From assembly GCA_011772205.1 (NCBI GenBank), contig WVZY01000008.1, positions 124,001 to 188,000 on the forward strand: DNA of 64,000 nucleotides. The letters run 5' to 3'. The notes beneath the pieces were generated by a model. The model did not search any database and was not told where the DNA came from. It worked only from the letters and a program-made list of their open reading frames with translations. Below are positions 1-64,000 of this stretch, piece by piece. The stretch comes from Candidatus Latescibacterota bacterium (GTDB lineage: Bacteria; Krumholzibacteriota; Krumholzibacteriia; WVZY01). Each line of letters opens with the position of its first letter. The first letter of the stretch is position 1. The position numbers and the translations under genes were made by a program.

Positions 1-849
1 CATCCGCTACACACAAGCGGACGAATCTTCGCCAGTATTCTGATTCTGACATGGCTCGGGACGGCTTTTTATACAACCACCCGGCTGGGACAATGGGTAC
101 TTGAGGGAAAGCTCCGTGACGTGCTCGAAAGGAGAAGACTAATGAAGGACATCCAGAAGATGAAAGGACATACCGTAGTGTGCGGATTCGGCAGGATCGG
201 TCAGATCGTTGCCGAGGGTCTCGAGCGCGAGGGAGTGGAGTTCTGTGTTGCGGAAACCAACCGCGAAATAGAAGCGGACTTGCAGAGCACCGGCTATCGT
301 TACATCATCGGCGATGCAACAGAAGAGTCCATTCTGGAGGAAGCTGGGGTGTTGAAGGCGAAAACGCTGCTAGCCCTCCTCCCAACGGATGCGGACAATC
401 TATATGTCACCATTGCGGCAAAGGAGATGAATCCAAATATCACTGTGATCGCCCGTGCGCTCGACGACAGGGCCGAGGTCCGGTTGAAACGCAGCGGCGC
501 GGACAAAGTCGTGTCGCCTTACAAGACGGCCGGATTGCAAGTGCTCAATGTCGCCATAAAGCCCACCGTGGTTGAATTCATGGAGCTCGTCACTTCGAAG
601 CAGCATCTCTCATTGGGACTCGAGGAGGTGGTGGTAACCGAAGCATCTGGATTGAACGGTCTCTCTCTCCTGGATGCCGGAATCCGAAGCCGGTTCGGCG
701 TGATTATCGTCGCCATAAAGAGGGCCAGCGGCGAGATGGTATTCAATCCGGTGGCGGATGAAAAGATCCAGGCAGGAGACATCCTCGTAACGATCGGGAA
801 GGAACCGGACCTGGAAAGGCTGGTAGCGAGCTGCTTGGCTTCTTCTTGA
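1..849 (+). CDS. Potassium channel protein, C-terminal part (pore helix 2 + RCK domain), 5' end outside window
   Basis: The reading frame is open from base 1, so the gene starts before the window. The first 40 visible codons form a hydrophobic helix like the second transmembrane helix of a two-TM K+ channel. A Rossmann-type TrkA_N domain follows with the nucleotide-binding motif GFGRIGQ near base 187. A TrkA_C domain occupies the last ~80 residues. Known family role: K+ channels of the Kch/MthK type, gated by ligand binding to the RCK (TrkA_N/TrkA_C) module at the inner membrane. An internal ATG at 142 lies in the linker and is an unlikely true start because the upstream helix is in frame. 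It converges on the decarboxylase gene with only 20 bp between the stops. The selectivity filter is not in the window, so ion specificity is inferred from the family. Confidence 0.85.
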   Translation, partial: HPLHTSGRIFASILILTWLGTAFYTTTRLGQWVLEGKLRDVLERRRLMKDIQKMKGHTVVCGFGRIGQIVAEGLEREGVEFCVAETNREIEADLQSTGYRYIIGDATEESILEEAGVLKAKTLLALLPTDADNLYVTIAAKEMNPNITVIARALDDRAEVRLKRSGADKVVSPYKTAGLQVLNVAIKPTVVEFMELVTSKQHLSLGLEEVVVTEASGLNGLSLLDAGIRSRFGVIIVAIKRASGEMVFNPVADEKIQAGDILVTIGKEPDLERLVASCLASS

Positions 850-869
850 CCTTCGATCTCCCATCCACC

Positions 870-2297
870 TTACATTCCCAACACCCGTCCGCGTGCCCAA
901 TCCAGATCACCCACCAGCGCTGCAATGTCGCTCCCGTCCGTGCGGTAGTTGGTAATGCAAGCGCGAAGCGCCGGCTTCCCACCCCCCAGCTTCGTGGTCG
1001 ATATCCATGCTTTACCTGATGAAACGATCTCACCGGCTATCGCATCGAGATAGTCTATCGACCTCCCCTGCGGATGCTCCGTATCCACGAAGCAGACGAT
1101 TGGAAGCGGCGTCTTGTTGACAATTTCCCAACCATGGGCTTGCAGGCTATCCTTGAGGTGGATTCCCACGGCCGTCTGGTTCCGGATCGTTTCTTCGTAT
1201 CCCTTCCACCCTGCAACGGCAAGAGAGAGAAATACTTTCAGCCCTATAAAGCGGCGTGACCATTGGATGGTGTACGCATAAGGATCCGCCACGTCCAGAC
1301 CGGCGGCTTCTTTCGGCATGTAGAGCGTGGGAATGCGGAACGCTTTTTCGAGTATCTCCGCATCGCTGGTAATAAAAAGCCCGGCTGCCATCGGTACAGA
1401 TAGCCATTTGTGTGCATCGAAGGTGATCGAATTGCTGCGCTCGATGCCCTCCAGCAAGTGGCGAAGCTCGGGAACCAGCACTGCCGCGCCTCCCCATGCG
1501 GCGTCTGCATGAAACCACAGCTCCTCTTCTTCAGCCACCTCGGCGATCGGTATGATGGGATCGATAGTCCCGGCACTGGTGGTTCCCACGGTGGCCGCAA
1601 TCATAAACGGAGCGCACCCTGCTTTCCTGTCACGCCGGATCTGCGATTGCAGCTCCGAGGGAATCATTCGAAGATCCGTATCGACCGGCACTTCACGAAC
1701 CGCCTCGGCTCCGATTCCGCTGATGCGCGCTGCCCTCAACAGCGAATGGTGGCTCTCCGAAGACACGTAGAGGGTTGGCTGTGCTTCGAGCGACCTTATA
1801 CCCTTTGTCCCGTATTCGGGGAATGCTCGGACCAGCGCAACCAGCACAGCAGTGTGGTTCGCTTCGGCGCCAGCGTTCGTAAACGTGCCATCTGTATCCG
1901 ACGCGGGATATCCAAAACGCGTGCCGAATGCGCGCACGAGGTGCCGCTCGATCTCGATGGCGAGCGGGCTGTGACTCCAAGCAGCGAGCTGAGGATTGAA
2001 CGCGGCGACGAGCGCATCGGCCGCAATTCCCATAGGGGTCGGCGCTGGATTGAAAAGACCGTAATATCTCGGGTGGGGCGTATGGGTCTGGTACTTCGAA
2101 AGCCCCTTGACAATGAAATCCACCGCATCGGACGGATTCATGGGCTCCGAGAAATCCACGGGCTCTAGAAGGGCACGAATTTTCATCGGATCGAGTTCGG
2201 GTGTAACCCGCTCATCGGCAACTGTCTCGATATAGTTTTCGATTGCCTCCGCTACCTGATGCCACAGCGCTTCTCTCTGTTCTTTGCTCAGCAGCAA
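870..2297 (-). CDS. Pyridoxal-phosphate-dependent group II decarboxylase (aromatic-L-amino-acid/glutamate decarboxylase family)
   Basis: 475 residues, the usual length for bacterial aromatic amino acid decarboxylases. The PLP-binding lysine is Lys297 in the motif DAHKW. The HADAAWGG segment upstream supplies the Asp that contacts the pyridine nitrogen. The N-terminal region (HPRYYGLFNPAP) matches the substrate-pocket part of the Pyridoxal_deC family. The start is TTG at 2297, chosen because AAGGAGG lies six bases upstream and no better start exists. Expected reaction: decarboxylation of an aromatic or acidic L-amino acid in the cytoplasm. Substrate cannot be decided by eye. It is last in a minus-strand run after an EamA exporter 23 bp upstream, so product export by that transporter is possible but only inferred. 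Confidence 0.85.
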   Translation of the reverse strand: MLLSKEQREALWHQVAEAIENYIETVADERVTPELDPMKIRALLEPVDFSEPMNPSDAVDFIVKGLSKYQTHTPHPRYYGLFNPAPTPMGIAADALVAAFNPQLAAWSHSPLAIEIERHLVRAFGTRFGYPASDTDGTFTNAGAEANHTAVLVALVRAFPEYGTKGIRSLEAQPTLYVSSESHHSLLRAARISGIGAEAVREVPVDTDLRMIPSELQSQIRRDRKAGCAPFMIAATVGTTSAGTIDPIIPIAEVAEEEELWFHADAAWGGAAVLVPELRHLLEGIERSNSITFDAHKWLSVPMAAGLFITSDAEILEKAFRIPTLYMPKEAAGLDVADPYAYTIQWSRRFIGLKVFLSLAVAGWKGYEETIRNQTAVGIHLKDSLQAHGWEIVNKTPLPIVCFVDTEHPQGRSIDYLDAIAGEIVSSGKAWISTTKLGGGKPALRACITNYRTDGSDIAALVGDLDWARGRVLGM

Positions 2298-2320
2298 TGT
2301 TTTCCTCCTTCACTCAATCA

Positions 2321-3208
2321 TTATCGTTTTCTCGCGCCTCCGAGATAAATTGCACTGAGCGCGGTCAGCGCGCCCACAATTTCGATCGCCGTCGTTGGTC
2401 TACCGAAAAACAACATGTCCCAGATGAATGTCAATGTCGGCTGCAACAAGAGAATGAGGCCTATCCTCGAAGTTTCCACCTTCGATATCGATCCGGAGAT
2501 AAGCACCCACCCAACGACCTGAGAAATCACTCCCAAGCCAAGGAGCGAAGCCCAGGTCTGGGGATCCGGTATTCCAAAGCTCTCCCCTTCCGCTGCTATT
2601 TCCAGGGCCATAACGGAAGCTGCTGCCGCTGACAAAAGGAAAAGGTTGGCTATTGGCGTCAACCGCGGCAAGATAGATTGAGATTTTTTCAATACCAATA
2701 TGAATATTGCATATATAACAGCAGTGAGCAGGGCAAACAGGACGCCGAGCTTGAAGTTCGTCCCGAGCTCTTCCCACTGGATCCCAACCAGGAAAAAGAG
2801 CCCGAGCATTGCAAGCGGAATTGCAGCAACGAATTTCCAGGTGATTGTCTCCCGAAATACCAAAATTCCAACGACGGCGAGAACGAAGACCTGGAAATTT
2901 CCCAGTATCGTAGCCAGGCCGGGCCCTATGTACAGGATCGAGCGGTGCCAGCAGCTCAAATCGAGCGCGAAGAGAACACCGCATCCAACACCGAGGAGAA
3001 AAGGTATCGCCCCGCGCCAGAGCGCTTCTCTTCGGGCAAAAACAAGAGGGATGAGAAGCGCTGCCCCAAACGCTGCCCGGTAAAATGCCGACACCGTTGG
3101 GCCTACATGGGCGAGTTTGACAAAGACTGCTGAGAAACTGATCAGACAAGCGCCGAAGACGAGCTGGAGGACGCCGGATTTGATCCCAGTGCCGTCGATG
3201 GGTGCCAC
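2321..3208 (-). CDS. EamA/DMT-superfamily transporter
   Basis: 295 residues with about ten hydrophobic helices arranged as two five-helix EamA repeats, standard for drug/metabolite transporters. Inner-membrane protein. The GTG start at 3208 directly follows the TAG stop of the upstream metallopeptidase gene, and GGGAG sits five bases before it, so the two genes are translationally coupled. It is followed 23 bp later by a PLP decarboxylase. Members export amino acids, nucleosides or sugars; the substrate here is unknown. Confidence 0.85.
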   Translation of the reverse strand: MAPIDGTGIKSGVLQLVFGACLISFSAVFVKLAHVGPTVSAFYRAAFGAALLIPLVFARREALWRGAIPFLLGVGCGVLFALDLSCWHRSILYIGPGLATILGNFQVFVLAVVGILVFRETITWKFVAAIPLAMLGLFFLVGIQWEELGTNFKLGVLFALLTAVIYAIFILVLKKSQSILPRLTPIANLFLLSAAAASVMALEIAAEGESFGIPDPQTWASLLGLGVISQVVGWVLISGSISKVETSRIGLILLLQPTLTFIWDMLFFGRPTTAIEIVGALTALSAIYLGGARKR

Positions 3209-5071
3209 CTACTCTCCCAAAATCCCGTACTTTACCATCGCATACCGGTAGCGCTCCGTCCGGCGCATCGATTCCGCAAGACGTCCATGGATGTTTTCGT
3301 CCCAGGAACTGTACCGCTCTATATAACATTCAGCCGCTGCTTTATCCCCTTTGTATTGGAGCGCAAGAACCTCCTCGAGCATTGTGGCAACCACGTCGTG
3401 ATAGCGGTCGTAGTGAATGCCGAGCTTGTCTGTTTCGGTGCTAAATTCTAAAAGTCCTCGCTCGAGAAAATAATTGAACTGCATCAGTTCCATTGTCTGG
3501 TACGGCTGGGACTTTTTGGGACGCGTTTTGAGTATTACGCGGCGAATCCCACTTGCGTAAACGCCTTTTAGGTCTTTCTCGCTGTAGTACGATCGCTCGC
3601 GAAGTGCTTCGACAAGAAACAGCGAAACGAGATCGGACTTGAGCTCTTCTAAGATCGGGGATATCTCCTCGAACGCCTCTTCCTGCTGTCTCCCATCATG
3701 TGTGAGGTCCGGACCGAGATAGTGGCCGATCTCGTGCCAGAGCGTCCGGTAGAAATTCCCCTCGGCGGTGAAATCGCCATGGTAATCCGGCGCGACGGCC
3801 GCTTTTAATGCTTCGCCTCTAATCTTTATCAGCTCGGGGTGGGTGAGGATATTGTAGCGCATCAATATCGTCCGACCGTACTTCCTTGCAATGTAGCTTT
3901 CGTTGGGAAGGATTGTCGCAGTATTCGTCCCACGCGACTGGCCGAAATCGGCGACGACGTTATAGACACCGACGGGAATGTCCTCGCGCACTCGTTTGTG
4001 CTCTGTGAGAGCGCCTCCCTCATCCCTCGGTTCATACGGCAAGCTGTTCTCGAAATCCTGGAGTCCTCTAATGGCCGATTTCAAGGCGACGCTTCTCTCT
4101 TCGTCCTTCACCATCAGCACGAGGCCAAAAAACGATTTCACCGAGTACAGCTCGTCATCGTACACCTCATAGGCGCCAATTTGGGCGTTCAGACGCTTGA
4201 ACTGTCCGGTAACCCATGCAGCATCTCCTGCTTCGTAGTCGTTGGCGAGCAGATCCCGCGCTCTGTGTCGCAAGTATCTCGCGAATTCGATGTCGTCGGT
4301 CTCGACATCTTTGGCTGCTTCCATCAGAAGCCGATACGCATCGAACAGCTGGTCTGCATAAGCAACGGAATAAGGGATGGCATAGAACGCCTGTTCGGAA
4401 GCGTGGGCTTTCAGCCTTCCGAGCATGTTTGTAAGTTCCGGGTGGAGTACGGTCAAGACGGGATACTTCTCAAGCATAGCCATATCACGGTCGATTACCG
4501 CGCGTTCAGAACGTCGGACCACCGTACGGACATGGAGGATCTTCGATCGCTCCTTGGGATTGTCGGTCAGGTACCGATCCAGCTCGTCCCTCGCCACTCC
4601 CCATGGGTACACATTCTTCCCAGGCACTTTTTCATCCACGGGAAGAAAAGGCACATACTCGTTGTCCATTGTCCGGGCGATTGGGCCTTTGAAAAGGTAA
4701 TGGAGATCGAGGATGTTTTGGGTTGCGTTCGGGGAGCCGAGATCCCGGTGCATTGTAACGAGCTTCTCGTAAGAAGAAGCCGCTTGGTGGTGGCGGGAAT
4801 TCTCATAGATCGAGTGGAAGATTTGTCCTACCTCGATCAGCTTCTCCGCAGCACTAAGCTCTCCAGGCGTCAGGCCGGTCAGGTCGGGATTCAGAGTCAG
4901 GACGAACGTCTTCTCGAGAATCTCTGCGCTTTGCGACTCGGACCAATAGCCTTTGGGAAGAGTGATAGCCCGTGAGTCCACCGAAGCAAGGAGCAAACTG
5001 GTGAAGCATGCAACAGCCAGCGAGATGAAAATCATGGAAGGTTGCGAGCATTTTTTTTTCATATCACTCAC
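3209..5071 (-). CDS. Exported zinc metallopeptidase, dipeptidyl-peptidase III (M49)-like
   Basis: 620 residues from the proposed GTG start at 5071 (AGGGG nine bases upstream). A start at GTG 5104 would overlap the preceding gene, and ATG 5062 has no good Shine-Dalgarno. The N-terminus is a signal peptide (Lys run, hydrophobic core, ending near SRA), so the protein is periplasmic or outer-membrane associated. The zinc site is HEIGH at 446-450, with a third ligand expected in the later EELKSD segment. This HExxH plus ExxxSD arrangement resembles the bacterial Zn-dependent hydrolases grouped with DPP III rather than classical HExxGH enzymes. It is coupled to an EamA transporter downstream and a phosphomannomutase 17 bp upstream. 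Peptide specificity is unknown. Confidence 0.75.
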   Translation of the reverse strand: MSDMKKKCSQPSMIFISLAVACFTSLLLASVDSRAITLPKGYWSESQSAEILEKTFVLTLNPDLTGLTPGELSAAEKLIEVGQIFHSIYENSRHHQAASSYEKLVTMHRDLGSPNATQNILDLHYLFKGPIARTMDNEYVPFLPVDEKVPGKNVYPWGVARDELDRYLTDNPKERSKILHVRTVVRRSERAVIDRDMAMLEKYPVLTVLHPELTNMLGRLKAHASEQAFYAIPYSVAYADQLFDAYRLLMEAAKDVETDDIEFARYLRHRARDLLANDYEAGDAAWVTGQFKRLNAQIGAYEVYDDELYSVKSFFGLVLMVKDEERSVALKSAIRGLQDFENSLPYEPRDEGGALTEHKRVREDIPVGVYNVVADFGQSRGTNTATILPNESYIARKYGRTILMRYNILTHPELIKIRGEALKAAVAPDYHGDFTAEGNFYRTLWHEIGHYLGPDLTHDGRQQEEAFEEISPILEELKSDLVSLFLVEALRERSYYSEKDLKGVYASGIRRVILKTRPKKSQPYQTMELMQFNYFLERGLLEFSTETDKLGIHYDRYHDVVATMLEEVLALQYKGDKAAAECYIERYSSWDENIHGRLAESMRRTERYRYAMVKYGILGE

Positions 5072-5088
5072 GATGTTGTCCCCCTGTT

Positions 5089-6477
5089 TTACTCGTTTTC
5101 CCACTCCCTGCCGATCTCTTCGTACTTGTCCATGTAGTTTCTGAATAAGGTTTTCAGCTCTTCGAGGCGCTCCTCCGTTTTTGCCTCGAAACGCAAAACG
5201 AGCTGCGGCATGTTCGAGGATGCCCTCACGAGCCCCCAGCCGTCGTCGAACATTACTCGGGCTCCATTGATATCTATAACCCTCGGAAAATCTCTTTTGA
5301 ACGCTGCCGTGAGCTCATCCACAACCCGATATTTTTCGCCGTCCGGGCAGTCCACATGGATCGTCGGAGTGGACACATAGTACGGAGCGCTATCGATGAT
5401 CTTTGAAAGCGATTCCGATTGGTTCGATATATATTCTGCAAACCTGAGACCCGCGTAAACACCATCGTCGAACCCATAATAGTTCTCCACAAAGAAGATA
5501 TGTCCACTCATCTCCCCGGCCAGGAGCCCCTTCTCCTCGTGGAGTTTCGCTTTGATGTGCGAGTGCCCCGTTTTCCACATGATGGGTATTCCGCCGTGGG
5601 CTGCGATATCCTCCTCGAGCGCTTGAGAGCACTTGACATCGAACACGACTTTCCCTCCCGGGCTCTTCTCGAGAACTTGGCGGGAAAGCAGGATCATATA
5701 TCGATCGGGCCAGATAACCTGCCCGTTTTCATCCACCATGCCGAGACGATCTCCATCGCCGTCAAATGCGAACCCCACGTCGGCGCCTTCTTCGATGACG
5801 CGCTTTCCGAGGACTTCGAGCGTCAGCTTCAAAGCCGGATCGGGTTCGTGGTTCGGAAATTCGGGATCGAGGTCGCAGAACTGTTCGACGACTTCACACC
5901 CCGCCTTTCTCAATACCGGGGGAGCTACCATGCCGGCCGTTCCGTTTCCAGCGTCGACGACGATCTTCAACGGCTTCGCAACGGTCACCCTGCCGGTAAG
6001 ATCCGCTGCGTAGTCTTCCAGAATGGATACCGCCTCCCGCTCGCCGCGTCCCTCGGTGAAATTCTCTCTCTCGATGTAACCTAGGATCTCCTCGAGTTCT
6101 TCCCCTATCAGTGTATACGAGCAGCCGAAGGCCAGCTTCAAGCCGCTCCAGCCTTTGGGATTGTGGCTTCCGGTGATCATCGCGCCGCCTTTGACTTCAA
6201 AGCGATACTGCGACCAGTACATCATCGGCGTGAGGCACATACCGAGATCTACGACGCGCCGGCCGGTGGAAAGCAGCCCTTTGATGACACCCTCGCGGAT
6301 CTCTTCTGAACCAACGCGGCAGTCGTACCCGACAACAGCCGAATCCACCCCGCGTTTTTCCAGAAATGTCCCATAAGCACGGCCTATCAATTCCCCGCTC
6401 GTGGGATTGAGCTCCTTGTCATTGACCCTCCCGCGGATGTCGTATTCTCGAAACATGGATCTCTCGACGTGGGCCAT
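5089..6477 (-). CDS. Phosphomannomutase/phosphoglucomutase
   Basis: 462 residues from ATG 6477, which has AGGGAGG nine bases upstream; an upstream extension to 6615 has no family-like sequence. All four alpha-D-phosphohexomutase signatures are present. The phosphoserine is Ser104 in TGSHNP, and the magnesium loop is Asp239-Gly-Asp241-Gly-Asp243. The sugar-ring loop is GEMSGH, and the phosphate-binding loop near the C-terminus is RASSNMP. It interconverts hexose 1- and 6-phosphates for surface polysaccharide or nucleotide-sugar synthesis in the cytoplasm. The closest type is the PMM/PGM (AlgC/ManB) group. It heads a four-gene minus-strand run. Confidence 0.92.
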   Translation of the reverse strand: MAHVERSMFREYDIRGRVNDKELNPTSGELIGRAYGTFLEKRGVDSAVVGYDCRVGSEEIREGVIKGLLSTGRRVVDLGMCLTPMMYWSQYRFEVKGGAMITGSHNPKGWSGLKLAFGCSYTLIGEELEEILGYIERENFTEGRGEREAVSILEDYAADLTGRVTVAKPLKIVVDAGNGTAGMVAPPVLRKAGCEVVEQFCDLDPEFPNHEPDPALKLTLEVLGKRVIEEGADVGFAFDGDGDRLGMVDENGQVIWPDRYMILLSRQVLEKSPGGKVVFDVKCSQALEEDIAAHGGIPIMWKTGHSHIKAKLHEEKGLLAGEMSGHIFFVENYYGFDDGVYAGLRFAEYISNQSESLSKIIDSAPYYVSTPTIHVDCPDGEKYRVVDELTAAFKRDFPRVIDINGARVMFDDGWGLVRASSNMPQLVLRFEAKTEERLEELKTLFRNYMDKYEEIGREWENE

Positions 6478-6642
6478 ATTGAAAACCTCCCTATTACCCT
6501 GAGGATTGATGGTTTTCCGCGATTTTAAAAAATTAAATTTACAGGATTGGATGCATTCGGACAAGCGCAATCCTAAAGGATTGTCATGCAGAAGGGGGAG
6601 GAGGAGTTTGTGCAATCTGAATCAATGGCGAGGCTACTCGCA

Positions 6643-9600
6643 TCACTTTAGCAGCACCATCTTTTTCGTACCGACAAAGCCTCCCTGCCGCAGCTGGTAA
6701 AAGTACACTCCTGATCCCACAGGATTACCGTGGTTATCTTTCCCGTCCCACGTTTTCTCGTGCCTGCCCGGCTTGAGGGACCCGCTAAAAAGGGTCCGCA
6801 CCCGCGCGCCCGTCACGTCGTAGATTACCAGCGAGACGTTCCTCGGCTGCCCTTCCGGAACCAAGAACGTGATCCTCGTCGTCGGATTGAATGGATTGGG
6901 ATAATTTTGCAGGAGCCCGGCTCTGGCAATCGGAATGTATATCTGGTCGCTGAGAATCGATCGACTGGTATCATCGGCTTGCTGGAGCTTGTATACATAG
7001 CGGCAGCCCACTTCGACGCAGCGATCGACGAGGCGGATGCGACCGTTTTCTTCCGCTGACAGATTCGATGCCACCAAGGTGTAACTCGAGGGCAGTTGAT
7101 TTTCGCGGGCGGTCCCACGGAAGACATCGTAGCAATGGAGTCCGGCGTCTCTTAGTGTCCAGACAAGCTCCACCGCTCCATCCAACAGCTGGAATGCAAA
7201 AGTGGCTTCTACGACACCTGTGGGTACAATAGATCCATAATGACCATTGCGATGAACGTTTGCATGGAACGTCGGCCAGGGAAGTTTGGTCGGATCGAGA
7301 TATCCATGTAAATCCCAGACATATAGTTTCCTATCCCATCCTGCCTCGACAAGCTCCAAATCTCCATCGCCGTCCACATCGGCTACTATCGGCGTCGCTC
7401 TAACAAAATCCCCGGTAGCTATCGGGAAACCATCGAGGAGGTCCCCATTGATATCCCAAGCGCTAATGTATTTTGTTTCGTCGCCCAGAAGGATATCGAG
7501 CGATCCATCGCTGTCGATATCTGCTACCACAGGTGAGGATTCAGTATTCGTTGTTGCCGAATACTGGATGGGCCAACCTGTGAAGTTCGCCCCCGTGTGA
7601 GTGATGACGTAGAGTTTCTTATTGTCGCTCGCCATAATGGTCTCGAGTTTCCCATCATTATCCAGATCCGCCAAGGCCGGGGACGGAGCAAAGAAGACGA
7701 TGTTGTAAGGGATCCATCGGGTCCAGAGAATCGAGCCGTCATGGTTGTAAGCATTGACCTCGCCGCTCTTTGTCGGAACAACCAACTCGAGATAATCATC
7801 GCCGTCGATATCACCTACGGCAATGCTGCCCGCTACATCCCCGTTGGTGCCCACCGGCCAGCCGGAAACGCTCGTCCCATTCTCGTTTAGTACGTATACG
7901 CTGTCGCCTAGAGTTCCGACAATGATCTCTTCCATCCCGTCATCGTCGATATCGCAGGCCGCAGGCGTTTGATAATCAAACCCGCCGGGCCAATACGTCC
8001 GGTAGAACACCCCTTGCGTCACGGGATTGTTATCGCCGTCCCGATATTCGGTGCCATCATTGTGCCATGCATAGATCACCCCCTTCTGATCCATCACAAC
8101 GATTTCGGGATCAGAATCCCCATCGAGGTCGCACACTATTGGAGCTGCTCTCACATTGGATTCCGTAGTCCTCGGCCAACCGGCAAGAGTATCACCGTGA
8201 TAATCGAAACAGTAGATCTCTTTCGTCCAATATGACGCAGCGATAATATCCATTCCCAGTACGTCATCCAAATTGCCGAGGGTAATGGGGGCGATAAATC
8301 CATCCCCGCTTGTGTTCAAGACGCCCCACGTTTGGGGGTCCGCGTCACCGTCGACCATTTCTATCCCGTCGGCATGCCAGGCATAGACGAAGTTATTGCC
8401 GGCGACGATTTCCATGTGCCCATCGCCGTCGATATCGCCAACGGCCGGAGAGCATACGGTTTCTTCCTCCATTTCTATGGGCCAACCTTCGATCTGAGGT
8501 GGGTTGGTAGCAGTAGAATACTCCAAGGATGGATCGCTCTCGTTTCCCGAAGTGTCCACCGCAGTCACTACGTAATAGTAACGGGTGCTGCCGAGGAGAC
8601 CGGCATCGAGATAAACTGTATGGTCGACGGGATCCGTGGTTCTCAGCTCATAGGGGCCTCCGGGAGATAGAGAGTGATAAACCCTGTATTTCCGCGCGTC
8701 ATTGCTATCGCTCTTAACCCATGATACTTCTATCCGGTCTGCACCAAGTCTCACATCGAACTCGAGCGCCGTCGGCGGTGAAGGCACTCTGAGCTCAATC
8801 GTGTCCCGGTAAACCCGCCCGTGCAGATCCGTAATCGTCAGCTCCAGATCGTGCTCAGTCGCCGTCGATGTCTCAAGGATATGAAAACCATCGATGTTCT
8901 CTCCTTCCGAGAGAGAGTTAAGATCCGAATAAGCGTCGGTGCTGTCGAAAAATGTGAATGCCCCTTCGAGATCCAAGAGCTCCGTCGCAAGACCGCAAGC
9001 AGCGCCTGTCCCATAGTTCTTGATTCCGTAATGGAGCTTGAATTCCTCACCCGGCTCGTTCCGACCATTACCGTTCCCGAGCGGTGCCGAATCATCGATC
9101 CGCAAGGTGATCAACTCGAGCTTCGGCGCATGGACCAAACGCGTAAACGTATCGTTCCACTCAGCCATCGATGCATCCCGGACAACCAGGGCAAACTCCA
9201 CGGCGGCTGCATCCGGAGTGCTTTCGGCAAAATGCACGCGCACCGGGTCCAGTGCCTGCTTCGTACCACCCGCCGCGATGATCCCAACAGCAGCGACGCT
9301 GTCCTCGACCGTCACCAATGAGTCATCGCTCCGAATCACTACCCACACGCTGTCCGAAGCGGCACTCCCTGTGTTCGCAAGCAGGAGCGTCAACTCCACT
9401 GTCTCGCCCGCATCGATCGAGCCGTCCGCGTTCCCAAAACTCGTCCCCGCCGAGTCGTCATCAACCGTCGTGCTCGAAAGATTCACATATGCATCCACCG
9501 ACGGATCCACAACGATATAGCTCTGATGCCTCGCTAGATTCAGACCGGTGACCACGACACTGATGCTCCCGGGAGACTCCGAGGCAAAATCAATCGTGAC

Positions 9601-11640
9601 ATTGCCTAGCGTGTTCGTGGCAGCATAAGCATAGTCGTCCGTCCCCTTCCAAAGACAAACTACCGCTGAATCTACCGGGACCCCTTCGGACGTGACGTTC
9701 ACAAGGATCGATGTGATTCCCAAGCCGACGTTCGACACATGGAATACGTTCAATGTGTCCACAGGGCCGTTCCAGAGACACATTTCTGGATCGCCCAGGA
9801 GTGCGTAGATATAGTGCGTCCATAGATCGACGTTATCCTGAGCCTCAGCGTAAGGCGTACGCGGCAACCTGGAACGGGCAAACGTCTCACCAATGTGAAC
9901 AACATCTTCGTCGAACAGGAGCCTGTAGTACTCGGTCATGTAATACGAAGTATTATACGGGAAAGCGCTCTCGACGGCCCCGATGCATGAAACGGCTCCA
10001 CCATCGGGATTTTCTAGATAAGCCTCAGCCAAACAGTTGAAGTCAAACGCCGTTGCTGTGCAGTTCAGCAGGTAGAGGTTGAAAAAACGATCAGGATGAC
10101 TCAGTGCAAGGGCCTCCGGAACTGCGATATTGCCGTTCGCCACGGACATGACGAAACGGAAGCCGTGCCCGATGTGGCAAACATGATTCAGGCCGCTTTC
10201 CATCGAATCCAGAGCTGCCTGAACGGTTTCCAGCGTGGAGCCTGGGAAGAGGTCCCACGTCTCGTACATCCGGGTGACTTCCATTGGCTCATCCAATAAG
10301 ACGGTAGAATAAAGAAATTCCGCCATGTCGGCGCCATTGAGAGTGATCGGTTCTCCCGGTTTCCAGTCGACAGGAAAGAGAACCTCCGCAAGAAATATCA
10401 TCCTGTCTTCGTAGTATAAATCATAAGGAGTTTCGTAATTGATGATCTTGTCGATCATCGTGTTCACTTCTTGAACGTTCGACGACGGCATACGGCCAAC
10501 GTAGATTTCCGGATAGAGATCGGGTTCATCCTTGGGCTCATCAATGAATCCCTCACCCCAAAGACTGTTGTGATTTGCGTTCCACGACCCATCCAGACAG
10601 GCAAAATAGATTTCCGCCGGTACTTCCTTGCCATCCTTATAAAACGCGCTGTAACCATATCTCGGCGGGATCTGGGGAGTATCTCCTCCCAAGAGCGCAT
10701 ACCCAATACCCCATTTCGCATAAGCGTCCTGGAGGAAAAATCGGATCGTCTCCTGAATGTCGACACCGTTCCTGCAATTTGCCTGGATCCATTCCACCGT
10801 CCTTACTACTGTGGGAACGCCCTTTGCCGTCTTCCAGTCGGCCAACCGCTGGTATGCGCTAGCAAACGAGTCCGGGGCAATGATCACATAATCGACGGGG
10901 CTCCCTTCGAGCGATGGGGCCGCGGTTGGTTGAAATCCACCCCGAGGCTTTTCGACGAAAATCTCATCGAAGTGATAGCGATCCAGCTCTTCCGGATTGA
11001 CGACCATCGACGTAACAAGCATGCGGCGATTCTCCGCAAAACCACCTCTTGCTCTCAAACGCCGCGCCACATCGTTCTGATCTGAAGTCGGTTCCGTCGT
11101 GATCCGCAAGGTGATATCCGCGCTCAACATGAGATCCCCCCCAGAGACCTGAAGGGGAAATATGGCGAAACTCGCAATGGCACATCCATGAAGATAGCGG
11201 GTGCCGAGATACCTGCCGATCTCGGCAGGGTACAGGCCTTTTCCGTATGGTGATCCCGTAACGGAAAATCCGCTCCTTTTAACGCCGCTTTCTGAGACCT
11301 GCGGCGGTGCAATTATCGGCTGAAAATCCCTTAAGATCACACTTCGGGCGCCGCGGATCGAGCGGAATGATCCAACCGAGTGCCCCTGGGGGAGAAGCAC
11401 ATTGACGATCCTGAAGGGGAGCTTTGGAGCGCCTTCATCTTCTAAATAATGATACCCCGCAACAGATACACCGATTTTGGACAGACCGTCTTCGGTCTCG
11501 ATAACGATGCTCTCCTCCGAAAGAGTGAGCGGAAAGACCATCTCATTCGCATACGAAACATGCGGAGTGAAAACTAACAGAGATAATACGAATGAAACGA
11601 TCCAACTGAGGGAAATTCTTGAGAGCGATTTGGGTGTCAT
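6643..11640 (-). CDS. Giant exported C25 (gingipain-family) cysteine protease with FG-GAP repeats and FlgD/T9SS-type C-terminal domain
   Basis: 1665 residues from ATG 11640 (GGGAGG five bases upstream); an in-frame ATG at 11739 lacks an RBS and would bury the signal peptide. Order: signal peptide (1-31); C25 propeptide-like region (~35-230); peptidase C25 domain with the His dyad partner in HIGHG (489-493, catalytic His492) and Cys527 in LNCTA; Ig/CARDB-like beta domains (~700-950); fibronectin III (~960-1040); about seven FG-GAP/VCBS repeats carrying DxDxDG calcium loops and GWP starts (~1045-1440); linker; and a C-terminal domain beginning NYPNPFNP (~1575) and ending in a short basic tail. 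The last domain is the FlgD-like sorting module linked to type IX-type secretion. A consensus sigma-70 promoter lies ~220 bp upstream. Likely cell-surface or secreted; no partner secretion gene is in the window. Confidence 0.9.
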   Translation of the reverse strand: MTPKSLSRISLSWIVSFVLSLLVFTPHVSYANEMVFPLTLSEESIVIETEDGLSKIGVSVAGYHYLEDEGAPKLPFRIVNVLLPQGHSVGSFRSIRGARSVILRDFQPIIAPPQVSESGVKRSGFSVTGSPYGKGLYPAEIGRYLGTRYLHGCAIASFAIFPLQVSGGDLMLSADITLRITTEPTSDQNDVARRLRARGGFAENRRMLVTSMVVNPEELDRYHFDEIFVEKPRGGFQPTAAPSLEGSPVDYVIIAPDSFASAYQRLADWKTAKGVPTVVRTVEWIQANCRNGVDIQETIRFFLQDAYAKWGIGYALLGGDTPQIPPRYGYSAFYKDGKEVPAEIYFACLDGSWNANHNSLWGEGFIDEPKDEPDLYPEIYVGRMPSSNVQEVNTMIDKIINYETPYDLYYEDRMIFLAEVLFPVDWKPGEPITLNGADMAEFLYSTVLLDEPMEVTRMYETWDLFPGSTLETVQAALDSMESGLNHVCHIGHGFRFVMSVANGNIAVPEALALSHPDRFFNLYLLNCTATAFDFNCLAEAYLENPDGGAVSCIGAVESAFPYNTSYYMTEYYRLLFDEDVVHIGETFARSRLPRTPYAEAQDNVDLWTHYIYALLGDPEMCLWNGPVDTLNVFHVSNVGLGITSILVNVTSEGVPVDSAVVCLWKGTDDYAYAATNTLGNVTIDFASESPGSISVVVTGLNLARHQSYIVVDPSVDAYVNLSSTTVDDDSAGTSFGNADGSIDAGETVELTLLLANTGSAASDSVWVVIRSDDSLVTVEDSVAAVGIIAAGGTKQALDPVRVHFAESTPDAAAVEFALVVRDASMAEWNDTFTRLVHAPKLELITLRIDDSAPLGNGNGRNEPGEEFKLHYGIKNYGTGAACGLATELLDLEGAFTFFDSTDAYSDLNSLSEGENIDGFHILETSTATEHDLELTITDLHGRVYRDTIELRVPSPPTALEFDVRLGADRIEVSWVKSDSNDARKYRVYHSLSPGGPYELRTTDPVDHTVYLDAGLLGSTRYYYVVTAVDTSGNESDPSLEYSTATNPPQIEGWPIEMEEETVCSPAVGDIDGDGHMEIVAGNNFVYAWHADGIEMVDGDADPQTWGVLNTSGDGFIAPITLGNLDDVLGMDIIAASYWTKEIYCFDYHGDTLAGWPRTTESNVRAAPIVCDLDGDSDPEIVVMDQKGVIYAWHNDGTEYRDGDNNPVTQGVFYRTYWPGGFDYQTPAACDIDDDGMEEIIVGTLGDSVYVLNENGTSVSGWPVGTNGDVAGSIAVGDIDGDDYLELVVPTKSGEVNAYNHDGSILWTRWIPYNIVFFAPSPALADLDNDGKLETIMASDNKKLYVITHTGANFTGWPIQYSATTNTESSPVVADIDSDGSLDILLGDETKYISAWDINGDLLDGFPIATGDFVRATPIVADVDGDGDLELVEAGWDRKLYVWDLHGYLDPTKLPWPTFHANVHRNGHYGSIVPTGVVEATFAFQLLDGAVELVWTLRDAGLHCYDVFRGTARENQLPSSYTLVASNLSAEENGRIRLVDRCVEVGCRYVYKLQQADDTSRSILSDQIYIPIARAGLLQNYPNPFNPTTRITFLVPEGQPRNVSLVIYDVTGARVRTLFSGSLKPGRHEKTWDGKDNHGNPVGSGVYFYQLRQGGFVGTKKMVLLK

Positions 11641-12006
11641 TGCTACCTCCCGGCTTGCCCACATTGGAACTAAATACTGGATCACGCTGGCTTGGCACCG
11701 GAGTTCCAAGACTTGCAACTGATCATTTCGATGGATCAATTTAGGGCAGCCTCTCGTGCGCCTGCCCGAACAGTAGCAATGGCGAGAATCGCTCTCCTTG
11801 AGCTGTTTGCCTTCAACATAAGCCAGCGAGAGAAGTACAGTATGCCTTTAATAGAAGAAATTATAGATTATCTATCGCAAAAAGTCAAGTATAATTAACA
11901 ACTTACGCACATCTGAGCCCGAATCCGCTCAGAAGTTTTGTTCAGCAGTTCCGGGGGAAATCTACCGACATCAGGGCTGGTGCCGACCGCGCTCGAGTAG
12001 GAATCC
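11641..12006. other. Intergenic region carrying the C25 gene leader
   Basis: 366 bp without a credible gene. It holds a sigma-70-like promoter (11860-11888) facing the C25 protease gene, giving a 5' leader of about 210 nt. A short plus-strand reading frame at 11692-11898 overlaps the promoter, has no RBS and no recognisable sequence, and is not called. No repeat or RNA gene was recognised. Confidence 0.6.
11860..11888 (-). promoter_or_regulatory. Sigma-70-type promoter for the C25 protease gene
   Basis: On the minus strand: -35 TTGACT (11888-11883), a 17-bp spacer and -10 TATAAT (11865-11860). This is one mismatch from the full consensus with ideal spacing. It faces the C25 gene start at 11640. 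Confidence 0.7.
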
Positions 12007-13476
12007 TCATTTATCTTCTGCCAGGTGGTACTCCACCACCTCCACCGTCAGCCCGCCAGCCATGGCGAGGTCGTTGGCGATATCTTTCAGACTCAGGGCC
12101 TTGGCATCTTTCGATGCTGAAATCCGGATGCGGATTGGATCCATTTTCAAGTCCAGGGCATCGAGGGTCCTCCAATATCCCACATAGGCTTCCGTCCACA
12201 TGTGCCCAAAGAGATAGCCGCCGCCATAGGCGAGTCCCGAGACCACCCGCGCGGGGATACCCGCCGCCCTCAACAGTGAAGCGAGGAGGACGGAATGTTC
12301 GGTGCAATCCCCTTCCCTGCTTTCCAAGACTTCGAGCGCTGAGGCAAAACCGCGTCCCAGATCCTTGGTCTCGATGTGAGCGTTCACCCAGGCCGCGATT
12401 TCCGTGGCGAGAGGCCATCCTTCTTTGCCGCTGTCGTTGGCGATTTTCCGGGCGATCGAATGCACGGCCGGATCGTTCGACTGGATGTAACTATCGGGCG
12501 CGAGAAACACTTCTAACTCCTCATTTGAGAGCGATGTTTTAGTGACTGTGCCTCGCGATAGAAGCAGATCCACGGTGTTCCCCTCTCGGCTTACCACCTT
12601 CTGATTGGGGGCATCCAACGCTTCATACACCGCTCGTGGATTTTTGAAGGAAAGTCTCAACGTGATATCCTGAACACGCTCGGGGGATTCGGGATATCCC
12701 GGGACTGGAATCCTCGAGGCTTTTATCAAGTCGAATCCCGACTCCAGTTCGACATCCGTGGCCGTCTCGTTCGGGATCCGCTCGATGATGATGACCATTG
12801 CGAGCTGATGCGTAATCGTCTTAACAGGGAGAAAATCCTCATCCAACAGGCTCACCAGAGTTGCCACATCAGTGTCGCCCATGTACTGTTCCACCTGGAG
12901 GTACTCCCCCGCCACTCCAGCAACCGTGTCCTCTACGGTTCCGGTTCGTACGATTCGCAACGATTGGAACTCTTTTGTCTCTGTATAAAAGACCCGAAGA
13001 GAAAACTCGTCTTCGCCGGCCATGAGACGCTTCCTTATTTCCCAATCGACGCTCCCCATCCCCAGGGCACCCTCCTCCCAGGGGATCCGGGACTCCTCGG
13101 AATAACCGAGCCCCTCTGATTTGAGATAAACTGTGTCGTTCTTGACTTCTCCATAGATCGACGAACCGATTTCCGACGCCTTTACTTCCGAACGGAACCA
13201 TACCGGTTTGCCATCGGCCGCTTCGACTCCTTCGTGCGTCATGAACATGCTCAGCGGGGCGCCCAATCTGGATAGCTCGATTTCTGTGTAGGAGCGGTAG
13301 AACCGCCCTTCCGTCCGGGTTTCCCAGACCTCCCTTGCGACACCCACCGCTGCGCCTTGGATTTTCACGACGAACGACAGCTCGCCCTTCTCACGATCCG
13401 GAATACTATCAAGTGAACCGCTCGCAAGGGCACACAGTGAGAGACATAGAAGCGTCTTTGAACAGAGAGGGATCAT
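12007..13476 (-). CDS. Exported transglutaminase-like (papain-fold) protein
   Basis: 489 residues with an N-terminal signal peptide. The C-terminal third is a transglutaminase-core domain. The catalytic triad is visible: Cys391 in GDCTEH, His425 in GHMW, and an Asp around 439 in TLDALD. The N-terminal ~300 residues are beta-rich and resemble the lead domain found before transglutaminase cores in periplasmic bacterial proteins; I do not recognise it further. Such proteins act as proteases or peptide-crosslinking enzymes in the envelope. The substrate is unknown. It stands alone between the C25 gene and hsp20. Confidence 0.8.
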   Translation of the reverse strand: MIPLCSKTLLCLSLCALASGSLDSIPDREKGELSFVVKIQGAAVGVAREVWETRTEGRFYRSYTEIELSRLGAPLSMFMTHEGVEAADGKPVWFRSEVKASEIGSSIYGEVKNDTVYLKSEGLGYSEESRIPWEEGALGMGSVDWEIRKRLMAGEDEFSLRVFYTETKEFQSLRIVRTGTVEDTVAGVAGEYLQVEQYMGDTDVATLVSLLDEDFLPVKTITHQLAMVIIIERIPNETATDVELESGFDLIKASRIPVPGYPESPERVQDITLRLSFKNPRAVYEALDAPNQKVVSREGNTVDLLLSRGTVTKTSLSNEELEVFLAPDSYIQSNDPAVHSIARKIANDSGKEGWPLATEIAAWVNAHIETKDLGRGFASALEVLESREGDCTEHSVLLASLLRAAGIPARVVSGLAYGGGYLFGHMWTEAYVGYWRTLDALDLKMDPIRIRISASKDAKALSLKDIANDLAMAGGLTVEVVEYHLAEDK

Positions 13477-13510
13477 GCGGCGACTGTATCAAAGATCGAC
13501 CACAGGCTCA

Positions 13511-13541
13511 AACAAGAAAAGCCCAGGACGAGCCTGGGCTC
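13511..13541 (-). terminator. Rho-independent terminator of hsp20
   Basis: Stem AGCCCAGG (13520-13527) pairs with CCTGGGCT (13533-13540) around a 5-nt loop. On the minus strand it is followed by TTTTCTTGTTT. It lies 25 bp past the hsp20 stop codon. Confidence 0.85.
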
Positions 13542-13565
13542 TTCTCATCGTCAGTGCGAGGTGGA

Positions 13566-13985
13566 TTAGTCGATCGAAATCTTGTGACCGACGCTCTCCG
13601 CCTTCTTGGGAAGCGTTACCGTGAGGACACCATTGTCCATCTTGGCCTTGATCGCATCGCGATCAACGCTGGCGTCCAATCGGAAGCTTCTGCTGAACTT
13701 TTCCTCGCGGATTTCTTTCCTCAGAAGTCCCTTGTCCTCGAGTTTCTCCATACGCTCGCCACTCACGGTGAGCATGTCACCCTCGAGGGAGACCTCTACA
13801 TTCTTCTTGGAGACACCCGGCATTTCCATCGTGACCACATAAGATGTCTCCGTCTCGTTGATGTTGGCCAGCGGGCGCCGGATGCTTTCATTTCCATCCT
13901 CGAAGAACCTGGCGATTGGGAAAAACTCCCTCTCAACCGCATCCCAAAAGGTGTCTCGTTTGGGTGTCCATTTCGTCAAAAACAT
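13566..13985 (-). CDS. Small heat shock protein, Hsp20/alpha-crystallin family
   Basis: 139 residues, typical for the family. An alpha-crystallin domain occupies about residues 38-130, with the conserved NGVLTVTLPK strand near the end and the MPGV motif near 55. The ATG at 13985 has AGGAGG eight bases upstream. It is an ATP-independent holdase chaperone in the cytoplasm. The gene is monocistronic: its own terminator lies just downstream, and its promoter looks like a sigma-54 site (see 14061-14078) rather than a sigma-32 or CIRCE arrangement. Confidence 0.93.
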   Translation of the reverse strand: MFLTKWTPKRDTFWDAVEREFFPIARFFEDGNESIRRPLANINETETSYVVTMEMPGVSKKNVEVSLEGDMLTVSGERMEKLEDKGLLRKEIREEKFSRSFRLDASVDRDAIKAKMDNGVLTVTLPKKAESVGHKISID

Positions 13986-14060
13986 TTCACTTACCTCCTA
14001 ATTGTTTTGTCCAAGAATCTGAATCCGTACCACAACGATTTCAGTCTTCGTTCCGGTATA

Positions 14061-14078
14061 AAGCAACCGCAGTGCCAA
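14061..14078 (-). promoter_or_regulatory. Putative sigma-54 (-24/-12) promoter of hsp20
   Basis: The minus strand reads TTGGCAC, five bases, then TTGCTT. The invariant GG and GC are separated by exactly ten bases, as in RpoN promoters (consensus TGGCAC-N5-TTGC). It is placed to start transcription near 14051, leaving a ~65-nt leader before the hsp20 ATG. A CCTGT-N7-ACAGG inverted repeat at 14168-14184 lies ~100 bp upstream, where an activator could bind. Confidence 0.6.
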
Positions 14079-14221
14079 TCTCCAGCCAGAAAATTACACC
14101 CATAACCTCTTGTATAATAAATAAATACGGATCAAGCGCAGTTCCGGCTCAATCAGGATAATGTTGGCCTGTCATAATTACAGGACAAATTGGCACATAA
14201 TCAGAAAGATGGGCAGATCGT

Positions 14222-15574
14222 TCAGATCCTGGGCTCGTGAAGCCGAGTGCTGAGCACGAGGTTGCAGAGGGCGAAAAACAGGGCGGCGCTAAAGAGAACC
14301 GCGACTCCGAAGATGTTCAGTATCAGCCCGCCCAACGCGGGGCTAAGCATCAAAGGAAAGGTGAAGCTGTTCATGAATCCAACGTACAGCGGTCGTTTCT
14401 CCGCCGGAGCGACTTCGAGGAGATACGTAATGTTGCTGATGAATCGGCCGCTTCGGATGAGCCCATTGATAAAGAAAGTCGAGGCGATCATCCCAAACAT
14501 GATCCAAGAAGATGTAGCCACTTCACCACCCAACCGCCACCACTGCAAGACAAGGGCGATAGCAGGGGGCACGATACTCAATCCCGCTGTGATAATGAGA
14601 ACCAGCTTGTTCCCTTTTCGGTCGAGAATCCTTCCCCAGATATAATTTGAAATGACTCCTGAGCCGACCCAGAGCGACACGAACACTCCTACGCTGGCTT
14701 CGGAGAATCCCAACTCGTTTACGGCGTACGTGCTGTAAAAAGGAAACGCCATGGCGGTGAATTGCCAGCAAATTCGAACGATGTAAAACAACCGGTAATT
14801 CCTGTCGCAGAGGATCAACGAAAATCCTGTCATTAGGTGTTCGAGCATCTTGCGAGGTTTCTGGATGGATGGTGCGGGAACTTCGCCGACAAAGCAGAAA
14901 AGAAGGAGGGCGAGAGCGGTAAGCACACCCCCCAGGACGAAGAGGATGCCATAATTTATCGGGAAGTCATGCCCCAATAATCCCAACCGGCCCGCCATCG
15001 ATCCAACCGCATTCGACAGCCATCCTTCGCCAACGACCGCAGATGTCCTTTCGTTCAAAATGACACCCACCAGCACTCCAGCAAAGATCCCGAGAACCCC
15101 ACCCGAAAACCGGCGGGTTCCAAAGAACCTTCCCCGTTGCGTTACGGGGATGGTCTTGCTCGTGATCTCCAAGAAAGGAATGGCCGCGACGCCCGCTCCT
15201 ACGTTTGTAAGAAGAAAGCACATTATGAAAGAAGTGAGAAACAGGGAGGATCGCCCAGGATCCACATAGAATATGGTGAATGTGGCTCCCGCCCAGGCCA
15301 AGATCCGCAGAACGGCCATATTGCGGTAGATCCCAAGTAGATACATCCGGGTCTCAACGATTCTCGAAACGAAAACTTGGGGAAAAAACCAGCCGGCGCC
15401 GTGGATGGCGCTGACGAGCCCAATGATGAAACTGGATCCGCCCATCCGCGAGACGAAAACGGGAAGGACAGTAAAGGGATCCACGAACGCCATGCCAAAG
15501 TTGACCAGGGTGCCGTTAGCGATCCCGAGGTAGAAATTTCTCCTGAAGTATCTGCTCTCGATCGACTCTACCAT
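14222..15574 (-). CDS. Major facilitator superfamily transporter
   Basis: 450 residues with about twelve hydrophobic helices and the basic cytoplasmic loops of MFS proteins. The N-terminal helix includes NFGMAFVDPFTVLP and a GxxxGxG-like segment (GLVSAIHGAGW). No clear antibiotic- or sugar-type signature was seen, so substrate is unknown. It sits alone on the minus strand, upstream of hsp20 but separated by 236 bp that contain hsp20's own promoter. Confidence 0.85.
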   Translation of the reverse strand: MVESIESRYFRRNFYLGIANGTLVNFGMAFVDPFTVLPVFVSRMGGSSFIIGLVSAIHGAGWFFPQVFVSRIVETRMYLLGIYRNMAVLRILAWAGATFTIFYVDPGRSSLFLTSFIMCFLLTNVGAGVAAIPFLEITSKTIPVTQRGRFFGTRRFSGGVLGIFAGVLVGVILNERTSAVVGEGWLSNAVGSMAGRLGLLGHDFPINYGILFVLGGVLTALALLLFCFVGEVPAPSIQKPRKMLEHLMTGFSLILCDRNYRLFYIVRICWQFTAMAFPFYSTYAVNELGFSEASVGVFVSLWVGSGVISNYIWGRILDRKGNKLVLIITAGLSIVPPAIALVLQWWRLGGEVATSSWIMFGMIASTFFINGLIRSGRFISNITYLLEVAPAEKRPLYVGFMNSFTFPLMLSPALGGLILNIFGVAVLFSAALFFALCNLVLSTRLHEPRI

Positions 15575-15748
15575 ATTTGCCTGTTATAATCGAAAAGGGT
15601 CATTCCATTGTTGGATGATGATGGGTATACTCCCCAGATGTTCTCGCAGACGCGGAAAACCGTGCTGCACTTTTATCATCGCCTGTTCACTATGTCGCCG
15701 CTGCGGGCCAAGTTATCCTCCAGCGCAACAGTATTCCGGTGAGGGCAC

Positions 15749-16123
15749 ATGATCAAGGGCATCGGCATAGACACGATCGAAATATCCAGAATCGATAGAA
15801 TCTTTCATGAATACGGCGATCGTTTCCTGGCGAAAGTATTCACACCTTGGGAACAAGAATACGCACGACGGTGGAAAGCACCTGATGCGCGTCTGGCTGC
15901 TCGATTCGCCGCAAAAGAAGCCTGTATGAAGGCACTTGGAACAGGTTGGAGCCGGGGCGTCCGTTGGAAAGATATCGAAATAATCCGCGGGGCGGGCGGT
16001 CAGCCCGAACTATCCCTCCACGGAGAGGCAAAAAAGCGCCTGCTCGAACTCCAAGCGGAAAAGGCTCACCTAACGATCACTCACTCCCGGGAGTACGCAA
16101 CAGCCGTCGTCATCCTGGAGTGA
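15749..16123 (+). CDS. acpS: Holo-[acyl-carrier-protein] synthase
   Basis: 124 residues, normal AcpS length. Conserved magnesium/CoA-binding residues are present: Asp8 in GIGIDTIEI and Glu57 in FAAKEA. The C-terminal LTITHS strand closes the active site. It transfers 4'-phosphopantetheine from CoA to the serine of ACP, activating fatty acid synthesis in the cytoplasm. It is an isolated plus-strand gene between the MFS gene and the end of the tol operon. Confidence 0.95.
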   Translation: MIKGIGIDTIEISRIDRIFHEYGDRFLAKVFTPWEQEYARRWKAPDARLAARFAAKEACMKALGTGWSRGVRWKDIEIIRGAGGQPELSLHGEAKKRLLELQAEKAHLTITHSREYATAVVILE

Positions 16124-16184
16124 TATCGGTTAATGTGAAGGGGATTTCGCCCTGATAGAATCTTTGCTGCGCGGTTGATCGCCG

Positions 16185-17210
16185 TCAATCCGCATCTCTC
16201 CTCACCACACCCAAACCCGGCTCTTTGCCGAGCACCAGCTTACCCTTATCGACCTGGACACCTTCGAAAGGATCGTAGGCCAAGAGCAGATTGCCGTCTA
16301 GGTCAGCGTAATCAGCCAGTGGGCTCAAATGCGCCGCCGCTGTGATACCGATCGATGTCTCGATCATGCACCCCAACATGACGGACATGCCGGCGTTCCT
16401 CGCTTCCTCGATGAGGGCGAGCGCAGGAGTCATCCCACCGCACTTCGTCAATTTGATGTTGATCCCGTGCCCCAGGTCCTTGCAGCGAGGCACATCGTCT
16501 GGATCGATAATGCTCTCATCCAGCACTACAGGCAGCGGTGCAAGACGCTTCAGCGTCTTGAGATCCTCGCGCTTGTGGTGTGAGATTGGTTGTTCCATAA
16601 ACTCGATTCCACGTTCCGCGAGCTCTTTCCCGATGTGCAGCGCGGTATCCAGATCCCACCCTTCATTGGCATCCACTCGGATTTTCTTCCCCGTTCGTTG
16701 GATCGCGCGATCGAGGAGTGCGATGTCCCCCGGAATTCCCATTTTCATTTTGAGAATCGGAAAGTCAACCGCTTCATCCAGCTTTCTGTCGATTACTTCA
16801 GGCCGATCGAACCCAATCGTGTAAGACGTCACGGGAGCTTTTTGTGGATCGAGACTTAGCAGATCGTAGCAGGCTTTCCCTGCGATCTTTCCCTCGATAT
16901 CCCACAGTGCCATATCAATCGCCGCCCGAACCGAGGCATCCTCCTTGAGCTGCTCTCGCAAGTCCCCGGTAAAAAGCCGCTCCCGGAGCTCTTTCGGCTC
17001 GCCTTCGAGCAGTTTGCTGATTCTCCGGACGGCCTCATTTACCGTATTGCTGGACTCACCGTAGTACTGCTGAGGCGACGCTTCCCCAATTCCCGTTACA
17101 TTTTCGTACGTGATCCTGAAGACAAAATTCTCATACCGTTTCCTCTCCCCCCTTGCAATCTTGAAAGTATGCAGGGTTTCGAGTTGGATCGGTTCGACCT
17201 CGATAAGCAT
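16185..17210 (-). CDS. Enolase-superfamily epimerase (L-Ala-D/L-Glu epimerase family; probable N-acetyl-D-glutamate racemase DgcA-like)
   Basis: 341 residues from ATG 17210 (GGGGAG six bases upstream, 14 bp after the previous stop); the in-frame start at 17249 would overlap the upstream gene. Muconate-lactonizing subgroup residues are visible: Lys154/Lys156 in KMKMG, metal ligands Asp180 (DANEGW), Glu206 (EQP) and Asp231 (DES), and the opposing base in NIKL near 253. The family includes L-Ala-D/L-Glu epimerases. Its partner here is a DUF1611 protein, the pairing reported for DgcN-DgcA, where D-Glu is N-acetylated and then racemised. The neighbour therefore favours N-acetyl-D-Glu racemase; a dipeptide epimerase for murein peptides is the alternative. 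It is the last gene of the tol operon. Confidence 0.8.
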   Translation of the reverse strand: MLIEVEPIQLETLHTFKIARGERKRYENFVFRITYENVTGIGEASPQQYYGESSNTVNEAVRRISKLLEGEPKELRERLFTGDLREQLKEDASVRAAIDMALWDIEGKIAGKACYDLLSLDPQKAPVTSYTIGFDRPEVIDRKLDEAVDFPILKMKMGIPGDIALLDRAIQRTGKKIRVDANEGWDLDTALHIGKELAERGIEFMEQPISHHKREDLKTLKRLAPLPVVLDESIIDPDDVPRCKDLGHGINIKLTKCGGMTPALALIEEARNAGMSVMLGCMIETSIGITAAAHLSPLADYADLDGNLLLAYDPFEGVQVDKGKLVLGKEPGLGVVRRDAD

Positions 17211-17224
17211 AAAATACTCCCCTT

Positions 17225-18298
17225 TTATCTCCCTTTTTTCGTCAGGCATTCAACGATTCCATCAACCACCTCACCAGCCCCAAAACGCACCATATCGCCC
17301 GCCGGGAGACCTGTCTCCTTCTCAACCGTTCGAATCATGTCTCTGGCCTCTTCTTCGCCCAAACAACTCGTATTTAGCGCCACCCCGGCAAAGGGAACGT
17401 CCTTCAGTGGTGCCATCACAAGCTGGTGAAGACGTATCACCTCGCTAAGAGGAGGTATTTCAACATTATATTCCCTGACCTTATCTCTTTCAACATCGTG
17501 AACGAGCACCATGCAGTCCGGCATCGCGCCAAACATCAACCCAAGCGTAACACCCGCGTAGCCAGGATGGATGAGCGCCCCCTGCCCTTCCACAAGAACA
17601 ACATCCTTCCCCACTCCTTCGAGATTCACCAGCGCCTCGGTAGCGCCTCCGATGAAATCTGAAATTACCCGGTCAATAGCGATGCCTCGCTCGCGAAGGA
17701 TCATCCCCGTCTGACCGGTTGCTGCCCAGGAAACGTTCAATCCCCGGCGCACGGCCTCCATATAAAGTTCGTATGTCACCGTCATTTTTCCCACACCGCA
17801 ATCCGTTCCGACGGTTAGAACGGATCTGGCTCCGGTAGTGCACCCATTGCCGCTCGCTATGGTGCCTTCTTCGGATACCCGGCGGACATCCCAGATTTGC
17901 GAACCGGATTTCGATAATGCTTCCCGAATCTCCTTGTCGTCCTCCAGGAATACGTGCAATCCGCTGATGATATCCATGCCGGCGTCGATGCACTCGAGAA
18001 TCTGCTCACGAAATATGTCATCCAGGTGTCCGCCCCGCGGAGCGACGCCCACGATCGCGATTTCCGGATGAAATGCCTTCGCCTCCTCGACGGTCGCAAC
18101 GATCGGAATATTCCTGCCTATCCCGAGCGTGTCGAACACCGTCTTTCCGGCGTTTCCTCTATCCAACACGACTGCAGCATCCTTTTCTCTGTACCGGATG
18201 AAGCAAACGGCCGTCTTCGCCTTGGCCGTTGGAAATTCCCCATCGGCGAGCAGGAGCGTCTTTCTACCTTTTATTCGGAACGGCGGTGTGTTCAGCAC
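17225..18298 (-). CDS. DUF1611 family protein, probable D-glutamate N-acetyltransferase (DgcN-like)
   Basis: 357 residues covering the whole DUF1611 family: an N-terminal Rossmann-like half (~1-120) and a P-loop-like half with GTDCGVGKMT (164-173), ATGQTG and EGQGAL motifs. DUF1611 members characterised in marine bacteria (DgcN) acetylate D-glutamate using acetyl-CoA. The next gene, 14 bp downstream, is the enolase-superfamily partner, as in the dgcN-dgcA pair. Cytoplasmic. Function is inferred from family and pairing, not from residues known to bind D-Glu. No DgcR-type regulator is nearby; transcription probably comes from the tol promoter. Confidence 0.75.
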   Translation of the reverse strand: MLNTPPFRIKGRKTLLLADGEFPTAKAKTAVCFIRYREKDAAVVLDRGNAGKTVFDTLGIGRNIPIVATVEEAKAFHPEIAIVGVAPRGGHLDDIFREQILECIDAGMDIISGLHVFLEDDKEIREALSKSGSQIWDVRRVSEEGTIASGNGCTTGARSVLTVGTDCGVGKMTVTYELYMEAVRRGLNVSWAATGQTGMILRERGIAIDRVISDFIGGATEALVNLEGVGKDVVLVEGQGALIHPGYAGVTLGLMFGAMPDCMVLVHDVERDKVREYNVEIPPLSEVIRLHQLVMAPLKDVPFAGVALNTSCLGEEEARDMIRTVEKETGLPAGDMVRFGAGEVVDGIVECLTKKGR

Positions 18299-18314
18299 TA
18301 GGCCTTACCCTCAA

Positions 18315-19295
18315 TTAATGAAACTCATCTTCGATTTCACCGACGAGACGCTCGATAATATCCTCTAGAGTCGTCATACCAACAATGCGCCCTGATTCAT
18401 CCCGAATGATTGCCATATGGCAGCCCTGATCCTTCATTTTGAACAACACTTCAGCGATTGGGAAATCCAATGGTATGAAATACGGAACTTCCAGGTGAAG
18501 CCTTCCTGCCCGCCGAGTCGCGACTTTCAAAGCGTTATGGATCGAGAGAATTCCCACTATATTCTCCCGCTGACCTTGGTAGACAGGGAGGCGGGAATAA
18601 TCTTCTCTGGCCAAGGCTTCCATGTAATCGTTTATCTCAATACTCTGGGGGATCATGACCACGCTTTCCAACGGCACCATAACGTCTCTTGCCTTGAGTT
18701 TCCGGAGCCGCAGTGCCCGGGAAGCCAACGTTTTTGTTTCCCTCTCTATCAGTCCGGCTTCTTCGCTGTGCTCCAAATGAAACAGAAGCTCCTCCATCGT
18801 CATGCTCATCTGCTTCTTTCGAGTGCGCGCGCGGAGCAAATTCATAACAGCGTCCGTGAAAACAGAGAATAACATAATGACAGGATAAAGAACGAATGAA
18901 AGTACTCTTAGAGGGAACACAGAGATAATCGCTGCCTTGTCCGCATAGTACAGGAATATACCTTTTGGCAAAATTTCACCGAAGATAAGAATCATCGGCA
19001 CAAGAACCACTGTTGCCACCGTTACACCAGCATCGCCGAATTGATGCACGGCCAATGCGGTAAAGCTCGCCGCACAACCAATGTTACCCAGATTGGTACC
19101 CACCAGCACTGCACTCAGAAAATGGCCTGGGTCATGAATGTAGGAAAGCGCAAGCTTTGCCCCTGGATTACCGCTCACTGCCAAATGTCGGAGCCGGATC
19201 CTGTCAGCGCTGATAAGGGCCGTCTCACAGCCAGAAAAAAACGCACTCAGCGCTAGGGCAGCCAAGGCGATTATTCCCAGCGCCTGGTCACTCAT
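18315..19295 (-). CDS. CNNM/CorC-family protein (DUF21 + CBS pair), short form
   Basis: 326 residues. The N-terminal DUF21 domain has about four hydrophobic helices (~5-150), beginning with the FFSGCETALISADR signature. A tandem CBS domain follows (~190-325). The protein ends right after the second CBS motif (TTLEDIIERLVGEIEDE), so it lacks the CorC_HlyC domain that its upstream paralogue has. The family mediates or regulates Mg2+/Co2+ transport at the inner membrane. It overlaps the paralogue by 4 nt (ATGA), so they are translationally coupled and may form a heteromer. Confidence 0.88.
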   Translation of the reverse strand: MSDQALGIIALAALALSAFFSGCETALISADRIRLRHLAVSGNPGAKLALSYIHDPGHFLSAVLVGTNLGNIGCAASFTALAVHQFGDAGVTVATVVLVPMILIFGEILPKGIFLYYADKAAIISVFPLRVLSFVLYPVIMLFSVFTDAVMNLLRARTRKKQMSMTMEELLFHLEHSEEAGLIERETKTLASRALRLRKLKARDVMVPLESVVMIPQSIEINDYMEALAREDYSRLPVYQGQRENIVGILSIHNALKVATRRAGRLHLEVPYFIPLDFPIAEVLFKMKDQGCHMAIIRDESGRIVGMTTLEDIIERLVGEIEDEFH

Positions 19296-20533
19296 AGTTT
19301 TTCAATCCTCATTTTTCGTACGACGTTCGGTTTTGCAGAGATTATATGAAACTTCAAATTGCCGATAATGATCGTCTCCCCCTCATTCGGGATCCTCCCA
19401 GTTGCACCCAAGAGGTAACCGGCGATCGTCTCATGTTCCTCATCATCAATTCTCGTTTTGAAAACCTCGTTGAACTTGTCGATCTCCATCGTGCCGAGCA
19501 CGACGATTCGCCCGTCATCGATCAGCTGGTACGTTTCGGTACGAGGTTCTCCCGCGTCCCTGATTTCACCGACGATCTGCTCCAGCACATCTTCCATCGT
19601 GACGATTCCCACGAAAGATCCGTATTCATCGATCACGACGGCCATATGAGCCTTTCGGCCGATCAGTTCCCTGAACAGTTCTGCTATTGGTGCCGTTTCC
19701 GGGACGTGATACACCGGTTTTAGCAGCTGCCGAACATTCGCCGACACGCCGCCCAGCATATCGCGCATCAGATCCTTGACATGAAGCACTCCGATGATTT
19801 CATCAGCAGACTCCCCATGGATAGGAACGCGCGAAAACCCCAATCGCGTCATTCCATCCAGGATCTCGTCGATTCTCATCTCGACGGGAAGGGAGAACAC
19901 GCTGACACTCGGCGTCATGATCTCCTTAACGACCTTGCTCCGGAAGGCAAGGATATTCGAGAGCATTTCATGCTCGAATTTCCCAATGTCCCCTTCGAAA
20001 CGACCGATTCTCACTGCGGTGATCAATTCTTCGGAGCTGAAGTGTCTCTCTGCCTGCCCGAGCCGTTTCTTGAGAAAATCGACCATTGCTTCCGATAAGT
20101 ACGACAGAGGCGCCCGCAGCGGGAGAAAGAGCGCATGAAATATATTGAGAGGGTAAGCGATGAAGAGGGAAAACCTCCTTGGCCGGTTGAGCGCCACGGC
20201 TTTTGGAAAAATCTCCCCAAGCGTCAGGATGAGCACAGTCATGAAGGCGAACGAAATGCCCACACCCGCCTCTCCAAATAATCGGATCGAAACGGAAGTG
20301 GCGGCACTGGTGGAGAATATATTGACGAAAAGGTTGCCCAGGAGAATCGATACCAGTAGCTTTCGGGGGGAGGACCGCAGATTGCTGACAATCTTGCCCG
20401 CCGATGAGGTGAGGCTCAGTGCTTTGAGCTGTGCTCGCGAGAGCGAAAAAAGTGCGGCTTCCGATCCGGAAAAAAAAGCGGAAAATGCAAGGAGCACGGC
20501 CAGAGCAATGCCGTAGAAAAGGGGATCATTCAC
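19292..20533 (-). CDS. CNNM/CorC-family hemolysin-like protein (DUF21 + CBS pair + CorC_HlyC), long form
   Basis: 413 residues. The DUF21 membrane domain (~1-180, opening with FFSGSEAALFSLSRAQ) is followed by two CBS repeats (~200-320) and a C-terminal transporter-associated CorC_HlyC domain (~330-410). The known family role is magnesium/cobalt efflux or homeostasis at the inner membrane. It starts 11 bp after the cpoB-like stop, and its last four bases are the start of the second family member. Tandem long/short copies inside a tol operon are unusual. Confidence 0.9.
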   Translation of the reverse strand: MNDPLFYGIALAVLLAFSAFFSGSEAALFSLSRAQLKALSLTSSAGKIVSNLRSSPRKLLVSILLGNLFVNIFSTSAATSVSIRLFGEAGVGISFAFMTVLILTLGEIFPKAVALNRPRRFSLFIAYPLNIFHALFLPLRAPLSYLSEAMVDFLKKRLGQAERHFSSEELITAVRIGRFEGDIGKFEHEMLSNILAFRSKVVKEIMTPSVSVFSLPVEMRIDEILDGMTRLGFSRVPIHGESADEIIGVLHVKDLMRDMLGGVSANVRQLLKPVYHVPETAPIAELFRELIGRKAHMAVVIDEYGSFVGIVTMEDVLEQIVGEIRDAGEPRTETYQLIDDGRIVVLGTMEIDKFNEVFKTRIDDEEHETIAGYLLGATGRIPNEGETIIIGNLKFHIISAKPNVVRKMRIEKL

Positions 20534-20544
20534 TGCCGCTGTCG

Positions 20545-21351
20545 CTATCCCTCCAGATCCTTCAACGCCAGGCGAGCACGCTCGGCTTCTTCTGTGTTAG
20601 GGTACTTAGATATCAACTCTCTGAATGCCCTCTCGGCTAGGGCGCGTTCTTCGAGATTTGCATAGCAGATCCCGGACTTCAAGAATGCTGCCGGAACAAG
20701 CCTTGTATCCGGAAATTCGCGCACCACATACTGGAACTCTCCTACGGCTTCAAGATACCGCTCGCTTGCGTAATAGGACTCTCCGAGGTAGTAGTGAACC
20801 TCGGGGAGCCTTGCGCCTCCGGGAAATTTTACGAGGTAATTCTTGAATCCTTGGATAGCGAGGTCGTAGTTCCCAAGGGTGAGATCCATGTAAGATCCTT
20901 GGAATAGTCCCTCCGCATTACTTTCTTCGACTCGCGGCGAGACAGGGAGTGTATCCGGAGGAACTCTACTTCCTTCGTTTTTCGAAAGCGTATCCTGAGG
21001 ATTTATCCTGATAGGTGCAGGAGGTCGGGTGGTGGCTCCTTGGATCGATGAAAGCAATTGAGTATTTGCCTCGACTTTACTCGAAAGTATCTCGAGTGAA
21101 GTCCCGATTTCTTGCAGCGCGGTATGAGTTTGCGCACGGCTTAGTGTGTTCATCTCGCGCTCTTGCTTGAGCTTTTCGGCAATCTCATCCAATAATTGAA
21201 GGATTTCTTCCTGCCGCTCGCGAAGGGTGTCGACCTGCCGATAGGCCAGCTCGGCGTTAATAGGCATTTTGACTATTTTCCCGCCATAGCACCCAGCCGC
21301 GAGAAGCAACGCTACGGAAATCCCTACAAGGCTTCTCATTCGAAGATTCAA
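20545..21351 (-). CDS. Tol-Pal system TPR lipoprotein, CpoB/YbgF-like
   Basis: 268 residues. The signal peptide ends in the lipobox LAAGC (Cys21), so unlike soluble E. coli CpoB it should be lipid-anchored. Residues ~35-105 are an amphipathic coiled coil (YbgF trimerisation-like). The C-terminal ~125 residues contain TPR repeats, including FKNYLVKFPGG and the YYLGES repeat. CpoB coordinates peptidoglycan synthesis with Tol-Pal during constriction. It lies 9 bp after pal, the normal gene order. Confidence 0.85.
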   Translation of the reverse strand: MNLRMRSLVGISVALLLAAGCYGGKIVKMPINAELAYRQVDTLRERQEEILQLLDEIAEKLKQEREMNTLSRAQTHTALQEIGTSLEILSSKVEANTQLLSSIQGATTRPPAPIRINPQDTLSKNEGSRVPPDTLPVSPRVEESNAEGLFQGSYMDLTLGNYDLAIQGFKNYLVKFPGGARLPEVHYYLGESYYASERYLEAVGEFQYVVREFPDTRLVPAAFLKSGICYANLEERALAERAFRELISKYPNTEEAERARLALKDLEG

Positions 21352-21360
21352 AAGGCCACC

Positions 21361-21876
21361 TTATTTCTTCTTGATGACGAAGTGAGCTCGCCTGTTCTTA
21401 GCCCACGCTTCTTCGTCGTGGCCGGGATCGAACGGGCGTGACTTCCCATAGCTTATAAAGCCGATCCGATTTGGGTTGATTCCCAGTGCTATAAGATAAT
21501 CCAGCGCTGCCCTTGCTCGTTTTTCTCCCAGAGCCATGTTGTAATCGACGGTCCCTCTCTCATCGCAGTGTCCCTCGATGACGATGTTCACAGATGGCGA
21601 GCCTTTGAGTTCTTTTGCGTTCTGCTCCAACTGGCGCTTGTATTCCTCTTTGAGATTGTACTTATCAAAGTCAAAGAATACGTCTCCAAGAATCGGCATT
21701 TTCTCTTCCACTACTGGAGGTTCCTCGACTGGTTTCTCCTCCTCGACGGGTGGTATATCCGGGGTCACCTCCTCAACGGGCGGTTCGGCCTCGACTGTCG
21801 GTTTCTTTGCACACGCAAATGCAATGAGCAGCAAGCTCGACAGGACAACTAAGAAGAAAAGGGTTCTTCTGTGCAT
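21361..21876 (-). CDS. pal: Peptidoglycan-associated lipoprotein
   Basis: 171 residues from ATG 21876. An ATG 15 bases earlier belongs to the Shine-Dalgarno sequence (GGAGG eight bases before 21876). Lipobox IAFAC with Cys22 is followed by an unusually long Pro/Glu/Val-rich linker (~26-63) and then an OmpA-like domain. That domain has the diaminopimelate-binding signature (EGHCDERGT and later NRRAHF). It is an outer-membrane lipoprotein that grips the murein and TolB. It is located between tolB and the cpoB-like gene, as expected. Confidence 0.93.
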   Translation of the reverse strand: MHRRTLFFLVVLSSLLLIAFACAKKPTVEAEPPVEEVTPDIPPVEEEKPVEEPPVVEEKMPILGDVFFDFDKYNLKEEYKRQLEQNAKELKGSPSVNIVIEGHCDERGTVDYNMALGEKRARAALDYLIALGINPNRIGFISYGKSRPFDPGHDEEAWAKNRRAHFVIKKK

Positions 21877-21930
21877 ACCCGATACCTCCATTGCACGAAA
21901 AGGTTACGCGCTCTGCGAATTCATACGGAA

Positions 21931-23166
21931 CTAGCGAAAAGACCAATCCGGGGTCTCGCCCTGAGTCAATATTCGCCTACCCCCCGTTGCCATGTCAACT
22001 ATGGAAATCACCGGTCCGCTCCGCCTTCTTTCGGTAAATACAACATGTCTTCCATCCGGCGCCCAGCGTGGATCCTCCTGACTCACCCATCCCTCGGTGA
22101 GCAGCCGCTGGTCGGTCCCATCGGGCCGGATGGTGCAGAGCTGGAAGACGCCGTCAATCCGGCTGACGAACACGATGAGGTCCCCTTTCGGGGACCAGTC
22201 CGGGGAGGCGTTGTAAGATCCGTAAAAGGTGAGCCTCCGAACGTTGCTTCCATCCGCCTCCGTTACGTAGACCTGCGGAGTTCCCGATCTGTCCGAAGTG
22301 AAAAGCGCCTCGCGTCCCGTGGGAGACCAACTTGGACCGCAGTCTATCGAATGATTGTGGGTCAGTCGGCGTTCGATGTGCCCATCCTTCCCCATGATAT
22401 AGATCTCAGGGTTTCCTTCCTTGCTCAATGTAACGAGCAGCGCCCCCCGCTTCTCCGACCAGTCCACCGAATAATTCAGCCCTTCGTAACTCGCAATCAG
22501 TCTGGATGAGCTTTCTCGCAAATATCGGATGAACAGATCCGGTTTCCCATACCGGTAGCTCGTGTAGAGCACTGCCTTCCCTTGCTCAGCCCAGCGGGGT
22601 GATATAATCGGCGTGCTCTGACGCATAAGAACTCTCGGACGATATCCGTCGTAATCACAGATCACCAATTCCCAAACATCACCCGATTTTCGGGTGTAAA
22701 CGATTTGAGTGCCAGCGATCCCCTTTTCCCCCGTCAGCCAGTAAACAACCTCATCGGAGAAATGATGGGCGACTTTCCGAATCAGTCCCTTTCCGAGCTT
22801 GTACCGCTTTCCCCCGATGAACTGACCGCTGGACAATTCGACGGCTTTGCCTTCGAAGTATGCCTCCCCCGCCCTCTCGAATAGCTTCCCGCTGACCACG
22901 ACGGCAAAATTCTTTCCTTTTCCCAATCCGACTGCTCTACCTCGGGTGATGCGGAAAAAGCCCGAAAAATCGAGATCAGAAAAGACGACTTGCTCGATAG
23001 TCTGCGCATCGCTGATCGAGGCACCCCCATCTGCCTCGAAATTTTCGATCCACATTGGGATCAAATCGGCTTCCTCTGTTTTGATGCCCGGCCACACCTC
23101 CGTTTGAGCCGCCACAGAAAGAGGCAGGAGGATGCATATCAAAGCAGCGTGGAGGATTCGGAGCAA
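21931..23166 (-). CDS. tolB: Tol-Pal system beta-propeller protein TolB
   Basis: 411 residues from TTG 23166. AGAGG, seven bases before it, lies in the last codons of the upstream gene; a TTG at 23190 is also in frame but has no RBS. A signal peptide is followed by the TolB_N domain (~30-135). A C-terminal six-bladed propeller of PD40/WD40-like repeats carries the recurring phrases FTSDRSG, SPDWSPKG and RWAPDG. It is a periplasmic adaptor between the Tol inner-membrane complex and Pal. Confidence 0.93.
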   Translation of the reverse strand: MLRILHAALICILLPLSVAAQTEVWPGIKTEEADLIPMWIENFEADGGASISDAQTIEQVVFSDLDFSGFFRITRGRAVGLGKGKNFAVVVSGKLFERAGEAYFEGKAVELSSGQFIGGKRYKLGKGLIRKVAHHFSDEVVYWLTGEKGIAGTQIVYTRKSGDVWELVICDYDGYRPRVLMRQSTPIISPRWAEQGKAVLYTSYRYGKPDLFIRYLRESSSRLIASYEGLNYSVDWSEKRGALLVTLSKEGNPEIYIMGKDGHIERRLTHNHSIDCGPSWSPTGREALFTSDRSGTPQVYVTEADGSNVRRLTFYGSYNASPDWSPKGDLIVFVSRIDGVFQLCTIRPDGTDQRLLTEGWVSQEDPRWAPDGRHVVFTERRRSGPVISIVDMATGGRRILTQGETPDWSFR

Positions 23167-23170
23167 CGTA

Positions 23171-23872
23171 TTACCTCTTCTCGTAAGCAAAGCTGAAGTG
23201 TACGCCGAGATAGTCGTCCCTGAACTCTCTGGGAAGAGGAGGCAGCGGCGAAGCCTGCACTACAGCACGCAGAGCCGCCTGGTCGAATAGGAAGGAACCG
23301 GATGACTCTTCGATATCCGGCGTCGTGATTGCGCCGTCCTTTGACACACGGAAATAGACTCTGCAATATAGCGAGGTTTTACCGGATGCCCCGGGCACGT
23401 GCCAATAGGATGCAATTTTGCGCTTCATCGTGGCAATATAGTAGGCGAACGGGAAATCATCGGCATCGAGTGCGACGTCCCCCGTGACCGGCTGCTGTTC
23501 ACTGTCAGGCTGCTGCTCGGGTTGCTCGATTCTATTGAGCTCGGTCGTCGGTACTTCCTTCTTTTGGGGCTTTCGTTCTTCTTTCTTCCTGGGTTTCTTT
23601 TTGGGTTTTTCCGGAGGAGGTTCCATCTCCTCAGGTTCTTCCTGGGGAAGAGCCTGGACCGCCTGCTCCTGCGGAGGCTGCTCCTTTGGTGGTTCCCGCA
23701 TTACCGCCGGTATGATTTGCACGGTATAAATCGGTCGCGGCACAAACCGGACTTGTCGGAACCGCACGATTTGCATCGAAGCGAATCCGATAATCAAATG
23801 AAAAGCGAGGGATCCGAGAAGCGCGGTTTTCATTCCCCCGCGTGCAAGCTGGATTCCAAATGAAGAGGTCAT
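23171..23872 (-). CDS. TolA-position energy transducer with TonB-type C-terminal domain
   Basis: 233 residues. One N-terminal transmembrane helix (~14-36) is followed by a Pro/Glu/Lys/Gln-rich linker (~50-120) spanning the periplasm. The C-terminal TonB_C-like domain (~135-233) includes the YCRVYFRV strand and PLPPLPREF. In this operon position it should transmit TolQR force to TolB/Pal as TolA does, but the fold by sequence is TonB-like, as is common outside Proteobacteria. It lies 14 bp after tolR and its 3' end carries the tolB RBS. Confidence 0.85.
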   Translation of the reverse strand: MTSSFGIQLARGGMKTALLGSLAFHLIIGFASMQIVRFRQVRFVPRPIYTVQIIPAVMREPPKEQPPQEQAVQALPQEEPEEMEPPPEKPKKKPRKKEERKPQKKEVPTTELNRIEQPEQQPDSEQQPVTGDVALDADDFPFAYYIATMKRKIASYWHVPGASGKTSLYCRVYFRVSKDGAITTPDIEESSGSFLFDQAALRAVVQASPLPPLPREFRDDYLGVHFSFAYEKR

Positions 23873-23886
23873 CGCTTGGAAATGGG

Positions 23887-24279
23887 CTAATCTTTCATTT
23901 CGGTGATCAATCCGACCTCATCGATGCCGGCACCCTTGACATTTCCAACAACTTTCATGACGACACCGTACTGAACACCCTCGTCCGCCCTTACGAAAAC
24001 CCTTTCTTCACCGGCGAGCTTGAGGTTCCGGAGTGCCTCGGCGAGATCCTCGGCTTCGACGAGTTCGTTGTCCAAATAGACCTCGCCTTCTTTCGTTACC
24101 GCGATAACGATGCCTTCGGTCTCTTTGATCACGGTGGACTTTGCTTTGGGGAGCTTCACTTTGATGCCAGCCTGTATAAACGGCGCCGTCAGCATGAAAA
24201 TAATCAGCAACACCAGGACGACATCCACCAGGGAGGTGAGGTTAATTTCGTGAATAGAGCTATACCGGCTTTTTTTCAT
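23887..24279 (-). CDS. tolR: Biopolymer transport protein TolR/ExbD
   Basis: 130 residues. A single transmembrane helix begins at the conserved proton-pathway Asp19 (SLVDVVLVLL), followed by a periplasmic ExbD/TolR domain. It partners TolQ to convert the proton motive force. It overlaps the 3' end of tolQ by 20 nt, implying translational coupling. Confidence 0.92.
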   Translation of the reverse strand: MKKSRYSSIHEINLTSLVDVVLVLLIIFMLTAPFIQAGIKVKLPKAKSTVIKETEGIVIAVTKEGEVYLDNELVEAEDLAEALRNLKLAGEERVFVRADEGVQYGVVMKVVGNVKGAGIDEVGLITEMKD

Positions 24280-25021
24280 AGCTTGGCCTCGGTTTTGTGT
24301 TCCGCCTCCTGTTTTGCAGCGCTTCTACCTGCTCCACGATTCGCGAAATGAATAGATCGATGAGCGTCTCCTGCCGGTGAACGTGACGCACTAGGAGGTT
24401 GTAGCCGACGAGCGCGGGAATGGCCGCACCGAGCCCCGCGATCGTTGTCACCAGCGCTTCAGCGATCCCTGGACCCACGACTTCGATGCTCGCCGTTCCA
24501 TGCACGCCCATGCTCAGAAAACTGCTCATGATCCCCCAAACTGTTCCGAGCAGTCCCAGAAAGGGGGATACAGCCGATGTCGTGGATAGAAAGACAAGGT
24601 ACTTTTCCATCTCCGAGATCTCGTGCATCGCGCGCCGGTCAAGATGCAAGCGCGCAGATACATCCGTGGGAATTTCCGGGCCTTCATCAGCGAATTCGCC
24701 AGGAGCCGCCTGCTCTTTATTTCTACTCTCGAGGTAGCGCTTAGTTTCCAATAGAATTGCTCCCTCAACCGAGGGCAAATAACCGCGCACGTCCTTCATT
24801 ACTGCAGATAAACCTTTGCTTGCAACGGCGTCCCTCAACCGAACGCCTTGTTTTCTCAACCGAAGGTAGAGCCGTAGACGGTCCCAAATAATGGCCCACG
24901 AAACAACCGATATAACGAAAAGAATGAGGAGTATCGTCTTGGCGAAAAGTCCGGTTTCAGCAATCAGTGTGAACACGGAGCGACCGACGGCCGCGGCTGG
25001 CAGGATGCTTATCATATCCAT
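24260..25021 (-). CDS. tolQ: MotA/TolQ/ExbB proton channel protein TolQ
   Basis: 253 residues from ATG 25021 (AAAGGA five bases upstream); an upstream in-frame start at 25045 adds eight residues without an RBS. Three hydrophobic helices fit TolQ/ExbB: ~20-45, ~130-155 with TVWGIMSSF, and ~170-195 with GIAEALVTTIAGLGAAIPA. It is an inner-membrane proton channel with TolR. First gene of the ten-gene operon; a sigma-70-type promoter (25082-25110) lies 60 bp upstream. Confidence 0.92.
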   Translation of the reverse strand: MDMISILPAAAVGRSVFTLIAETGLFAKTILLILFVISVVSWAIIWDRLRLYLRLRKQGVRLRDAVASKGLSAVMKDVRGYLPSVEGAILLETKRYLESRNKEQAAPGEFADEGPEIPTDVSARLHLDRRAMHEISEMEKYLVFLSTTSAVSPFLGLLGTVWGIMSSFLSMGVHGTASIEVVGPGIAEALVTTIAGLGAAIPALVGYNLLVRHVHRQETLIDLFISRIVEQVEALQNRRRNTKPRPSYEKKPV

Positions 25022-25081
25022 TATATTCCTTTCTCCATCGGCCAAACTGCCTCTAAATGCACGTAATTCCGAGGTACGGAA

Positions 25082-25110
25082 AACATACCAAAGGGTTAGA
25101 ACGGCGTCAA
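25082..25110 (-). promoter_or_regulatory. Sigma-70-type promoter of the tol operon
   Basis: Minus strand: -35 TTGACG (25110-25105), 17-bp spacer, -10 TATGTT (25087-25082). It faces tolQ at 25021. No better match is seen in the 280-bp divergent region. Confidence 0.5.
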
Positions 25111-25221
25111 AACCATTCTAGCGTGGAAAGGAATTCAGCGTTCAGACGTGCATTCCTTGTCAATCCCGCTCATGGCATCGAATTCGCATGCGTTTTCCAT
25201 AACGAGAATGCGCTCTAGATC

Positions 25222-25250
25222 TTGAATTTGTGCGCGATACTGACTATAAT
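25222..25250 (+). promoter_or_regulatory. Sigma-70-type promoter of the DUF4384 gene
   Basis: TTGAAT (25222-25227), 17-bp spacer, TATAAT (25245-25250). It lies 52 bp before the ATG at 25303. Confidence 0.65.
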
Positions 25251-25302
25251 GAATTTGGTAGACAGCCCCCTGGCGACGCCTCAACCCAAGGAGGGAGCGC
25301 AG

Positions 25303-27072
25303 ATGAGAAAGCTGTTAGTTCCCCTGATTATTGCATGTCTTTGTTCGCCCCTATCTTCTCACGCCATAAGGTCTTCTAAATCAAAAAGTTATGCTGAAGA
25401 AAATTACGCTTCCGTAGGTGTCAAGCTCGAGCTCTCCGATCCTGCAGGATCCATTTATCGGCCAGGGGAGACCGTCCGCTTCACCTACGAGACCAGCGAA
25501 GATGCCTACGTCATCATATTCGATATCGACACAGAGGGTTACGTCCACCTGATCCACCCGCCCGGCGGTCGGCTGGGAGCACGCTCTATCGCCGGCCAGC
25601 GCTACACGGTCCCCGACGGTCGTGACGGGACTCTGTATGTAGAAGGCGGAACGGGGATGGAATTCGTGTTCGCGTTGGCTGTTCCCGAACGTGAGTACAT
25701 CGATGAAGTAGAACTGGAGTTTCTATCAGAGAACGAATTCCTTTCCCAAGCGGAGCGTTTCCGGATCGATGGGGATCCCTTTCTCGCAGCGAATATGATT
25801 GCCGGCGAACTTGTTCGAGGGATTTCGCACCGTAGCGGAGTCTCATTCGCATATACATATTTTCACATCAATGAGCGCGTCGACTATCCGAGCTACCTCT
25901 GCGCGGAATGCCATGATTCCTCGATACACGGATACACGGAGCCTTGCACCGAGTACGAATTTGCCGCGAATTTCGGACAATCGGCCAGTCTCGATTATCC
26001 GCTCGGGAGAGGTTTCGATATCTTTAAAATCGATGCCTCGGATGCCGATCGCTATGCCGAGGACGAAGAGGATGCCGACGTTACCAGAGTCTACGTGTCC
26101 TTTTACCCGTACGAATCCTACGTGTATCACCATCAGCCCCTGTGGATAAGGTCGATCTACTACGATCCCTTCTGGTACTACGATCCTTTCTGGTATGATC
26201 CATGGTACTGGGATGCGTATTACTACCCTTACTACCCGCCTTATTACTATCGCGGCGGTTTTTATTTCATGTTCAGCTGGAACTGGGGATGGCACGGCTG
26301 GTGGTGGCCTCATCATTACTATTATCATGACTACTATTGGCATCACCACCGCCCCTATTACTACACGTACAGGTCCATCCGACCCCACCAGCCCGATAAG
26401 AAGTACAGGGGACATCTGCAAACTGCATCGAGGCGTGCCTCGCGTCACGATTCCGACCTGAGGGTTTCCACGGTAGGCTACAAGGGCAAATACACAGATC
26501 GTTTCAACCGCGAAGTCCGGAGCAAAGATTCTTACATCGCCAAGCAATTCGACAAAGGACGCTCGAAAAAGCCAATCCGAAAGGATGCCTTGCGAGCGAA
26601 ACAACCGAGGGGATCCGAAAAACGGCTGGAAATCAAGCGCGACAGATCGCACATTTACAAGAGGGACCGGGATGCTCGTTCGAAGGATAAATACATCAAT
26701 AAAAACAGGACCCAAACGAAGCGTTCGAAGTCCTCGACCATTCGTTCAAAGACAAAACGAACGGCTCCCAAAAAGATCGACCGCAGGAGTACCAAGAAAC
26801 CCTCGACCAAGACCCAAAAAAGCCGCAAATATACACCACCTTCCAAGCAGCGCTCCAATAAATCAAAGGGCGTAAAGAGGAGCAGTCCTCGGAAAAGCAA
26901 AAGCCCATCGAGCATCAAGCGGCCAAGCCGTTCGGCGCCCCGAAAGAGCGGAGGGACGCCGAGCCGGTCCTACCGGGCCCCGAGCCGTTCTTCCAGCTCA
27001 AAGGCCAAGCCGGCCCGACCCAGCTCGAGCAGCCGGAGCAAAGGGGGTTCCAACAAGGGAAAGAAAAAATAA
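25303..27072 (+). CDS. Exported DUF4384-domain protein with aromatic/His-rich tract and basic Ser/Lys/Arg tail
   Basis: 589 residues from ATG 25303 (AAGGAGG nine bases upstream); an earlier ATG at 25222 lies inside the promoter. A signal peptide (1-22) is followed by a DUF4384-like beta domain (~35-150) with YRPGETVRFTYE. A middle region has a CAECHD pair of cysteines. About 70 residues (~287-357) are almost entirely Tyr, Trp, His, Pro, Phe and Gly. The final ~230 residues are Lys/Arg/Ser/Pro-rich repeats of SRS, KSK and KPS type. DUF4384 occurs in envelope and stress proteins, but the full architecture is not one I recognise. Plausibly cell-surface and interacting with polyanions or murein. 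A bidirectional terminator follows. Confidence 0.8.
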   Translation: MRKLLVPLIIACLCSPLSSHAIRSSKSKSYAEENYASVGVKLELSDPAGSIYRPGETVRFTYETSEDAYVIIFDIDTEGYVHLIHPPGGRLGARSIAGQRYTVPDGRDGTLYVEGGTGMEFVFALAVPEREYIDEVELEFLSENEFLSQAERFRIDGDPFLAANMIAGELVRGISHRSGVSFAYTYFHINERVDYPSYLCAECHDSSIHGYTEPCTEYEFAANFGQSASLDYPLGRGFDIFKIDASDADRYAEDEEDADVTRVYVSFYPYESYVYHHQPLWIRSIYYDPFWYYDPFWYDPWYWDAYYYPYYPPYYYRGGFYFMFSWNWGWHGWWWPHHYYYHDYYWHHHRPYYYTYRSIRPHQPDKKYRGHLQTASRRASRHDSDLRVSTVGYKGKYTDRFNREVRSKDSYIAKQFDKGRSKKPIRKDALRAKQPRGSEKRLEIKRDRSHIYKRDRDARSKDKYINKNRTQTKRSKSSTIRSKTKRTAPKKIDRRSTKKPSTKTQKSRKYTPPSKQRSNKSKGVKRSSPRKSKSPSSIKRPSRSAPRKSGGTPSRSYRAPSRSSSSKAKPARPSSSSRSKGGSNKGKKK

Positions 27073-27152
27073 TAGTGGAGCGTTCTGAAACTTCGATGAC
27101 ATTGGGTTGAACCTGAAACGACCGCTAGGATACATGCCCAACCCCAGTAAAA

Positions 27153-27183
27153 AAAGAGGCCCTAACAGCGGGACCTCTTTTCA
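27153..27183. terminator. Bidirectional rho-independent terminator
   Basis: AAAGAGG pairs with CCTCTTT, extended by an inner CC/GG pair around a short loop. The stem is flanked by an A-run on the left and a T-run on the right, so it can terminate both the DUF4384 gene and the convergent Cys-rich gene. Confidence 0.8.
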
Positions 27184-27222
27184 ATGCTGCTAACGATTTA
27201 GCGTATGACCATTGGTCTTCTA

Positions 27223-27813
27223 TTAAAGAACCTGGAAGCGCGAAACTTCAAGATACTTGATGCCGTCCAGCCGCTTCACTCTCGAAGTGATCTTGAAGCC
27301 GTTCTTCGAATGATGCAGATCTCTCATCTTGATGACAGAGTTATTCAGCACCAGCGGGTAAATGTTTCCATCGGTCGTTTTGAACATCGCCTTGCAATAA
27401 TCGAACTTCTTGAGCTCGCATTTCCCGCAGATGTATTCGCCTTTTAGAACGACGCGCGTGGCTTCGCGGTACGGGAGATCCGACACGATGGCTTTCATCG
27501 TGGCTTTCTCCTTCGCCTTTAGAGCAGCGGCCTTCTTCGCGCAGCAGGCCTTTGTTCCGGCACAAACCTTGGCGCAGGCGGCAGCAGCTTTGGTCTTCTG
27601 GGTGCAGTCGGATTGGGCAGCCGCAGCGGTCTTCGCGCACTCTTGCGCAGCGGCCGTCGCTGCTTCCCAGCAACCGCTCATGGTCACCTGAGCAGTCGTC
27701 TGCTTGCCTTTTCCATCGCAGGCGTTCGCGTAACTCCAAGCTGCGAAACCAAGTAGAGGAAGCATGAGGGCCAAGGCCACAATAAGACTGAGATGGGATG
27801 TTTTCTTGAGCAT
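27223..27813 (-). CDS. Exported Cys/Ala/Lys-rich protein of unknown function
   Basis: 196 residues from ATG 27813 (AAGGAGG six bases upstream). Signal peptide 1-29. The mature protein contains 11 cysteines. The first half (~32-105) is Ala/Lys/Thr-rich with spaced Cys and one CC pair. The second half has CGKCxLxxxxxC followed by a beta-rich stretch ending in DGIKYLEV. The C-terminal half resembles small DUF6370-type exported domains (weak, by eye). Possible metal binding or disulfide-stabilised envelope protein. It converges on the DUF4384 gene and is monocistronic. Confidence 0.7.
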   Translation of the reverse strand: MLKKTSHLSLIVALALMLPLLGFAAWSYANACDGKGKQTTAQVTMSGCWEAATAAAQECAKTAAAAQSDCTQKTKAAAACAKVCAGTKACCAKKAAALKAKEKATMKAIVSDLPYREATRVVLKGEYICGKCELKKFDYCKAMFKTTDGNIYPLVLNNSVIKMRDLHHSKNGFKITSRVKRLDGIKYLEVSRFQVL

Positions 27814-27984
27814 GGAGACCTCCTTAGAACAAAAAAGGCCCAAGATGGGTTGAGTAGAATATGTCATGCGGGATGCATGAAGTCAAGCAATGAATCGAAT
27901 TTTTGAATTGATTCATGAATTCAGGTTTTCTGGATGACGCGACGGGACTGACGGACCATTGCACTGATCATGAGGAGGCTGCGT

Positions 27985-28196
27985 GATGGGGATTCATCAC
28001 CGGCAACTTCTTCGCTCGGCTATCCGCCTCCGGCGCGCAATCTTTGTTAGAATGCTGCGTGATACGAGTTCCTTACGTGCGTGCGCCTTGCTCGTCCATG
28101 CTCCTCCGGCGGAGGATCTTCGCTCGCTCCGCGCAATGGTTCGTTACCCCCACGGAGCCTTCCTGCTTCTTCCGCGCAATAGTTAGCCACCCTCAC
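27985..28196 (+). repeat. ~200-bp GC-rich dispersed repeat, copy 1
   Basis: Colinear with the reverse complement of 60531-60735. Shared blocks include CTATCCGCCTCCGGCG, CCTCCGGCGGAGGAT and CTCGCTCCGCGCAATGG, then CCCCCACGGAGCC. The CCTCCGGCGGAGG core is palindromic. A short plus-strand reading frame crosses it but is not called as a gene. It fills most of the 396-bp gap between the Cys-rich gene and the metallo-hydrolase gene. Confidence 0.8.
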
Positions 28197-28209
28197 CACG
28201 CCGCTTTTG

Positions 28210-29049
28210 CTACAGATTCACATACTCTCCCGGTACGAACTTGCCGTTCTCCTTGTCCACATAGCAGGCCATGACAAATGGATCGTGCTCGAAATAAAGG
28301 ATCCAGCGATCACGATAAGCTTGGTCCAATATCGGTTCCTTCTCTTCCATGGCGAGCACGGGATCGAGATCATATGCCATGATATAGGGGATAGGAAGAT
28401 GCGCCGAGGTCGGAATGAGATCCGCACAATAGAGCAGGGTCTCATCTCCACCGCTGACCTTCACGAGTTGCATGGCGGGTGTATGACCATGAGCTGTGAC
28501 CAGATCGAGACCAGGGTACAGTGTGCAATCGCCCTCATGAAACTGAACGGCGTTCTCTCGCTCAAGGATTTCGATGCGACCGCGGAAGTAACTAGCACGG
28601 TCACGGGGATTCGGATTCAACGCATGATCGTACTGAGCCTTCTGAACATGGTGGACGGCATTGGGAAAGACGAGCTTCCAGCTGTCTCCACTTGGGGCAG
28701 CCACTCCGGCCGCGTGATCGAAATGCAGATGCGTTAGTACGATGTCGGTAACCTCTTCTGGCTGGACACCCTGAGTTTTGAGCGAAAGTATCAGGTTCTC
28801 TGAATCTTCGAATGCATAAATTGTTTCGTATTTTTCTTCATATCCGCTACCCGCTCCGACGTCCACGAGGATGGCTTTTCCCCGTCCGGCAATGAGAAGC
28901 GGCCGCATCACCATTGGTATCCTGTTCTTATCGTCCGCAGGTATCGATTTCGCCCAAATGGTCTTCGGCACGACGCCAAACATCGCCCCTCCGTCCAGGC
29001 GAAACCTACCTGCCAAACAGGGTTTCACTTCCCAGTCACCGATCCTCAT
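28210..29049 (-). CDS. Metallo-beta-lactamase-fold hydrolase
   Basis: 279 residues from ATG 29049 (AAAGGAG five bases upstream); the frame extends upstream through a repeat to 29169 but that part is not family-like. Zinc-binding HLHFDH at 107-112, followed by His in TAHGHTP and Asp in YCADLIPT, gives a two-metal site. General family: MBL-fold hydrolases (lactonase, phosphodiesterase or thioesterase type). Substrate unknown. No signal peptide, so cytoplasmic. Its transcript probably starts at the promoter at 29174-29203 and carries the hairpin repeat at 29109-29170 in its leader. Confidence 0.88.
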   Translation of the reverse strand: MRIGDWEVKPCLAGRFRLDGGAMFGVVPKTIWAKSIPADDKNRIPMVMRPLLIAGRGKAILVDVGAGSGYEEKYETIYAFEDSENLILSLKTQGVQPEEVTDIVLTHLHFDHAAGVAAPSGDSWKLVFPNAVHHVQKAQYDHALNPNPRDRASYFRGRIEILERENAVQFHEGDCTLYPGLDLVTAHGHTPAMQLVKVSGGDETLLYCADLIPTSAHLPIPYIMAYDLDPVLAMEEKEPILDQAYRDRWILYFEHDPFVMACYVDKENGKFVPGEYVNL

Positions 29050-29108
29050 TTCTCTCCTTTCGCCGTGGCGGATCACGAATGGCGATGGCGATTGAGCAGA
29101 GATGGGCA

Positions 29109-29170
29109 TCGTCCGCTCCAATCGACATATCCAACGCCGCCGAGAGCTGGCGTTGCACAAATGTATCATA
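29109..29170 (-). repeat. Hairpin repeat element (HRE), copy A, in the leader of the MBL-fold gene
   Basis: The stem AACGCC/GGCGTT is followed, on the minus strand, by a conserved flank containing CGATTGGAGCGGACG. The same element occurs at 31104-31166, 33335-33396, 49321-49375 and 62474-62533. Confidence 0.75.
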
Positions 29171-29173
29171 TCA

Positions 29174-29203
29174 TATAGAAAAATCCAGAGAAGCGATTGT
29201 CAA
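29174..29203 (-). promoter_or_regulatory. Sigma-70-type promoter for the MBL-fold gene
   Basis: A perfect -35 TTGACA (29203-29198), an 18-bp spacer and TCTATA (29179-29174) sit directly upstream of hairpin repeat copy A. The repeat would therefore be at the very 5' end of the transcript. Confidence 0.5.
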
Positions 29204-29291
29204 GATTCACCTTCTGGATTCGATGGTTCAAGTCCTTAGCGGGGTATTCAGGCCCAGCCAGTCGCTACCCCAATTGCTTTGCTCGAAGCGA

Positions 29292-29612
29292 TTAGTCGTC
29301 TTCTACGTATACCGCGGTACCATAGGCAAGCAGCTCGGAGGCGTTCTGCATCATACTCGATGTCATAAAACGTACACCGATAACGGCGTTCGCCCCCAGC
29401 GTCAAGGCTTCTTCTCTCATCCGGTCCAGACACTGCTCACGAGATTCGGCCATGAGCTTTGTGTATTCAGTGATCTCACCGCCTGTAATATTCTTGAACG
29501 CCGCAGTGATGTCTCTCCCCAGATGGCGAGCGCGAATCGTGTTCCCGCGCACGATACCGAGGATCCGCTTGATCTGTTTACCCGGGATTGCTTCTGTTGT
29601 TGTAATAATCAT
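29292..29612 (-). CDS. YbjQ/UPF0145 family protein
   Basis: 106 residues covering the complete YbjQ (DUF74) fold, with the conserved RGNTIRARHLG and GANAVIGVRF segments. Proteins of this family form pentamers and were proposed to bind heavy metals; the role is unclear. ATG 29612 overlaps the anti-sigma stop by 4 nt, so it belongs to the sigma/anti-sigma operon. Confidence 0.92.
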   Translation of the reverse strand: MIITTTEAIPGKQIKRILGIVRGNTIRARHLGRDITAAFKNITGGEITEYTKLMAESREQCLDRMREEALTLGANAVIGVRFMTSSMMQNASELLAYGTAVYVEDD

Positions 29613-30043
29613 CGTTTTACCCCTTTATAAGGATCATTCTTGCTTTCGTGATAGCGCTCCCTCGCGACTGAGATGAAGATGACCACAAGACCGATGAGGA
29701 TGACCGTAATGCTGATACCTTCGTACGTAAAAAACCGCGGGGAGGTTACCGCTTTGAAGATCCCGTAGAAAAGGATCCCAACGACGCCGATCACCACGAA
29801 GAAGAATCCCGTGCTTCGCTCCACACGCCGGTAGACGCTTTCCCAGTACCCTTCCCAGAATTCATCATCGGGGGGTCTGAACCTCAACTCGTTGGTGAGC
29901 TCGACCACTCTGCCGAGATCTTTCAGTTCTTTGCGGCAGTCCTCGCATTCTCTCACGTGCGCCTCATAATGCAGCTTTTCTTCCTCGGACATTTCACCGT
30001 CGAGGAGCCTCATACCGTCGCTTTGAAAGCGGTTGCAGCCCAT
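29609..30043 (-). CDS. Membrane anti-sigma factor with zinc-finger (ZAS/zf-HC2) domain
   Basis: 144 residues from ATG 30043 (GGGAGG ~10 bases upstream, one base after the sigma-factor stop). The N-terminal ZAS motif is His29-X3-Cys33-X2-Cys36, with an additional Cys3. Two hydrophobic helices (~84-103 and ~114-132) follow, so it is an inner-membrane protein. Such proteins hold ECF sigma factors inactive until a redox or envelope signal. Paired with the sigma factor immediately upstream. Confidence 0.88.
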   Translation of the reverse strand: MGCNRFQSDGMRLLDGEMSEEEKLHYEAHVRECEDCRKELKDLGRVVELTNELRFRPPDDEFWEGYWESVYRRVERSTGFFFVVIGVVGILFYGIFKAVTSPRFFTYEGISITVILIGLVVIFISVARERYHESKNDPYKGVKR

Positions 30044-30044
30044 A

Positions 30045-30662
30045 CTATACCACCTCCCCAGGTGCGGGGTGGCCTTCCGCAAGCAGATGGCCGGTGCCAG
30101 GGATTCCAGTTTTCTCGAGTTCGAGTATGATGTCTTTCAGCACTTTTCTTGCGTAATACAACCGAGACATCACGGTTCCAATAGGAATTTCAAGGATTTC
30201 AGCTATTTCGGCGTAGGAATAACTCTTGAAGTTTTTCAATATGATGACTTCTCTGTGCTCAGGCGATAAGCGTCCAATGGCGATCCGCAGGAGCTTGTGC
30301 CTTTCTTCCTTTTCGAGCGATTCGAGAGGTGTCGGGGTCACGGATGCGAAGCGTTCCCTGCCAGGTTTGTCTTCCTGGTACAACGATTCGTGCCCCTTTG
30401 CGTGGCGTTTCAGGTGGTTCAAGCAATGGTTTTTTAGAATCTTATAGAACCAGGGATAGAAGGGCTTGTCTGGATCGAAGCTCTCTCTTGCTTGGAACGC
30501 CTTGACAAATGCGTCTTGTGACAGATCTCGCGCGTCCTCGCGGTTACCGACGAAACCATAAGCGATCAAGAAGGCTTCCGTCATGAAATGGCGGACGATA
30601 TCCTCGAAGGCCTTCTTATCGCCCTTCTTCCACCTGGCAATGATCTCTCGTTCGTTTTCCAT
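30045..30662 (-). CDS. ECF-family RNA polymerase sigma factor
   Basis: 205 residues. The sigma-70 region 2 (~20-90, with EDARDLSQDAFVKAF and the FYPWFYKILKNHCLN segment) and region 4 (~125-185, with the helix-turn-helix YAEIAEILEIPIGTVMSRLYYAR) are both complete. First gene of sigma - anti-sigma - ybjQ, all overlapping or adjacent. Likely autoregulated; I could not pick a convincing self-promoter in the 530 bp upstream. Confidence 0.94.
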   Translation of the reverse strand: MENEREIIARWKKGDKKAFEDIVRHFMTEAFLIAYGFVGNREDARDLSQDAFVKAFQARESFDPDKPFYPWFYKILKNHCLNHLKRHAKGHESLYQEDKPGRERFASVTPTPLESLEKEERHKLLRIAIGRLSPEHREVIILKNFKSYSYAEIAEILEIPIGTVMSRLYYARKVLKDIILELEKTGIPGTGHLLAEGHPAPGEVV

Positions 30663-31190
30663 TGCGCCCGCATAACCGGCCTGTTAGACGCCGGATTCGA
30701 CAACCACCTTTAAAATAAAAAGTTAAGCTTTTCCGTCGGCCCAGTCAAGCCGATCGCTCGATGACTTATGCAGACCATACAAGCCGAGGGGCGGATTATT
30801 CAATGCGATCGGCGAACCTGTGGCATGAGTGCAATTCCCAAGAAATGCACCTGCTTTGCGCTGGAAAGGACGCCTGCAGGATCGATTATACCAGCACAGG
30901 TCCATTTCCCGCGATCCCAAAATACTCACCTGGATCCTTCCGTCCCTACAGAGATGATCGTCAACAGGATTCAGCCGCCCAGCGTGGAAGGCCTCTTTAT
31001 ATCAGTTGACCCCCAGATTCACCTGTGGTATCTCTCACAAGAATTCTTGGGCGCATCGCTTTGCAGCTGTCTGCATATCAAGGCGACTTAGCGGCTAAGG
31101 AGCGTCGTCCCTTTCCAATGGACGCGTGCAACGCCGCCGCAGGCCGGTGTTGCATCTAATTATCGTATTGTCACAGGGAATTCGAACGGT
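30663..31190. other. 528-bp divergent intergenic region
   Basis: No convincing gene. Overlapping short frames exist on both strands (30723-30929 minus, 30761-31009 and 30768-31091 plus) without RBS or family-like sequence. It contains a small palindrome CTTAGCGGCTAAG at 31087-31099 directly beside hairpin repeat copy B. The promoters of both the sigma gene and the FemAB-like gene should lie here. Confidence 0.5.
31104..31166 (-). repeat. Hairpin repeat element (HRE), copy B
   Basis: TGCAAC pairs with GTTGCA around a GC-rich inner stem (GCCGCC/GGCCGG). The conserved CGTCC and CCAATGGAC flank lies at the left and TAATTAT at the right. Strand given is that in which the AT-rich -10-like end is upstream, as in the other copies. 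Confidence 0.75.
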
Positions 31191-32165
31191 ATGCGAGTAT
31201 TGGAAGATAATCAAGAAACGAGAGAGAGGTACTCGCGTATCTACAAAACCAGTGAAACCGCAACCGTTTACCAATCCCCCGAGTGGCTGCGAGTTCTCGA
31301 GAGCCTCAGGGGAGAGCTCATCTTTCTAGAAATTGATGAGAATTCGCTCATCCCATTCATCTGCAAGGGAAGAGGTCGGCTCAAAAGGTGTTACTCACTG
31401 TCTTTCGACACCTACGGAGGCCCAGTTTCGCGCAGCAGTCCAAATGTATCTTTCGAAGAGGTGGTTCATGCGCTCAAGATCCCGTCCGTTCGCATGGTCG
31501 ACTTTTCCCACATAATGGTGGACCGCTCCAATTCAGCAATTGAGTTCCACGCACATATAATGGACCTCACCGGAGGAATCGAGCGTGTTACAAAAGCCTA
31601 CACAAAAAAGAACAGGGAAGCCCTCAGGCAGTCAGCCAGGCGGGGAATCCAGATCGAGAAGATGAATGATCCCAAACTCCTGCCGGTATTCTATGCATTG
31701 GTGAGCCACGCCGCCCGCAGGCACCGAACAGTGCCGCATCCCATGCCGCTCCTTCGTCAAATCTACAAGATAATGGTTCCCAAGAACATGGCGTCCTTCT
31801 ATTTCGCTCGTCACGAGAATAAAGCTGTGGCTTGCAATTTGATTTTACGAGACAAAAAAACTGCCTATGACTGGCTGTTGGGATATAAAGAGGAGTTCCT
31901 CCAGCTCAGGCCGGCGAATGCATTGATCGACCGAGCGGTTCGCAATGAAATCGACATCGGCTGTGAAGCGTTCAATTTGGGAACGTCTCCATTCGAACAC
32001 CGGGGAATCATCAAATTCAAGGAAAGCTTCGGCGCGAAACCCTATCCGTATCGTGTATTCTTTAAAGCGGGTCTGTCTTACAGCGTGATGCGGAAACTAA
32101 AGAGTAGGGCCCTGAGGCTGGGACCAGGAAAACCAGCAAAGAATTCCAACGGGGTTGATGAATAA
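31191..32165 (+). CDS. FemAB-like/GNAT-fold aminoacyl- or acyltransferase
   Basis: 324 residues. A double-GNAT arrangement resembles the FemAB family used for peptidoglycan bridge formation or in exopolysaccharide/exosortase clusters. Family-like parts are TVYQSPEW near the N-terminus, KKNREALRQSARRG in the middle (~145) and NLGTSPFEHRGIIKFKESFGA near the end. Cytoplasmic. It precedes a membrane glycosyltransferase by 123 bp on the same strand, which suggests a surface-glycan role. The acceptor is unknown. Confidence 0.78.
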   Translation: MRVLEDNQETRERYSRIYKTSETATVYQSPEWLRVLESLRGELIFLEIDENSLIPFICKGRGRLKRCYSLSFDTYGGPVSRSSPNVSFEEVVHALKIPSVRMVDFSHIMVDRSNSAIEFHAHIMDLTGGIERVTKAYTKKNREALRQSARRGIQIEKMNDPKLLPVFYALVSHAARRHRTVPHPMPLLRQIYKIMVPKNMASFYFARHENKAVACNLILRDKKTAYDWLLGYKEEFLQLRPANALIDRAVRNEIDIGCEAFNLGTSPFEHRGIIKFKESFGAKPYPYRVFFKAGLSYSVMRKLKSRALRLGPGKPAKNSNGVDE

Positions 32166-32288
32166 CAGGCTCCTATGCAATCCTGTCGTTCCCGTAATTA
32201 AAATCCTCCAGGCATCCCGATTCAGCTGGCAGCGCCTGACGTCGTTTATCCGCTATACGAAATCATCTCTCCCGCTCAAGGTCCCAGC

Positions 32289-33953
32289 ATGCGCCTTAAA
32301 TATAGAATACTTCTTCACCTCATTTCGATAATTCTCTTCATCTCGCTATCCTTGTTTTTTTTCACCTGGATTCCGGACGATGCTTACATTAGTTATTGCT
32401 ATGCGAGGAATCTCGCCGCAGGAAACGGCTTCGTTTTCTATCCCGGAGAGAAGGTCGAGGGCTTCTCGAACTTTCTCTGGACGCTTTACTTGGGCGGTGC
32501 TTCGAGTATTGGAGCCGACATTGTTCGGACAGCAGTTATTACATCGCTTCTCTTCGCCCTGGGGGCGCTGTTTCTCATGCAGTGGCTCATTCGTGCCACC
32601 TGCCTTTACACAGGCGTGGAGACGATTCCCACACCCATAGAGCTCGCAGCTGTAACCATTCCAGCCGTTTTTTTCCCTTTGATTTTCTATGCAACCTCAG
32701 GTTTAGAAACTTCGGCCGCGCTGTTCTTCCTCGTGCTCGGCGTTCTACTTCATCTCGAAGCAAAAGTGAACCGCCGGTCATCGTTTCACGTGGCTGCATT
32801 GTTCGCTTTCCTCGGCGTTTCCCTGCTGCGGCCGGAGGGGATTATATTCCTGCTAATAAGCGCCCTGTTCCTTCTAGCCGACAGGCGGGCGCTATCGAAG
32901 CGAAAAGCCCTGCTCGTGGCGCTCCCTTTTGTTCTCTACGCGATTTTCGTTGCGGTCAAATATCTATACTTCGGAAGCCTGCTGCCCAATACATATTATG
33001 CGAAACCTGGAGCATCACTCCATTATTTGAAACCGATCCCTCGCGGATTTGGCTATCTCATCAACTTCTTCACAAAAAGCGGACTCGTCTTGCTCCTGCC
33101 TCTCGCCGTCTATTCCCACAAACGCCCCAAGGCGGCGTACGCGTGGCGCTACATTTGGAGCCTTACGCTGGGCCAGCTGGCGTTCATCATCTTCGGGGGG
33201 GGAGACATACTCAGGTTCGACCGGTTCACCCTTCCCTTCTTCCCGTTGCTCCTAGCCGCAACCTGCATGGCCTTCGTGGAGCTCACGCGAAACCACGAGC
33301 TTGCGAGCCAAACGGCAACCGAGCTGCCAGGGAACGCCGCCGGCTCTAATCACAAAATGCAACACGGCCGCAGGTCGCCGTTGCATAAAATTATCAAGAG
33401 AACGGCCCTGGCGAGCCTCATCATCATCTGCGGTCTCAATCTCGCTCAGATACCCATAGCAAAGGGAAAATACCGCTTTCACGATTGGATGCACGCTCAC
33501 ATTCAGAAGGAGACCGGAGTAATGCTTGCCGGGACCTTGCCGGCACACAGCAGCATTGTCACCAATGAGGTCGGTGCGTTTGCATACTACTCAGGTCTCG
33601 CAGTTATCGACATGATAGGGCTGACAGATAGGACCATAGCTCGAATTCTCTACGAGTCTTATATGACATATGGCGTAGGAGGAAGCGAATGGAGTGTAAA
33701 AGAGATTACAAAATACCTGCTGTCAAGGAAACCCGAGTGTATCGTCATTCCCGCATACCGCCCGCTCTCGCTGACGGATATTGATGCGAATAGAGATAGG
33801 ATGCATCTGCTTTGGCACACGATTCTGGCCGATAAGACTTTCCTCGACGAATATCGCTTTCTTACTTTCATCGAAGTTCATGCAATGAAATACTTATATA
33901 TCTTTATCGCAAAAGGAATTACTCCTAAAACGGAGCTTCCGGATCCCGGTTAG
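32289..33953 (+). CDS. GT-C-fold membrane glycosyltransferase
   Basis: 554 residues with about ten hydrophobic helices. The catalytic Asp30-Asp31 pair is in the first periplasmic loop (PDDAYISYCYARN), followed by GEKVEGFSNFLW, the layout of polyprenyl-phosphate-sugar-dependent GT39/AftB-type transferases. A soluble domain follows the last helix (~400-554). Residues ~350-369 are encoded by a copy of the hairpin repeat (33335-33396), in frame, in a predicted loop between hydrophobic helices. No strong Shine-Dalgarno is visible before ATG 32289. Sugar and acceptor are unknown. Confidence 0.82.
   Translation: MRLKYRILLHLISIILFISLSLFFFTWIPDDAYISYCYARNLAAGNGFVFYPGEKVEGFSNFLWTLYLGGASSIGADIVRTAVITSLLFALGALFLMQWLIRATCLYTGVETIPTPIELAAVTIPAVFFPLIFYATSGLETSAALFFLVLGVLLHLEAKVNRRSSFHVAALFAFLGVSLLRPEGIIFLLISALFLLADRRALSKRKALLVALPFVLYAIFVAVKYLYFGSLLPNTYYAKPGASLHYLKPIPRGFGYLINFFTKSGLVLLLPLAVYSHKRPKAAYAWRYIWSLTLGQLAFIIFGGGDILRFDRFTLPFFPLLLAATCMAFVELTRNHELASQTATELPGNAAGSNHKMQHGRRSPLHKIIKRTALASLIIICGLNLAQIPIAKGKYRFHDWMHAHIQKETGVMLAGTLPAHSSIVTNEVGAFAYYSGLAVIDMIGLTDRTIARILYESYMTYGVGGSEWSVKEITKYLLSRKPECIVIPAYRPLSLTDIDANRDRMHLLWHTILADKTFLDEYRFLTFIEVHAMKYLYIFIAKGITPKTELPDPG
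33335..33396 (-). repeat. Hairpin repeat element (HRE), copy D, inside the GT-C coding region
   Basis: ATGCAAC/GTTGCAT perfect outer stem and CGGCC/GGTCG inner stem (one G-T pair), with the conserved GGCTCTAATC-type left flank and AATTATC right flank. It lies in frame within the glycosyltransferase gene on the opposite strand to the coding direction. Confidence 0.65.
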
Positions 33954-34217
33954 CTCTCCCAGAAGCGAGCAAACGATGCATTCGATCCCGCGGTCATGGG
34001 CAACCGTTACAACTCGCACCATCCCTGAGCAGCGTCGTATGATGCGCACCGGATTTTTCTTGCGAACGCATCCATGGTGCGATAAAGTACGTCATTCATT
34101 GCTAGGATTAATTCTCTTCCCGGCCTGCATATTAACTCAGAACGAACTCTTGGCTGGACAGCTGGTCGGATCGTTTTACCATTCCGCCAATCTACCGTAT
34201 CGTTGTACGGCTAAGTC
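33954..34217. other. 264-bp intergenic region with alternative hairpins
   Basis: No gene seen. GATGCG (34041-34046) can pair with CGCATC (34067-34072), while CGCACC (34045-34050) can pair with GGTGCG (34076-34081). The two stems share bases and exclude one another. It sits 137 bp before the peptidase start. Confidence 0.35.
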
Positions 34218-35825
34218 ATGGTAATGGGTGATTTTTCGAAATTTCTACGAAATTATCTCTTAAAAGCTGAACCGCTCTCCAGAGAAGTCAACATCGCTTA
34301 CTGGAACGCCTCGATATCCGGGAAAAAAGAGGACTTCAATCGTTACGCCGACCTGCAAGTTAAATTGCAGCTGTTGCACTCCAAAAAAGAAGCATTTGAA
34401 AAACTCCGCCAGTGGAAAATGGATTCATCCCCCGCTGATCCTCTCGTGAAAAGACAAATCGAGCTCCTCTACAACGACTACCTCCGCAACCAAATCGATC
34501 CGAAACTGAACAAAAAGATCACAAAACTCTTCAGCAAGATCGAGAACCAATTCAACGTCTACCGCGCCAAATTAGATGGAAGAACAGTGACGAGTAACGA
34601 GATCATTCAGATACTCAAGACCAGCGAAGACTCGGACCACAGGAAGAAAGCCTGGGAGGCAGGCAAAGAGGCCGGCGCGCTCGTACGCGACGATCTGATC
34701 ACGCTCGTCAAACTGCGAAACGAAGCAGCCCACTCACTTGGCTATGACAACTTCTATGGTATGTCCCTGGCGCTGGGTGAGCAGAATGAAGAAGAAATCG
34801 TTTCCCTCTTCGACGAGCTGGAGACACTCACGCTCGAGCCGTACGAATCTATGAAAGACAGGGTTGACGAGTTTCTCGCAGCCAGATACCGAATCGCGCC
34901 GGAAGCGATTCGGCCTTGGCACTACGAAGATCCTTTCTTCCAAGAGGCTCCGAGGATTTTCGATGTCAACCTGGATCAATATTATGAATCGCAAGACATC
35001 CTGGACTTGATCAAGACATTCTACGCAGGCATCGACCTAGACGTCGAAGACATCCTCCAAAGAAGCGATCTGTTCGAAAAACCCGGAAAAGTCCAACATG
35101 CCTTCTGCACAGATATCGATAGAAAAGGGGACATACGGATTCTCGCCAACGTTAAAAACAACGAGAACTGGGCGGGAACGATGCTCCACGAGCTGGGCCA
35201 CGCCGTTTATATAAAATATATCGATGCCTCCCTTCCCTTTCTGCTTCGCGAAGAAGCGCACACATTTACCACTGAAGCGGTTGCTATGCTGTTCGGGCGA
35301 CTTTCCAAGGATGCGGAATGGATCCAGGCAACGATGCGGATTTCGGACGCCGAAAAACAGAAGATTTCGGAAGATCTCGGAGAGCACCAGCGCTTATCTC
35401 AGCTCATATTCACAAGATGGTGCCAGGTAATGCTGCACTTCGAGAGGGAGTTGTATAAGGATCCCGATCGGAATCTAAATGAATTGTGGTGGGATATCGT
35501 TTGGAAATACCAGCGTTTGACGCCACCTGAAAATCGAAATGCTCCCGACTGGGCTTCGAAGATCCATATCGTATCTGCGCCGGTATACTACCACAATTAC
35601 ATGCTCGGTGAGCTTCTTGCTTCCCAGCTCGACCACTATGTCCGTTCGAATATCGCTCAAGGTCCCGGAGAAGGAACTCTGTACCGCAGCCAACCGGAGC
35701 TTGGCAGGTATCTAAAAGAGAAGGTGTTTCAACAAGGCGCTCGATATAGGTGGAATCGAATGGTCGAGCATGCCACGAACGAAAAACTTACACCACGGTA
35801 TTTCGTCGATCAATTCGTTCGGTAA
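34218..35825 (+). CDS. M2/M3-type zinc metallopeptidase (gluzincin)
   Basis: 535 residues, mainly alpha-helical. Zinc motif HELGH at 324-328 is followed by the third-ligand segment EEAHTFTTEAVAMLFGRL about 20 residues later. The spacing and the words LPFLLRE and TEAVAM match bacterial proteins annotated as M2 (ACE-like) or related M3 oligopeptidases. No signal peptide, so a cytoplasmic oligopeptidase is likely. ATG 34218 and ATG 34224 are equally possible; neither has a strong Shine-Dalgarno. Confidence 0.85.
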   Translation: MVMGDFSKFLRNYLLKAEPLSREVNIAYWNASISGKKEDFNRYADLQVKLQLLHSKKEAFEKLRQWKMDSSPADPLVKRQIELLYNDYLRNQIDPKLNKKITKLFSKIENQFNVYRAKLDGRTVTSNEIIQILKTSEDSDHRKKAWEAGKEAGALVRDDLITLVKLRNEAAHSLGYDNFYGMSLALGEQNEEEIVSLFDELETLTLEPYESMKDRVDEFLAARYRIAPEAIRPWHYEDPFFQEAPRIFDVNLDQYYESQDILDLIKTFYAGIDLDVEDILQRSDLFEKPGKVQHAFCTDIDRKGDIRILANVKNNENWAGTMLHELGHAVYIKYIDASLPFLLREEAHTFTTEAVAMLFGRLSKDAEWIQATMRISDAEKQKISEDLGEHQRLSQLIFTRWCQVMLHFERELYKDPDRNLNELWWDIVWKYQRLTPPENRNAPDWASKIHIVSAPVYYHNYMLGELLASQLDHYVRSNIAQGPGEGTLYRSQPELGRYLKEKVFQQGARYRWNRMVEHATNEKLTPRYFVDQFVR

Positions 35826-35862
35826 CCCTTTCCCTGCCGCTAGCGCAACAACTACGCATGCT

Positions 35863-36900
35863 CTAGTCGTCATACTCTGCGATAAATTCTTCCGCCTTTT
35901 CTACCAGGTCCTTGTTGCCCAAGAAGAGTGGGGTCCGCTGGTGCAGGTCGGTTGGTTGAACATCCAGAATCGACCCTCTACCGGTGGAACCGTACCCGCC
36001 GGCCTGCTCGATGATGTACGCCATCGGAACGGCCTCGTAGAGCAACCGCAGCTTGCCGTGGGGTTTCTTTGGATCCCTCGTATCCGAAGGATAATAGAAT
36101 ACGCCGCCGCTCAAAAGCGTACGATGGATGTCCGAAACCATCGACCCGATATAGCGTAGGGAGAGCGAACGCGGAGCGCCTTCTTCACCCTGGAGCCAGC
36201 GTGTGTATCGTTGAATGCCCTCCGTCCAGTACTTTGTGTACCCCTGGTTGGCGCTATAGTACTTGCCGGGCTCCGGCAACCGGATATTTTCGTGGGACAG
36301 GAGGAACTCACCGATGTTCGGATCGAGCGTAAAGCCGTTCACACCGTTTCCGGTGGAATAGACCAGCATGGTGCTCGATCCGTAGACCATATAGCCGCCC
36401 GCTACGACGTCAGCACCCTTTTGGAGAACATCTTCGAGCGTCCCGCGTCCCGATGCCGATTTTCGCCTGTAAATGGCAAATATAGTTCCGACGCTCACAT
36501 TATAGTCGATGTTAGAAGATCCATCCAGCGGATCGAAAAGCAGGACGTATTTCCCGGTCGGGTGCCTGTCCGGAATTGGAATGATGTCCTTCTCTTCCTC
36601 GGAAGCCATGACGGCAAGACGCCCCGTGTGATTGTTCAGCTGAACGATCGTTCTGTTGGCGTATATGTCCAGTTTCTGCACCTCTTCACCCTGGATGTTT
36701 TCTTCACCGGCAGATCCAAGGATATCAGCCAGGCCTGCCCGGGTCGTTCGGCTGGCGATGAGCTTGCCGGCAAGGGCAAGGCTGTACAGAATCTGCGTGA
36801 GTGCACCTGTGGCATCGGGAAACGATTCCTGCTCGTGAAGGATGTGCCGTTCGATCGTTATAATACCCGGGTTTTTTCTGCTACTCGTTTTGGCTTCCAT
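35863..36900 (-). CDS. fbp: Fructose-1,6-bisphosphatase class I
   Basis: 345 residues from ATG 36900 (GGGGGC six bases upstream). The frame stays open to 36996 but that extension is not family-like. The metal/phosphate motif [10 protein letters not shown] and the C-terminal sugar-binding [20 protein letters not shown] are intact. Hydrolyses fructose 1,6-bisphosphate in gluconeogenesis. Single gene. Confidence 0.95.
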
Positions 36901-37082
36901 GTTTAGCCCCCATTCTCGATTACCCAACATCGCCTGACTCAAACCAACTGCAAAAAAGGCAAAGCAGCATACCTCGAATTTTCGCTTTGGCGTCAAAGCG
37001 GGTGTGGAAAACGCACGAAAAAAACAACGCCGTCGAAGCTTTTCATATAATTCATCATATCATTTCATGGTACATGAATCAA

Positions 37083-37108
37083 TAAAGAGAGCCTCTCTGT
37101 GAGAGGCT
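37083..37108 (-). terminator. Rho-independent terminator of the beta-barrel gene
   Basis: GAGCCTCTC/GAGAGGCTC-type stem with a 3-4-nt loop, followed on the minus strand by TCTTTATT. It lies 35 bp after the stop codon at 37143. Confidence 0.8.
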
Positions 37109-37142
37109 CCCTTAGAGAAATAACAGAAACTTAGTCAACGAC

Positions 37143-37742
37143 TTACCAGTACCAGCTGAACATTAGACTGCCTGAGACATAATTCGCCGATTGGAGATCG
37201 CCGCCAACGTTCATATACGCGAATTCGATCTCGGGCCCCAAGGCGAATTTCGGCGTCAACCGCGCTTCGTAACCAACGGCGCCGAGGATGCCAAAACCGC
37301 TGTCATCGATTTTTAGAGAACCTGTCCCGAGTCCAAATATAGTGGCTTCAGTCTCGACTGAAGCAGTGCCAAAACCGACACCGGCTTTGATGTACGGTCC
37401 GTTATTCCCTGGGAAGAATGTCGCGCCAAATGTGGCAACGCTGAAAACCCATGTTGCAGTTGCTGAGCCAAGACCAACCACTCCATACTCCTCACGCTTG
37501 AGCCAAGCAGAGCTTTCAAGGCCAATTGTAAGATTTGGTGCTACAGCATATCCAATCCTGAAGTTGCCAACGGCACCACCCGTCCTGCTGCCGGCGTCTT
37601 GAAACGTGGCGCTTCCACCACCGCCACCGAATCCAATAAAGAAGCCCGTCCGTTCGTGAGGATGCCCGGCAAGAGCGGGACTAACCTGGCAAACACCGGC
37701 TAACAAGAAGACCACGAGCGCGACCACGACCATATGTTTCAT
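37143..37742 (-). CDS. Outer-membrane beta-barrel protein (OmpA/OmpX-like porin fold)
   Basis: 199 residues from ATG 37742 (GAGGAGG six bases upstream). Signal peptide ending ALAGH, then alternating hydrophobic/polar strands with Gly/aromatic girdles (GFFIGFGGGGG near the N-terminus). The C-terminal residues FSWYW end in an aromatic, as required by the BAM signal. Probably an eight-stranded barrel. Function unknown. Monocistronic with its own terminator. Confidence 0.85.
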   Translation of the reverse strand: MKHMVVVALVVFLLAGVCQVSPALAGHPHERTGFFIGFGGGGGSATFQDAGSRTGGAVGNFRIGYAVAPNLTIGLESSAWLKREEYGVVGLGSATATWVFSVATFGATFFPGNNGPYIKAGVGFGTASVETEATIFGLGTGSLKIDDSGFGILGAVGYEARLTPKFALGPEIEFAYMNVGGDLQSANYVSGSLMFSWYW

Positions 37743-37872
37743 TCGAAACCTCCTCGCAAAGATTCGAGGGCGATACACCCTCTCCCCCGAGCCACTATAA
37801 ATCCACAGAAGAACTCAGCAAAGAGCGTGGACGAAATGAGAAACTCTGTCAAATGATTTCTTTGACGACGTG

Positions 37873-39315
37873 CTAGCCTTTGATCACGCCGATTGGCCGG
37901 ACTTCCACGACCTTTTTGAGGAGGCCCGCGTTGTACATCACATCGACCACTTCCGCAACATCCTTGTAAGCCTCCGGCATCTCTTCGGCAAGCGTGCGCC
38001 TGTCTTTGGCCATTACCGTCACGCCTCGATCTTTTAGCTCATCGCCGATCGAACGCCCTTTTCCGTGCCTTATCGCCGCAGAACGGCTCATTAATCGACC
38101 GGCACCGTGGCATGTGCTGAAGAAGGGATGTTCTCCGGTGATTGCCGAACCAACACAGAGGTAGGAAGCTGTCCCCATATCCCCGGGGACCAGAACCGGT
38201 TGGCCGATCGGCCGGTACAACTCGGGCAGGCGGGAATCCCCTGGCGGCAACGCTCGTGTCGCGCCTTTTCTGTGAACACACAACTTTTTCTGTTCCCCGC
38301 TGATCTCGTGCAGTTCGATCTTCGCGATGTTGTGCGACACATCGTAGAGAAGCCGGAAGCCCAGCCGTTCGACGGTGGTGCCGAAGCTTTCTGCAATGGC
38401 GCGCTGGGCGAGGACCATCAAGGTCTGGCGGTTGGCCCAGGCAAAATTGGCCGCGGCAGCCATTGCACCAAGATAGCCTTTCCCCACACTTGAATCCAGC
38501 GGAGCCGCCGCAAGCTGCCTGTCAGGAAGCTGGAAGTCATACGAGGAGGCCTTGGATGCCATCATCTTGAGATAGTCGGTGCAGACCTGGTGGCCGAAGC
38601 CGCGAGATCCAGTATGAATAAGAATCGTCACGCTTCCCTTATCGAGGCCGAATACTGTTGCGAGTTCCGGCGAGAACACATGATGTACATAACCCACCTC
38701 TAGAAAATGGTTCCCCGAACCCAAGGAGCCAAGTTGGCGCCTGCCCCTATCGATGGCATGCGTGCTCACTACATCGGGATCTGCTCCCGGCATAGCCCCA
38801 TTCTCTTCCGAGAAGGTTAGATCCCTGTCCGTCCCCATCCCTCCCTCGACAACGAATCGGGCACCATCTTTCAATACTTTTTTCAGGTCATCTGAATTCA
38901 TGTGTCCCCATCCCGACTCATGCGCCGAGGGACCGCATGGGACGCGCCCAAATAGGGTTCTTATCAGTTTGCCCACCTTTCCGCGCACCTCGTCGACCTC
39001 CAAGTCGCACGCGATCATCCGCACGCCGCAATTGATGTCATAGCCCACGCCACCGGGCGATACGACACCCCCTTCATCGAAGGCAGTGGCCGCAACGCCA
39101 CCAATGGGGAAACCATATCCAACGTGTACGTCCGGCATCGCCCAGGAGTAGCCGACGATACCGGGGAGATGGGCAACATTGACGACCTGATTGAAAGACT
39201 TGTCCTGCTGGATCAATTCAATCATCCGATTGTTTGCAAGGATTCTTCCCGGCACGCGCATACCGCCCTGCGCGGGAATTTCCCACAGCGTGTCGCTCTT
39301 TTTAATCATTTCCAT
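37873..39315 (-). CDS. rtcB: RNA-splicing ligase RtcB
   Basis: 480 residues from ATG 39315 (MEMIKKSDTLWEIP matches the family's N-terminus; AAGG ~8 bases upstream). GTG 39324 would add three residues. Manganese/GMP-site motifs are present: DVHVGYGFPIGG, the Cys ligand in YDINCGVRM, GSGNHF, HTGSRG, and the guanylylated His region STCHGAGRLMSRS. It ligates RNA 3'-phosphate (or 2',3'-cyclic phosphate) to 5'-OH ends. No archease gene is adjacent. The upstream gene is a SAM hydroxide adenosyltransferase. Confidence 0.96.
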   Translation of the reverse strand: MEMIKKSDTLWEIPAQGGMRVPGRILANNRMIELIQQDKSFNQVVNVAHLPGIVGYSWAMPDVHVGYGFPIGGVAATAFDEGGVVSPGGVGYDINCGVRMIACDLEVDEVRGKVGKLIRTLFGRVPCGPSAHESGWGHMNSDDLKKVLKDGARFVVEGGMGTDRDLTFSEENGAMPGADPDVVSTHAIDRGRRQLGSLGSGNHFLEVGYVHHVFSPELATVFGLDKGSVTILIHTGSRGFGHQVCTDYLKMMASKASSYDFQLPDRQLAAAPLDSSVGKGYLGAMAAAANFAWANRQTLMVLAQRAIAESFGTTVERLGFRLLYDVSHNIAKIELHEISGEQKKLCVHRKGATRALPPGDSRLPELYRPIGQPVLVPGDMGTASYLCVGSAITGEHPFFSTCHGAGRLMSRSAAIRHGKGRSIGDELKDRGVTVMAKDRRTLAEEMPEAYKDVAEVVDVMYNAGLLKKVVEVRPIGVIKG

Positions 39316-39428
39316 GGGATTCACCTTGCTTTCATTGTTCGCTCGCTTCCAAAAGCTTCACCACTTCCGGTTCAACACCAGGTCATACGCTCTCCTCGAT
39401 CATAATATCACTGTTTTCAAAGATCAAA

Positions 39429-40256
39429 TCAACACTCGAGAATCACATGAGCATCGCAAGGATCGGACAGGGAGAGAACATCCGCTGCCCGCCCCCTGTT
39501 AACGCTAACCTCAATGAGGTTCCAGCTGTTGAGAACTACCATGAATGTTCCCTGAGGTCTCTCGGAGTAGCATTGTTGCACACCCTCAACCACCCGATTG
39601 CCGATCTGAGCCCGGATCTTCCCGAAGGGGTGCCCAGAAAAAGCCTTGTCCAGGTGAGCTGATGTGATATTCGTCAGCACATTTCCAAACCGGTCGATAT
39701 ATCTGCCGCATCCTTCGATGCGATTCTTGCCCAGGCGTACTGTAGGAATGTCAATGGTAGCGAACGCATCCGCCGGATTTCCAAGCTCCTGCAGTGGTGT
39801 TCCGGAAGCTAGAGCACCGGCGGCCGGTGCGAATACGTCCCTTCCCAAAAATGTTTTTCCTGTCTCGGGCCGGAGCCGGAAGAGATCGAGACGATCCGTA
39901 TTGATCGCCATGCAGGTATCCACTTCATAACGCGCCACGAGGTCGCTGACGAGCCCATTGTCCGGAGCAACAACGTAGCGATCGCCAAGATCAAAAACAA
40001 GATTCTCCCTCTTGCCTCCAACACCCGGGTCCACTACAGCGAGGAAAATCGAGCCCGGCGAAAAGTAATCAAATACGGTAGAAAGGATAAAGCTGCCTTC
40101 CTCCACGGCTTGGGGGCTTATATCATGCGTGATATCCACTACACGGGCGTGGGGTGCTGCATGATAGACGGCGGCTTTCATCACGCCGACGTAAAAACTT
40201 CCGTATCCAAAATCCGAAATCAGAGCAACGAATCCGCCCGAAGGTATTTCAGCCAC
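39429..40256 (-). CDS. SAM hydroxide adenosyltransferase (DUF62/fluorinase-chlorinase family)
   Basis: 275 residues. GTG 40256 has AAAGGA six bases upstream. Family signatures include ISDFGYGSFYVG at the N-terminus, VDITHDISP, VDPGVGG and VAPDNGL. Members without a halide site hydrolyse SAM to adenosine and methionine; the halogenases are a small subset with an extra loop that I do not see here. Cytoplasmic trimer. Orientation and spacing (113 bp) allow co-transcription with rtcB. Confidence 0.9.
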   Translation of the reverse strand: MAEIPSGGFVALISDFGYGSFYVGVMKAAVYHAAPHARVVDITHDISPQAVEEGSFILSTVFDYFSPGSIFLAVVDPGVGGKRENLVFDLGDRYVVAPDNGLVSDLVARYEVDTCMAINTDRLDLFRLRPETGKTFLGRDVFAPAAGALASGTPLQELGNPADAFATIDIPTVRLGKNRIEGCGRYIDRFGNVLTNITSAHLDKAFSGHPFGKIRAQIGNRVVEGVQQCYSERPQGTFMVVLNSWNLIEVSVNRGRAADVLSLSDPCDAHVILEC

Positions 40257-40398
40257 ACACGGTCCTTTCGATGGCGTCCTGAAAAAAATGACTCGCCGAT
40301 GCGATGCGGCGACGATGCAGTGCCGCTATATTGAAATATCGAGTATCCATAAATAGTGTAGCATGAGAAAAGTTTTATAGGAAGACCGGAGCATGTCA

Positions 40399-41211
40399 CT
40401 ATCGTGTTCTGGACATCAGTCTCCGCAAGAAGCTGCTCTTTTTTAGCCAGGCCTTTTTGAGCTCGGGGATGAGTTCTCTGGTGAACCTATAGCTTTCTTC
40501 GATGATATCAGCAGAACTGTTGAAATCGACAGCGCTGTATCCATCGATATCCGGGTGGATCAAGAAGTCTGCATTCTTCACGGAATTCATGTAGTTCTTT
40601 TTCGCCATGAGACTGGTGATTTGCATGACAAGCTGGAGGATGTGCCTCGGAGGTTCATAAATAGCGTTCACACGCGCGAGATGGACGCCGATGATGAAAA
40701 TGTTCCCAATTTCTCTGAGCGTCTCTACCGGAAGATATTCCGATAAACCTCCATCCACATAATACTCGCTGTCAATTTTTACGGGGAGATAGATCTGTGG
40801 TATACTGCAGCTCGCCCGGACTGCAACGGCGAGGTTTCCCGAGTGGAACGCGTGTTTTCTTCCGGTGAGGAGATTCGTAGCAACGACGTAACAAGGGATT
40901 TTGAGATCCGAAAACGACAGGTCTCCGATCTGCTCGCGGACGAACTCTTCGATGCGTCCACTCGAAATGAATCCCAGGCGGGAAAGCCTTATACTAGCCA
41001 ATTTGCGCCAGCTCAAGTTGTTGGCAATGGTTTCCATCGATGAAACAGGCATCCCAGAAGCAAACATGCTGGCGACAATGCTCCCGCCGCTCGTCCCCGC
41101 TATGTAATCGATAGGGATGTCCTCTTCGAGGAGCGCTTTGATGACTCCAACATGCGCGACTGCTTTCGCGGTGCCGCCGCTCAATGCGAGCCCTACTGGA
41201 ATCCGTCTCAA
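40399..41211 (-). CDS. Patatin-like phospholipase family protein
   Basis: 270 residues. Ser-Asp dyad: nucleophile Ser41 in GTSGGS and Asp in the VDGGLSEYLP motif (~residue 158). The oxyanion-hole loop reads SGGTAKAVAH rather than the usual GGGxRG. RssA/YchK-like lengths and order. No signal peptide. A cytoplasmic or membrane-associated acyl hydrolase is likely. Single gene. Confidence 0.9.
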   Translation of the reverse strand: MRRIPVGLALSGGTAKAVAHVGVIKALLEEDIPIDYIAGTSGGSIVASMFASGMPVSSMETIANNLSWRKLASIRLSRLGFISSGRIEEFVREQIGDLSFSDLKIPCYVVATNLLTGRKHAFHSGNLAVAVRASCSIPQIYLPVKIDSEYYVDGGLSEYLPVETLREIGNIFIIGVHLARVNAIYEPPRHILQLVMQITSLMAKKNYMNSVKNADFLIHPDIDGYSAVDFNSSADIIEESYRFTRELIPELKKAWLKKSSFLRRLMSRTR

Positions 41212-41494
41212 TTTGCCTCCTTTTGGATGAAGCCTTTCCGCTGCCTCAGGGCTGAGAGATCAATGCCAATGCGATGGGATTCCATTCGACCCAAACTTGA
41301 ACTGCATTGAATTTGCCCAATGCTAAGAGCAAATCATGCCGTGAGACAACTGAAAACCTGGCAGCCGCCCCGACTTTGCCAACGAGCAGCGCCCCAGAAC
41401 CTCCCGGCTGGGATATATGCAGTAACTATGCCTGGAGACTAAGAGGTAGATGATTTTTTCCGGCGCCATCCGCTTTGAACTACCGGCTAGAAGA

Positions 41495-41821
41495 TTAGAT
41501 GGCCAGAGCGTCTTTGAGGAAGTCAAGATACGACTGTGATCCCATCGATATGTCGAGCGCGATAATTTCCGGAACCTCATAGCTGTGAAGCGCTTTTACT
41601 CTCTCTATGAGCCTCCCGAAACACGAGCGGTGAGTTTTCACGATCATCAACACTTCACTATCCTTTACGATCCGGCCTTCCCACCTATAGATGCTCTCAC
41701 ACCGTTCCACGAGATTGACGCACGCAGCGAGTTTTTCTTCAACCAGCGCCTCGGCGATTTTCTTCGCTTCATCCATTTTCCCCACTGTTACCAGAGCGAC
41801 CTGATAATGTTCGTTTCCCAT
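41495..41821 (-). CDS. cutA: Divalent-cation tolerance protein CutA
   Basis: 108 residues, the complete CutA1 trimeric ferredoxin-like fold, with LAACVNLVERCESIYRWEG, the conserved KTH segment and the VPEIIALDI strand. Its biochemical role is uncertain in general; it may bind small ligands or metals. It lies 42 bp after the PP-loop enzyme gene and is probably in its transcript. Confidence 0.95.
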   Translation of the reverse strand: MGNEHYQVALVTVGKMDEAKKIAEALVEEKLAACVNLVERCESIYRWEGRIVKDSEVLMIVKTHRSCFGRLIERVKALHSYEVPEIIALDISMGSQSYLDFLKDALAI

Positions 41822-41862
41822 GGACAGATCACCTTTCGAGAATTCGAAAATGTATTGAGACT

Positions 41863-42891
41863 TCAGATTCGGAACGAACCGAGAAGTTCATCCGGAGCCG
41901 GCGATACGGTCAGCACCCTGCTATCATTGCCGTGCGAGAATTCCACTTCCACAGACGGCTGCTCCTTGCCATCGCAGTATCGGGCAACCATCGCACCGAT
42001 TTTCTCCCAGGAGTCTTCGTCGATTTCTCCCATGACCAGAGCAGTCGGTCCAGGGTAACTTCTGGCTCTTGCGCACCAGTATTCCTGATTGTACCTCGAG
42101 AGAAAGTTGTTTTCGACTTCATCCCGTCCAATGATCACTTTCAGGGCAGGGGAGAGCCGGAAGTGCCGTCCCACGCCCAGAAGATAAACATCATCCATCG
42201 AGATGGCATCCTCATCTTTGTGAAGGATCACATCTCTGAACTTGCGAGAATAGGCTTCGTCGGTGAGAAAACAGCAGCCGCCTGCAGGTTGCATAAACCG
42301 AGTGATGCCGAATCTCTCCGCGAGCGCCAGCTGATGTTTTCTAGATCGTCCTTGCAGATCGAGGAGCTTTTCCCTGTCAATCAACTTTTCCCGTTCAACG
42401 ATCGTCGGGGGCAACAGTTTGGCCGAGAGAGGGCGCAACAGGCGCCCTTGCAAACCGGTCCGCCGCTCGATGGCATCGAGCATGCTCCTCGTTTGCGACA
42501 TCGGACGCTGCCCGATGACCTCTCCCGTAAACACGAAATCGGCTCCAACCTGCTCCATATGATCCTTGGCTTTTAAAAGCATGAACTCCCTACAGTCGAT
42601 GCAAGGATTCATGTTCGCCCCGTACCCATGTTTTGGGTGCAGAACAATGCTGAGATATTCCTTGGAGATGTCTACCAGTTCAATTGGAACGCCAATCTCC
42701 GCAGCCACCTGGAGCGCGTCGTTGGAAATCGGCTTGTCTTCCCTCCCCACTCTGCTGTGATGACCCGTCACGCAGAATCCGGTGAAGAAGTGCAGACAGA
42801 CGACGTCCGCGCCTGCTTCCATCAACACCTTGCAAGCGAGGGCGGAATCCAAACCACCAGACAAAAGTCCAACGCCTCTTGCTCTTTTCAT
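41863..42891 (-). CDS. PP-loop tRNA-thiolation-type enzyme (ThiI/MnmA-like) with NFACT-R-like C-terminal domain
   Basis: 342 residues from ATG 42891. GTG 42909 adds six residues; neither has a Shine-Dalgarno, so the start is uncertain. The ATP-binding PP-loop SGGLDS is at 11-16. The Cys-containing segments NPCIDC and QPAGGCCF are those expected for a sulfur-relay enzyme. The last ~100 residues (KVIIGRDEVENN onward) resemble the DUF814/NFACT-R domain. It fits a family of bacterial 2-thio/4-thiouridine-forming proteins. tRNA position is not predictable by eye. Confidence 0.8.
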   Translation of the reverse strand: MKRARGVGLLSGGLDSALACKVLMEAGADVVCLHFFTGFCVTGHHSRVGREDKPISNDALQVAAEIGVPIELVDISKEYLSIVLHPKHGYGANMNPCIDCREFMLLKAKDHMEQVGADFVFTGEVIGQRPMSQTRSMLDAIERRTGLQGRLLRPLSAKLLPPTIVEREKLIDREKLLDLQGRSRKHQLALAERFGITRFMQPAGGCCFLTDEAYSRKFRDVILHKDEDAISMDDVYLLGVGRHFRLSPALKVIIGRDEVENNFLSRYNQEYWCARARSYPGPTALVMGEIDEDSWEKIGAMVARYCDGKEQPSVEVEFSHGNDSRVLTVSPAPDELLGSFRI

Positions 42892-42978
42892 AGCAGATAC
42901 AATATACACGGGTATTACTACAAAAGAAAGGAGGTAACTGTTAAAAGAAGGGAGGCAATCCGCTTCAGGTATTCAGGA

Positions 42979-43851
42979 TTATGGGATTTTGCGCCTGATC
43001 GGATTGAGCGCATTCGTGAGAAAATCGCCGAGAACATAGCACGAGATCACGGTAAGACAAATCATCAGGCCCGGGAAAATGGCAATCCACGGCGCGGTGC
43101 TTAGATATCCCTGGGCGTTTTGCAGCATCGCTCCCCAGCTCGGCGTGGGCGGCTGGATTCCGAATCCAAGGAAGGATAGAGCGCTCTCGATGATGATGGC
43201 CTGCGCAAGCCCCAGAGTGCCCGCAACGAGAACCGGCGCCGTGGTATGAGGAAACAGATGGCGAACGAGGATCATATTATCCGTTACGCCGAGGGCCCGA
43301 GCTGCGTCGATGAACTCGAGCTCCCGGGTGGAGAGAACGACTCCTCGTACGAGCCTCGCCACTTCCATCCATTGCGTCATGCCGATGATCAGACAAATCA
43401 TTAGGATGCTCGGTACGATCACACTCGAGAGGAAAAGGATTACGAAAAAAACCGGCACAGCAAGCATCAAATCAACAAATCTCATGATTAGCGTATCGAC
43501 GATGCCCCCATAATAACCGGCCAATCCTCCGGCAACCAAACCGAGGAACAGAGCGATCAACATTGCCATGACGCCTACGCCGAGAGACACCCTTCCGCCG
43601 TACATGACTCGTACAAACAGATCCCTGCCGAGATCATCCGTGCCGAAGGGATGCTCGATCGACGGTGATTGATACTGCTTCGTGAGATCGATCTTATCGC
43701 GACTTTGAGAACTCACTAGAGGTGCTGCGAGCGAGCATATGGCAATGAATCCCAAGAGAACAAGCGCCGCGGATGCAAGCGTGTTTCCTCTCAGGAGCTT
43801 GAGCAGATTTCTCCTGCCACCCAAAGGCCTTTGTTTTGGTGCGCGAGGCAT
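42979..43851 (-). CDS. ABC transporter permease, DppC/OppC-like
   Basis: 290 residues from ATG 43851 (AGGAG seven bases upstream); a longer frame to 43947 would overlap dppB-like by 38 bp and is less likely. Six hydrophobic helices, the OppBC-type inner-membrane permease fold, with the EAA loop around RGVVLSTRELEFIDAARALG. Third gene of a binding protein - permease - permease set. No ATPase gene is present in this set. Confidence 0.9.
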   Translation of the reverse strand: MPRAPKQRPLGGRRNLLKLLRGNTLASAALVLLGFIAICSLAAPLVSSQSRDKIDLTKQYQSPSIEHPFGTDDLGRDLFVRVMYGGRVSLGVGVMAMLIALFLGLVAGGLAGYYGGIVDTLIMRFVDLMLAVPVFFVILFLSSVIVPSILMICLIIGMTQWMEVARLVRGVVLSTRELEFIDAARALGVTDNMILVRHLFPHTTAPVLVAGTLGLAQAIIIESALSFLGFGIQPPTPSWGAMLQNAQGYLSTAPWIAIFPGLMICLTVISCYVLGDFLTNALNPIRRKIP

Positions 43852-43909
43852 TTGGGGTCTCCTACTCCGCCCAGGGGTCTGCTCTTCGATCCCCCTGCTG
43901 CGTTTCGGC

Positions 43910-44869
43910 TTATCGAGCGTATCTAACGCGGGGGTCGAGTACACCATAAGCCAAATCCGCCAGCAAATTGAGAAAAGCGATTAAGATCGACGCGATAAAA
44001 ATGATTCCCATCAATCGCGTATAATCCTGCCGGAGAAGCCCTTCATAGAAAAGCCTGCCCATACCTGGCCACGAAAACAATGTCTCTACGATGATCGATC
44101 CCGTGAACAGTGCAGGCAAATTCAGGGCGATAATGGTCAAAACCGGAATCGACGCGTTTCGAATGGCATGTTTGAACACGACGCTCGTCCTTGATGCACC
44201 CTTCGCCTTTGCGACACAGATATAGTCCATTGCGAGGACCTCGCTCAAGCTTGCCCGCATATAGCGACTCCAGCTCGCCATGAAAAGAAGAGAAAGCACG
44301 AGCGAAGGTAAAATCAAGTGCATCAGGTGATCCGTTGTAGAAAAAGGAACTCCCAGGGAGAACATCCCTGCAGACGGGAGCAAGCGCCATTTCACAGTGA
44401 ATAGCATCATCGCCATCAATCCCAACCAAAACACGGGGATCGAAATAGCCACTACGGCCATGATAGAGAGAAACGAATCGATTTTCGTGAAGCGCTTCAG
44501 CGCCGAAATGATTCCCCCCGTCATTCCAAGCAGGAATGCAAGAAGAAACGCAGATCCCATCAGCTCTAATGTGGCGGGCAGCCGCCTTCCAATCATATGC
44601 AGGACCGGCTCACCGGTTACATACGAGCTCCCAAAATCGCCGTGCAGAACGACACGTTTCAGCCACATGAAGTACTGGACCATCACGGGCTGGTCGATTC
44701 CGAAATTGGCTCGAATCCGAGCAATATCTTCGGGTTTCACCATAGGATTCTGAGAGAGCATCGCAGCGGGCCCGCCTGGGGTGGCTTGCATAAGCGCAAA
44801 ACAGACGAGCGAGACGACGATAGCAAGAGGAATAATCTCCAAGAGTCTTCTTCCAAAATATCTCAGCAT
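43910..44869 (-). CDS. ABC transporter permease, DppB/OppB-like
   Basis: 319 residues. Six hydrophobic helices with the characteristic DppB N-terminus (RRLLEIIPLAIVVSLV) and periplasmic loop containing GIDQPVMVQYFMWL. EAA-loop region EVLAMDYICVAKAKGAS. Forms the membrane pore with the DppC-like subunit. Preceded by the substrate-binding lipoprotein gene 202 bp upstream. Confidence 0.92.
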   Translation of the reverse strand: MLRYFGRRLLEIIPLAIVVSLVCFALMQATPGGPAAMLSQNPMVKPEDIARIRANFGIDQPVMVQYFMWLKRVVLHGDFGSSYVTGEPVLHMIGRRLPATLELMGSAFLLAFLLGMTGGIISALKRFTKIDSFLSIMAVVAISIPVFWLGLMAMMLFTVKWRLLPSAGMFSLGVPFSTTDHLMHLILPSLVLSLLFMASWSRYMRASLSEVLAMDYICVAKAKGASRTSVVFKHAIRNASIPVLTIIALNLPALFTGSIIVETLFSWPGMGRLFYEGLLRQDYTRLMGIIFIASILIAFLNLLADLAYGVLDPRVRYAR

Positions 44870-45071
44870 TCTACATATCCCTATAATTTTTAATAGGTTA
44901 TACTAATACGACCCTGTTCAGCGTATGGCGATCTCTGGCATGCGGTGCGAGTTTCGTACCAAACTAACCGCTTGATTGGAAATAAATTCCGGGCCGCGGG
45001 ATCATTCGTTGACGAGGTGGACCCATCGAGGATTTACGTTGATAGATGCGGATCAACCGAATTCAGAAAAG

Positions 45072-46751
45072 TTACTGAACGAGATACCAGGTTGACGCGT
45101 TCCACGTGTCGGCGGATTGCGTGGGATTGGGCCTAAAATTTCGGAGCCTCTCTGTACAGGGATTCAACGATGTGTACCAGAACAACGGGATAACCGGCGC
45201 CTCATCAACGAGTATTTCGGATATCTCATGATAGATCCGTATTCGGTCCGTCTCATCCACTTCATTCGACCCCTTCTGGAGAAGTTTGGAAAGCCTCGGG
45301 TGGTTGATTCGTGGGTTGTTTTGCCCTTTCGGTGGGATATTTTTTGCCGAATAGAGCGCCTCTTTCGTGGCGGGCTCGGGTGAAGAAAGCCACGCATACA
45401 TCGCGAGATCGAACTTCCCCCGCTTCAGAATTCCGCCGTCTTCGTAGGTTCCATAAAGAACGGTAGGATTGTAGTTCCGGATCTTCAGATCGATGCCCAT
45501 CTCCCGGTACTGCTCGCGCAGTACGAGTTCAGCGCGTTTCCGATTGATGTTTCCAGATGTAGCACTGATCGTCAGAGAAAGCTTCTGGCCATCCTTGTCG
45601 ATAATTCCATCCCCATCATGGTCCATCCAGCCTGCGTCTCTGAGAAGACGTCTCGCCTGCAGGGGATCATATTTCGCTTTCCCGGCTGCACTTGGGTTGA
45701 AGTATTTCGAAGAGTGGAACTCGTCGAGAGGCGCAGCTTTAACCAGACCGCTATACACTTTTTCAGCAATTTGAAGCTTGTTCGTTGCATAACTCAGCGC
45801 CTGCCTGACACGCTTGTCCTTGAGAATCGGATGCTCTGTATTCAAATCGATGTGCTCATACATCAGCATTGGCGTCCGGTATACTTTTATTCCCGGTATC
45901 CTATTGATATCCCGATAGAAGTTGATATCCGCCCGGTGAAAGAGGTCTATCTCCCCCGTTTTCAGCTGAACAAGGAGCGTATTTTCATCCGGGATAAACT
46001 TGAAAATGATTTCATCCAGATACGGACCCTCTCCATAGTAGGCTTCGTTTCGTTTTACGATCAGGTGGGAGCCGTTCACCCACTCCTCGAATTCGAACGG
46101 TCCCGAGCCGACAGGCTGGTGGTGGAACCTGCAGGAATGAAACTTCTCCCCGACATCGTCTTCCAGAATATGTTTGGGAAGCACGGACTCATCGTAGAAC
46201 GTCTCCCCGACAAAATCCGGATAGGGCCGCTTGAGATGGAAAATTACCGTTTTGTCATCCGGAGTATCAACGGCTGCGATCATATCCCATCCCTCCCGTG
46301 ATTCCACGTTCACTTTGGGATTCATGATCACTTCGTAGGTGAATTTGACATCGGCGCTCGTCACGGGGCGGCCATCATGCCAGTAGGCGTCCCTGCGCAG
46401 GTGGTACGTGTAAGTCATATGATCCTGCGAGATCCCGCCATTTTCCACAGAGGGAATCCGCTCGATAAGATCGGGTATCAACCTCAGAGAATCATCGTAC
46501 TTGACGAATTTGCTAAAAATGAGATTGCACACGAGATTATTCGTCGCCATTGCATTCAGAATCTCGCTGAGCATTTCCGGTTCTTGCTGAACGCCGATGA
46601 TCAAGCGTCCGCCAAGAACGGGCTTCCCATCTCCGGCCGCCGCCCCGCCGGGGCGCTGCCCGACCTGCGGCGCCCTACCCGAATCGCAGGAAACGGCCAG
46701 AACGAGCATCAGCGCAGCGGCCAATCGCTTGGGCAACGATTTCTTGATCAT
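45072..46751 (-). CDS. Peptide-type ABC transporter substrate-binding lipoprotein (family 5)
   Basis: 559 residues. Signal peptide with lipobox LAVSC (Cys22). SBP_bac_5 domain over the rest, with DMTYTYHLRRDAYWHDGRP near residue 110 and the FDLAMYAWLSSPEP segment near 450. Binds peptides, sugars or nickel complexes in other members; ligand unknown. GGAGG ten bases before ATG 46751. Operon with two permeases. Confidence 0.93.
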   Translation of the reverse strand: MIKKSLPKRLAAALMLVLAVSCDSGRAPQVGQRPGGAAAGDGKPVLGGRLIIGVQQEPEMLSEILNAMATNNLVCNLIFSKFVKYDDSLRLIPDLIERIPSVENGGISQDHMTYTYHLRRDAYWHDGRPVTSADVKFTYEVIMNPKVNVESREGWDMIAAVDTPDDKTVIFHLKRPYPDFVGETFYDESVLPKHILEDDVGEKFHSCRFHHQPVGSGPFEFEEWVNGSHLIVKRNEAYYGEGPYLDEIIFKFIPDENTLLVQLKTGEIDLFHRADINFYRDINRIPGIKVYRTPMLMYEHIDLNTEHPILKDKRVRQALSYATNKLQIAEKVYSGLVKAAPLDEFHSSKYFNPSAAGKAKYDPLQARRLLRDAGWMDHDGDGIIDKDGQKLSLTISATSGNINRKRAELVLREQYREMGIDLKIRNYNPTVLYGTYEDGGILKRGKFDLAMYAWLSSPEPATKEALYSAKNIPPKGQNNPRINHPRLSKLLQKGSNEVDETDRIRIYHEISEILVDEAPVIPLFWYTSLNPCTERLRNFRPNPTQSADTWNASTWYLVQ

Positions 46752-46899
46752 CGAGATATTACCTCCGGCTCAATGGGGGAGCATAATGCAAGAGTGGTGC
46801 CCACAGGACCGAGAGAGTCAAAAGCCGCCCCAGCGCATCTGCCAGCCCATTAAAATGGAAAAACATCGTCGTTTATTGATAACAACTAACGTTTCAATA

Positions 46900-46937
46900 T
46901 TGCAAAAATGAAGGCTTTTATACTAAAATGAAAGCCT
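46900..46937 (+). promoter_or_regulatory. Possible promoter with inverted repeat before the exosortase gene
   Basis: TTGCAA (46900-46905), 18-bp spacer, TAAAAT (46924-46929). A seven-base inverted repeat AGGCTTT/AAAGCCT (46912-46918, 46931-46937) straddles the -10 region and could be a repressor site. It lies 28 bp before the TTG start at 46965. Confidence 0.4.
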
Positions 46938-46964
46938 GTCTCCCGTTTCCAGGAAGGGTACATC

Positions 46965-47570
46965 TTGGCGAAAAAGCGCATTCATAAGAATTCCCGCGAA
47001 AAGAAAGAAGCCCCTTCGAGAAGGGCTAAACGTTCCTTCAATGTTCTATTCAAGGAATACTACCCAATCGCGAGATTCATCCTCACAACGATCGTCTCGC
47101 TGGTTCTTTTCTTTTGGCTCCTTCGGGTGAAATATTTCGAAGATCAATTCGTCGCACCATATACCGAATTCGTGGCGGCAAGCAGCCGCTTTTTCCTCCG
47201 CCTTCTCGGGATCCAAGCAACAGGCAGCGGATCACTGATTGCTTCTCCTGAATTTACCGTGAACATTATGTACGTTTGCAACGGCCTGGAGGTGACAGCG
47301 ATATTCTTCGCTACGACTCTCGGCTTCCCAGCGAGATGGCGTAACAAGCTCATCGGCCTGGCGATCGGTTATCCCGTTATATATCTCATCAATATTTTTC
47401 GGATCGTGGTGCTGTTCATCCTTGGTTTCAAAATGCCTGGCATCTTCGAGACCGCGCATTATTACTACGCGCAGGCTTTTGTGATCATAGCAACTGTCGG
47501 CGTTTGGCTGATTTGGGTCTCTCTCTATTCCGCATATGGCAGTAAGAGCAGTCATCGTATTTCTAATTAA
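46965..47570 (+). CDS. Exosortase/archaeosortase-family transpeptidase, XrtH-like
   Basis: 201 residues. TTG 46965 has AGGAAGG seven bases upstream and is the best start. A basic N-terminus (1-40) is followed by five or more hydrophobic helices. The exosortase triad is visible: Cys105 in VCNGLE, Arg146 in NIFRIV and His165 in AHYYYAQ. Exosortases cut C-terminal sorting signals and attach proteins at the inner membrane for surface display. It is followed by a 35-nt-overlapping partner gene. No protein with a PEP-CTERM- or IPTL-type tail was found in the window. Confidence 0.82.
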   Translation: MAKKRIHKNSREKKEAPSRRAKRSFNVLFKEYYPIARFILTTIVSLVLFFWLLRVKYFEDQFVAPYTEFVAASSRFFLRLLGIQATGSGSLIASPEFTVNIMYVCNGLEVTAIFFATTLGFPARWRNKLIGLAIGYPVIYLINIFRIVVLFILGFKMPGIFETAHYYYAQAFVIIATVGVWLIWVSLYSAYGSKSSHRISN

Positions 47571-48129
47571 AATTTTCCCGTTGTTTTTCCTTACACTGTT
47601 CGTGTGGCACTATCTCGGGTTGTCCCACCCCTACCACTCCATTGTCGCCGGGGTCCTGAACATCATATATCCTATGATCGAATCCACGAACCTCATCGGC
47701 GGTATCCATTCGGAAGGCTCATCTTTCGTGATCGATCTGATCTACAAGGGGAAATCCGTCGGTTCCCTGAATATCGTGGGCGAAGATATAACAAGCAACA
47801 CTGCCATGCTGCTCGCTCTCTACGCCGCCTCACCCATCCGAATCCATTTGAGGAAATTCGTCGCATTCTTCATTGCTTCTCTTCTTATCTTGTTTTTCGT
47901 GCACTGCCTAACCCTGGCTACAATGATCCAGTACTCGCTAATAATCAATCCGGAAATCATGCGGAGATACTCTTTCAAGGTTTTCACGATCAAGGCCGTG
48001 GATGCTTACATTTATTTCTATGAGATCATTGGGATGTATCTGATTATTCTGGCCATCTGGTTTCCCTACATCATCATTTGCGCCGCCGAGGCAAAACGCA
48101 GAAGAAAGGCGCATGGCGAGCCTCAATAA
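47536..48129 (+). CDS. Exosortase-H-associated membrane protein
   Basis: 197 residues. Hydrophobic helices at ~5-28, ~110-130 and ~160-188 flank a periplasmic beta-like part (~40-90). It starts inside the last 35 nt of the exosortase gene, so translation is coupled. Partner proteins of this kind accompany XrtH-type exosortases in several genomes; their role is unknown. No catalytic motif is evident. Confidence 0.72.
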   Translation: MAVRAVIVFLIKIFPLFFLTLFVWHYLGLSHPYHSIVAGVLNIIYPMIESTNLIGGIHSEGSSFVIDLIYKGKSVGSLNIVGEDITSNTAMLLALYAASPIRIHLRKFVAFFIASLLILFFVHCLTLATMIQYSLIINPEIMRRYSFKVFTIKAVDAYIYFYEIIGMYLIILAIWFPYIIICAAEAKRRRKAHGEPQ

Positions 48130-48154
48130 AAAGAGCACCCTTCGGAGGGTGCTC
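48126..48154 (-). terminator. Rho-independent terminator of trxA-DUF302
   Basis: Nine-bp stem GAGCACCCT (48133-48141)/AGGGTGCTC (48146-48154) with a four-base loop. On the minus strand it is followed by TTTTTATT. It also lies just past the stop of the convergent exosortase-associated gene. Confidence 0.85.
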
Positions 48155-48215
48155 CAGAGTGTCACAGGACACAGGTTATATGAGCAATCACTGATGCGCC
48201 AAGGTCAGGTTTCCT

Positions 48216-48599
48216 CTATACGCTTTCGAGAGCTTTTTTGAGCTTATCATTCACTTCCGCCGCGAAGCCCTTCAAATCATCCCGGCCCACGACAGTAAGC
48301 ATCTTTTCTGCATCGATGACGGAGACGGTGCTCCCCCCCGCTTCGTTCTCATACACGATCACGTTGCAGGGCAAAAGCAGCCCGATCTCGAGTTCTTCCG
48401 ACAGTGCCCGGTTCGCCAATGGTGGGTTACAGGCACCGAGTATGATGTATTTCCTGAACTCCACATCGAGCTTTTTCCGGAGAGTATCCTTTACATCAAT
48501 CTCGGTCAGTACGCCGAATCCTTGATCTTTGAGCGCATCTTTGACCCGGGGTAGCACGTCCTCGAAACTCGCGTCCAAGTTTTTCGAAAACCCGTACAT
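48216..48599 (-). CDS. DUF302 domain protein
   Basis: 127 residues from ATG 48599; TTG 48611 is an alternative with no usable RBS spacing. DUF302 fold, with the conserved FGVLTEIDV, LGACNPPLAN and NVIVYE segments. The single Cys in ACNPP is conserved in many members and may bind or sense metals or redox. Eighteen bp after trxA, hence co-transcribed with thioredoxin. Function unknown. Confidence 0.88.
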   Translation of the reverse strand: MYGFSKNLDASFEDVLPRVKDALKDQGFGVLTEIDVKDTLRKKLDVEFRKYIILGACNPPLANRALSEELEIGLLLPCNVIVYENEAGGSTVSVIDAEKMLTVVGRDDLKGFAAEVNDKLKKALESV

Positions 48600-48616
48600 G
48601 ACATCACCCAACCTTT

Positions 48617-48946
48617 TTATCCGGCCAGCACGGCGTCGATCTTAGAGGTTATGGCCTCCTTCGGCTGCGCGCCGACTACACTTTCTTTGACCTCGCCGTC
48701 TTTGAATATCATGAGCGTTGGGATGCTCATAATGCCGTATTGAGCTGCTATCTGCTGGTTATCTTCCGTGTTCATCTTTCCCACTTTGATCTTACCTGCA
48801 TATTCTGTTGCGATCTCCTCGACGATTGGAGCCACTATTCGGCAAGGACTGCACCAGGGGGCCCAAAAATCAATCAAGACCGGTATGCTCGATTTGATGA
48901 CCTCGGCCTCGAAAGTCGCATCGGTAACTTCGATCTGCTCACCCAT
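48617..48946 (-). CDS. trxA: Thioredoxin
   Basis: 109 residues. The redox centre is Cys32-Ser-Pro-Cys35, instead of the usual CGPC. The cis-Pro loop ISIPT-type (MSIPTLMIF) is intact. GAGGAGG lies before ATG 48946. General disulfide reductase in the cytoplasm. The Gly-to-Ser change in the active-site dipeptide should alter redox potential modestly (inference). Confidence 0.94.
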   Translation of the reverse strand: MGEQIEVTDATFEAEVIKSSIPVLIDFWAPWCSPCRIVAPIVEEIATEYAGKIKVGKMNTEDNQQIAAQYGIMSIPTLMIFKDGEVKESVVGAQPKEAITSKIDAVLAG

Positions 48947-49296
48947 GTCGCACCTCCTCGAAATTCGCTTTTCCTTTTTAAAATGCGGAAAATTGCATTC
49001 ATAATAATTATTTGCTTGGACATTGCAAGTAATTTATAAGCCCAATGGTTCTCAGGAAACACATGAAGCGAAGGTAAAAGCGTATTTTGCTGAATTCCAT
49101 CGCTTCCATGCCATTGTGTTTATTTTCTAATTTTGTCGTCCCGGTGCCCTTTTCCTTACGGTATTTCTGACGCGGATCCCATGGGTCATGGAAGTCGGGG
49201 ATCAGTCCGATCCCTCCAGAGGTCCTTTCAATCAACTCGCGGTCAAAGGGATCATTCCACAGAGGCGATGGTGCAGCTTGAAGGGGATAGAATCAC

Positions 49297-49326
49297 TTAA
49301 CATCTTGAAATCGAAAGCTTTATAAT
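49297..49326 (+). promoter_or_regulatory. Sigma-70-type promoter for uspA
   Basis: TTAACA (49297-49302), 18-bp spacer, TATAAT (49321-49326). The -10 box is the first part of hairpin repeat copy E, so the repeat would form the 5' end of the transcript. Confidence 0.5.
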
Positions 49327-49375
49327 ATGCACCGTTGACTTGCGCCGACATTGCGTATATCGATTGGAGCGGACG
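49321..49375 (+). repeat. Hairpin repeat element (HRE), degenerate copy E, in the uspA leader
   Basis: Matches copy A in the conserved flank (CGATTGGAGCGGACG, 49361-49375) and overall layout. The stem arms have decayed and pair poorly. Confidence 0.65.
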
Positions 49376-49440
49376 CTGTACCGTCGCTGCTCAACCGTCA
49401 CATGCTCCCTAATGAAACCCAATGCCAGGAGGATAGAGGG

Positions 49441-49905
49441 ATGATAGCATTCAAAGAAATCGTCGTTCCAACGGATTTCTCGGAGCATTCACTCCGGGCA
49501 ATAGACTATGCTACCGGATTGGCTGAGAAGTTTGGATCGAGGTTGGAACTTGTTTACGTCGTCGAAGCAGGCCTCCAGCCCGCGGACCTCGCATGGACGA
49601 ATGTGGATTACGGGGACCTGAACAGGCAACACAGGGAAGCGGCGCAGAAGCACATGGAAGGTATCGCAAAAGAACGCATCCCGGAGGGGATCTCGGCCAG
49701 TGTTTCAATTCTCATCGGAAAGGCCTTTGTCGAAATCGTACGCTTCGCCGAATCTGTAAACGCCGATCTCATAGTAATGGCCACGCACGGATACGGTGGT
49801 TTTTCGCATCTCCTCTTGGGAAGCACGGCAGAGCGGGTTGTAAGGAAAGCCCCTTGTCCGGTACTGACGATCAAGCACCCGCTGCCAGTGTCCCCCATTT
49901 CGTAA
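49441..49905 (+). CDS. Universal stress protein UspA family
   Basis: 154 residues from ATG 49441 (AGGAGG ten bases upstream); an in-frame ATG at 49351 lies in the repeat. The ATP-binding motif GxxG(9x)G(S/T) is present as THGYGGFSHLLLGSTAERV. The N-terminal PTDFSEHS matches the family. Cytoplasmic, possibly nucleotide-binding stress protein. The leader contains hairpin repeat E. Confidence 0.93.
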   Translation: MIAFKEIVVPTDFSEHSLRAIDYATGLAEKFGSRLELVYVVEAGLQPADLAWTNVDYGDLNRQHREAAQKHMEGIAKERIPEGISASVSILIGKAFVEIVRFAESVNADLIVMATHGYGGFSHLLLGSTAERVVRKAPCPVLTIKHPLPVSPIS

Positions 49906-49937
49906 CTGATCGACTTTTTTAGGAAACAGGACAGGAG

Positions 49938-52900
49938 CTATTTTGCCTTGGACCGAGCCCAAATCCTCTTCAACCGCCCCAAGAACCGATCCGCAATCAC
50001 ATAATATGTGGGGAGTACGAGAAGCGTAAGTACCGTTGAGCTGATAAGCCCACCCATCACGGCTCTTGCCAACGGGTAGTATTGAGCATCTGCAACATGA
50101 GCGCTTCCGACGGCCAAGGGAGTCAGACCAAGCACGGTTGTAGCTGCCGTCATCAGAATGGGCCTGAATCTCTCCTTTCCACCTTCAATAATCGCCTCGT
50201 TGAGGGGGAGCCCTTTCTTCCGGAAGTTGTTGATATGATCGATCAGGACAATTCCGTTGTTCACCACTATGCCGATGAGGATGACGAGTCCGATCATTGC
50301 CATCAGACCCATTGCCGTTTTCGTTGCTGCCAGCATCACCACAACGCCGAAGGAAGCAAACGGCAGGCAGCCCATGATGACTAACGGATGCAGCAATGAT
50401 TCAAATAACGCAGCCATCACCATGTATACGCAGATCAAAGCGAGCAATGCATTGATCGCCATTTCATTCGCCTGCTGTTGCTGTTCGATGATCCTGTCGC
50501 CGAATGCCCAGGAATAACCGAGGGGCAGTTGAATCGATTCCATGACTGCTTTGACTCTGTCTTGGATGTCTTTGGACTTTTCATCGTCGTACAGGCCCTG
50601 TACCGAAACGGCTGTCTTCTGATGCTGTCTAGTTATCACGGTGGGGCTTTTCGTCTCGATAAAATTCGCTACCGCCCCCAGGGTAATCTCCTTCCCATCG
50701 CTCATCCCAACGGTGAGGTTCCTGAGATTATAAATTCCGACGCGGTCTTCCGGATCGAGGGTGATGGTCATCGGCACTTCCCTCTCCTTTGTTTGAAATC
50801 TCCGGAGAGGAACGCCTCTGAATGTGAGATTCATGATAGCACCGATCGTTTCGGGTGTGATGGCGTGTCGAGAGGCAAGCTCACGATTGAGAGATACCTT
50901 GATCTCTTCCCTGCCCGTTTCGATGCTCGTTCGTACATCTTCGAGATCTCCAAGCAACTCGAACCGCCGCTTCACCTCGTCGGCAATCTCTTCTAGATAA
51001 TCCCCATCCTCACCGAACAGGGTCACGCGCATCAATTGAGCTCCACCGCTGCTCTGACCCTCCTCGTCTCCGAACCGCAAGGCGACCCCCGCCATCGGGG
51101 GAATGATTTCGCGAAGTTTCTTACGTTTCTCCTTGAGCTTATTTTTGGTCAGGTATTTGTCTTCGAAATAGATCGTCGTCGCTGCATCATTGTCCGCATA
51201 GTAACTGTAAACATCCCGGATCCCAAGTTCTTCGAGATTGGCTGCCAGCGTTTCTTCAACCCTGGACACGTACTTTTCCGTCTCATGGTACGAAAGGTTG
51301 TCGGTGAAATCGTAGGCAATGTAGATATTCTCGATGACCAGCCCTTCTTCTATGGAAAAACGCAGCAGCTTGGTCGCCTGCGCGCCAAATATGGTCCCCA
51401 CGAAAATGAGCGGAACGATCACAAAACCGGTGACAAAGGGTCTTTTCAAAGCTGTCCATCGGAGCGCCCGAATGTACCTGCGCTGAATTCTGCTGAGAAT
51501 CGCCGAGCTCTTCACTTCCTTGGGCTTTAGAATTCGGGATGTGAGGAATGGGATCAGCGTAAGTGACACGAGGAGTGAAAAGATCAGAGCGACGGATATG
51601 GTTATTCCTACCGTGGAGAGGTAAGTGAGGAGGCCGGTTGAGTCGGATGTGATGATTACCGGCGCAAAAACAATAATCGAAGTAAGCGTGGCTGCAACAA
51701 CGGCCCTTGCCACCTCTTTCGAGCCCACTACCGATGCTGCTATGCTCTCTTCACCCTTGGTCTGATGGCGGAAAATGGATTCCAGCACCACGATGGCGTT
51801 ATCTACGAGCAGTCCAACTCCAAGCATCAGCCCCATCATTGTCAGTATGTTCAAGCTTCTTCCAGTGAAAAAGAGGAAACCGCTTGTGCATAAAATCGAG
51901 AAAGGAATCGCGATCGCAACGATCAGAGTGGTTGTCCACCGCCTGAGGAAGAAATAGAGGACCATGATTGCGAACAATGCCCCGATCAGTCCAGCTTGCC
52001 TCAGGCCTCGAATGCTGTTGAGTATTTGATCGGACTGGTCGAAAAAGAGGAGTACGTTGATCCCCTCCATCGCCGGATCCTTGTTCACTCTATCCAGGAC
52101 GGCATGAACCCGCCTGCAGACATCAACGGTGTTGGCCCCAGAAGATTTTTGAACCCAGAAAGCGATCGCTTTTTCTCTGTTGAGGTGCCTCCCGTATTGA
52201 ATCTCGGGTTCGCCGTAGTAAACGTCAGCAATATCTTTGACCCTGAGTCCCTCCTGATTGATAACCATATTCTCGACTTCTTCCAGCGAACTGAAGCTGC
52301 CGACGGATCGAACGTGGTAGCGAAGCCCCCTGCTCGTGAGCTCACCGGCCGATGTCGTGAGGTTTGCGCTTTGCAACAAGCGAAACAATCCCCCTACATC
52401 CGCCCTGTGGGCTTTGAGGCGATCGAGTCTCAGATAGACGGAAACCTCCTTCGGTTCGATCCCATCGATGCCCACATTCCCAACCCCCTCTATTCTTTTG
52501 AGAGGATTGATGATCATTCTCTCCAGCAAATCATAGCTCCCCGAAAGGTCTTTACCCTTTGCAGAGATCCTCCCAACCATGATGGGAATATCATCCGAAT
52601 TGAACGTGAGAATCTGTATGGTCTCGATATCGTCCGGAAGCTCGCTGCGGATTTGATCGATCTTCTCTTTCACCTCGAGCCTCAGAACGCTGATGTCCTC
52701 ACCCCAGTTGAAAAGAATGCCAACGAATACATCATCCGGGGATGACCATGACCGGATTCGTTTGACATCACCCAGTGTGCTCACTACCTCCTCGATCGGT
52801 TTGGTAATCTTTCTCTCGACATGAGAGGGTATCGAGTTGGGGTAAGGTACATAGACGCCGATGAATGGATAATCCATGCGAGGAAGAAACTCGATGGGGA

Positions 52901-52994
52901 GCTTGGAGACGGATATCGCGCCGATGAGCAGTAGTGTAATCAGGCCCATCGAGACGATGACGGGCTTTTTCACTGCAAATTCGTACAGCCTCAT
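49938..52994 (-). CDS. RND efflux permease (HAE family), second subunit
   Basis: 1018 residues from ATG 52994 (AAAGTAG-type weak SD). Twelve transmembrane helices in two halves with two large periplasmic loops, and the RND motifs LMLGVGLLVDNAIVVLE and GIVVNNGIVLIDHI. The gene's 5' end follows the first permease by 7 bp. Two permeases with one adaptor recall MdtABC, whose permeases form a heterotrimer. No TolC-type outer-membrane gene in the window. Confidence 0.93.
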   Translation of the reverse strand: MRLYEFAVKKPVIVSMGLITLLLIGAISVSKLPIEFLPRMDYPFIGVYVPYPNSIPSHVERKITKPIEEVVSTLGDVKRIRSWSSPDDVFVGILFNWGEDISVLRLEVKEKIDQIRSELPDDIETIQILTFNSDDIPIMVGRISAKGKDLSGSYDLLERMIINPLKRIEGVGNVGIDGIEPKEVSVYLRLDRLKAHRADVGGLFRLLQSANLTTSAGELTSRGLRYHVRSVGSFSSLEEVENMVINQEGLRVKDIADVYYGEPEIQYGRHLNREKAIAFWVQKSSGANTVDVCRRVHAVLDRVNKDPAMEGINVLLFFDQSDQILNSIRGLRQAGLIGALFAIMVLYFFLRRWTTTLIVAIAIPFSILCTSGFLFFTGRSLNILTMMGLMLGVGLLVDNAIVVLESIFRHQTKGEESIAASVVGSKEVARAVVAATLTSIIVFAPVIITSDSTGLLTYLSTVGITISVALIFSLLVSLTLIPFLTSRILKPKEVKSSAILSRIQRRYIRALRWTALKRPFVTGFVIVPLIFVGTIFGAQATKLLRFSIEEGLVIENIYIAYDFTDNLSYHETEKYVSRVEETLAANLEELGIRDVYSYYADNDAATTIYFEDKYLTKNKLKEKRKKLREIIPPMAGVALRFGDEEGQSSGGAQLMRVTLFGEDGDYLEEIADEVKRRFELLGDLEDVRTSIETGREEIKVSLNRELASRHAITPETIGAIMNLTFRGVPLRRFQTKEREVPMTITLDPEDRVGIYNLRNLTVGMSDGKEITLGAVANFIETKSPTVITRQHQKTAVSVQGLYDDEKSKDIQDRVKAVMESIQLPLGYSWAFGDRIIEQQQQANEMAINALLALICVYMVMAALFESLLHPLVIMGCLPFASFGVVVMLAATKTAMGLMAMIGLVILIGIVVNNGIVLIDHINNFRKKGLPLNEAIIEGGKERFRPILMTAATTVLGLTPLAVGSAHVADAQYYPLARAVMGGLISSTVLTLLVLPTYYVIADRFLGRLKRIWARSKAK

Positions 52995-53001
52995 GGCATC
53001 T

Positions 53002-56000
53002 CTACTTTCCCCTAGCCACAACGGCATAGAGCGAGGGGATCACGAGCAGTGTCAAGATTGTCGCACCGAGAAGCCCCCCAATAACGGTGAGGGCCATCGG
53101 TGCTCTGATTTCCGAACCTTCCCCAAGCCCCAGGGCCATCGGGAGAAGGCCGAGAACGGTCGTCATCGTCGTCATGATGATCGGTCTCAATCGAACCCTT
53201 CCCCCCTCGATGATCGCCTCGTACTTGGCCATACCCCTACGCCGGAGGATGTTTATGTAGTCGATCAGAACGATCCCGTTATTCACCACGATGCCAGCAA
53301 GCATGATGGCGCCGATGAGCACCACAACGCTAATGGATTTGCCCGTTAAGAATAGTGTCCAAATGACCCCGATTGCCCCTAGGGGAACTGTGAACAGGAT
53401 GATAAAAGGATGAAGGAAAGACTCGAACTGCGAGGCCATCACTAGATATACGAGAAAGATCGCCAGAATGAGAGCAAACCTGAGATTCTTGTAGGAGTGG
53501 AGAAGCTCTTCATTCTGGCCGCCGAGCTCAACGGTGGCTTCCGGGGGGATCGGAATCCCGGCGATGACGGCTTCAATATCCTTGGACACAGACCCTAGAT
53601 CGCGATCCGTGAGATTCGCCGAAACAACCGCGGCGCGCTGCTGTGAAATCCGGCTGATTTGGGCAAGCCCCTTAGCGGCATCCACATCGGCTACTGTACC
53701 CAATGAGATCGGCGTCCCCCCGCGTTCTCCAACGACGAGAGACTTCAGTATCCCGATATCTTCGGATCTCCAAGCGGTGGTCCTTACCCGAATATCCACC
53801 TGTTGTTCTTTCTCCTTGAACTTAGTGGGAACATCCCCCTGTATTTTGGTTTTCAGAATATTCGCGACATCGTCCAGCGAGAGGCCGAGCGAGGAAAGCC
53901 TGACACGATCAAAAATGATGTTCAGCTCGGGATTTCCCGGCTCCATCGATGTCTTGGCATCTTTGATGCCCGGTATCGTTGCAATGCCGTCAACGATATC
54001 ATTGGATACTCTGCTCAGGACGTCCAGATTGTAGCCAAACACGTCGACTTCGATGGGCGTTTGGAAGGTGAAGTACATTGGTCGCGAAAACTTGTATGTC
54101 ATCCCTCCGATGTCCGCAAACCGATCCCTAAGATCCGCAATGAGCCGCGCTTCCGCTTTCTTGTCCCCTCGCTGTTTCATAATAACGTTCAGCTGCCCGA
54201 TATTTTTGTCTTTGCTCTTTACGTTGCTGCCCAGTCGGCTCGCTAGCCCGACACTCGAGAAGTACGTATCCACCGCTTTTTCTGAAGCGACAATGGATTC
54301 CATCTTCTCCAGTTTCGCGCTGGTAGCGTCCAGCGGGCTCCCCTCCGGAAGCTTCACATTGAAACTGAATTCTCCCTGAGAAAACTGAGGAATCAGCTCT
54401 TTGCCGACGAATGCGGATAACCAGAGACTTGCAACGAAGAGAAGTACGATACCTGCTAGAAACACGCCTTTGTGTGAAAGAGTCCACTGCAGGAGTGGCA
54501 CATAGCGTACCTCGAGAAAGGCAAAGCCCCGTCCGAACGTAGTGAGAAGCGGTCGTGTGAGAAAGCTCATCGATCGGCTGATCTGCCTGCTGATGAACCG
54601 CAAGCTTTTGATGCAAAATATAACTACGGATTCGGCAATACCGCCTATCCTTTTGAAGAAACGCTTCACGCGGGATTTGGGGATGTTGGACTGGGTGCTG
54701 GATCCCACTGCTGTCGGAGTTTCGCTCGTACGAAATTTCAAAGAAGAAATCATCGGAATCAGCATGAGCGCGACAATGAGGGAAGCTAGAAGAGATACAG
54801 AAACGGTAAGAGCCTGATCCTTGAACACCTGTCCTGCGATGCCTTCCACGAACACAATGGGAAGGAATACAGCGACAGTCGTCAACGTGGACGCGATGAC
54901 GGCTTTGCCAACTTCGCTTGCTCCTACGACCGTGGCTTCTCGTCGATCCATCCCACCATCTTTGTGGCGCGAGATGTTTTCCAAAACGACGATCGAATTG
55001 TCCACGAGCATCCCCACACCCAGGGCAAGCCCTCCCAGCGACATCAGGTTCAGTGACACGCCGAGCTGGCGCATCAGCACGAACGTGGTCATGACCGAAA
55101 TCGGGATTGAAAGTCCGATAATGATGGTGCTTCTCAGATCCTTCAGGAAAAAGAAAAGAATGATAACGGCGAGGATGGCTCCCAAGATGGCATTTGATTT
55201 CACCTCGCCGATCGCTTTCTTGATAAATCGTGACTGGTCGAACAGGATCTCTGTTTCAATGCCTTTTTCCATTTGAGTTTTCAGAGAACTTAACCTCCAC
55301 CGGATCGCGTTGGCCACTTCGACCGTGTTGGCGTCACCCTCTTTATAGATCGCAACCTCTACGGCCTCTTTGCCGTTTATCCGGGTGATTACTTCGCGTT
55401 CCCTGAAGCCCCGCCTTATCGCACCAAGGTCGGCAAGGATGATGCGTTTTCCCTCCTGTTCTTGCACGATGGTGTTACGAATTTCACCAAGATTCTTGAA
55501 TTCATTCTCCGTTCTCAGGAGAAACTCGGATCCCTTATCTCTCAGCCTTCCGCCGGATTGATTCACATTATCCTGGAGAAGCCTCGTACTGACCTGAGAA
55601 ATCGGGACTCCGAACATCGCCAGCTTTCTCTCGTCGAGCTCGACCTGAATCTCTTCTTCGAGCCCCCCCAGAACTTTTGCGCTTGCCACCCCTTCGAGCG
55701 ACTCGAGTTCTCTCTTGAGCGTCCGGTCGGCAATATATCTCAGCTTGACGAGGTTGCCCGACCCGTATATTCCAACGCGCATAATCGGGTCGAGTGATGG
55801 ATCGTACCGCAGGATAACCGGCTGGCTGCACTCCTTGGGCAGTTCTATAAGGTCGATTTTATCCCTGACATCGAGTGCAACATAGTCCATCCGCGTCTTC
55901 CACGTGAACTCCAAGGTAATCTCGGACAAGCCCGGCTTGGATACCGACTGAAGCGTCCTCAGGCCGCTGATTACGCCAACGGCCTCCTCGAGAGGCCGAG

Positions 56001-56190
56001 TGACGAAGTTCTCCACTTCCATCGGAGCAGCATCCGGATATTCCGTCTGGACGGTAAGAGTCGGATAGGATATATCCGGCAACAGTTTCAAACGCAGCCG
56101 GTCCAGGGAAACAAAACCGAAAACTACGGCCGCCAGAAAAATCATTGCAATGGTGACGGGTTTGTTGACGGAAAAATTGATGATTTTCAC
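53002..56190 (-). CDS. RND efflux permease (HAE family), first subunit
   Basis: 1062 residues from GTG 56190 (AAAGGT nine bases upstream). Typical N-terminus (NFSVNKPVTIAMIFLAAVVF), a DxxP-type loop, and the helix-4 motif GGLALGVGMLVDNSIVVLEN. Inner-membrane proton-driven exporter of hydrophobic compounds. A long central cytoplasmic loop (~495-550) is notable. Follows the adaptor gene by 71 bp. Confidence 0.93.
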   Translation of the reverse strand: MKIINFSVNKPVTIAMIFLAAVVFGFVSLDRLRLKLLPDISYPTLTVQTEYPDAAPMEVENFVTRPLEEAVGVISGLRTLQSVSKPGLSEITLEFTWKTRMDYVALDVRDKIDLIELPKECSQPVILRYDPSLDPIMRVGIYGSGNLVKLRYIADRTLKRELESLEGVASAKVLGGLEEEIQVELDERKLAMFGVPISQVSTRLLQDNVNQSGGRLRDKGSEFLLRTENEFKNLGEIRNTIVQEQEGKRIILADLGAIRRGFREREVITRINGKEAVEVAIYKEGDANTVEVANAIRWRLSSLKTQMEKGIETEILFDQSRFIKKAIGEVKSNAILGAILAVIILFFFLKDLRSTIIIGLSIPISVMTTFVLMRQLGVSLNLMSLGGLALGVGMLVDNSIVVLENISRHKDGGMDRREATVVGASEVGKAVIASTLTTVAVFLPIVFVEGIAGQVFKDQALTVSVSLLASLIVALMLIPMISSLKFRTSETPTAVGSSTQSNIPKSRVKRFFKRIGGIAESVVIFCIKSLRFISRQISRSMSFLTRPLLTTFGRGFAFLEVRYVPLLQWTLSHKGVFLAGIVLLFVASLWLSAFVGKELIPQFSQGEFSFNVKLPEGSPLDATSAKLEKMESIVASEKAVDTYFSSVGLASRLGSNVKSKDKNIGQLNVIMKQRGDKKAEARLIADLRDRFADIGGMTYKFSRPMYFTFQTPIEVDVFGYNLDVLSRVSNDIVDGIATIPGIKDAKTSMEPGNPELNIIFDRVRLSSLGLSLDDVANILKTKIQGDVPTKFKEKEQQVDIRVRTTAWRSEDIGILKSLVVGERGGTPISLGTVADVDAAKGLAQISRISQQRAAVVSANLTDRDLGSVSKDIEAVIAGIPIPPEATVELGGQNEELLHSYKNLRFALILAIFLVYLVMASQFESFLHPFIILFTVPLGAIGVIWTLFLTGKSISVVVLIGAIMLAGIVVNNGIVLIDYINILRRRGMAKYEAIIEGGRVRLRPIIMTTMTTVLGLLPMALGLGEGSEIRAPMALTVIGGLLGATILTLLVIPSLYAVVARGK

Positions 56191-56261
56191 GGTGGGAGGA
56201 CCTTTCCTTCGTATGGTATGAAAACTAGCAGGAGCATCTGTACGCCCGGCTGCACCAGCTT

Positions 56262-57455
56262 TTATTTATCGACTCTGGCTGCTTGGGTAACACTGTCCGC
56301 GTCGGCCCTATTCAGGATCTTGATCTTCGTCCCCGTTCTCAAGCCGCCCGTCCCGATGACGATAACCGTATCGCCTTCTGCGATCCCCCCGAGAATCTCG
56401 GCGTATTCCTCGTCCTCGAATCCAACTCTCACTTCTATCTTCCGAGCCGAGTCGGCCTCAGCAACATAAACGAACGTCTCCCCGGCATCGGAAACTACTC
56501 CCCGCCTCGGTATAGCAAGCGTTTCTTCATGTGTTTCGGTGACGATCCGAACCCTCACGAAGCTTCCCGGCATCGCATTCCCTCTCGTCTCCACGGTCAC
56601 CTTGATCGTTCCGGTTCTCTCGTCCACGCTTGGGGAAATGAGTGTAATCTTACCCTTAAGCTGAGAAGCTGGGTCGCTGTCCGGGGTAATCAATACTTCC
56701 TGGCCGACCTTGACACTGGCGATTTCTTTCTCAGGCAGGTACAAGCGGACAAGCAGAGGATTGGTATCCGCAATCTCAAACAGTATCGATCCAATGCTCA
56801 CATTTTCTCCTCGATCCACCTCCCTCAACGTAATGACGCCATCGAACGGCGCACGGATTTTTGTGTACTCATACCTGAGCAGGGCCGCTTCGTACTGGTT
56901 TTCGGCGAGCTCGTATTGATACTTGATGTCCGAAAGCTCCTTGTCACTCAGGAGGCTGCGTTCATGGATCGATCGGAGCCGCTCATACTCCCGTTTTTGC
57001 TTGTCTCTGTTGATCCTCGCCTCATCGAGCGCGACCTTCTGCTCTTTGTCGTCGAGCTCGCAAATAAGATCGCCCTCTCTCACCACCGCACCTTCCTCTA
57101 CAAGCAGTTTTTTCACCTCTCCCGCTATCTTGGCGAGAACAGCCACCTGCTTCTCGGGCTCCAGGGCAGCTGTAGTGAGGTAATAAGAAGAGATCTTCCT
57201 GGGTTGCGCCTCCGCGACCTCGACGGGAACGAGGTCGACATCTTTTTCATCGTCCTCTTCGCCTTTTTTACCGGAGTCGGCTGCCGCCTGATTCGCTTGC
57301 TCCGTCGTGGTATCCGATGCGGCAAGGCTATCAGCCGTCCCAGCAGCTTCTCCTGAGCCAGGACCCTTGCGAACCACGTAAGTTGCTATAATTAAAACAG
57401 CTACAATAAAAACAACCACGCCGGCAATTCTGCCGCGCTTTCTCCAACTCGCCAT
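56262..57455 (-). CDS. RND periplasmic adaptor subunit (membrane fusion protein)
   Basis: 397 residues. One N-terminal membrane anchor (~10-28), an acidic Asp/Glu/Thr/Ala-rich linker (~30-75), then lipoyl, alpha-hairpin (INRDKQKREYERLRSIHE), beta-barrel and membrane-proximal domains. No lipobox. Links the RND permeases to an outer-membrane factor. First gene of the adaptor-permease-permease operon; GAGAGGA lies before ATG 57455. Confidence 0.92.
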   Translation of the reverse strand: MASWRKRGRIAGVVVFIVAVLIIATYVVRKGPGSGEAAGTADSLAASDTTTEQANQAAADSGKKGEEDDEKDVDLVPVEVAEAQPRKISSYYLTTAALEPEKQVAVLAKIAGEVKKLLVEEGAVVREGDLICELDDKEQKVALDEARINRDKQKREYERLRSIHERSLLSDKELSDIKYQYELAENQYEAALLRYEYTKIRAPFDGVITLREVDRGENVSIGSILFEIADTNPLLVRLYLPEKEIASVKVGQEVLITPDSDPASQLKGKITLISPSVDERTGTIKVTVETRGNAMPGSFVRVRIVTETHEETLAIPRRGVVSDAGETFVYVAEADSARKIEVRVGFEDEEYAEILGGIAEGDTVIVIGTGGLRTGTKIKILNRADADSVTQAARVDK

Positions 57456-57665
57456 GTTTACATCCTCTCGATAAGGGTGGGTTACATATAATTACGGAAG
57501 CTTCAGCCGAAAGTTACTTCGGAAACAGTTTGCGGGTCCTTTCGAAAATATAGCCCTCTCATCCGAAAAATCCAGCCATCTCTCATAATTCTTGCATCTC
57601 TGAGACGATCTCAAGAAAAGATTGATAACGAAGGAATAGGGGTATATTTTAACTGCGAAGGAGGA

Positions 57666-58481
57666 ATGAAAACGCCAATGAGAACCTACTACTATCACGG
57701 GCGCAGACCCCTGGCGGGTGGAAACTTCACCAGCGGCGTCGTTGGCCGGCTGATCCTTGCCAACGTCCTCATTTATATCCTCCAACTGGTCTTGCCGGTT
57801 CGATTCAGCCTGCTCCTCGCCCTTACCCCCAGGGTTATCATCGAAGATTTCTACATTTGGCAGATTTTTACCTACATGTTCCTCCATGGGGGATTCTGGC
57901 ATCTATTCTTCAACATGCTCATGCTTTTTATGTTCGGTAGTACTCTCGAATCCGTCTGGGGAGGGAGAAGATTCCTGAATTACTACGTTGCCTGCGGGAT
58001 CGGAGGCGCCGTCTTCAGCTTTATCTTCAACTACAACAACCTTATTTTGGGCGCCAGTGGAGCGATTTTCGGTGTGTTTCTCGCTTATGCGATGATTTTT
58101 CCAGATAATATCGTATACCTTCAATTCCTGTTTCCCGTAAAGGCCAAACACCTCATTGTTTTCTTCGCAGCCCTCCAAATTGCGATGGGTCTGTCGGGAC
58201 CGAGCGGGATCGCATTTTTCGCGCACCTGGGAGGCATGGCGGCGGGTCTGATTTTCTTTCGCAAGCAAATTGCCAACTCGAAATGGGTTGCGAGGGCGCG
58301 CCGGAGATGGTCGGACTATTCCCGGCGAAAAAGAGGCCAATGGGAAGCGCAAGAAGATGCTAATATCGACTCGATCCTGGACAAGATTACCGCCAAAGGA
58401 TACGAGAAGCTTAGCGCTACCGAGAAGCGGATACTCGAGAACTACAGCAAAAAGAGCAAAGAAGACTCTGGCGACACCTAA
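57666..58481 (+). CDS. Rhomboid-family intramembrane serine protease
   Basis: 271 residues from ATG 57666; ATG 57678 is also possible, since AAGGAGG sits one to two bases before the first and 13 before the second. Six hydrophobic helices. Catalytic Ser131 in GASGAIFG and His187 in AHLGG (numbered from 57666). The WRxxT-type entry is HGGFWHLFFNM. A basic soluble tail (~200-271) follows. Cleaves membrane-protein substrates; targets unknown. Followed by a MATE gene 32 bp later, probably co-transcribed. Confidence 0.9.
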   Translation: MKTPMRTYYYHGRRPLAGGNFTSGVVGRLILANVLIYILQLVLPVRFSLLLALTPRVIIEDFYIWQIFTYMFLHGGFWHLFFNMLMLFMFGSTLESVWGGRRFLNYYVACGIGGAVFSFIFNYNNLILGASGAIFGVFLAYAMIFPDNIVYLQFLFPVKAKHLIVFFAALQIAMGLSGPSGIAFFAHLGGMAAGLIFFRKQIANSKWVARARRRWSDYSRRKRGQWEAQEDANIDSILDKITAKGYEKLSATEKRILENYSKKSKEDSGDT

Positions 58482-58513
58482 TCCCGTCACACCAATCAAT
58501 CTCACCCGAATCG

Positions 58514-59863
58514 ATGGATATAGCCGAACACCAAAATCCGGGCGGATACCGGGAAGTATGGAATCTAGCCTATCCGGCGATCCTCACCATGGTGTCTCAA
58601 ACCGTTATGTGGACGGTGGATTCCGCGATGGTAGGCCACGCCGGAAAAGTCGAACTTGCTGCCGTGGGTCTCGGCGGCATCCTGGTATGGACAGTTTATT
58701 CTTTCTTTCTCGGTCTCACGAACAGCATCAATACGTTCGTATCCCAAAACTTCGGCGCCAAGAAACTGGACAGGTGCGCGGAATATTTGTGGCAGGGCCT
58801 TTATATCGCACTCGCCGCGGGAGTCATGATCCTTGCGCTCAGATTTTTGAATGGCTGGATCATCGATCTTCTCCGCCCATCAGAGGAGGTCAGGGGGCGC
58901 TGCATCGCCTATGCGAACATCCGGATGCTCAGCGGGCCGTTTACAATGATGCACTTCGCTTATGCGAACTTCTTCAGGGGCATCGGCAACACCAAAACTC
59001 CAATGAAGGTCGTGGTATTTGCGAACCTTCTGAATATAATCGGGGACTATTTTCTCATTTTCGGGAAAGGCCCTTTTCCCGCAATGGGTGTCGTTGGCGC
59101 AGCTTGGGCAACCGCATTCGCCAATTTTCTCTCGGCGTACATTTTCGCTGTCGTCGCTTCTTCCGGCAAATACCGCAGGGTCTATGGCACCTTAGAGCAC
59201 TGGCGCCCACATCTTTCGGAGATCAAGAGCTTGCTGCGGATCGGCATTCCGATCGCTGTCCATTTCTTCCTGGATATGGGTAGTTTCCTCGTGTTCTCTG
59301 CCTACATCGGCCGGATGGGGACCGAACCCCTCGCGGTGAATCAAATCGTCATCCAAATCCTTGCCCTCTCTTTCATGCCATGCCAAGGATTCTCCATTGC
59401 TGCTACGACATTGATGGGTCAATATATCGGCGCCCGCAGATCGGACCTTGCCAAGAAGAGCGCGTACACGGCTCTAAAGCTCGGTGCGACATACTCAGGG
59501 ATTGTAGCAATAATATGCATCACCTTTCCCGGCCCACTGGTTCGTATATTCAACACCGATCCGGTCGTGGTCTCGTTAGGCAAGCAAACGATGCTCTGGG
59601 CCGCGCTATTTATAATCTTCGACGCAATCCAAATGGTCTCCAGCGGAGCGCTTCGCGGCGCCGGAGATACGAAAGTGCCTATGAAGATCACCATCGGAGG
59701 AGCATGGTTTCTGTTCATCCCACTCGCATACATTTTCGGCACGGTGCTTTCGGGAGGAATAGTCTGGGCTTGGGCGGGTGGAGCCATCTACGCACTTTTT
59801 CTGGGGGCTGCGATGTCCTGGCGATTGATGAGGGACCGTTGGAGAGATATACGGATCGAGTAA
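58514..59863 (+). CDS. MATE-family multidrug/toxin efflux transporter
   Basis: 449 residues with twelve hydrophobic helices in two homologous halves. The N-terminal half includes VMWTVDSAMVGHAGKVELAAV, the family's conserved loop. Cation-coupled exporter of cationic compounds in the inner membrane. Plus-strand, paired with the rhomboid gene. Confidence 0.92.
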   Translation: MDIAEHQNPGGYREVWNLAYPAILTMVSQTVMWTVDSAMVGHAGKVELAAVGLGGILVWTVYSFFLGLTNSINTFVSQNFGAKKLDRCAEYLWQGLYIALAAGVMILALRFLNGWIIDLLRPSEEVRGRCIAYANIRMLSGPFTMMHFAYANFFRGIGNTKTPMKVVVFANLLNIIGDYFLIFGKGPFPAMGVVGAAWATAFANFLSAYIFAVVASSGKYRRVYGTLEHWRPHLSEIKSLLRIGIPIAVHFFLDMGSFLVFSAYIGRMGTEPLAVNQIVIQILALSFMPCQGFSIAATTLMGQYIGARRSDLAKKSAYTALKLGATYSGIVAIICITFPGPLVRIFNTDPVVVSLGKQTMLWAALFIIFDAIQMVSSGALRGAGDTKVPMKITIGGAWFLFIPLAYIFGTVLSGGIVWAWAGGAIYALFLGAAMSWRLMRDRWRDIRIE

Positions 59864-59904
59864 CTCGTTATATAATAATTAGTTATATCCTATTCAAATA
59901 CCCA

Positions 59905-60423
59905 TTATGTGATTGACAGAGGGACTTGACCGGCCAGCGCTTCGTTGAAAGCCTGAGCTTCCTCATCGCTAAGTTGTCGCGATGCCTCGCCATCTTTTAT
60001 CCGCACGGCATAGCTTCGGGTTGAATTTCTCCCGGTTAGATAGGTGATGATGTATCCGCTACCGTTTCCATCGAGCATGCACAGCGAGTAGCTCTGCTGC
60101 CCTGCGATATCCTCGAACGCGTCATAGCGAACGAGAGCAGAGCGATGGAAGAAGGATTGGCTGTGGCGGATCAGGTCGGAAAGATCGGACGTTGCTTTTT
60201 TGATGTCTCGCTGGTTTTCCTCAACTGCACGGAGAATTGCCAGGATGATGTCTTCAGGCTTCCCGTCCGACTTTAGATTCGCCAAAGGCCTGGACACAGC
60301 GGACAGCCGGATTGCGAACACGAGCATGAGCACAAGAGTCAACAGGGCTACGATTGCGATGGAAAACAGGATAGAACCTGAGTGAGCGTTGAAAAAGGCA
60401 CCGATGTCGCTTGAGAATTCCAT
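59905..60423 (-). CDS. DUF4446 family protein
   Basis: 172 residues from ATG 60423 (AGGGGG six bases upstream); the open frame continues upstream into a repeat but that part is not protein-like. One N-terminal transmembrane helix (~17-42) is followed by a helical linker and a C-terminal beta domain. This is the arrangement of DUF4446, widespread in Firmicutes and candidate phyla and of unknown function. Converges with the MATE gene, 41 bp between stops. Confidence 0.85.
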   Translation of the reverse strand: MEFSSDIGAFFNAHSGSILFSIAIVALLTLVLMLVFAIRLSAVSRPLANLKSDGKPEDIILAILRAVEENQRDIKKATSDLSDLIRHSQSFFHRSALVRYDAFEDIAGQQSYSLCMLDGNGSGYIITYLTGRNSTRSYAVRIKDGEASRQLSDEEAQAFNEALAGQVPLSIT

Positions 60424-60833
60424 ATGACTTCCCCCTAGAGGCTTGGACGTATGGTATATGCCGGCACGCCACTTGTAAACAGAAATTGTGGTTTTAGACA
60501 GCCATAGAGCGAGTGAGGAGTGCTGCGCGATGGGGGTGACGAACCATTGCGCGGAGTGAGCGAGGAGGCTCCGTGGGGGTGACAAACCATTACGCGGAGC
60601 GAGCGAGGATCCTCCGCCGGAGGCGGATAGCCGAGCGGGAGCGTGGTGAGCACCCCTCCACGGTGCCTTCCGCAACAAAAATCGCCCGCCGGAGGCGGAT
60701 AGTCGAGCGGAGCGGGCGTGTGATGGGGAATTCCCACATAGCCGACAAGAAGAAGCAGGCGCACCTTAGGAAACGGCCATTTCTTGCCTTATAGATCGTT
60801 CCCTACAGCTCGTTGAATACCGATGAATCAAAG
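60424..60833. other. 410-bp intergenic region dominated by the dispersed repeat
   Basis: No credible gene: the frame 60435-60764 on the minus strand is the repeat read in one phase. The repeat copy (60531-60735) accounts for half the region. No promoter was recognised for the DUF4446 gene. Confidence 0.55.
60531..60735 (-). repeat. ~200-bp GC-rich dispersed repeat, copy 2
   Basis: Reverse complement is colinear with 27985-28196. Internally the CGGAGGCGGATAG unit occurs twice and the TGGGGGTGAC-AACCATT-CGCGGAG unit occurs twice, so the element itself is built from tandem modules. CCTCCGCCGGAGG is a palindrome. Confidence 0.8.
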
Positions 60834-62369
60834 CTAATACCGAATCTGCACCGTATAAGTGAGATCCACTGCGCCCTTTTTTGGCACCGGCACATCGAAA
60901 CGGACCCTGTGGGATGATTCCTTTACATAGTCGTGCGATTTATGAAGTATCTTCCAATCGCTCTGAAGCCGCTCGATCACGGAGACTACAATATCCTCTT
61001 CCTTGTGGTTCCGTATGGATATTTTATAGGATGATTCGTAAATGCGCCCGCTCTTGATCACTTTGAAATCCGTCTGTGTCCTGTCCGCGACCACGTCGAA
61101 CGCCTCGCCCATTTTTACGCGCACCTTTTCATCCTCGGGCGTGTGGTCGATCCAGTCCTCCCCTACGAATTGCAGATCACCGGCGCGATCCTTTTTGTAG
61201 ACTCTCACCACTCCCTTTGGGAGCGGCATTCCCAAACCATTCTCCTTTTTGTTCTCAACATTGATGAAGACGCCCACCTTCTTGCCCAGCTCCGGCGATT
61301 GCATTGCGGAAAACAGATAGCTTCTCAACGGCTCGAATACATAGGATTTCTTCACGGTGATATCGGCTGCGCTCAGAAGGCTGAGCTGTTTTGTCTGGTT
61401 GTCTTTGATCGTAGTTGGACGCTGGAGAGCATACAGATGGTACTCAAAGAATGCCTCTTCCACGAAAGCTTTCTCCTCCATAGGCGCTCCGCGGACATAC
61501 AGCTCCTCGCCCCTTCTTGGCGCGCGGGGAGGTCGAACCCTGTGTACATCACCCGCGACGAGCTTCAGTGTTGCGTTCCGGTAGGTTGCTCCGCTTCTGT
61601 TATCGATCGTCACCCAGCCGGCCAGGTCCATTTTGGTGTCGTCATCCGAAAGTACCGCCACATAGTTAGCTTTCCAACCGATACCTTCCGTCAAGTAGCT
61701 GGCCTCGACCAGATGGTTTACGCGATCGCTGTCAAGAAGCCAAACCAGCGACGGTTTCGATATCAAACCTCCGGGCAGGGCGGGCATAACGACCCTGCCT
61801 GGTGGATTGATCGCTATCTTGCCGTCGATTTCATACACGTATCCTTTTTCGATTCCGATCAGCTTTGCCTGAATCCGCCGCTCTTCCCCTTCATGTTCGG
61901 TTATGAGCTCCACCGTCTCGCCCAAATATTTTTCCATCAGCTTCGCCGGGCTGATCAAATCGTATTCGAAATTCTGCTCGAGAACGCTGAGCTTTTTCGG
62001 GTAATCGATCGAGCGGATGTGGACACTCGTGGGATCTATTCTCGCCGCGACACCCTCAAAAGTCAGCTCGACCACCCCCCTGGAAAGCGATAGATTTCTT
62101 ACATCCTTTACGAGTCCCAGGTTGTCGTTATAGATCGTTATCCCGATTGATTTCTGGCGCGCGGGAGTGCTCTTGAGTTTTTCACTGCTGGATGAGGCTG
62201 GGAGGGAACTCCAGGGGACGAGCAGTGTGCACACCAGTAAAATACCAACCATCAGCCGTCCGGATGTCGTCAATCGACCTTTGAAACGCCGAAGGTCGGC
62301 ATGGCACACGCTATTGGCGTGCTGCCAGGATCCTCCTGCAGCTACCAAAGCGCAAAACAAAGTCTTCAT
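60834..62369 (-). CDS. DUF4139 domain-containing exported protein (MuiA-like)
   Basis: 511 residues from ATG 62369 (GGGGGCG five bases upstream). A second in-frame ATG at 62252 begins a textbook signal peptide (VGILLVCTLLVPWSS), so the true start could be there. DUF4139 occupies roughly the last 330 residues, with the NHKEEDIVVSVIERL and DVPVPKKGAVDLTYTVQIRY parts. Related MuiA-type proteins are cell-surface or periplasmic and of unknown role. The upstream leader contains hairpin repeat C. Confidence 0.82.
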   Translation of the reverse strand: MKTLFCALVAAGGSWQHANSVCHADLRRFKGRLTTSGRLMVGILLVCTLLVPWSSLPASSSSEKLKSTPARQKSIGITIYNDNLGLVKDVRNLSLSRGVVELTFEGVAARIDPTSVHIRSIDYPKKLSVLEQNFEYDLISPAKLMEKYLGETVELITEHEGEERRIQAKLIGIEKGYVYEIDGKIAINPPGRVVMPALPGGLISKPSLVWLLDSDRVNHLVEASYLTEGIGWKANYVAVLSDDDTKMDLAGWVTIDNRSGATYRNATLKLVAGDVHRVRPPRAPRRGEELYVRGAPMEEKAFVEEAFFEYHLYALQRPTTIKDNQTKQLSLLSAADITVKKSYVFEPLRSYLFSAMQSPELGKKVGVFINVENKKENGLGMPLPKGVVRVYKKDRAGDLQFVGEDWIDHTPEDEKVRVKMGEAFDVVADRTQTDFKVIKSGRIYESSYKISIRNHKEEDIVVSVIERLQSDWKILHKSHDYVKESSHRVRFDVPVPKKGAVDLTYTVQIRY

Positions 62370-62473
62370 GATTCGCCCCCTTTTCAAGGAGTTGGAAGAC
62401 CGCTCCTGATTAAAAGATCGACAGCGGTCCCTATTTGTCTCAGCTTATATGGCCATTGAAGCGGGACAGAACG

Positions 62474-62533
62474 CCGTCTGCTCCGATTGCCTGGTGCAAT
62501 GCCGCCGAAAGTCTGGATTGCACATAGTTATAC
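62474..62533 (-). repeat. Hairpin repeat element (HRE), copy C
   Basis: Perfect seven-bp outer stem GTGCAAT/ATTGCAC (62494-62522) with the conserved flank CGTCTGCTCCGATTG and AT-rich TTATACC end. It lies between tRNA-Leu and the DUF4139 gene, with a -10-like TATAAC at its upstream end on the minus strand. Confidence 0.75.
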
Positions 62534-62594
62534 CACAACGAGGAAATTCCATTCCAGAGTGGCGTCAGGGAAAGGTAAGATTTGGGAATATTCT

Positions 62595-62681
62595 TGGTGC
62601 CGAGGGCGGGACTCGAACCCGCACAGACTTTCGCCTACTGCCCCCTCAAGACAGCGTGTCTACCAATTCCACCACCTCGGC
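62595..62681 (-). tRNA. tRNA-Leu (anticodon GAG)
   Basis: 87 nt, class II. The acceptor stem GCCGAGG/CCTCGGC is complete, and the 3' CCA is encoded. The T-loop GGGTTCGAGTCCC is intact. The anticodon loop reads TTGAGGG, giving GAG (reads CUC/CUU). Placed 18 bp after the secG stop, the same secG-tRNA-Leu(GAG) order as in Escherichia coli. Confidence 0.97.
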
Positions 62682-62699
62682 ACAATCCTTCTTGGCGGA

Positions 62700-63071
62700 C
62701 TATAAAGAATCGGGTGGGACAGTGTCGAGCTCGGCTGTCCCCAGGATTTCTTCTATGCTCTCCCCGCGCGGAATGACATCCTCCCTCGCGGCCGCCGCCC
62801 GCCGAAGAACGCTTTCGGGTCGGTACTCGCTTCTCCTCGAGGAGAGAAACGCGAGCAACAGGGATAGCAGCATGAATAAAACTGCGAGATATGTGGTTGC
62901 CTTACTAAGAAATGTCGCCGTTTCATGACCGCCAAACATCGTCTGGCCTCCACCACCCCCGCCGAAAGCTCCCGCAAGCCCCCCTCCTTTGCTCGACTGA
63001 AGAAGGACTACGATGATCAGTGCGAAACAAATAATAACATGAAATACGAGAATGATTCTGAACAACAGCAT
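62700..63071 (-). CDS. secG: Preprotein translocase subunit SecG
   Basis: 123 residues. Two transmembrane helices (~6-27 and ~60-80) flank a Gly-rich cytoplasmic loop (SSKGGGLAGAFGGGGG), the SecG signature. The tail (~85-123) is longer than in most SecG proteins. Accessory subunit of SecYEG. Between tpiA and tRNA-Leu. Confidence 0.94.
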   Translation of the reverse strand: MLLFRIILVFHVIICFALIIVVLLQSSKGGGLAGAFGGGGGGQTMFGGHETATFLSKATTYLAVLFMLLSLLLAFLSSRRSEYRPESVLRRAAAAREDVIPRGESIEEILGTAELDTVPPDSL

Positions 63072-63235
63072 TCGATTTTCCTCGATTCGTCTACCGACGG
63101 CCGGGGTTCCGCCGCGGTGACATTCGTCAAAATGGCAGCCCCGTAAATTTAACCTGAAGATACCAGATGCTTTAGCTCAAGTCAAGCCGGGGGTGCTCTT
63201 ATCTTGAAGCGATCAAACGTCTCCCAATCCCAACC

Positions 63236-64000
63236 TCACTGCCGCGGTATGGCCCCGGCGATGGCAAGAAAACTGTCCGCATCCAGGCTGGCCCCGCCGA
63301 CCAGCGCACCGTCGATCTCTTCCATTTCGAGAAGGCTTGCCGCGTTGTCCGGTTTGACGCTTCCACCGTATTGAATGATCAACTCGCCGGCGATTGGATC
63401 CCCGAAAACACCGCGGACGAAACGTCTGATGAATGCGTGCATCTGTTCTGCATCGTCGGGAGTGGCCGTTCTCCCGGTCCCAATCGCCCAAACCGGTTCG
63501 TACGCGATCACGAGCCTTTTCACATTCTCACGACTCAGCGCTGAAAGAGCGCTCCTCAGCTGCTTTTCAACGGTAGATTCAGCTTCACCTGCCTCCCGCT
63601 CCTCCAGCGTTTCTCCCACACACAAAATCGGTCTTAGCCCGCTGGCGAACGTCGCCATGAGTTTCCTCGCGACCGTCTCATCATTTTCGCCGAAAACATG
63701 ACGCCGCTCTGAATGTCCGATTAGCGCGTATTCGGCCCCTGCATCGCGGATCATCGGACCCGATATTTCCCCTGTAAAGGCTCCTTCATTCTCCCAGAAA
63801 ATATCCTGCGCGCCAACGGCAACACCTGTGTCGCCCAAGAGCCGCGCAACAGCTGGTATGGCAATAAAAGGAGGAAAGATGAGCAGATCACATCCCGGCT
63901 GCGGCGCAGGCGAGGATTTCAAGCGTTCAACGAACGACACCGCTTCGGAAATCGTCTTGTTCATTTTCCAATTCGCAGCAATGAGTTTGCGCCTGGGCAT
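63236..64000 (-). CDS. tpiA: Triosephosphate isomerase
   Basis: 254 residues, complete; the ATG is the last three bases of the window. Catalytic residues: Lys12 in NWKMN, His in IGHSERR (~95) and Glu in AYEPVWAIGTG (~167). The phosphate-gripping loop QYGGSVKP is present. Interconverts dihydroxyacetone phosphate and glyceraldehyde 3-phosphate. Probably in an operon with secG, 164 bp downstream. Confidence 0.97.
   Translation of the reverse strand: MPRRKLIAANWKMNKTISEAVSFVERLKSSPAPQPGCDLLIFPPFIAIPAVARLLGDTGVAVGAQDIFWENEGAFTGEISGPMIRDAGAEYALIGHSERRHVFGENDETVARKLMATFASGLRPILCVGETLEEREAGEAESTVEKQLRSALSALSRENVKRLVIAYEPVWAIGTGRTATPDDAEQMHAFIRRFVRGVFGDPIAGELIIQYGGSVKPDNAASLLEMEEIDGALVGGASLDADSFLAIAGAIPRQ

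Follow-up and report, generated by a model that had tools for sequence, protein, structure and literature searches.

The small heat-shock gene hsp20 in a 64,000-nt stretch of a Candidatus Latescibacterota genome (referred to here as the window) is preceded by a conserved -24/-12 promoter of the sigma-54 type and, farther upstream, by a conserved palindrome. Across the phylum these two elements are jointly tied to hsp20 and to clpB, and genes for RpoN and for sigma-54 activators are present. The best reading of this arrangement, to which we assign a probability of about 0.87, is that hsp20 and clpB belong to a regulon that would be controlled by sigma-54 together with an enhancer-binding protein.

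Promoter and palindrome upstream of hsp20

Read on the minus strand from 14078 to 14061, the promoter element is TTGGCACTGCGGTTGCTT; its GG and GC are 10 bases apart (GG-N10-GC), 76 bp separate it from the hsp20 ATG at 13985, and it agrees with the sigma-54 -24/-12 consensus. An initial annotation of this DNA had reported the same element (TTGGCAC-N5-TTGCTT, with this internal spacing and this distance from the ATG), and each of these properties was confirmed in the sequence. The inverted repeat CCTGT-N7-ACAGG that the annotation had placed farther upstream is also present, and it proves to be a copy of the enhancer-like palindrome conserved in the phylum, CTGYCATNATGRCAG, from which the window's repeat differs by one mismatch; its core on the hsp20 strand is CTGTAATTATGACAG (14183-14169). 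The regulatory region of hsp20 comprises 236 bp and ends at the end of the MFS transporter gene (Table 1). The second hsp20 of the same genome has no sigma-54 site upstream. Elsewhere in the window, a 1698-aa ORF on the minus strand (6643-11739) seems by eye to encode a secreted protein resembling a peptidase, with a sorting-type tail at its C-terminus.

Table 1. Features of the hsp20 locus, in window coordinates
Feature	Position	Strand	Basis
hsp20, small heat-shock protein, 139 aa	13566..13985	-	ORF; Pfam HSP20, E 8e-25
Ribosome-binding site AGGAGGT	13993..13999	-	Sequence
Predicted transcription start	14051	-	12 nt past the GC of the -12; inferred from general sigma-54 geometry
Sigma-54 promoter, -24 (TTGGCAC) and -12 (TTGCTT)	14061..14078	-	Sequence and conservation before hsp20 in relatives
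A+T-rich stretch separating the palindrome from the promoter, where the DNA may bend	14096..14128	.	Sequence; IHF-like matches; inference
Enhancer-like palindrome CCTGTCATAATTACAGG, presumed activator site	14168..14184	.	One mismatch from CTGYCATNATGRCAG
MFS transporter gene, same strand, bounding the regulatory region upstream	14222..15574	-	ORF; Pfam MFS_1

The promoter motif by itself is not above chance in this genome, in which exact TGGCACN5TTGCW occurs five times and the reversed pattern nine times, so that own-genome counts offer no useful enrichment and were set aside as evidence. A class-wide count of exact TGGCACGN4TTGCW was likewise rejected, being near its control in most genomes. 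Within the window, five matches with at most one mismatch were found where 1.5 are expected, and the sole exact match is the hsp20 promoter. At up to one mismatch, the palindrome CTGYCATNATGRCAG occurs at a single place in the 4.13-Mb genome, that before hsp20, and its reversed control occurs nowhere. It is this single-copy palindrome, together with the presence of the same promoter, at a matching distance, before hsp20 in relatives, that marks the promoter as more than a chance match. On these comparative grounds we regard the sigma-54-type promoter motif before hsp20 as real, with conservation rather than rarity of the motif being the convincing property.

The palindrome is a presumed enhancer and predicted activator site. 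Its distance from the -24 element varies among relatives, from about 95 to 145 bases, and its position fits the range usual for activator sites, about -80 to -200. GlrR/QseF-type sites have the form TGTC-N10-GACA, which the window's palindrome likewise fits, but the phylum-wide site is TGYC-N5-GRCA and the targets here are chaperone genes. The A+T-rich spacer and a modest enrichment of IHF-like matches (12 at a threshold of at least 8/9 in the 40 aligned hsp20 regions, against 3.3 in simple shuffles) would fit DNA looping, although they point to it weakly.

Recurrence before hsp20 and clpB across the phylum

The initial annotation had proposed checking whether orthologues keep the motif, and they do. 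Upstream regions of hsp20 were drawn from the 73 of 79 genomes with an hsp20 match that were used, three being dropped for having less than 150 nt upstream. GGCA-N7-TGC is found in 30 of the resulting 70 regions (shuffle mean 1.32; reversed pattern 2) and a -12 variant, GGCAY-N5-TTG[AT], in a further 29 (shuffle mean 0.25; reversed pattern 0), with neither pattern present in the other 11. When 250-bp upstream windows were scored with our own position weights instead of a published matrix, a best site of at least 13 was obtained for 35 of 71 hsp20 regions; the reversed consensus reached this score in 1 of 71, and other ORFs did so in 14 of 584. In the window genome's own family, TTGGCAC...TGC lies 91-95 bp ahead of the hsp20 start codon in G075, G076, G077 and G078; the nearest named relative, CP070631.1 (Candidatus Latescibacterota bacterium bin977), has an hsp20 that is 60% identical and matches G076 at 100% over 930 bases. 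In G079, the site precedes a probable second hsp20 paralogue.

One family, f8, departs from the canonical -12 element. Its hsp20 regions (e.g. L045, L059, L063 and L110) have TTG[AT] at this position in 27 of 33 cases and TGC in none of the 33. The C of the -12 element is missing from all 33, which counts against the sigma-54 reading. The clpB promoters of f8 genomes G045, G051 and G065 keep TGC, unlike their hsp20 counterparts.

A set of 40 promoter-bearing hsp20 regions, picked because a site could be seen in them (33 canonical or near-canonical and 7 from f8), contains 52 copies of the half-site TGGCAG, against 1.9 in shuffles. TGYCA-N3-TGRCA is present in 17 of the 40, against 0.04 in shuffles, a count that describes these regions and not the phylum, since they were chosen by visible site. 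An unselected test was provided by a blind scan of 80 phylum genomes for TGCCANNNTGRCA followed, after 85-145 bases, by TGGCACN6TGC. This combination of palindrome and promoter occurs at 20 places in 19 genomes, and the reversed pattern at one; as judged by translation and coordinates, 11 of the 20 places lie before hsp20 and 9 before clpB. The window's own genome falls outside the 19 because its site reads TGTAA/TGACA. Two records beyond the 80, L126 (labelled Candidatus Latescibacterota) and L127 (labelled Gemmatimonadota), have, ahead of hsp20, TTGGCACGGGGCTTGCG together with one or two palindromes. The link to clpB had first surfaced in a looser scan for half-site and promoter, which was rejected as not specific (45 places, against about 92 for the reversed control), and the stricter blind scan then confirmed it.

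When clpB upstream regions were scored with the same weights, at least 13.5 was reached in only 7 of 29, and in none of 29 for the reversed consensus, the choice of clpB start being rough. G075 and G076, from the window genome's own family, possess clpB with palindromes and weaker promoters. In the window's own genome (assembly 96.5% complete), a full-length ClpB was not found, the search yielding only a ClpC-like protein (C8:86296-88695); the regulon may thus consist here of hsp20 alone. Upstream of clpB at L313 (G019), the palindrome lies within a G+C-rich hairpin with a run of T behind it (GGGGGCTGCCATTATGGCAGCCCCTTTTG), so that it could also serve to terminate transcription of the preceding gene.

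RpoN, candidate activators and competing explanations

A search for rpoN, which the initial annotation had put forward as a check, was positive: RpoN is encoded in the same genome (PF04552, E 1.1e-65) and, class-wide, in 76 of 78 genomes. The annotation had also suggested looking for an hsp-linked activator. Here the outcome is mixed, in that the genome encodes 23 strong sigma-54 activators (of 26 PF00158 matches), but the hsp20 flanks examined contain no activator gene, so that the linkage itself was not confirmed. The annotation's broader proposal, that sigma-54 control ties this chaperone to an enhancer-binding activator, gains support from rpoN, the activators and the conserved motif and palindrome. 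According to this model, RpoN-bearing RNA polymerase would wait at the promoter and transcribe hsp20, and dimers of an AAA+ enhancer-binding protein, sitting on the palindrome, would open the complex via DNA looping. Sigma-54 use of the promoter and activator binding to the palindrome are both predictions from sequence. Phylum-wide, one activator most likely governs both hsp20 and clpB, as the shared palindrome suggests, and the signal would be protein-damage stress.

It is very improbable that the promoter is a chance match and that hsp20 is instead driven by sigma-70, sigma-32, CIRCE/HrcA or an RNA thermometer. The background-level frequency of the promoter motif alone would be compatible with such an explanation, but the conservation of promoter and palindrome before both hsp20 and clpB argues against it, as do searches for the alternative signals. 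No sigma-70-like site was found at the window's hsp20; the sigma-32 boxes CTTGAA and CCCCAT have no exact match in the window, and the best sigma-32 site in the 236-bp hsp20 region is no better than those in shuffles. CIRCE (TTAGCACTC-N9-GAGTGCTAA) is absent from the window at up to three mismatches. A search for ROSE and other Rfam thermometers in the hsp20 leader returned nothing near the gathering score, its two weak matches both lying outside the leader on the plus strand. Alternatively, the promoter might be a sigma-54 promoter whose enhancer lies elsewhere, with the palindrome serving as the operator of another regulator, either a repressor or a helper. We consider this improbable: it would accommodate the variable spacing between palindrome and -24 element, and no activator is tied to the palindrome, but lying some 95-145 bp upstream and accompanying a sigma-54 promoter at two different genes is what one would expect of an enhancer.

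Within the preferred sigma-54/enhancer-binding-protein reading, two candidates can be named for the activator that would bind CTGCCATNATGGCAG. The 19 clpB neighbourhoods contain three activator genes, of which two stand as a pair next to clpB in G005 and the other, in G024, is unrelated. The G005 pair, an NtrX-like response regulator with a TPR-containing activator (in the window's own genome, C69, L226), lies directly upstream of clpB; all six genomes compared conserve it, and the recognition helix of the NtrX-like protein is nearly invariant. Pairs of this type, with TPR-containing partners of 1017-1038 aa, occur at loci L226, L301, L308, L279, L295, L274 and L346. Three activators in 19 neighbourhoods, however, is approximately the count expected from activator density, and although the pair is followed by a sigma-54-like site in six of the seven loci, at none of those six does the palindrome, or the two half-sites together, occur at enhancer distance. 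The pair and its downstream site would seem to be a separate sigma-54 system, and its assignment to the hsp20/clpB palindrome is a tentative idea that we think unlikely to hold.

The other candidate, a short PspF-like protein without a receiver domain (in the window's own genome, C20, L228:14002-15006) that may regulate itself, is a doubtful one. There are sigma-54-like sites in front of its gene in G000, G076 and G074, a TGACAG half-site lies upstream at about 100 bp in G074 and 225 bp in G000, and its recognition helix is common to relatives in other families; yet its promoter has no full palindrome, and the half-site pattern on which the case draws is nonspecific, with a control count exceeding the real one. 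Of 105 activator ORFs checked for half-sites in combination with a sigma-54-like site, none emerged as a clear autoregulated candidate.

Relation to known systems

Accounts of bacterial heat-shock genes usually centre on sigma-32, HrcA, CtsR or thermometers. The initial annotation had called RpoN control of small heat-shock genes rare, which is only partly right, as two precedents can be cited. A sigma-54 promoter has been reported for Escherichia coli ibpB, a small heat-shock gene (Kuczynska-Wisnik et al. 2001, as cited in PMC4370416); sigma-54 accompanies sigma-32 there, whereas at the window's hsp20 no sigma-32 signal was found, the palindrome is conserved, and clpB shares the site. A 2025 survey predicted sigma-54 control in silico for IbpA, GroEL, DnaK and others in Planctomycetota and Bacteroidota (PMC12316311), and so resembles the present case in placing such sites before chaperone genes, although in other phyla; the passages of the survey at hand name no upstream palindrome and contain neither ClpB nor Latescibacterota. 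Among further papers represented by extracts, the Desulfovibrio sigma-54 regulome has no occurrence of hsp20 in its extract (PMC4641369), that of a Geobacter IHF paper mentions an Hsp20 gene merely for its altered expression (PMC7962754), and that of a Rhodopirellula heat-shock study reports induction of ClpB and Hsp20 but saw no regulation of rpoN or other sigma genes (PMC2754498). No palindrome-linked sigma-54 regulon of hsp20 and clpB was found in the open-licence papers searched.

A more far-reaching proposal, which we put forward only as speculation and judge unlikely, is that RpoN and a single-purpose enhancer-binding protein form a regulon dedicated to hsp20 and clpB that replaces sigma-32/HrcA in aggregate handling throughout the phylum and perhaps beyond; the activator might be kept inactive by a chaperone and freed when clients compete for that chaperone. 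If the regulon is real, a conserved sigma-54/enhancer pair acting on Hsp20, a holder, and ClpB, a disaggregase, would constitute an ATP-dependent, activator-gated arm of the heat-shock response. The palindrome would then offer a specific bait with which to fish out the activator, making the signal that it senses testable. That the two elements, promoter and palindrome, recur ahead of both chaperone genes suggests that the phylum may possess a separate sigma-54 stress circuit.

Follow-up and report, generated by a model that had tools for sequence, protein, structure and literature searches.

Rickettsia palindromic elements (RPEs) are palindromic repeats of Rickettsia and Wolbachia that lie between genes as well as in frame within open reading frames, where they occupy exposed regions of the protein (PMC2229807, PMC3767692). 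Such insertions into ORFs are frequent for RPE classes 1-3 (PMC3767692), and some in-frame fusions are also described for small mobile repeats other than RPEs (PMC2229807). Intragenic REPs carrying a GTAG or a CGTC tag occur in several species, and for the CGTC REPs no link to transposase genes is reported (PMC3733652).

Here, we describe a repeat family from a window of 64 kb (the whole stretch of DNA that was analyzed), which derives from a 4.13-Mb Latescibacterota genome of 96.5% completeness. A sequence-only reading had described one copy as a hairpin repeat inserted in frame in a glycosyltransferase gene and had compared it to RPEs. At first sight, the repeat resembles several known groups. 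RPEs and the Wolbachia palindromic elements share with it the palindromic nature, a size of ~100 bp, and the occurrence between genes and in frame within them. Like REP/BIME elements, it consists of short hairpins in many copies, chiefly intergenic and occasionally within ORFs, and like bacterial MITEs (Correia/NEMIS, ERIC, RUP) it is non-autonomous, shorter than 200 bp, capable of forming stem-loops and mostly intergenic, with some fusions in frame. The features discussed below are collected in Table 1.

Table 1. Location of the glycosyltransferase gene and of the repeat copies in the window
Feature	Position	Strand	Basis
GT-C-type membrane glycosyltransferase gene, carrier of the insertion	32289..33953	+	ORF, 554 aa; AftB profile; fold; synteny
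Copy D, two-hairpin repeat (ends ±3 nt; residues ~342-369)	33308..33395	+	R2 match; information content
Hairpin 1 (HP1) of copy D, several pairs decayed	33314..33354	+	Alignment to R2 consensus
Hairpin 2 (HP2) of copy D, outer stem TGCAAC/GTTGCA intact	33357..33386	+	Alignment to R2 consensus
Best-fitting 25-codon insert, residues 344-368	33318..33392	+	Protein alignment to three orthologues
Copy A, intergenic	29080..29176	+	R2, 75.5 bits; in R2 training set
Copy B, intergenic	31075..31173	+	R2, 50.7 bits; outside training set
Copy F, intergenic	49309..49406	-	R2, 72.5 bits; in R2 training set
Copy E, intergenic	62444..62541	+	R2, 59.1 bits; outside training set

The repeat unit and its copies in the genome

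Two models of the repeat were used: R1, built from five window copies and searched against the whole genome, and the covariance model R2, trained on 26 copies including A and F, with copies B, D, and E left out. With R2, 45 genomic copies were detected at E <1e-4, five of them in the window. Copy D, which is outside the training set, is matched at positions 33307-33404 with 53.6 bits and a genome-wide E-value of 2.6e-13; the model E-values are rough because of a short calibration, but the margin is nonetheless large.

The unit consists of two adjacent hairpins with 2 bases between them and AT-rich edges, and its approximate sequence is ATATATGGCGATTGAGCTGCGACGGAACGTCGTCnGCTCCAATCGCCnTATGCAACGCCGCCGAAGGTCGGCGTTGCATAAATTAT. 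It covers ~88 nt, beyond which the information content of the 45 copies drops to background. The unit ends were judged by this fall, and conservation 5′ of the originally noted hairpin was seen in genome matches printed with their flanks. The interval 33335-33396 proposed for copy D in the sequence-only reading therefore needs revision: it covers hairpin 2 and only half of hairpin 1, but the true unit has two hairpins and runs from ~33308 to ~33395. Correspondingly, the copy is coding and in frame as proposed, but it spans residues ~342-369 rather than the ~20 residues from ~350 to 369. Some genomes of family f8 harbor hairpin 2 alone or hairpin 1 alone (L092:1501-1577, L142:1501-1569), and the two hairpins may therefore be separable modules.

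Of the 45 copies, 42 are intergenic and two overlap gene edges by 1 and 36 nt, which leaves copy D as the only one located wholly within a gene. These assignments depend on genes called by a custom, simple codon-usage script instead of a curated annotation, and the genome-wide context was taken from separate genome stretches. The window is 88% coding, and random placement would not yield 42 of 45 intergenic copies. The same preference is seen for 11 weaker matches and for 17 matches in other genomes, all of which lie between genes or merely touch gene edges.

The copies are highly diverged, with a mean pairwise identity of 57% and a maximum of 77%. When 80 genomes of the phylum were searched at E 1e-4, matches were found in the window's genome and in all five genomes of the set that belong to one other family, f8; the five genomes of the set from other genera of the family of the window's genome showed none at this threshold. 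A stretch of 4.3 kb (29080-33404) holds copies A, B, and D, all oriented alike, compared with a genome mean of ~1 copy per 92 kb. Local duplication was considered for these three, but their mutual identity of 61-66% against the family mean of 57% makes no strong case for it. Another interspersed repeat family, unrelated to the first and up to ~190 nt long, is also present in the window (28010-28204, plus strand; 60522-60712, minus strand) and has 53 matches in the genome. Its best partners are 75-91% identical, so that this family looks younger than the two-hairpin family, and it probably breaks the assembly, because several of its matches are located at contig ends.

A conserved, folded unit could also be explained by function: the repeat would then be a structured RNA or a regulatory DNA element under selection, and copy D a hairpin within the mRNA. 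The two hairpins themselves, pairs that are changed on both sides in some of 26 copies, and a covariation score exceeding that of all shuffles agree with this explanation, as do the 42 of 45 intergenic positions, 16 of them between divergent genes. The structure was, however, drawn by hand from the consensus before pairs were counted on the 26 copies, so that the counts are biased toward it, and RNAalifold on a MAFFT alignment returned just 4 pairs. Even in the biased count ~22% of the pair cells are broken, as expected of decaying copies. Between same-strand genes no orientation bias exists, with 10 copies oriented along the genes and 10 against them, and no Rfam match falls on the element: at the gathering threshold, the search for a known RNA family returned just a tRNA in the window, and four copies gave nothing up to E 1. 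In addition, one f8 copy is found at matching places in three genomes (G051, G041, and G055), and between G041 and G055 it is identical at 84 of 97 positions, compared with 103 of 120 in the adjacent spacer. This copy drifts like spacer DNA, which speaks for copies that are old and inert rather than conserved for a function as RNA. Taken together, we regard a selected RNA or regulatory element as unlikely.

A closer comparison separates the family from each of the groups it resembles. RPEs are palindromes of 100-150 bp, whereas the unit described here is shorter and made of two separate hairpins, and in-frame insertion into an ORF applies to a single copy, D. By their descriptions, RPEs also belong to Rickettsia and Wolbachia, and the present repeat to a different phylum. 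The proposed resemblance to RPEs thus stands only as an analogy: architecture and intragenic frequency differ, as presumably does the sequence. We conclude that the two-hairpin family does not belong to the RPEs; it is an old family in its own right, mostly intergenic and of the same general kind. REP units, in turn, are single palindromes of 20-40 bp with an unpaired terminal GTAG or CGTC tag, whereas the present unit combines two dissimilar hairpins, its consensus ends are AT-rich and carry no such tag, and the sole GTC-rich stretch lies within hairpin 1. The Y1 transposase (RAYT) of REP/REPIN systems was searched for with PF01797, and at E 0.01 the genome, which is 96.5% complete, gave no match; one weak match was found in one f8 genome. 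As CGTC REPs are reported to lack an association with transposase genes (PMC3733652), this absence excludes only the RAYT-linked kind.

MITEs carry terminal inverted repeats, but the 5′ end GGCGATTG and the 3′ end GTTGCAT of our unit do not pair, and each hairpin closes on itself. Nor did the 45 copies show target-site duplications, since direct repeats in a fixed geometry were not in excess, although old copies may have lost them; the direct repeats AACGGC and GCGAGCC flanking copy D are within chance. Integron attC sites form one long hairpin in which a 5′ RYYYAAC pairs with a 3′ GTTRRRY. This assignment was rejected because the 3′ arm here reads GTTGCAT and the ends neither match nor pair. 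In summary, the family is of the same kind as RPEs, REPs, and MITEs but has the defining features of no single one of them. Narrow searches of the literature brought up no account of repeats of this type from the phylum Latescibacterota, and the family may be undescribed.

Copy D in the glycosyltransferase gene

The product of the 554-residue ORF matches the profile of the arabinosyltransferase AftB (E 7.2e-20), and by fold it matches OST, AftB, and ArnT, in keeping with a GT-C glycosyltransferase. Its closest named relatives are encoded in the Candidatus Latescibacterota MAGs CP070677.1 and CP070631.1. In the window, the gene is part of a locus with the order metallo-beta-lactamase (MBL), YbjQ, anti-sigma factor, ECF sigma factor, glycosyltransferase, and peptidase, which is kept in genome G004 and partly kept in G005 and G001. 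Based on this conserved order, the glycosyltransferases of these three genomes, which belong to other genera, are orthologues of the window protein and share 38-44% identity with it. In the window (31075-32165), the ECF sigma factor and glycosyltransferase genes are separated by a gene of the FemAB/GNAT type (31191-32165), immediately 5′ of which lies copy B, whereas G004 has only ~225 nt at this place; the gene seems to have been gained in the window's genome or lost in G004.

Copy D is read through without a stop or frameshift in the ORF translation, and the R2 match identifies it as a copy of the hairpin repeat, as had been proposed. Between a conserved RF..P..P motif and an E.GA motif, the window protein has 107 residues; the corresponding distances in the three orthologues are 82, 79, and 82. 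Scanning all single excisions of 0-39 residues, we obtained the best alignment after removal of residues 344-368, with a score of 743 compared with 662 for the unexcised protein. Placements within residues 331-369 score nearly equally, so that the protein alignment alone leaves the ends unfixed; with 44% protein identity to the closest available relative, the insertion ends are not exactly readable, and part of the excess may be loop drift. The excess of 25 amino acids nevertheless agrees with the size of the element, and a search of the orthologous loci from other genera with filters off revealed no repeat element. An analogous difference exists at copy A, where the spacer measures 242 nt in the window and 53 nt, without the element, in G004.

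Comparison of the sequences places the segment of copy D within the repeat family and demonstrates its absence from the syntenic orthologues. Homologues that lack the repeat and yet carry the same residues at this position were looked for, and none was found. With ~25 residues and the element missing at this site in orthologues from other genera, the in-frame insertion of the repeat into the glycosyltransferase gene, as postulated from the sequence, is well supported.

The surroundings of the insertion appear to be permissive. In distant homologues the loop at this site differs in length, indicating that a change in length is tolerated there. The predicted structure shows a coil at residues 345-363, with pLDDT <50 at 349-361, flanked by helices at 317-344 and 364-391. 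The prediction thus supports the proposed position in an inter-helix loop, which would be disordered. The added residues are hydrophilic and include four K/R and one acidic residue, and this positive charge suggests that the loop is cytoplasmic.

The tolerance of this region could also mean that the loop simply grew by ordinary length variation, with codons resembling the repeat by chance. The varied loop lengths of distant homologues fit such growth. It is contradicted, however, by the genome-wide E-value of 2.6e-13 that the complete two-hairpin unit reaches in a model trained without D, by an identity of 71% to the consensus over 90 nt, and by the fit between the protein excess and the element. 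We therefore consider chance resemblance in a growing loop extremely improbable.

Fate of the added segment and proposed spread of the family

With its 71% identity to the consensus, copy D is mid-range among the intergenic copies. Its differences from the consensus are distributed as 9, 8, and 9 over codon positions 1, 2, and 3; at these small numbers, no protein-level constraint on the added segment is visible in the sequence. Open frames are common in the repeat, with 28 of the 45 copies free of stops in the frame of copy D, but the frequency of open frames over 90 nt is 0.38, only a slight excess over 0.32 for shuffled sequence. Copy D gives the impression of a tolerated insertion by an element that was not built for coding.

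Alternatively, the insertion could have been co-opted, so that the positively charged segment now plays a role in the glycosyltransferase and is maintained by selection. In agreement with this, the frame of copy D is still open although its divergence equals that of typical intergenic copies, indicating an old insertion that was not purged, and the segment is hydrophilic with the excess of K/R noted above. But the even spread of differences across codon positions and the predicted disorder argue against co-option, and an open frame is in any case required to translate the rest of the enzyme downstream. We consider co-option very unlikely. The same judgment applies to the broader proposal of an undescribed mobile two-hairpin element of the Latescibacterota, with an unrecognised mechanism, whose rare coding insertion was co-opted as a functional segment of the glycosyltransferase.

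Dispersal of the family to many unrelated places and the absence of the insertion from orthologues make past mobility likely, and we infer transposition of the repeat. No autonomous partner was identified, and viral contigs searched with two exact patterns, which are weak for so diverged a family, contained none. REP and IS200/IS605 systems act through recognition of folded single-stranded DNA, and by analogy the hairpins of the unit suggest recognition of this type.

Based on these observations, we propose that a non-coding two-hairpin repeat of ~88 bp and of the MITE/REP kind spread in the past within the lineage, nearly always into intergenic DNA. An enzyme acting in trans on folded single-stranded DNA, since lost or not recognised, would have moved it. 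One copy would have entered the gene of the GT-C glycosyltransferase, at a site coding for a loop that connects two membrane helices. The ORF survived because the net gain of ~75 nt is a multiple of three and the element is free of stops in this frame. The protein thereby would have gained ~25 residues, probably disordered and neutral, and tolerated rather than used. We consider it highly probable that an old repeat of this kind spread between genes and that its one in-frame insertion in the GT-C loop is tolerated without being used. The initial characterization as a mobile element that can supply proteins with new segments is overstated, given that 1 of 45 copies is intragenic, mobility is deduced from dispersal alone, no mobilising enzyme was found, and the added residues show no sign of being useful.

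One coding insertion next to 42 intergenic copies provides a measure of how strongly such insertions are purged or avoided. The insertion in the glycosyltransferase is a clean new example of a phenomenon already known in other bacteria. It shows that translated sequence in a length-tolerant loop can originate from a palindromic repeat that is mostly intergenic, in this case in an uncultured phylum distant from Rickettsia. This agrees with the view that small repeats ordinarily give rise to such insertions as a by-product, and that these are not peculiar to reduced intracellular genomes.
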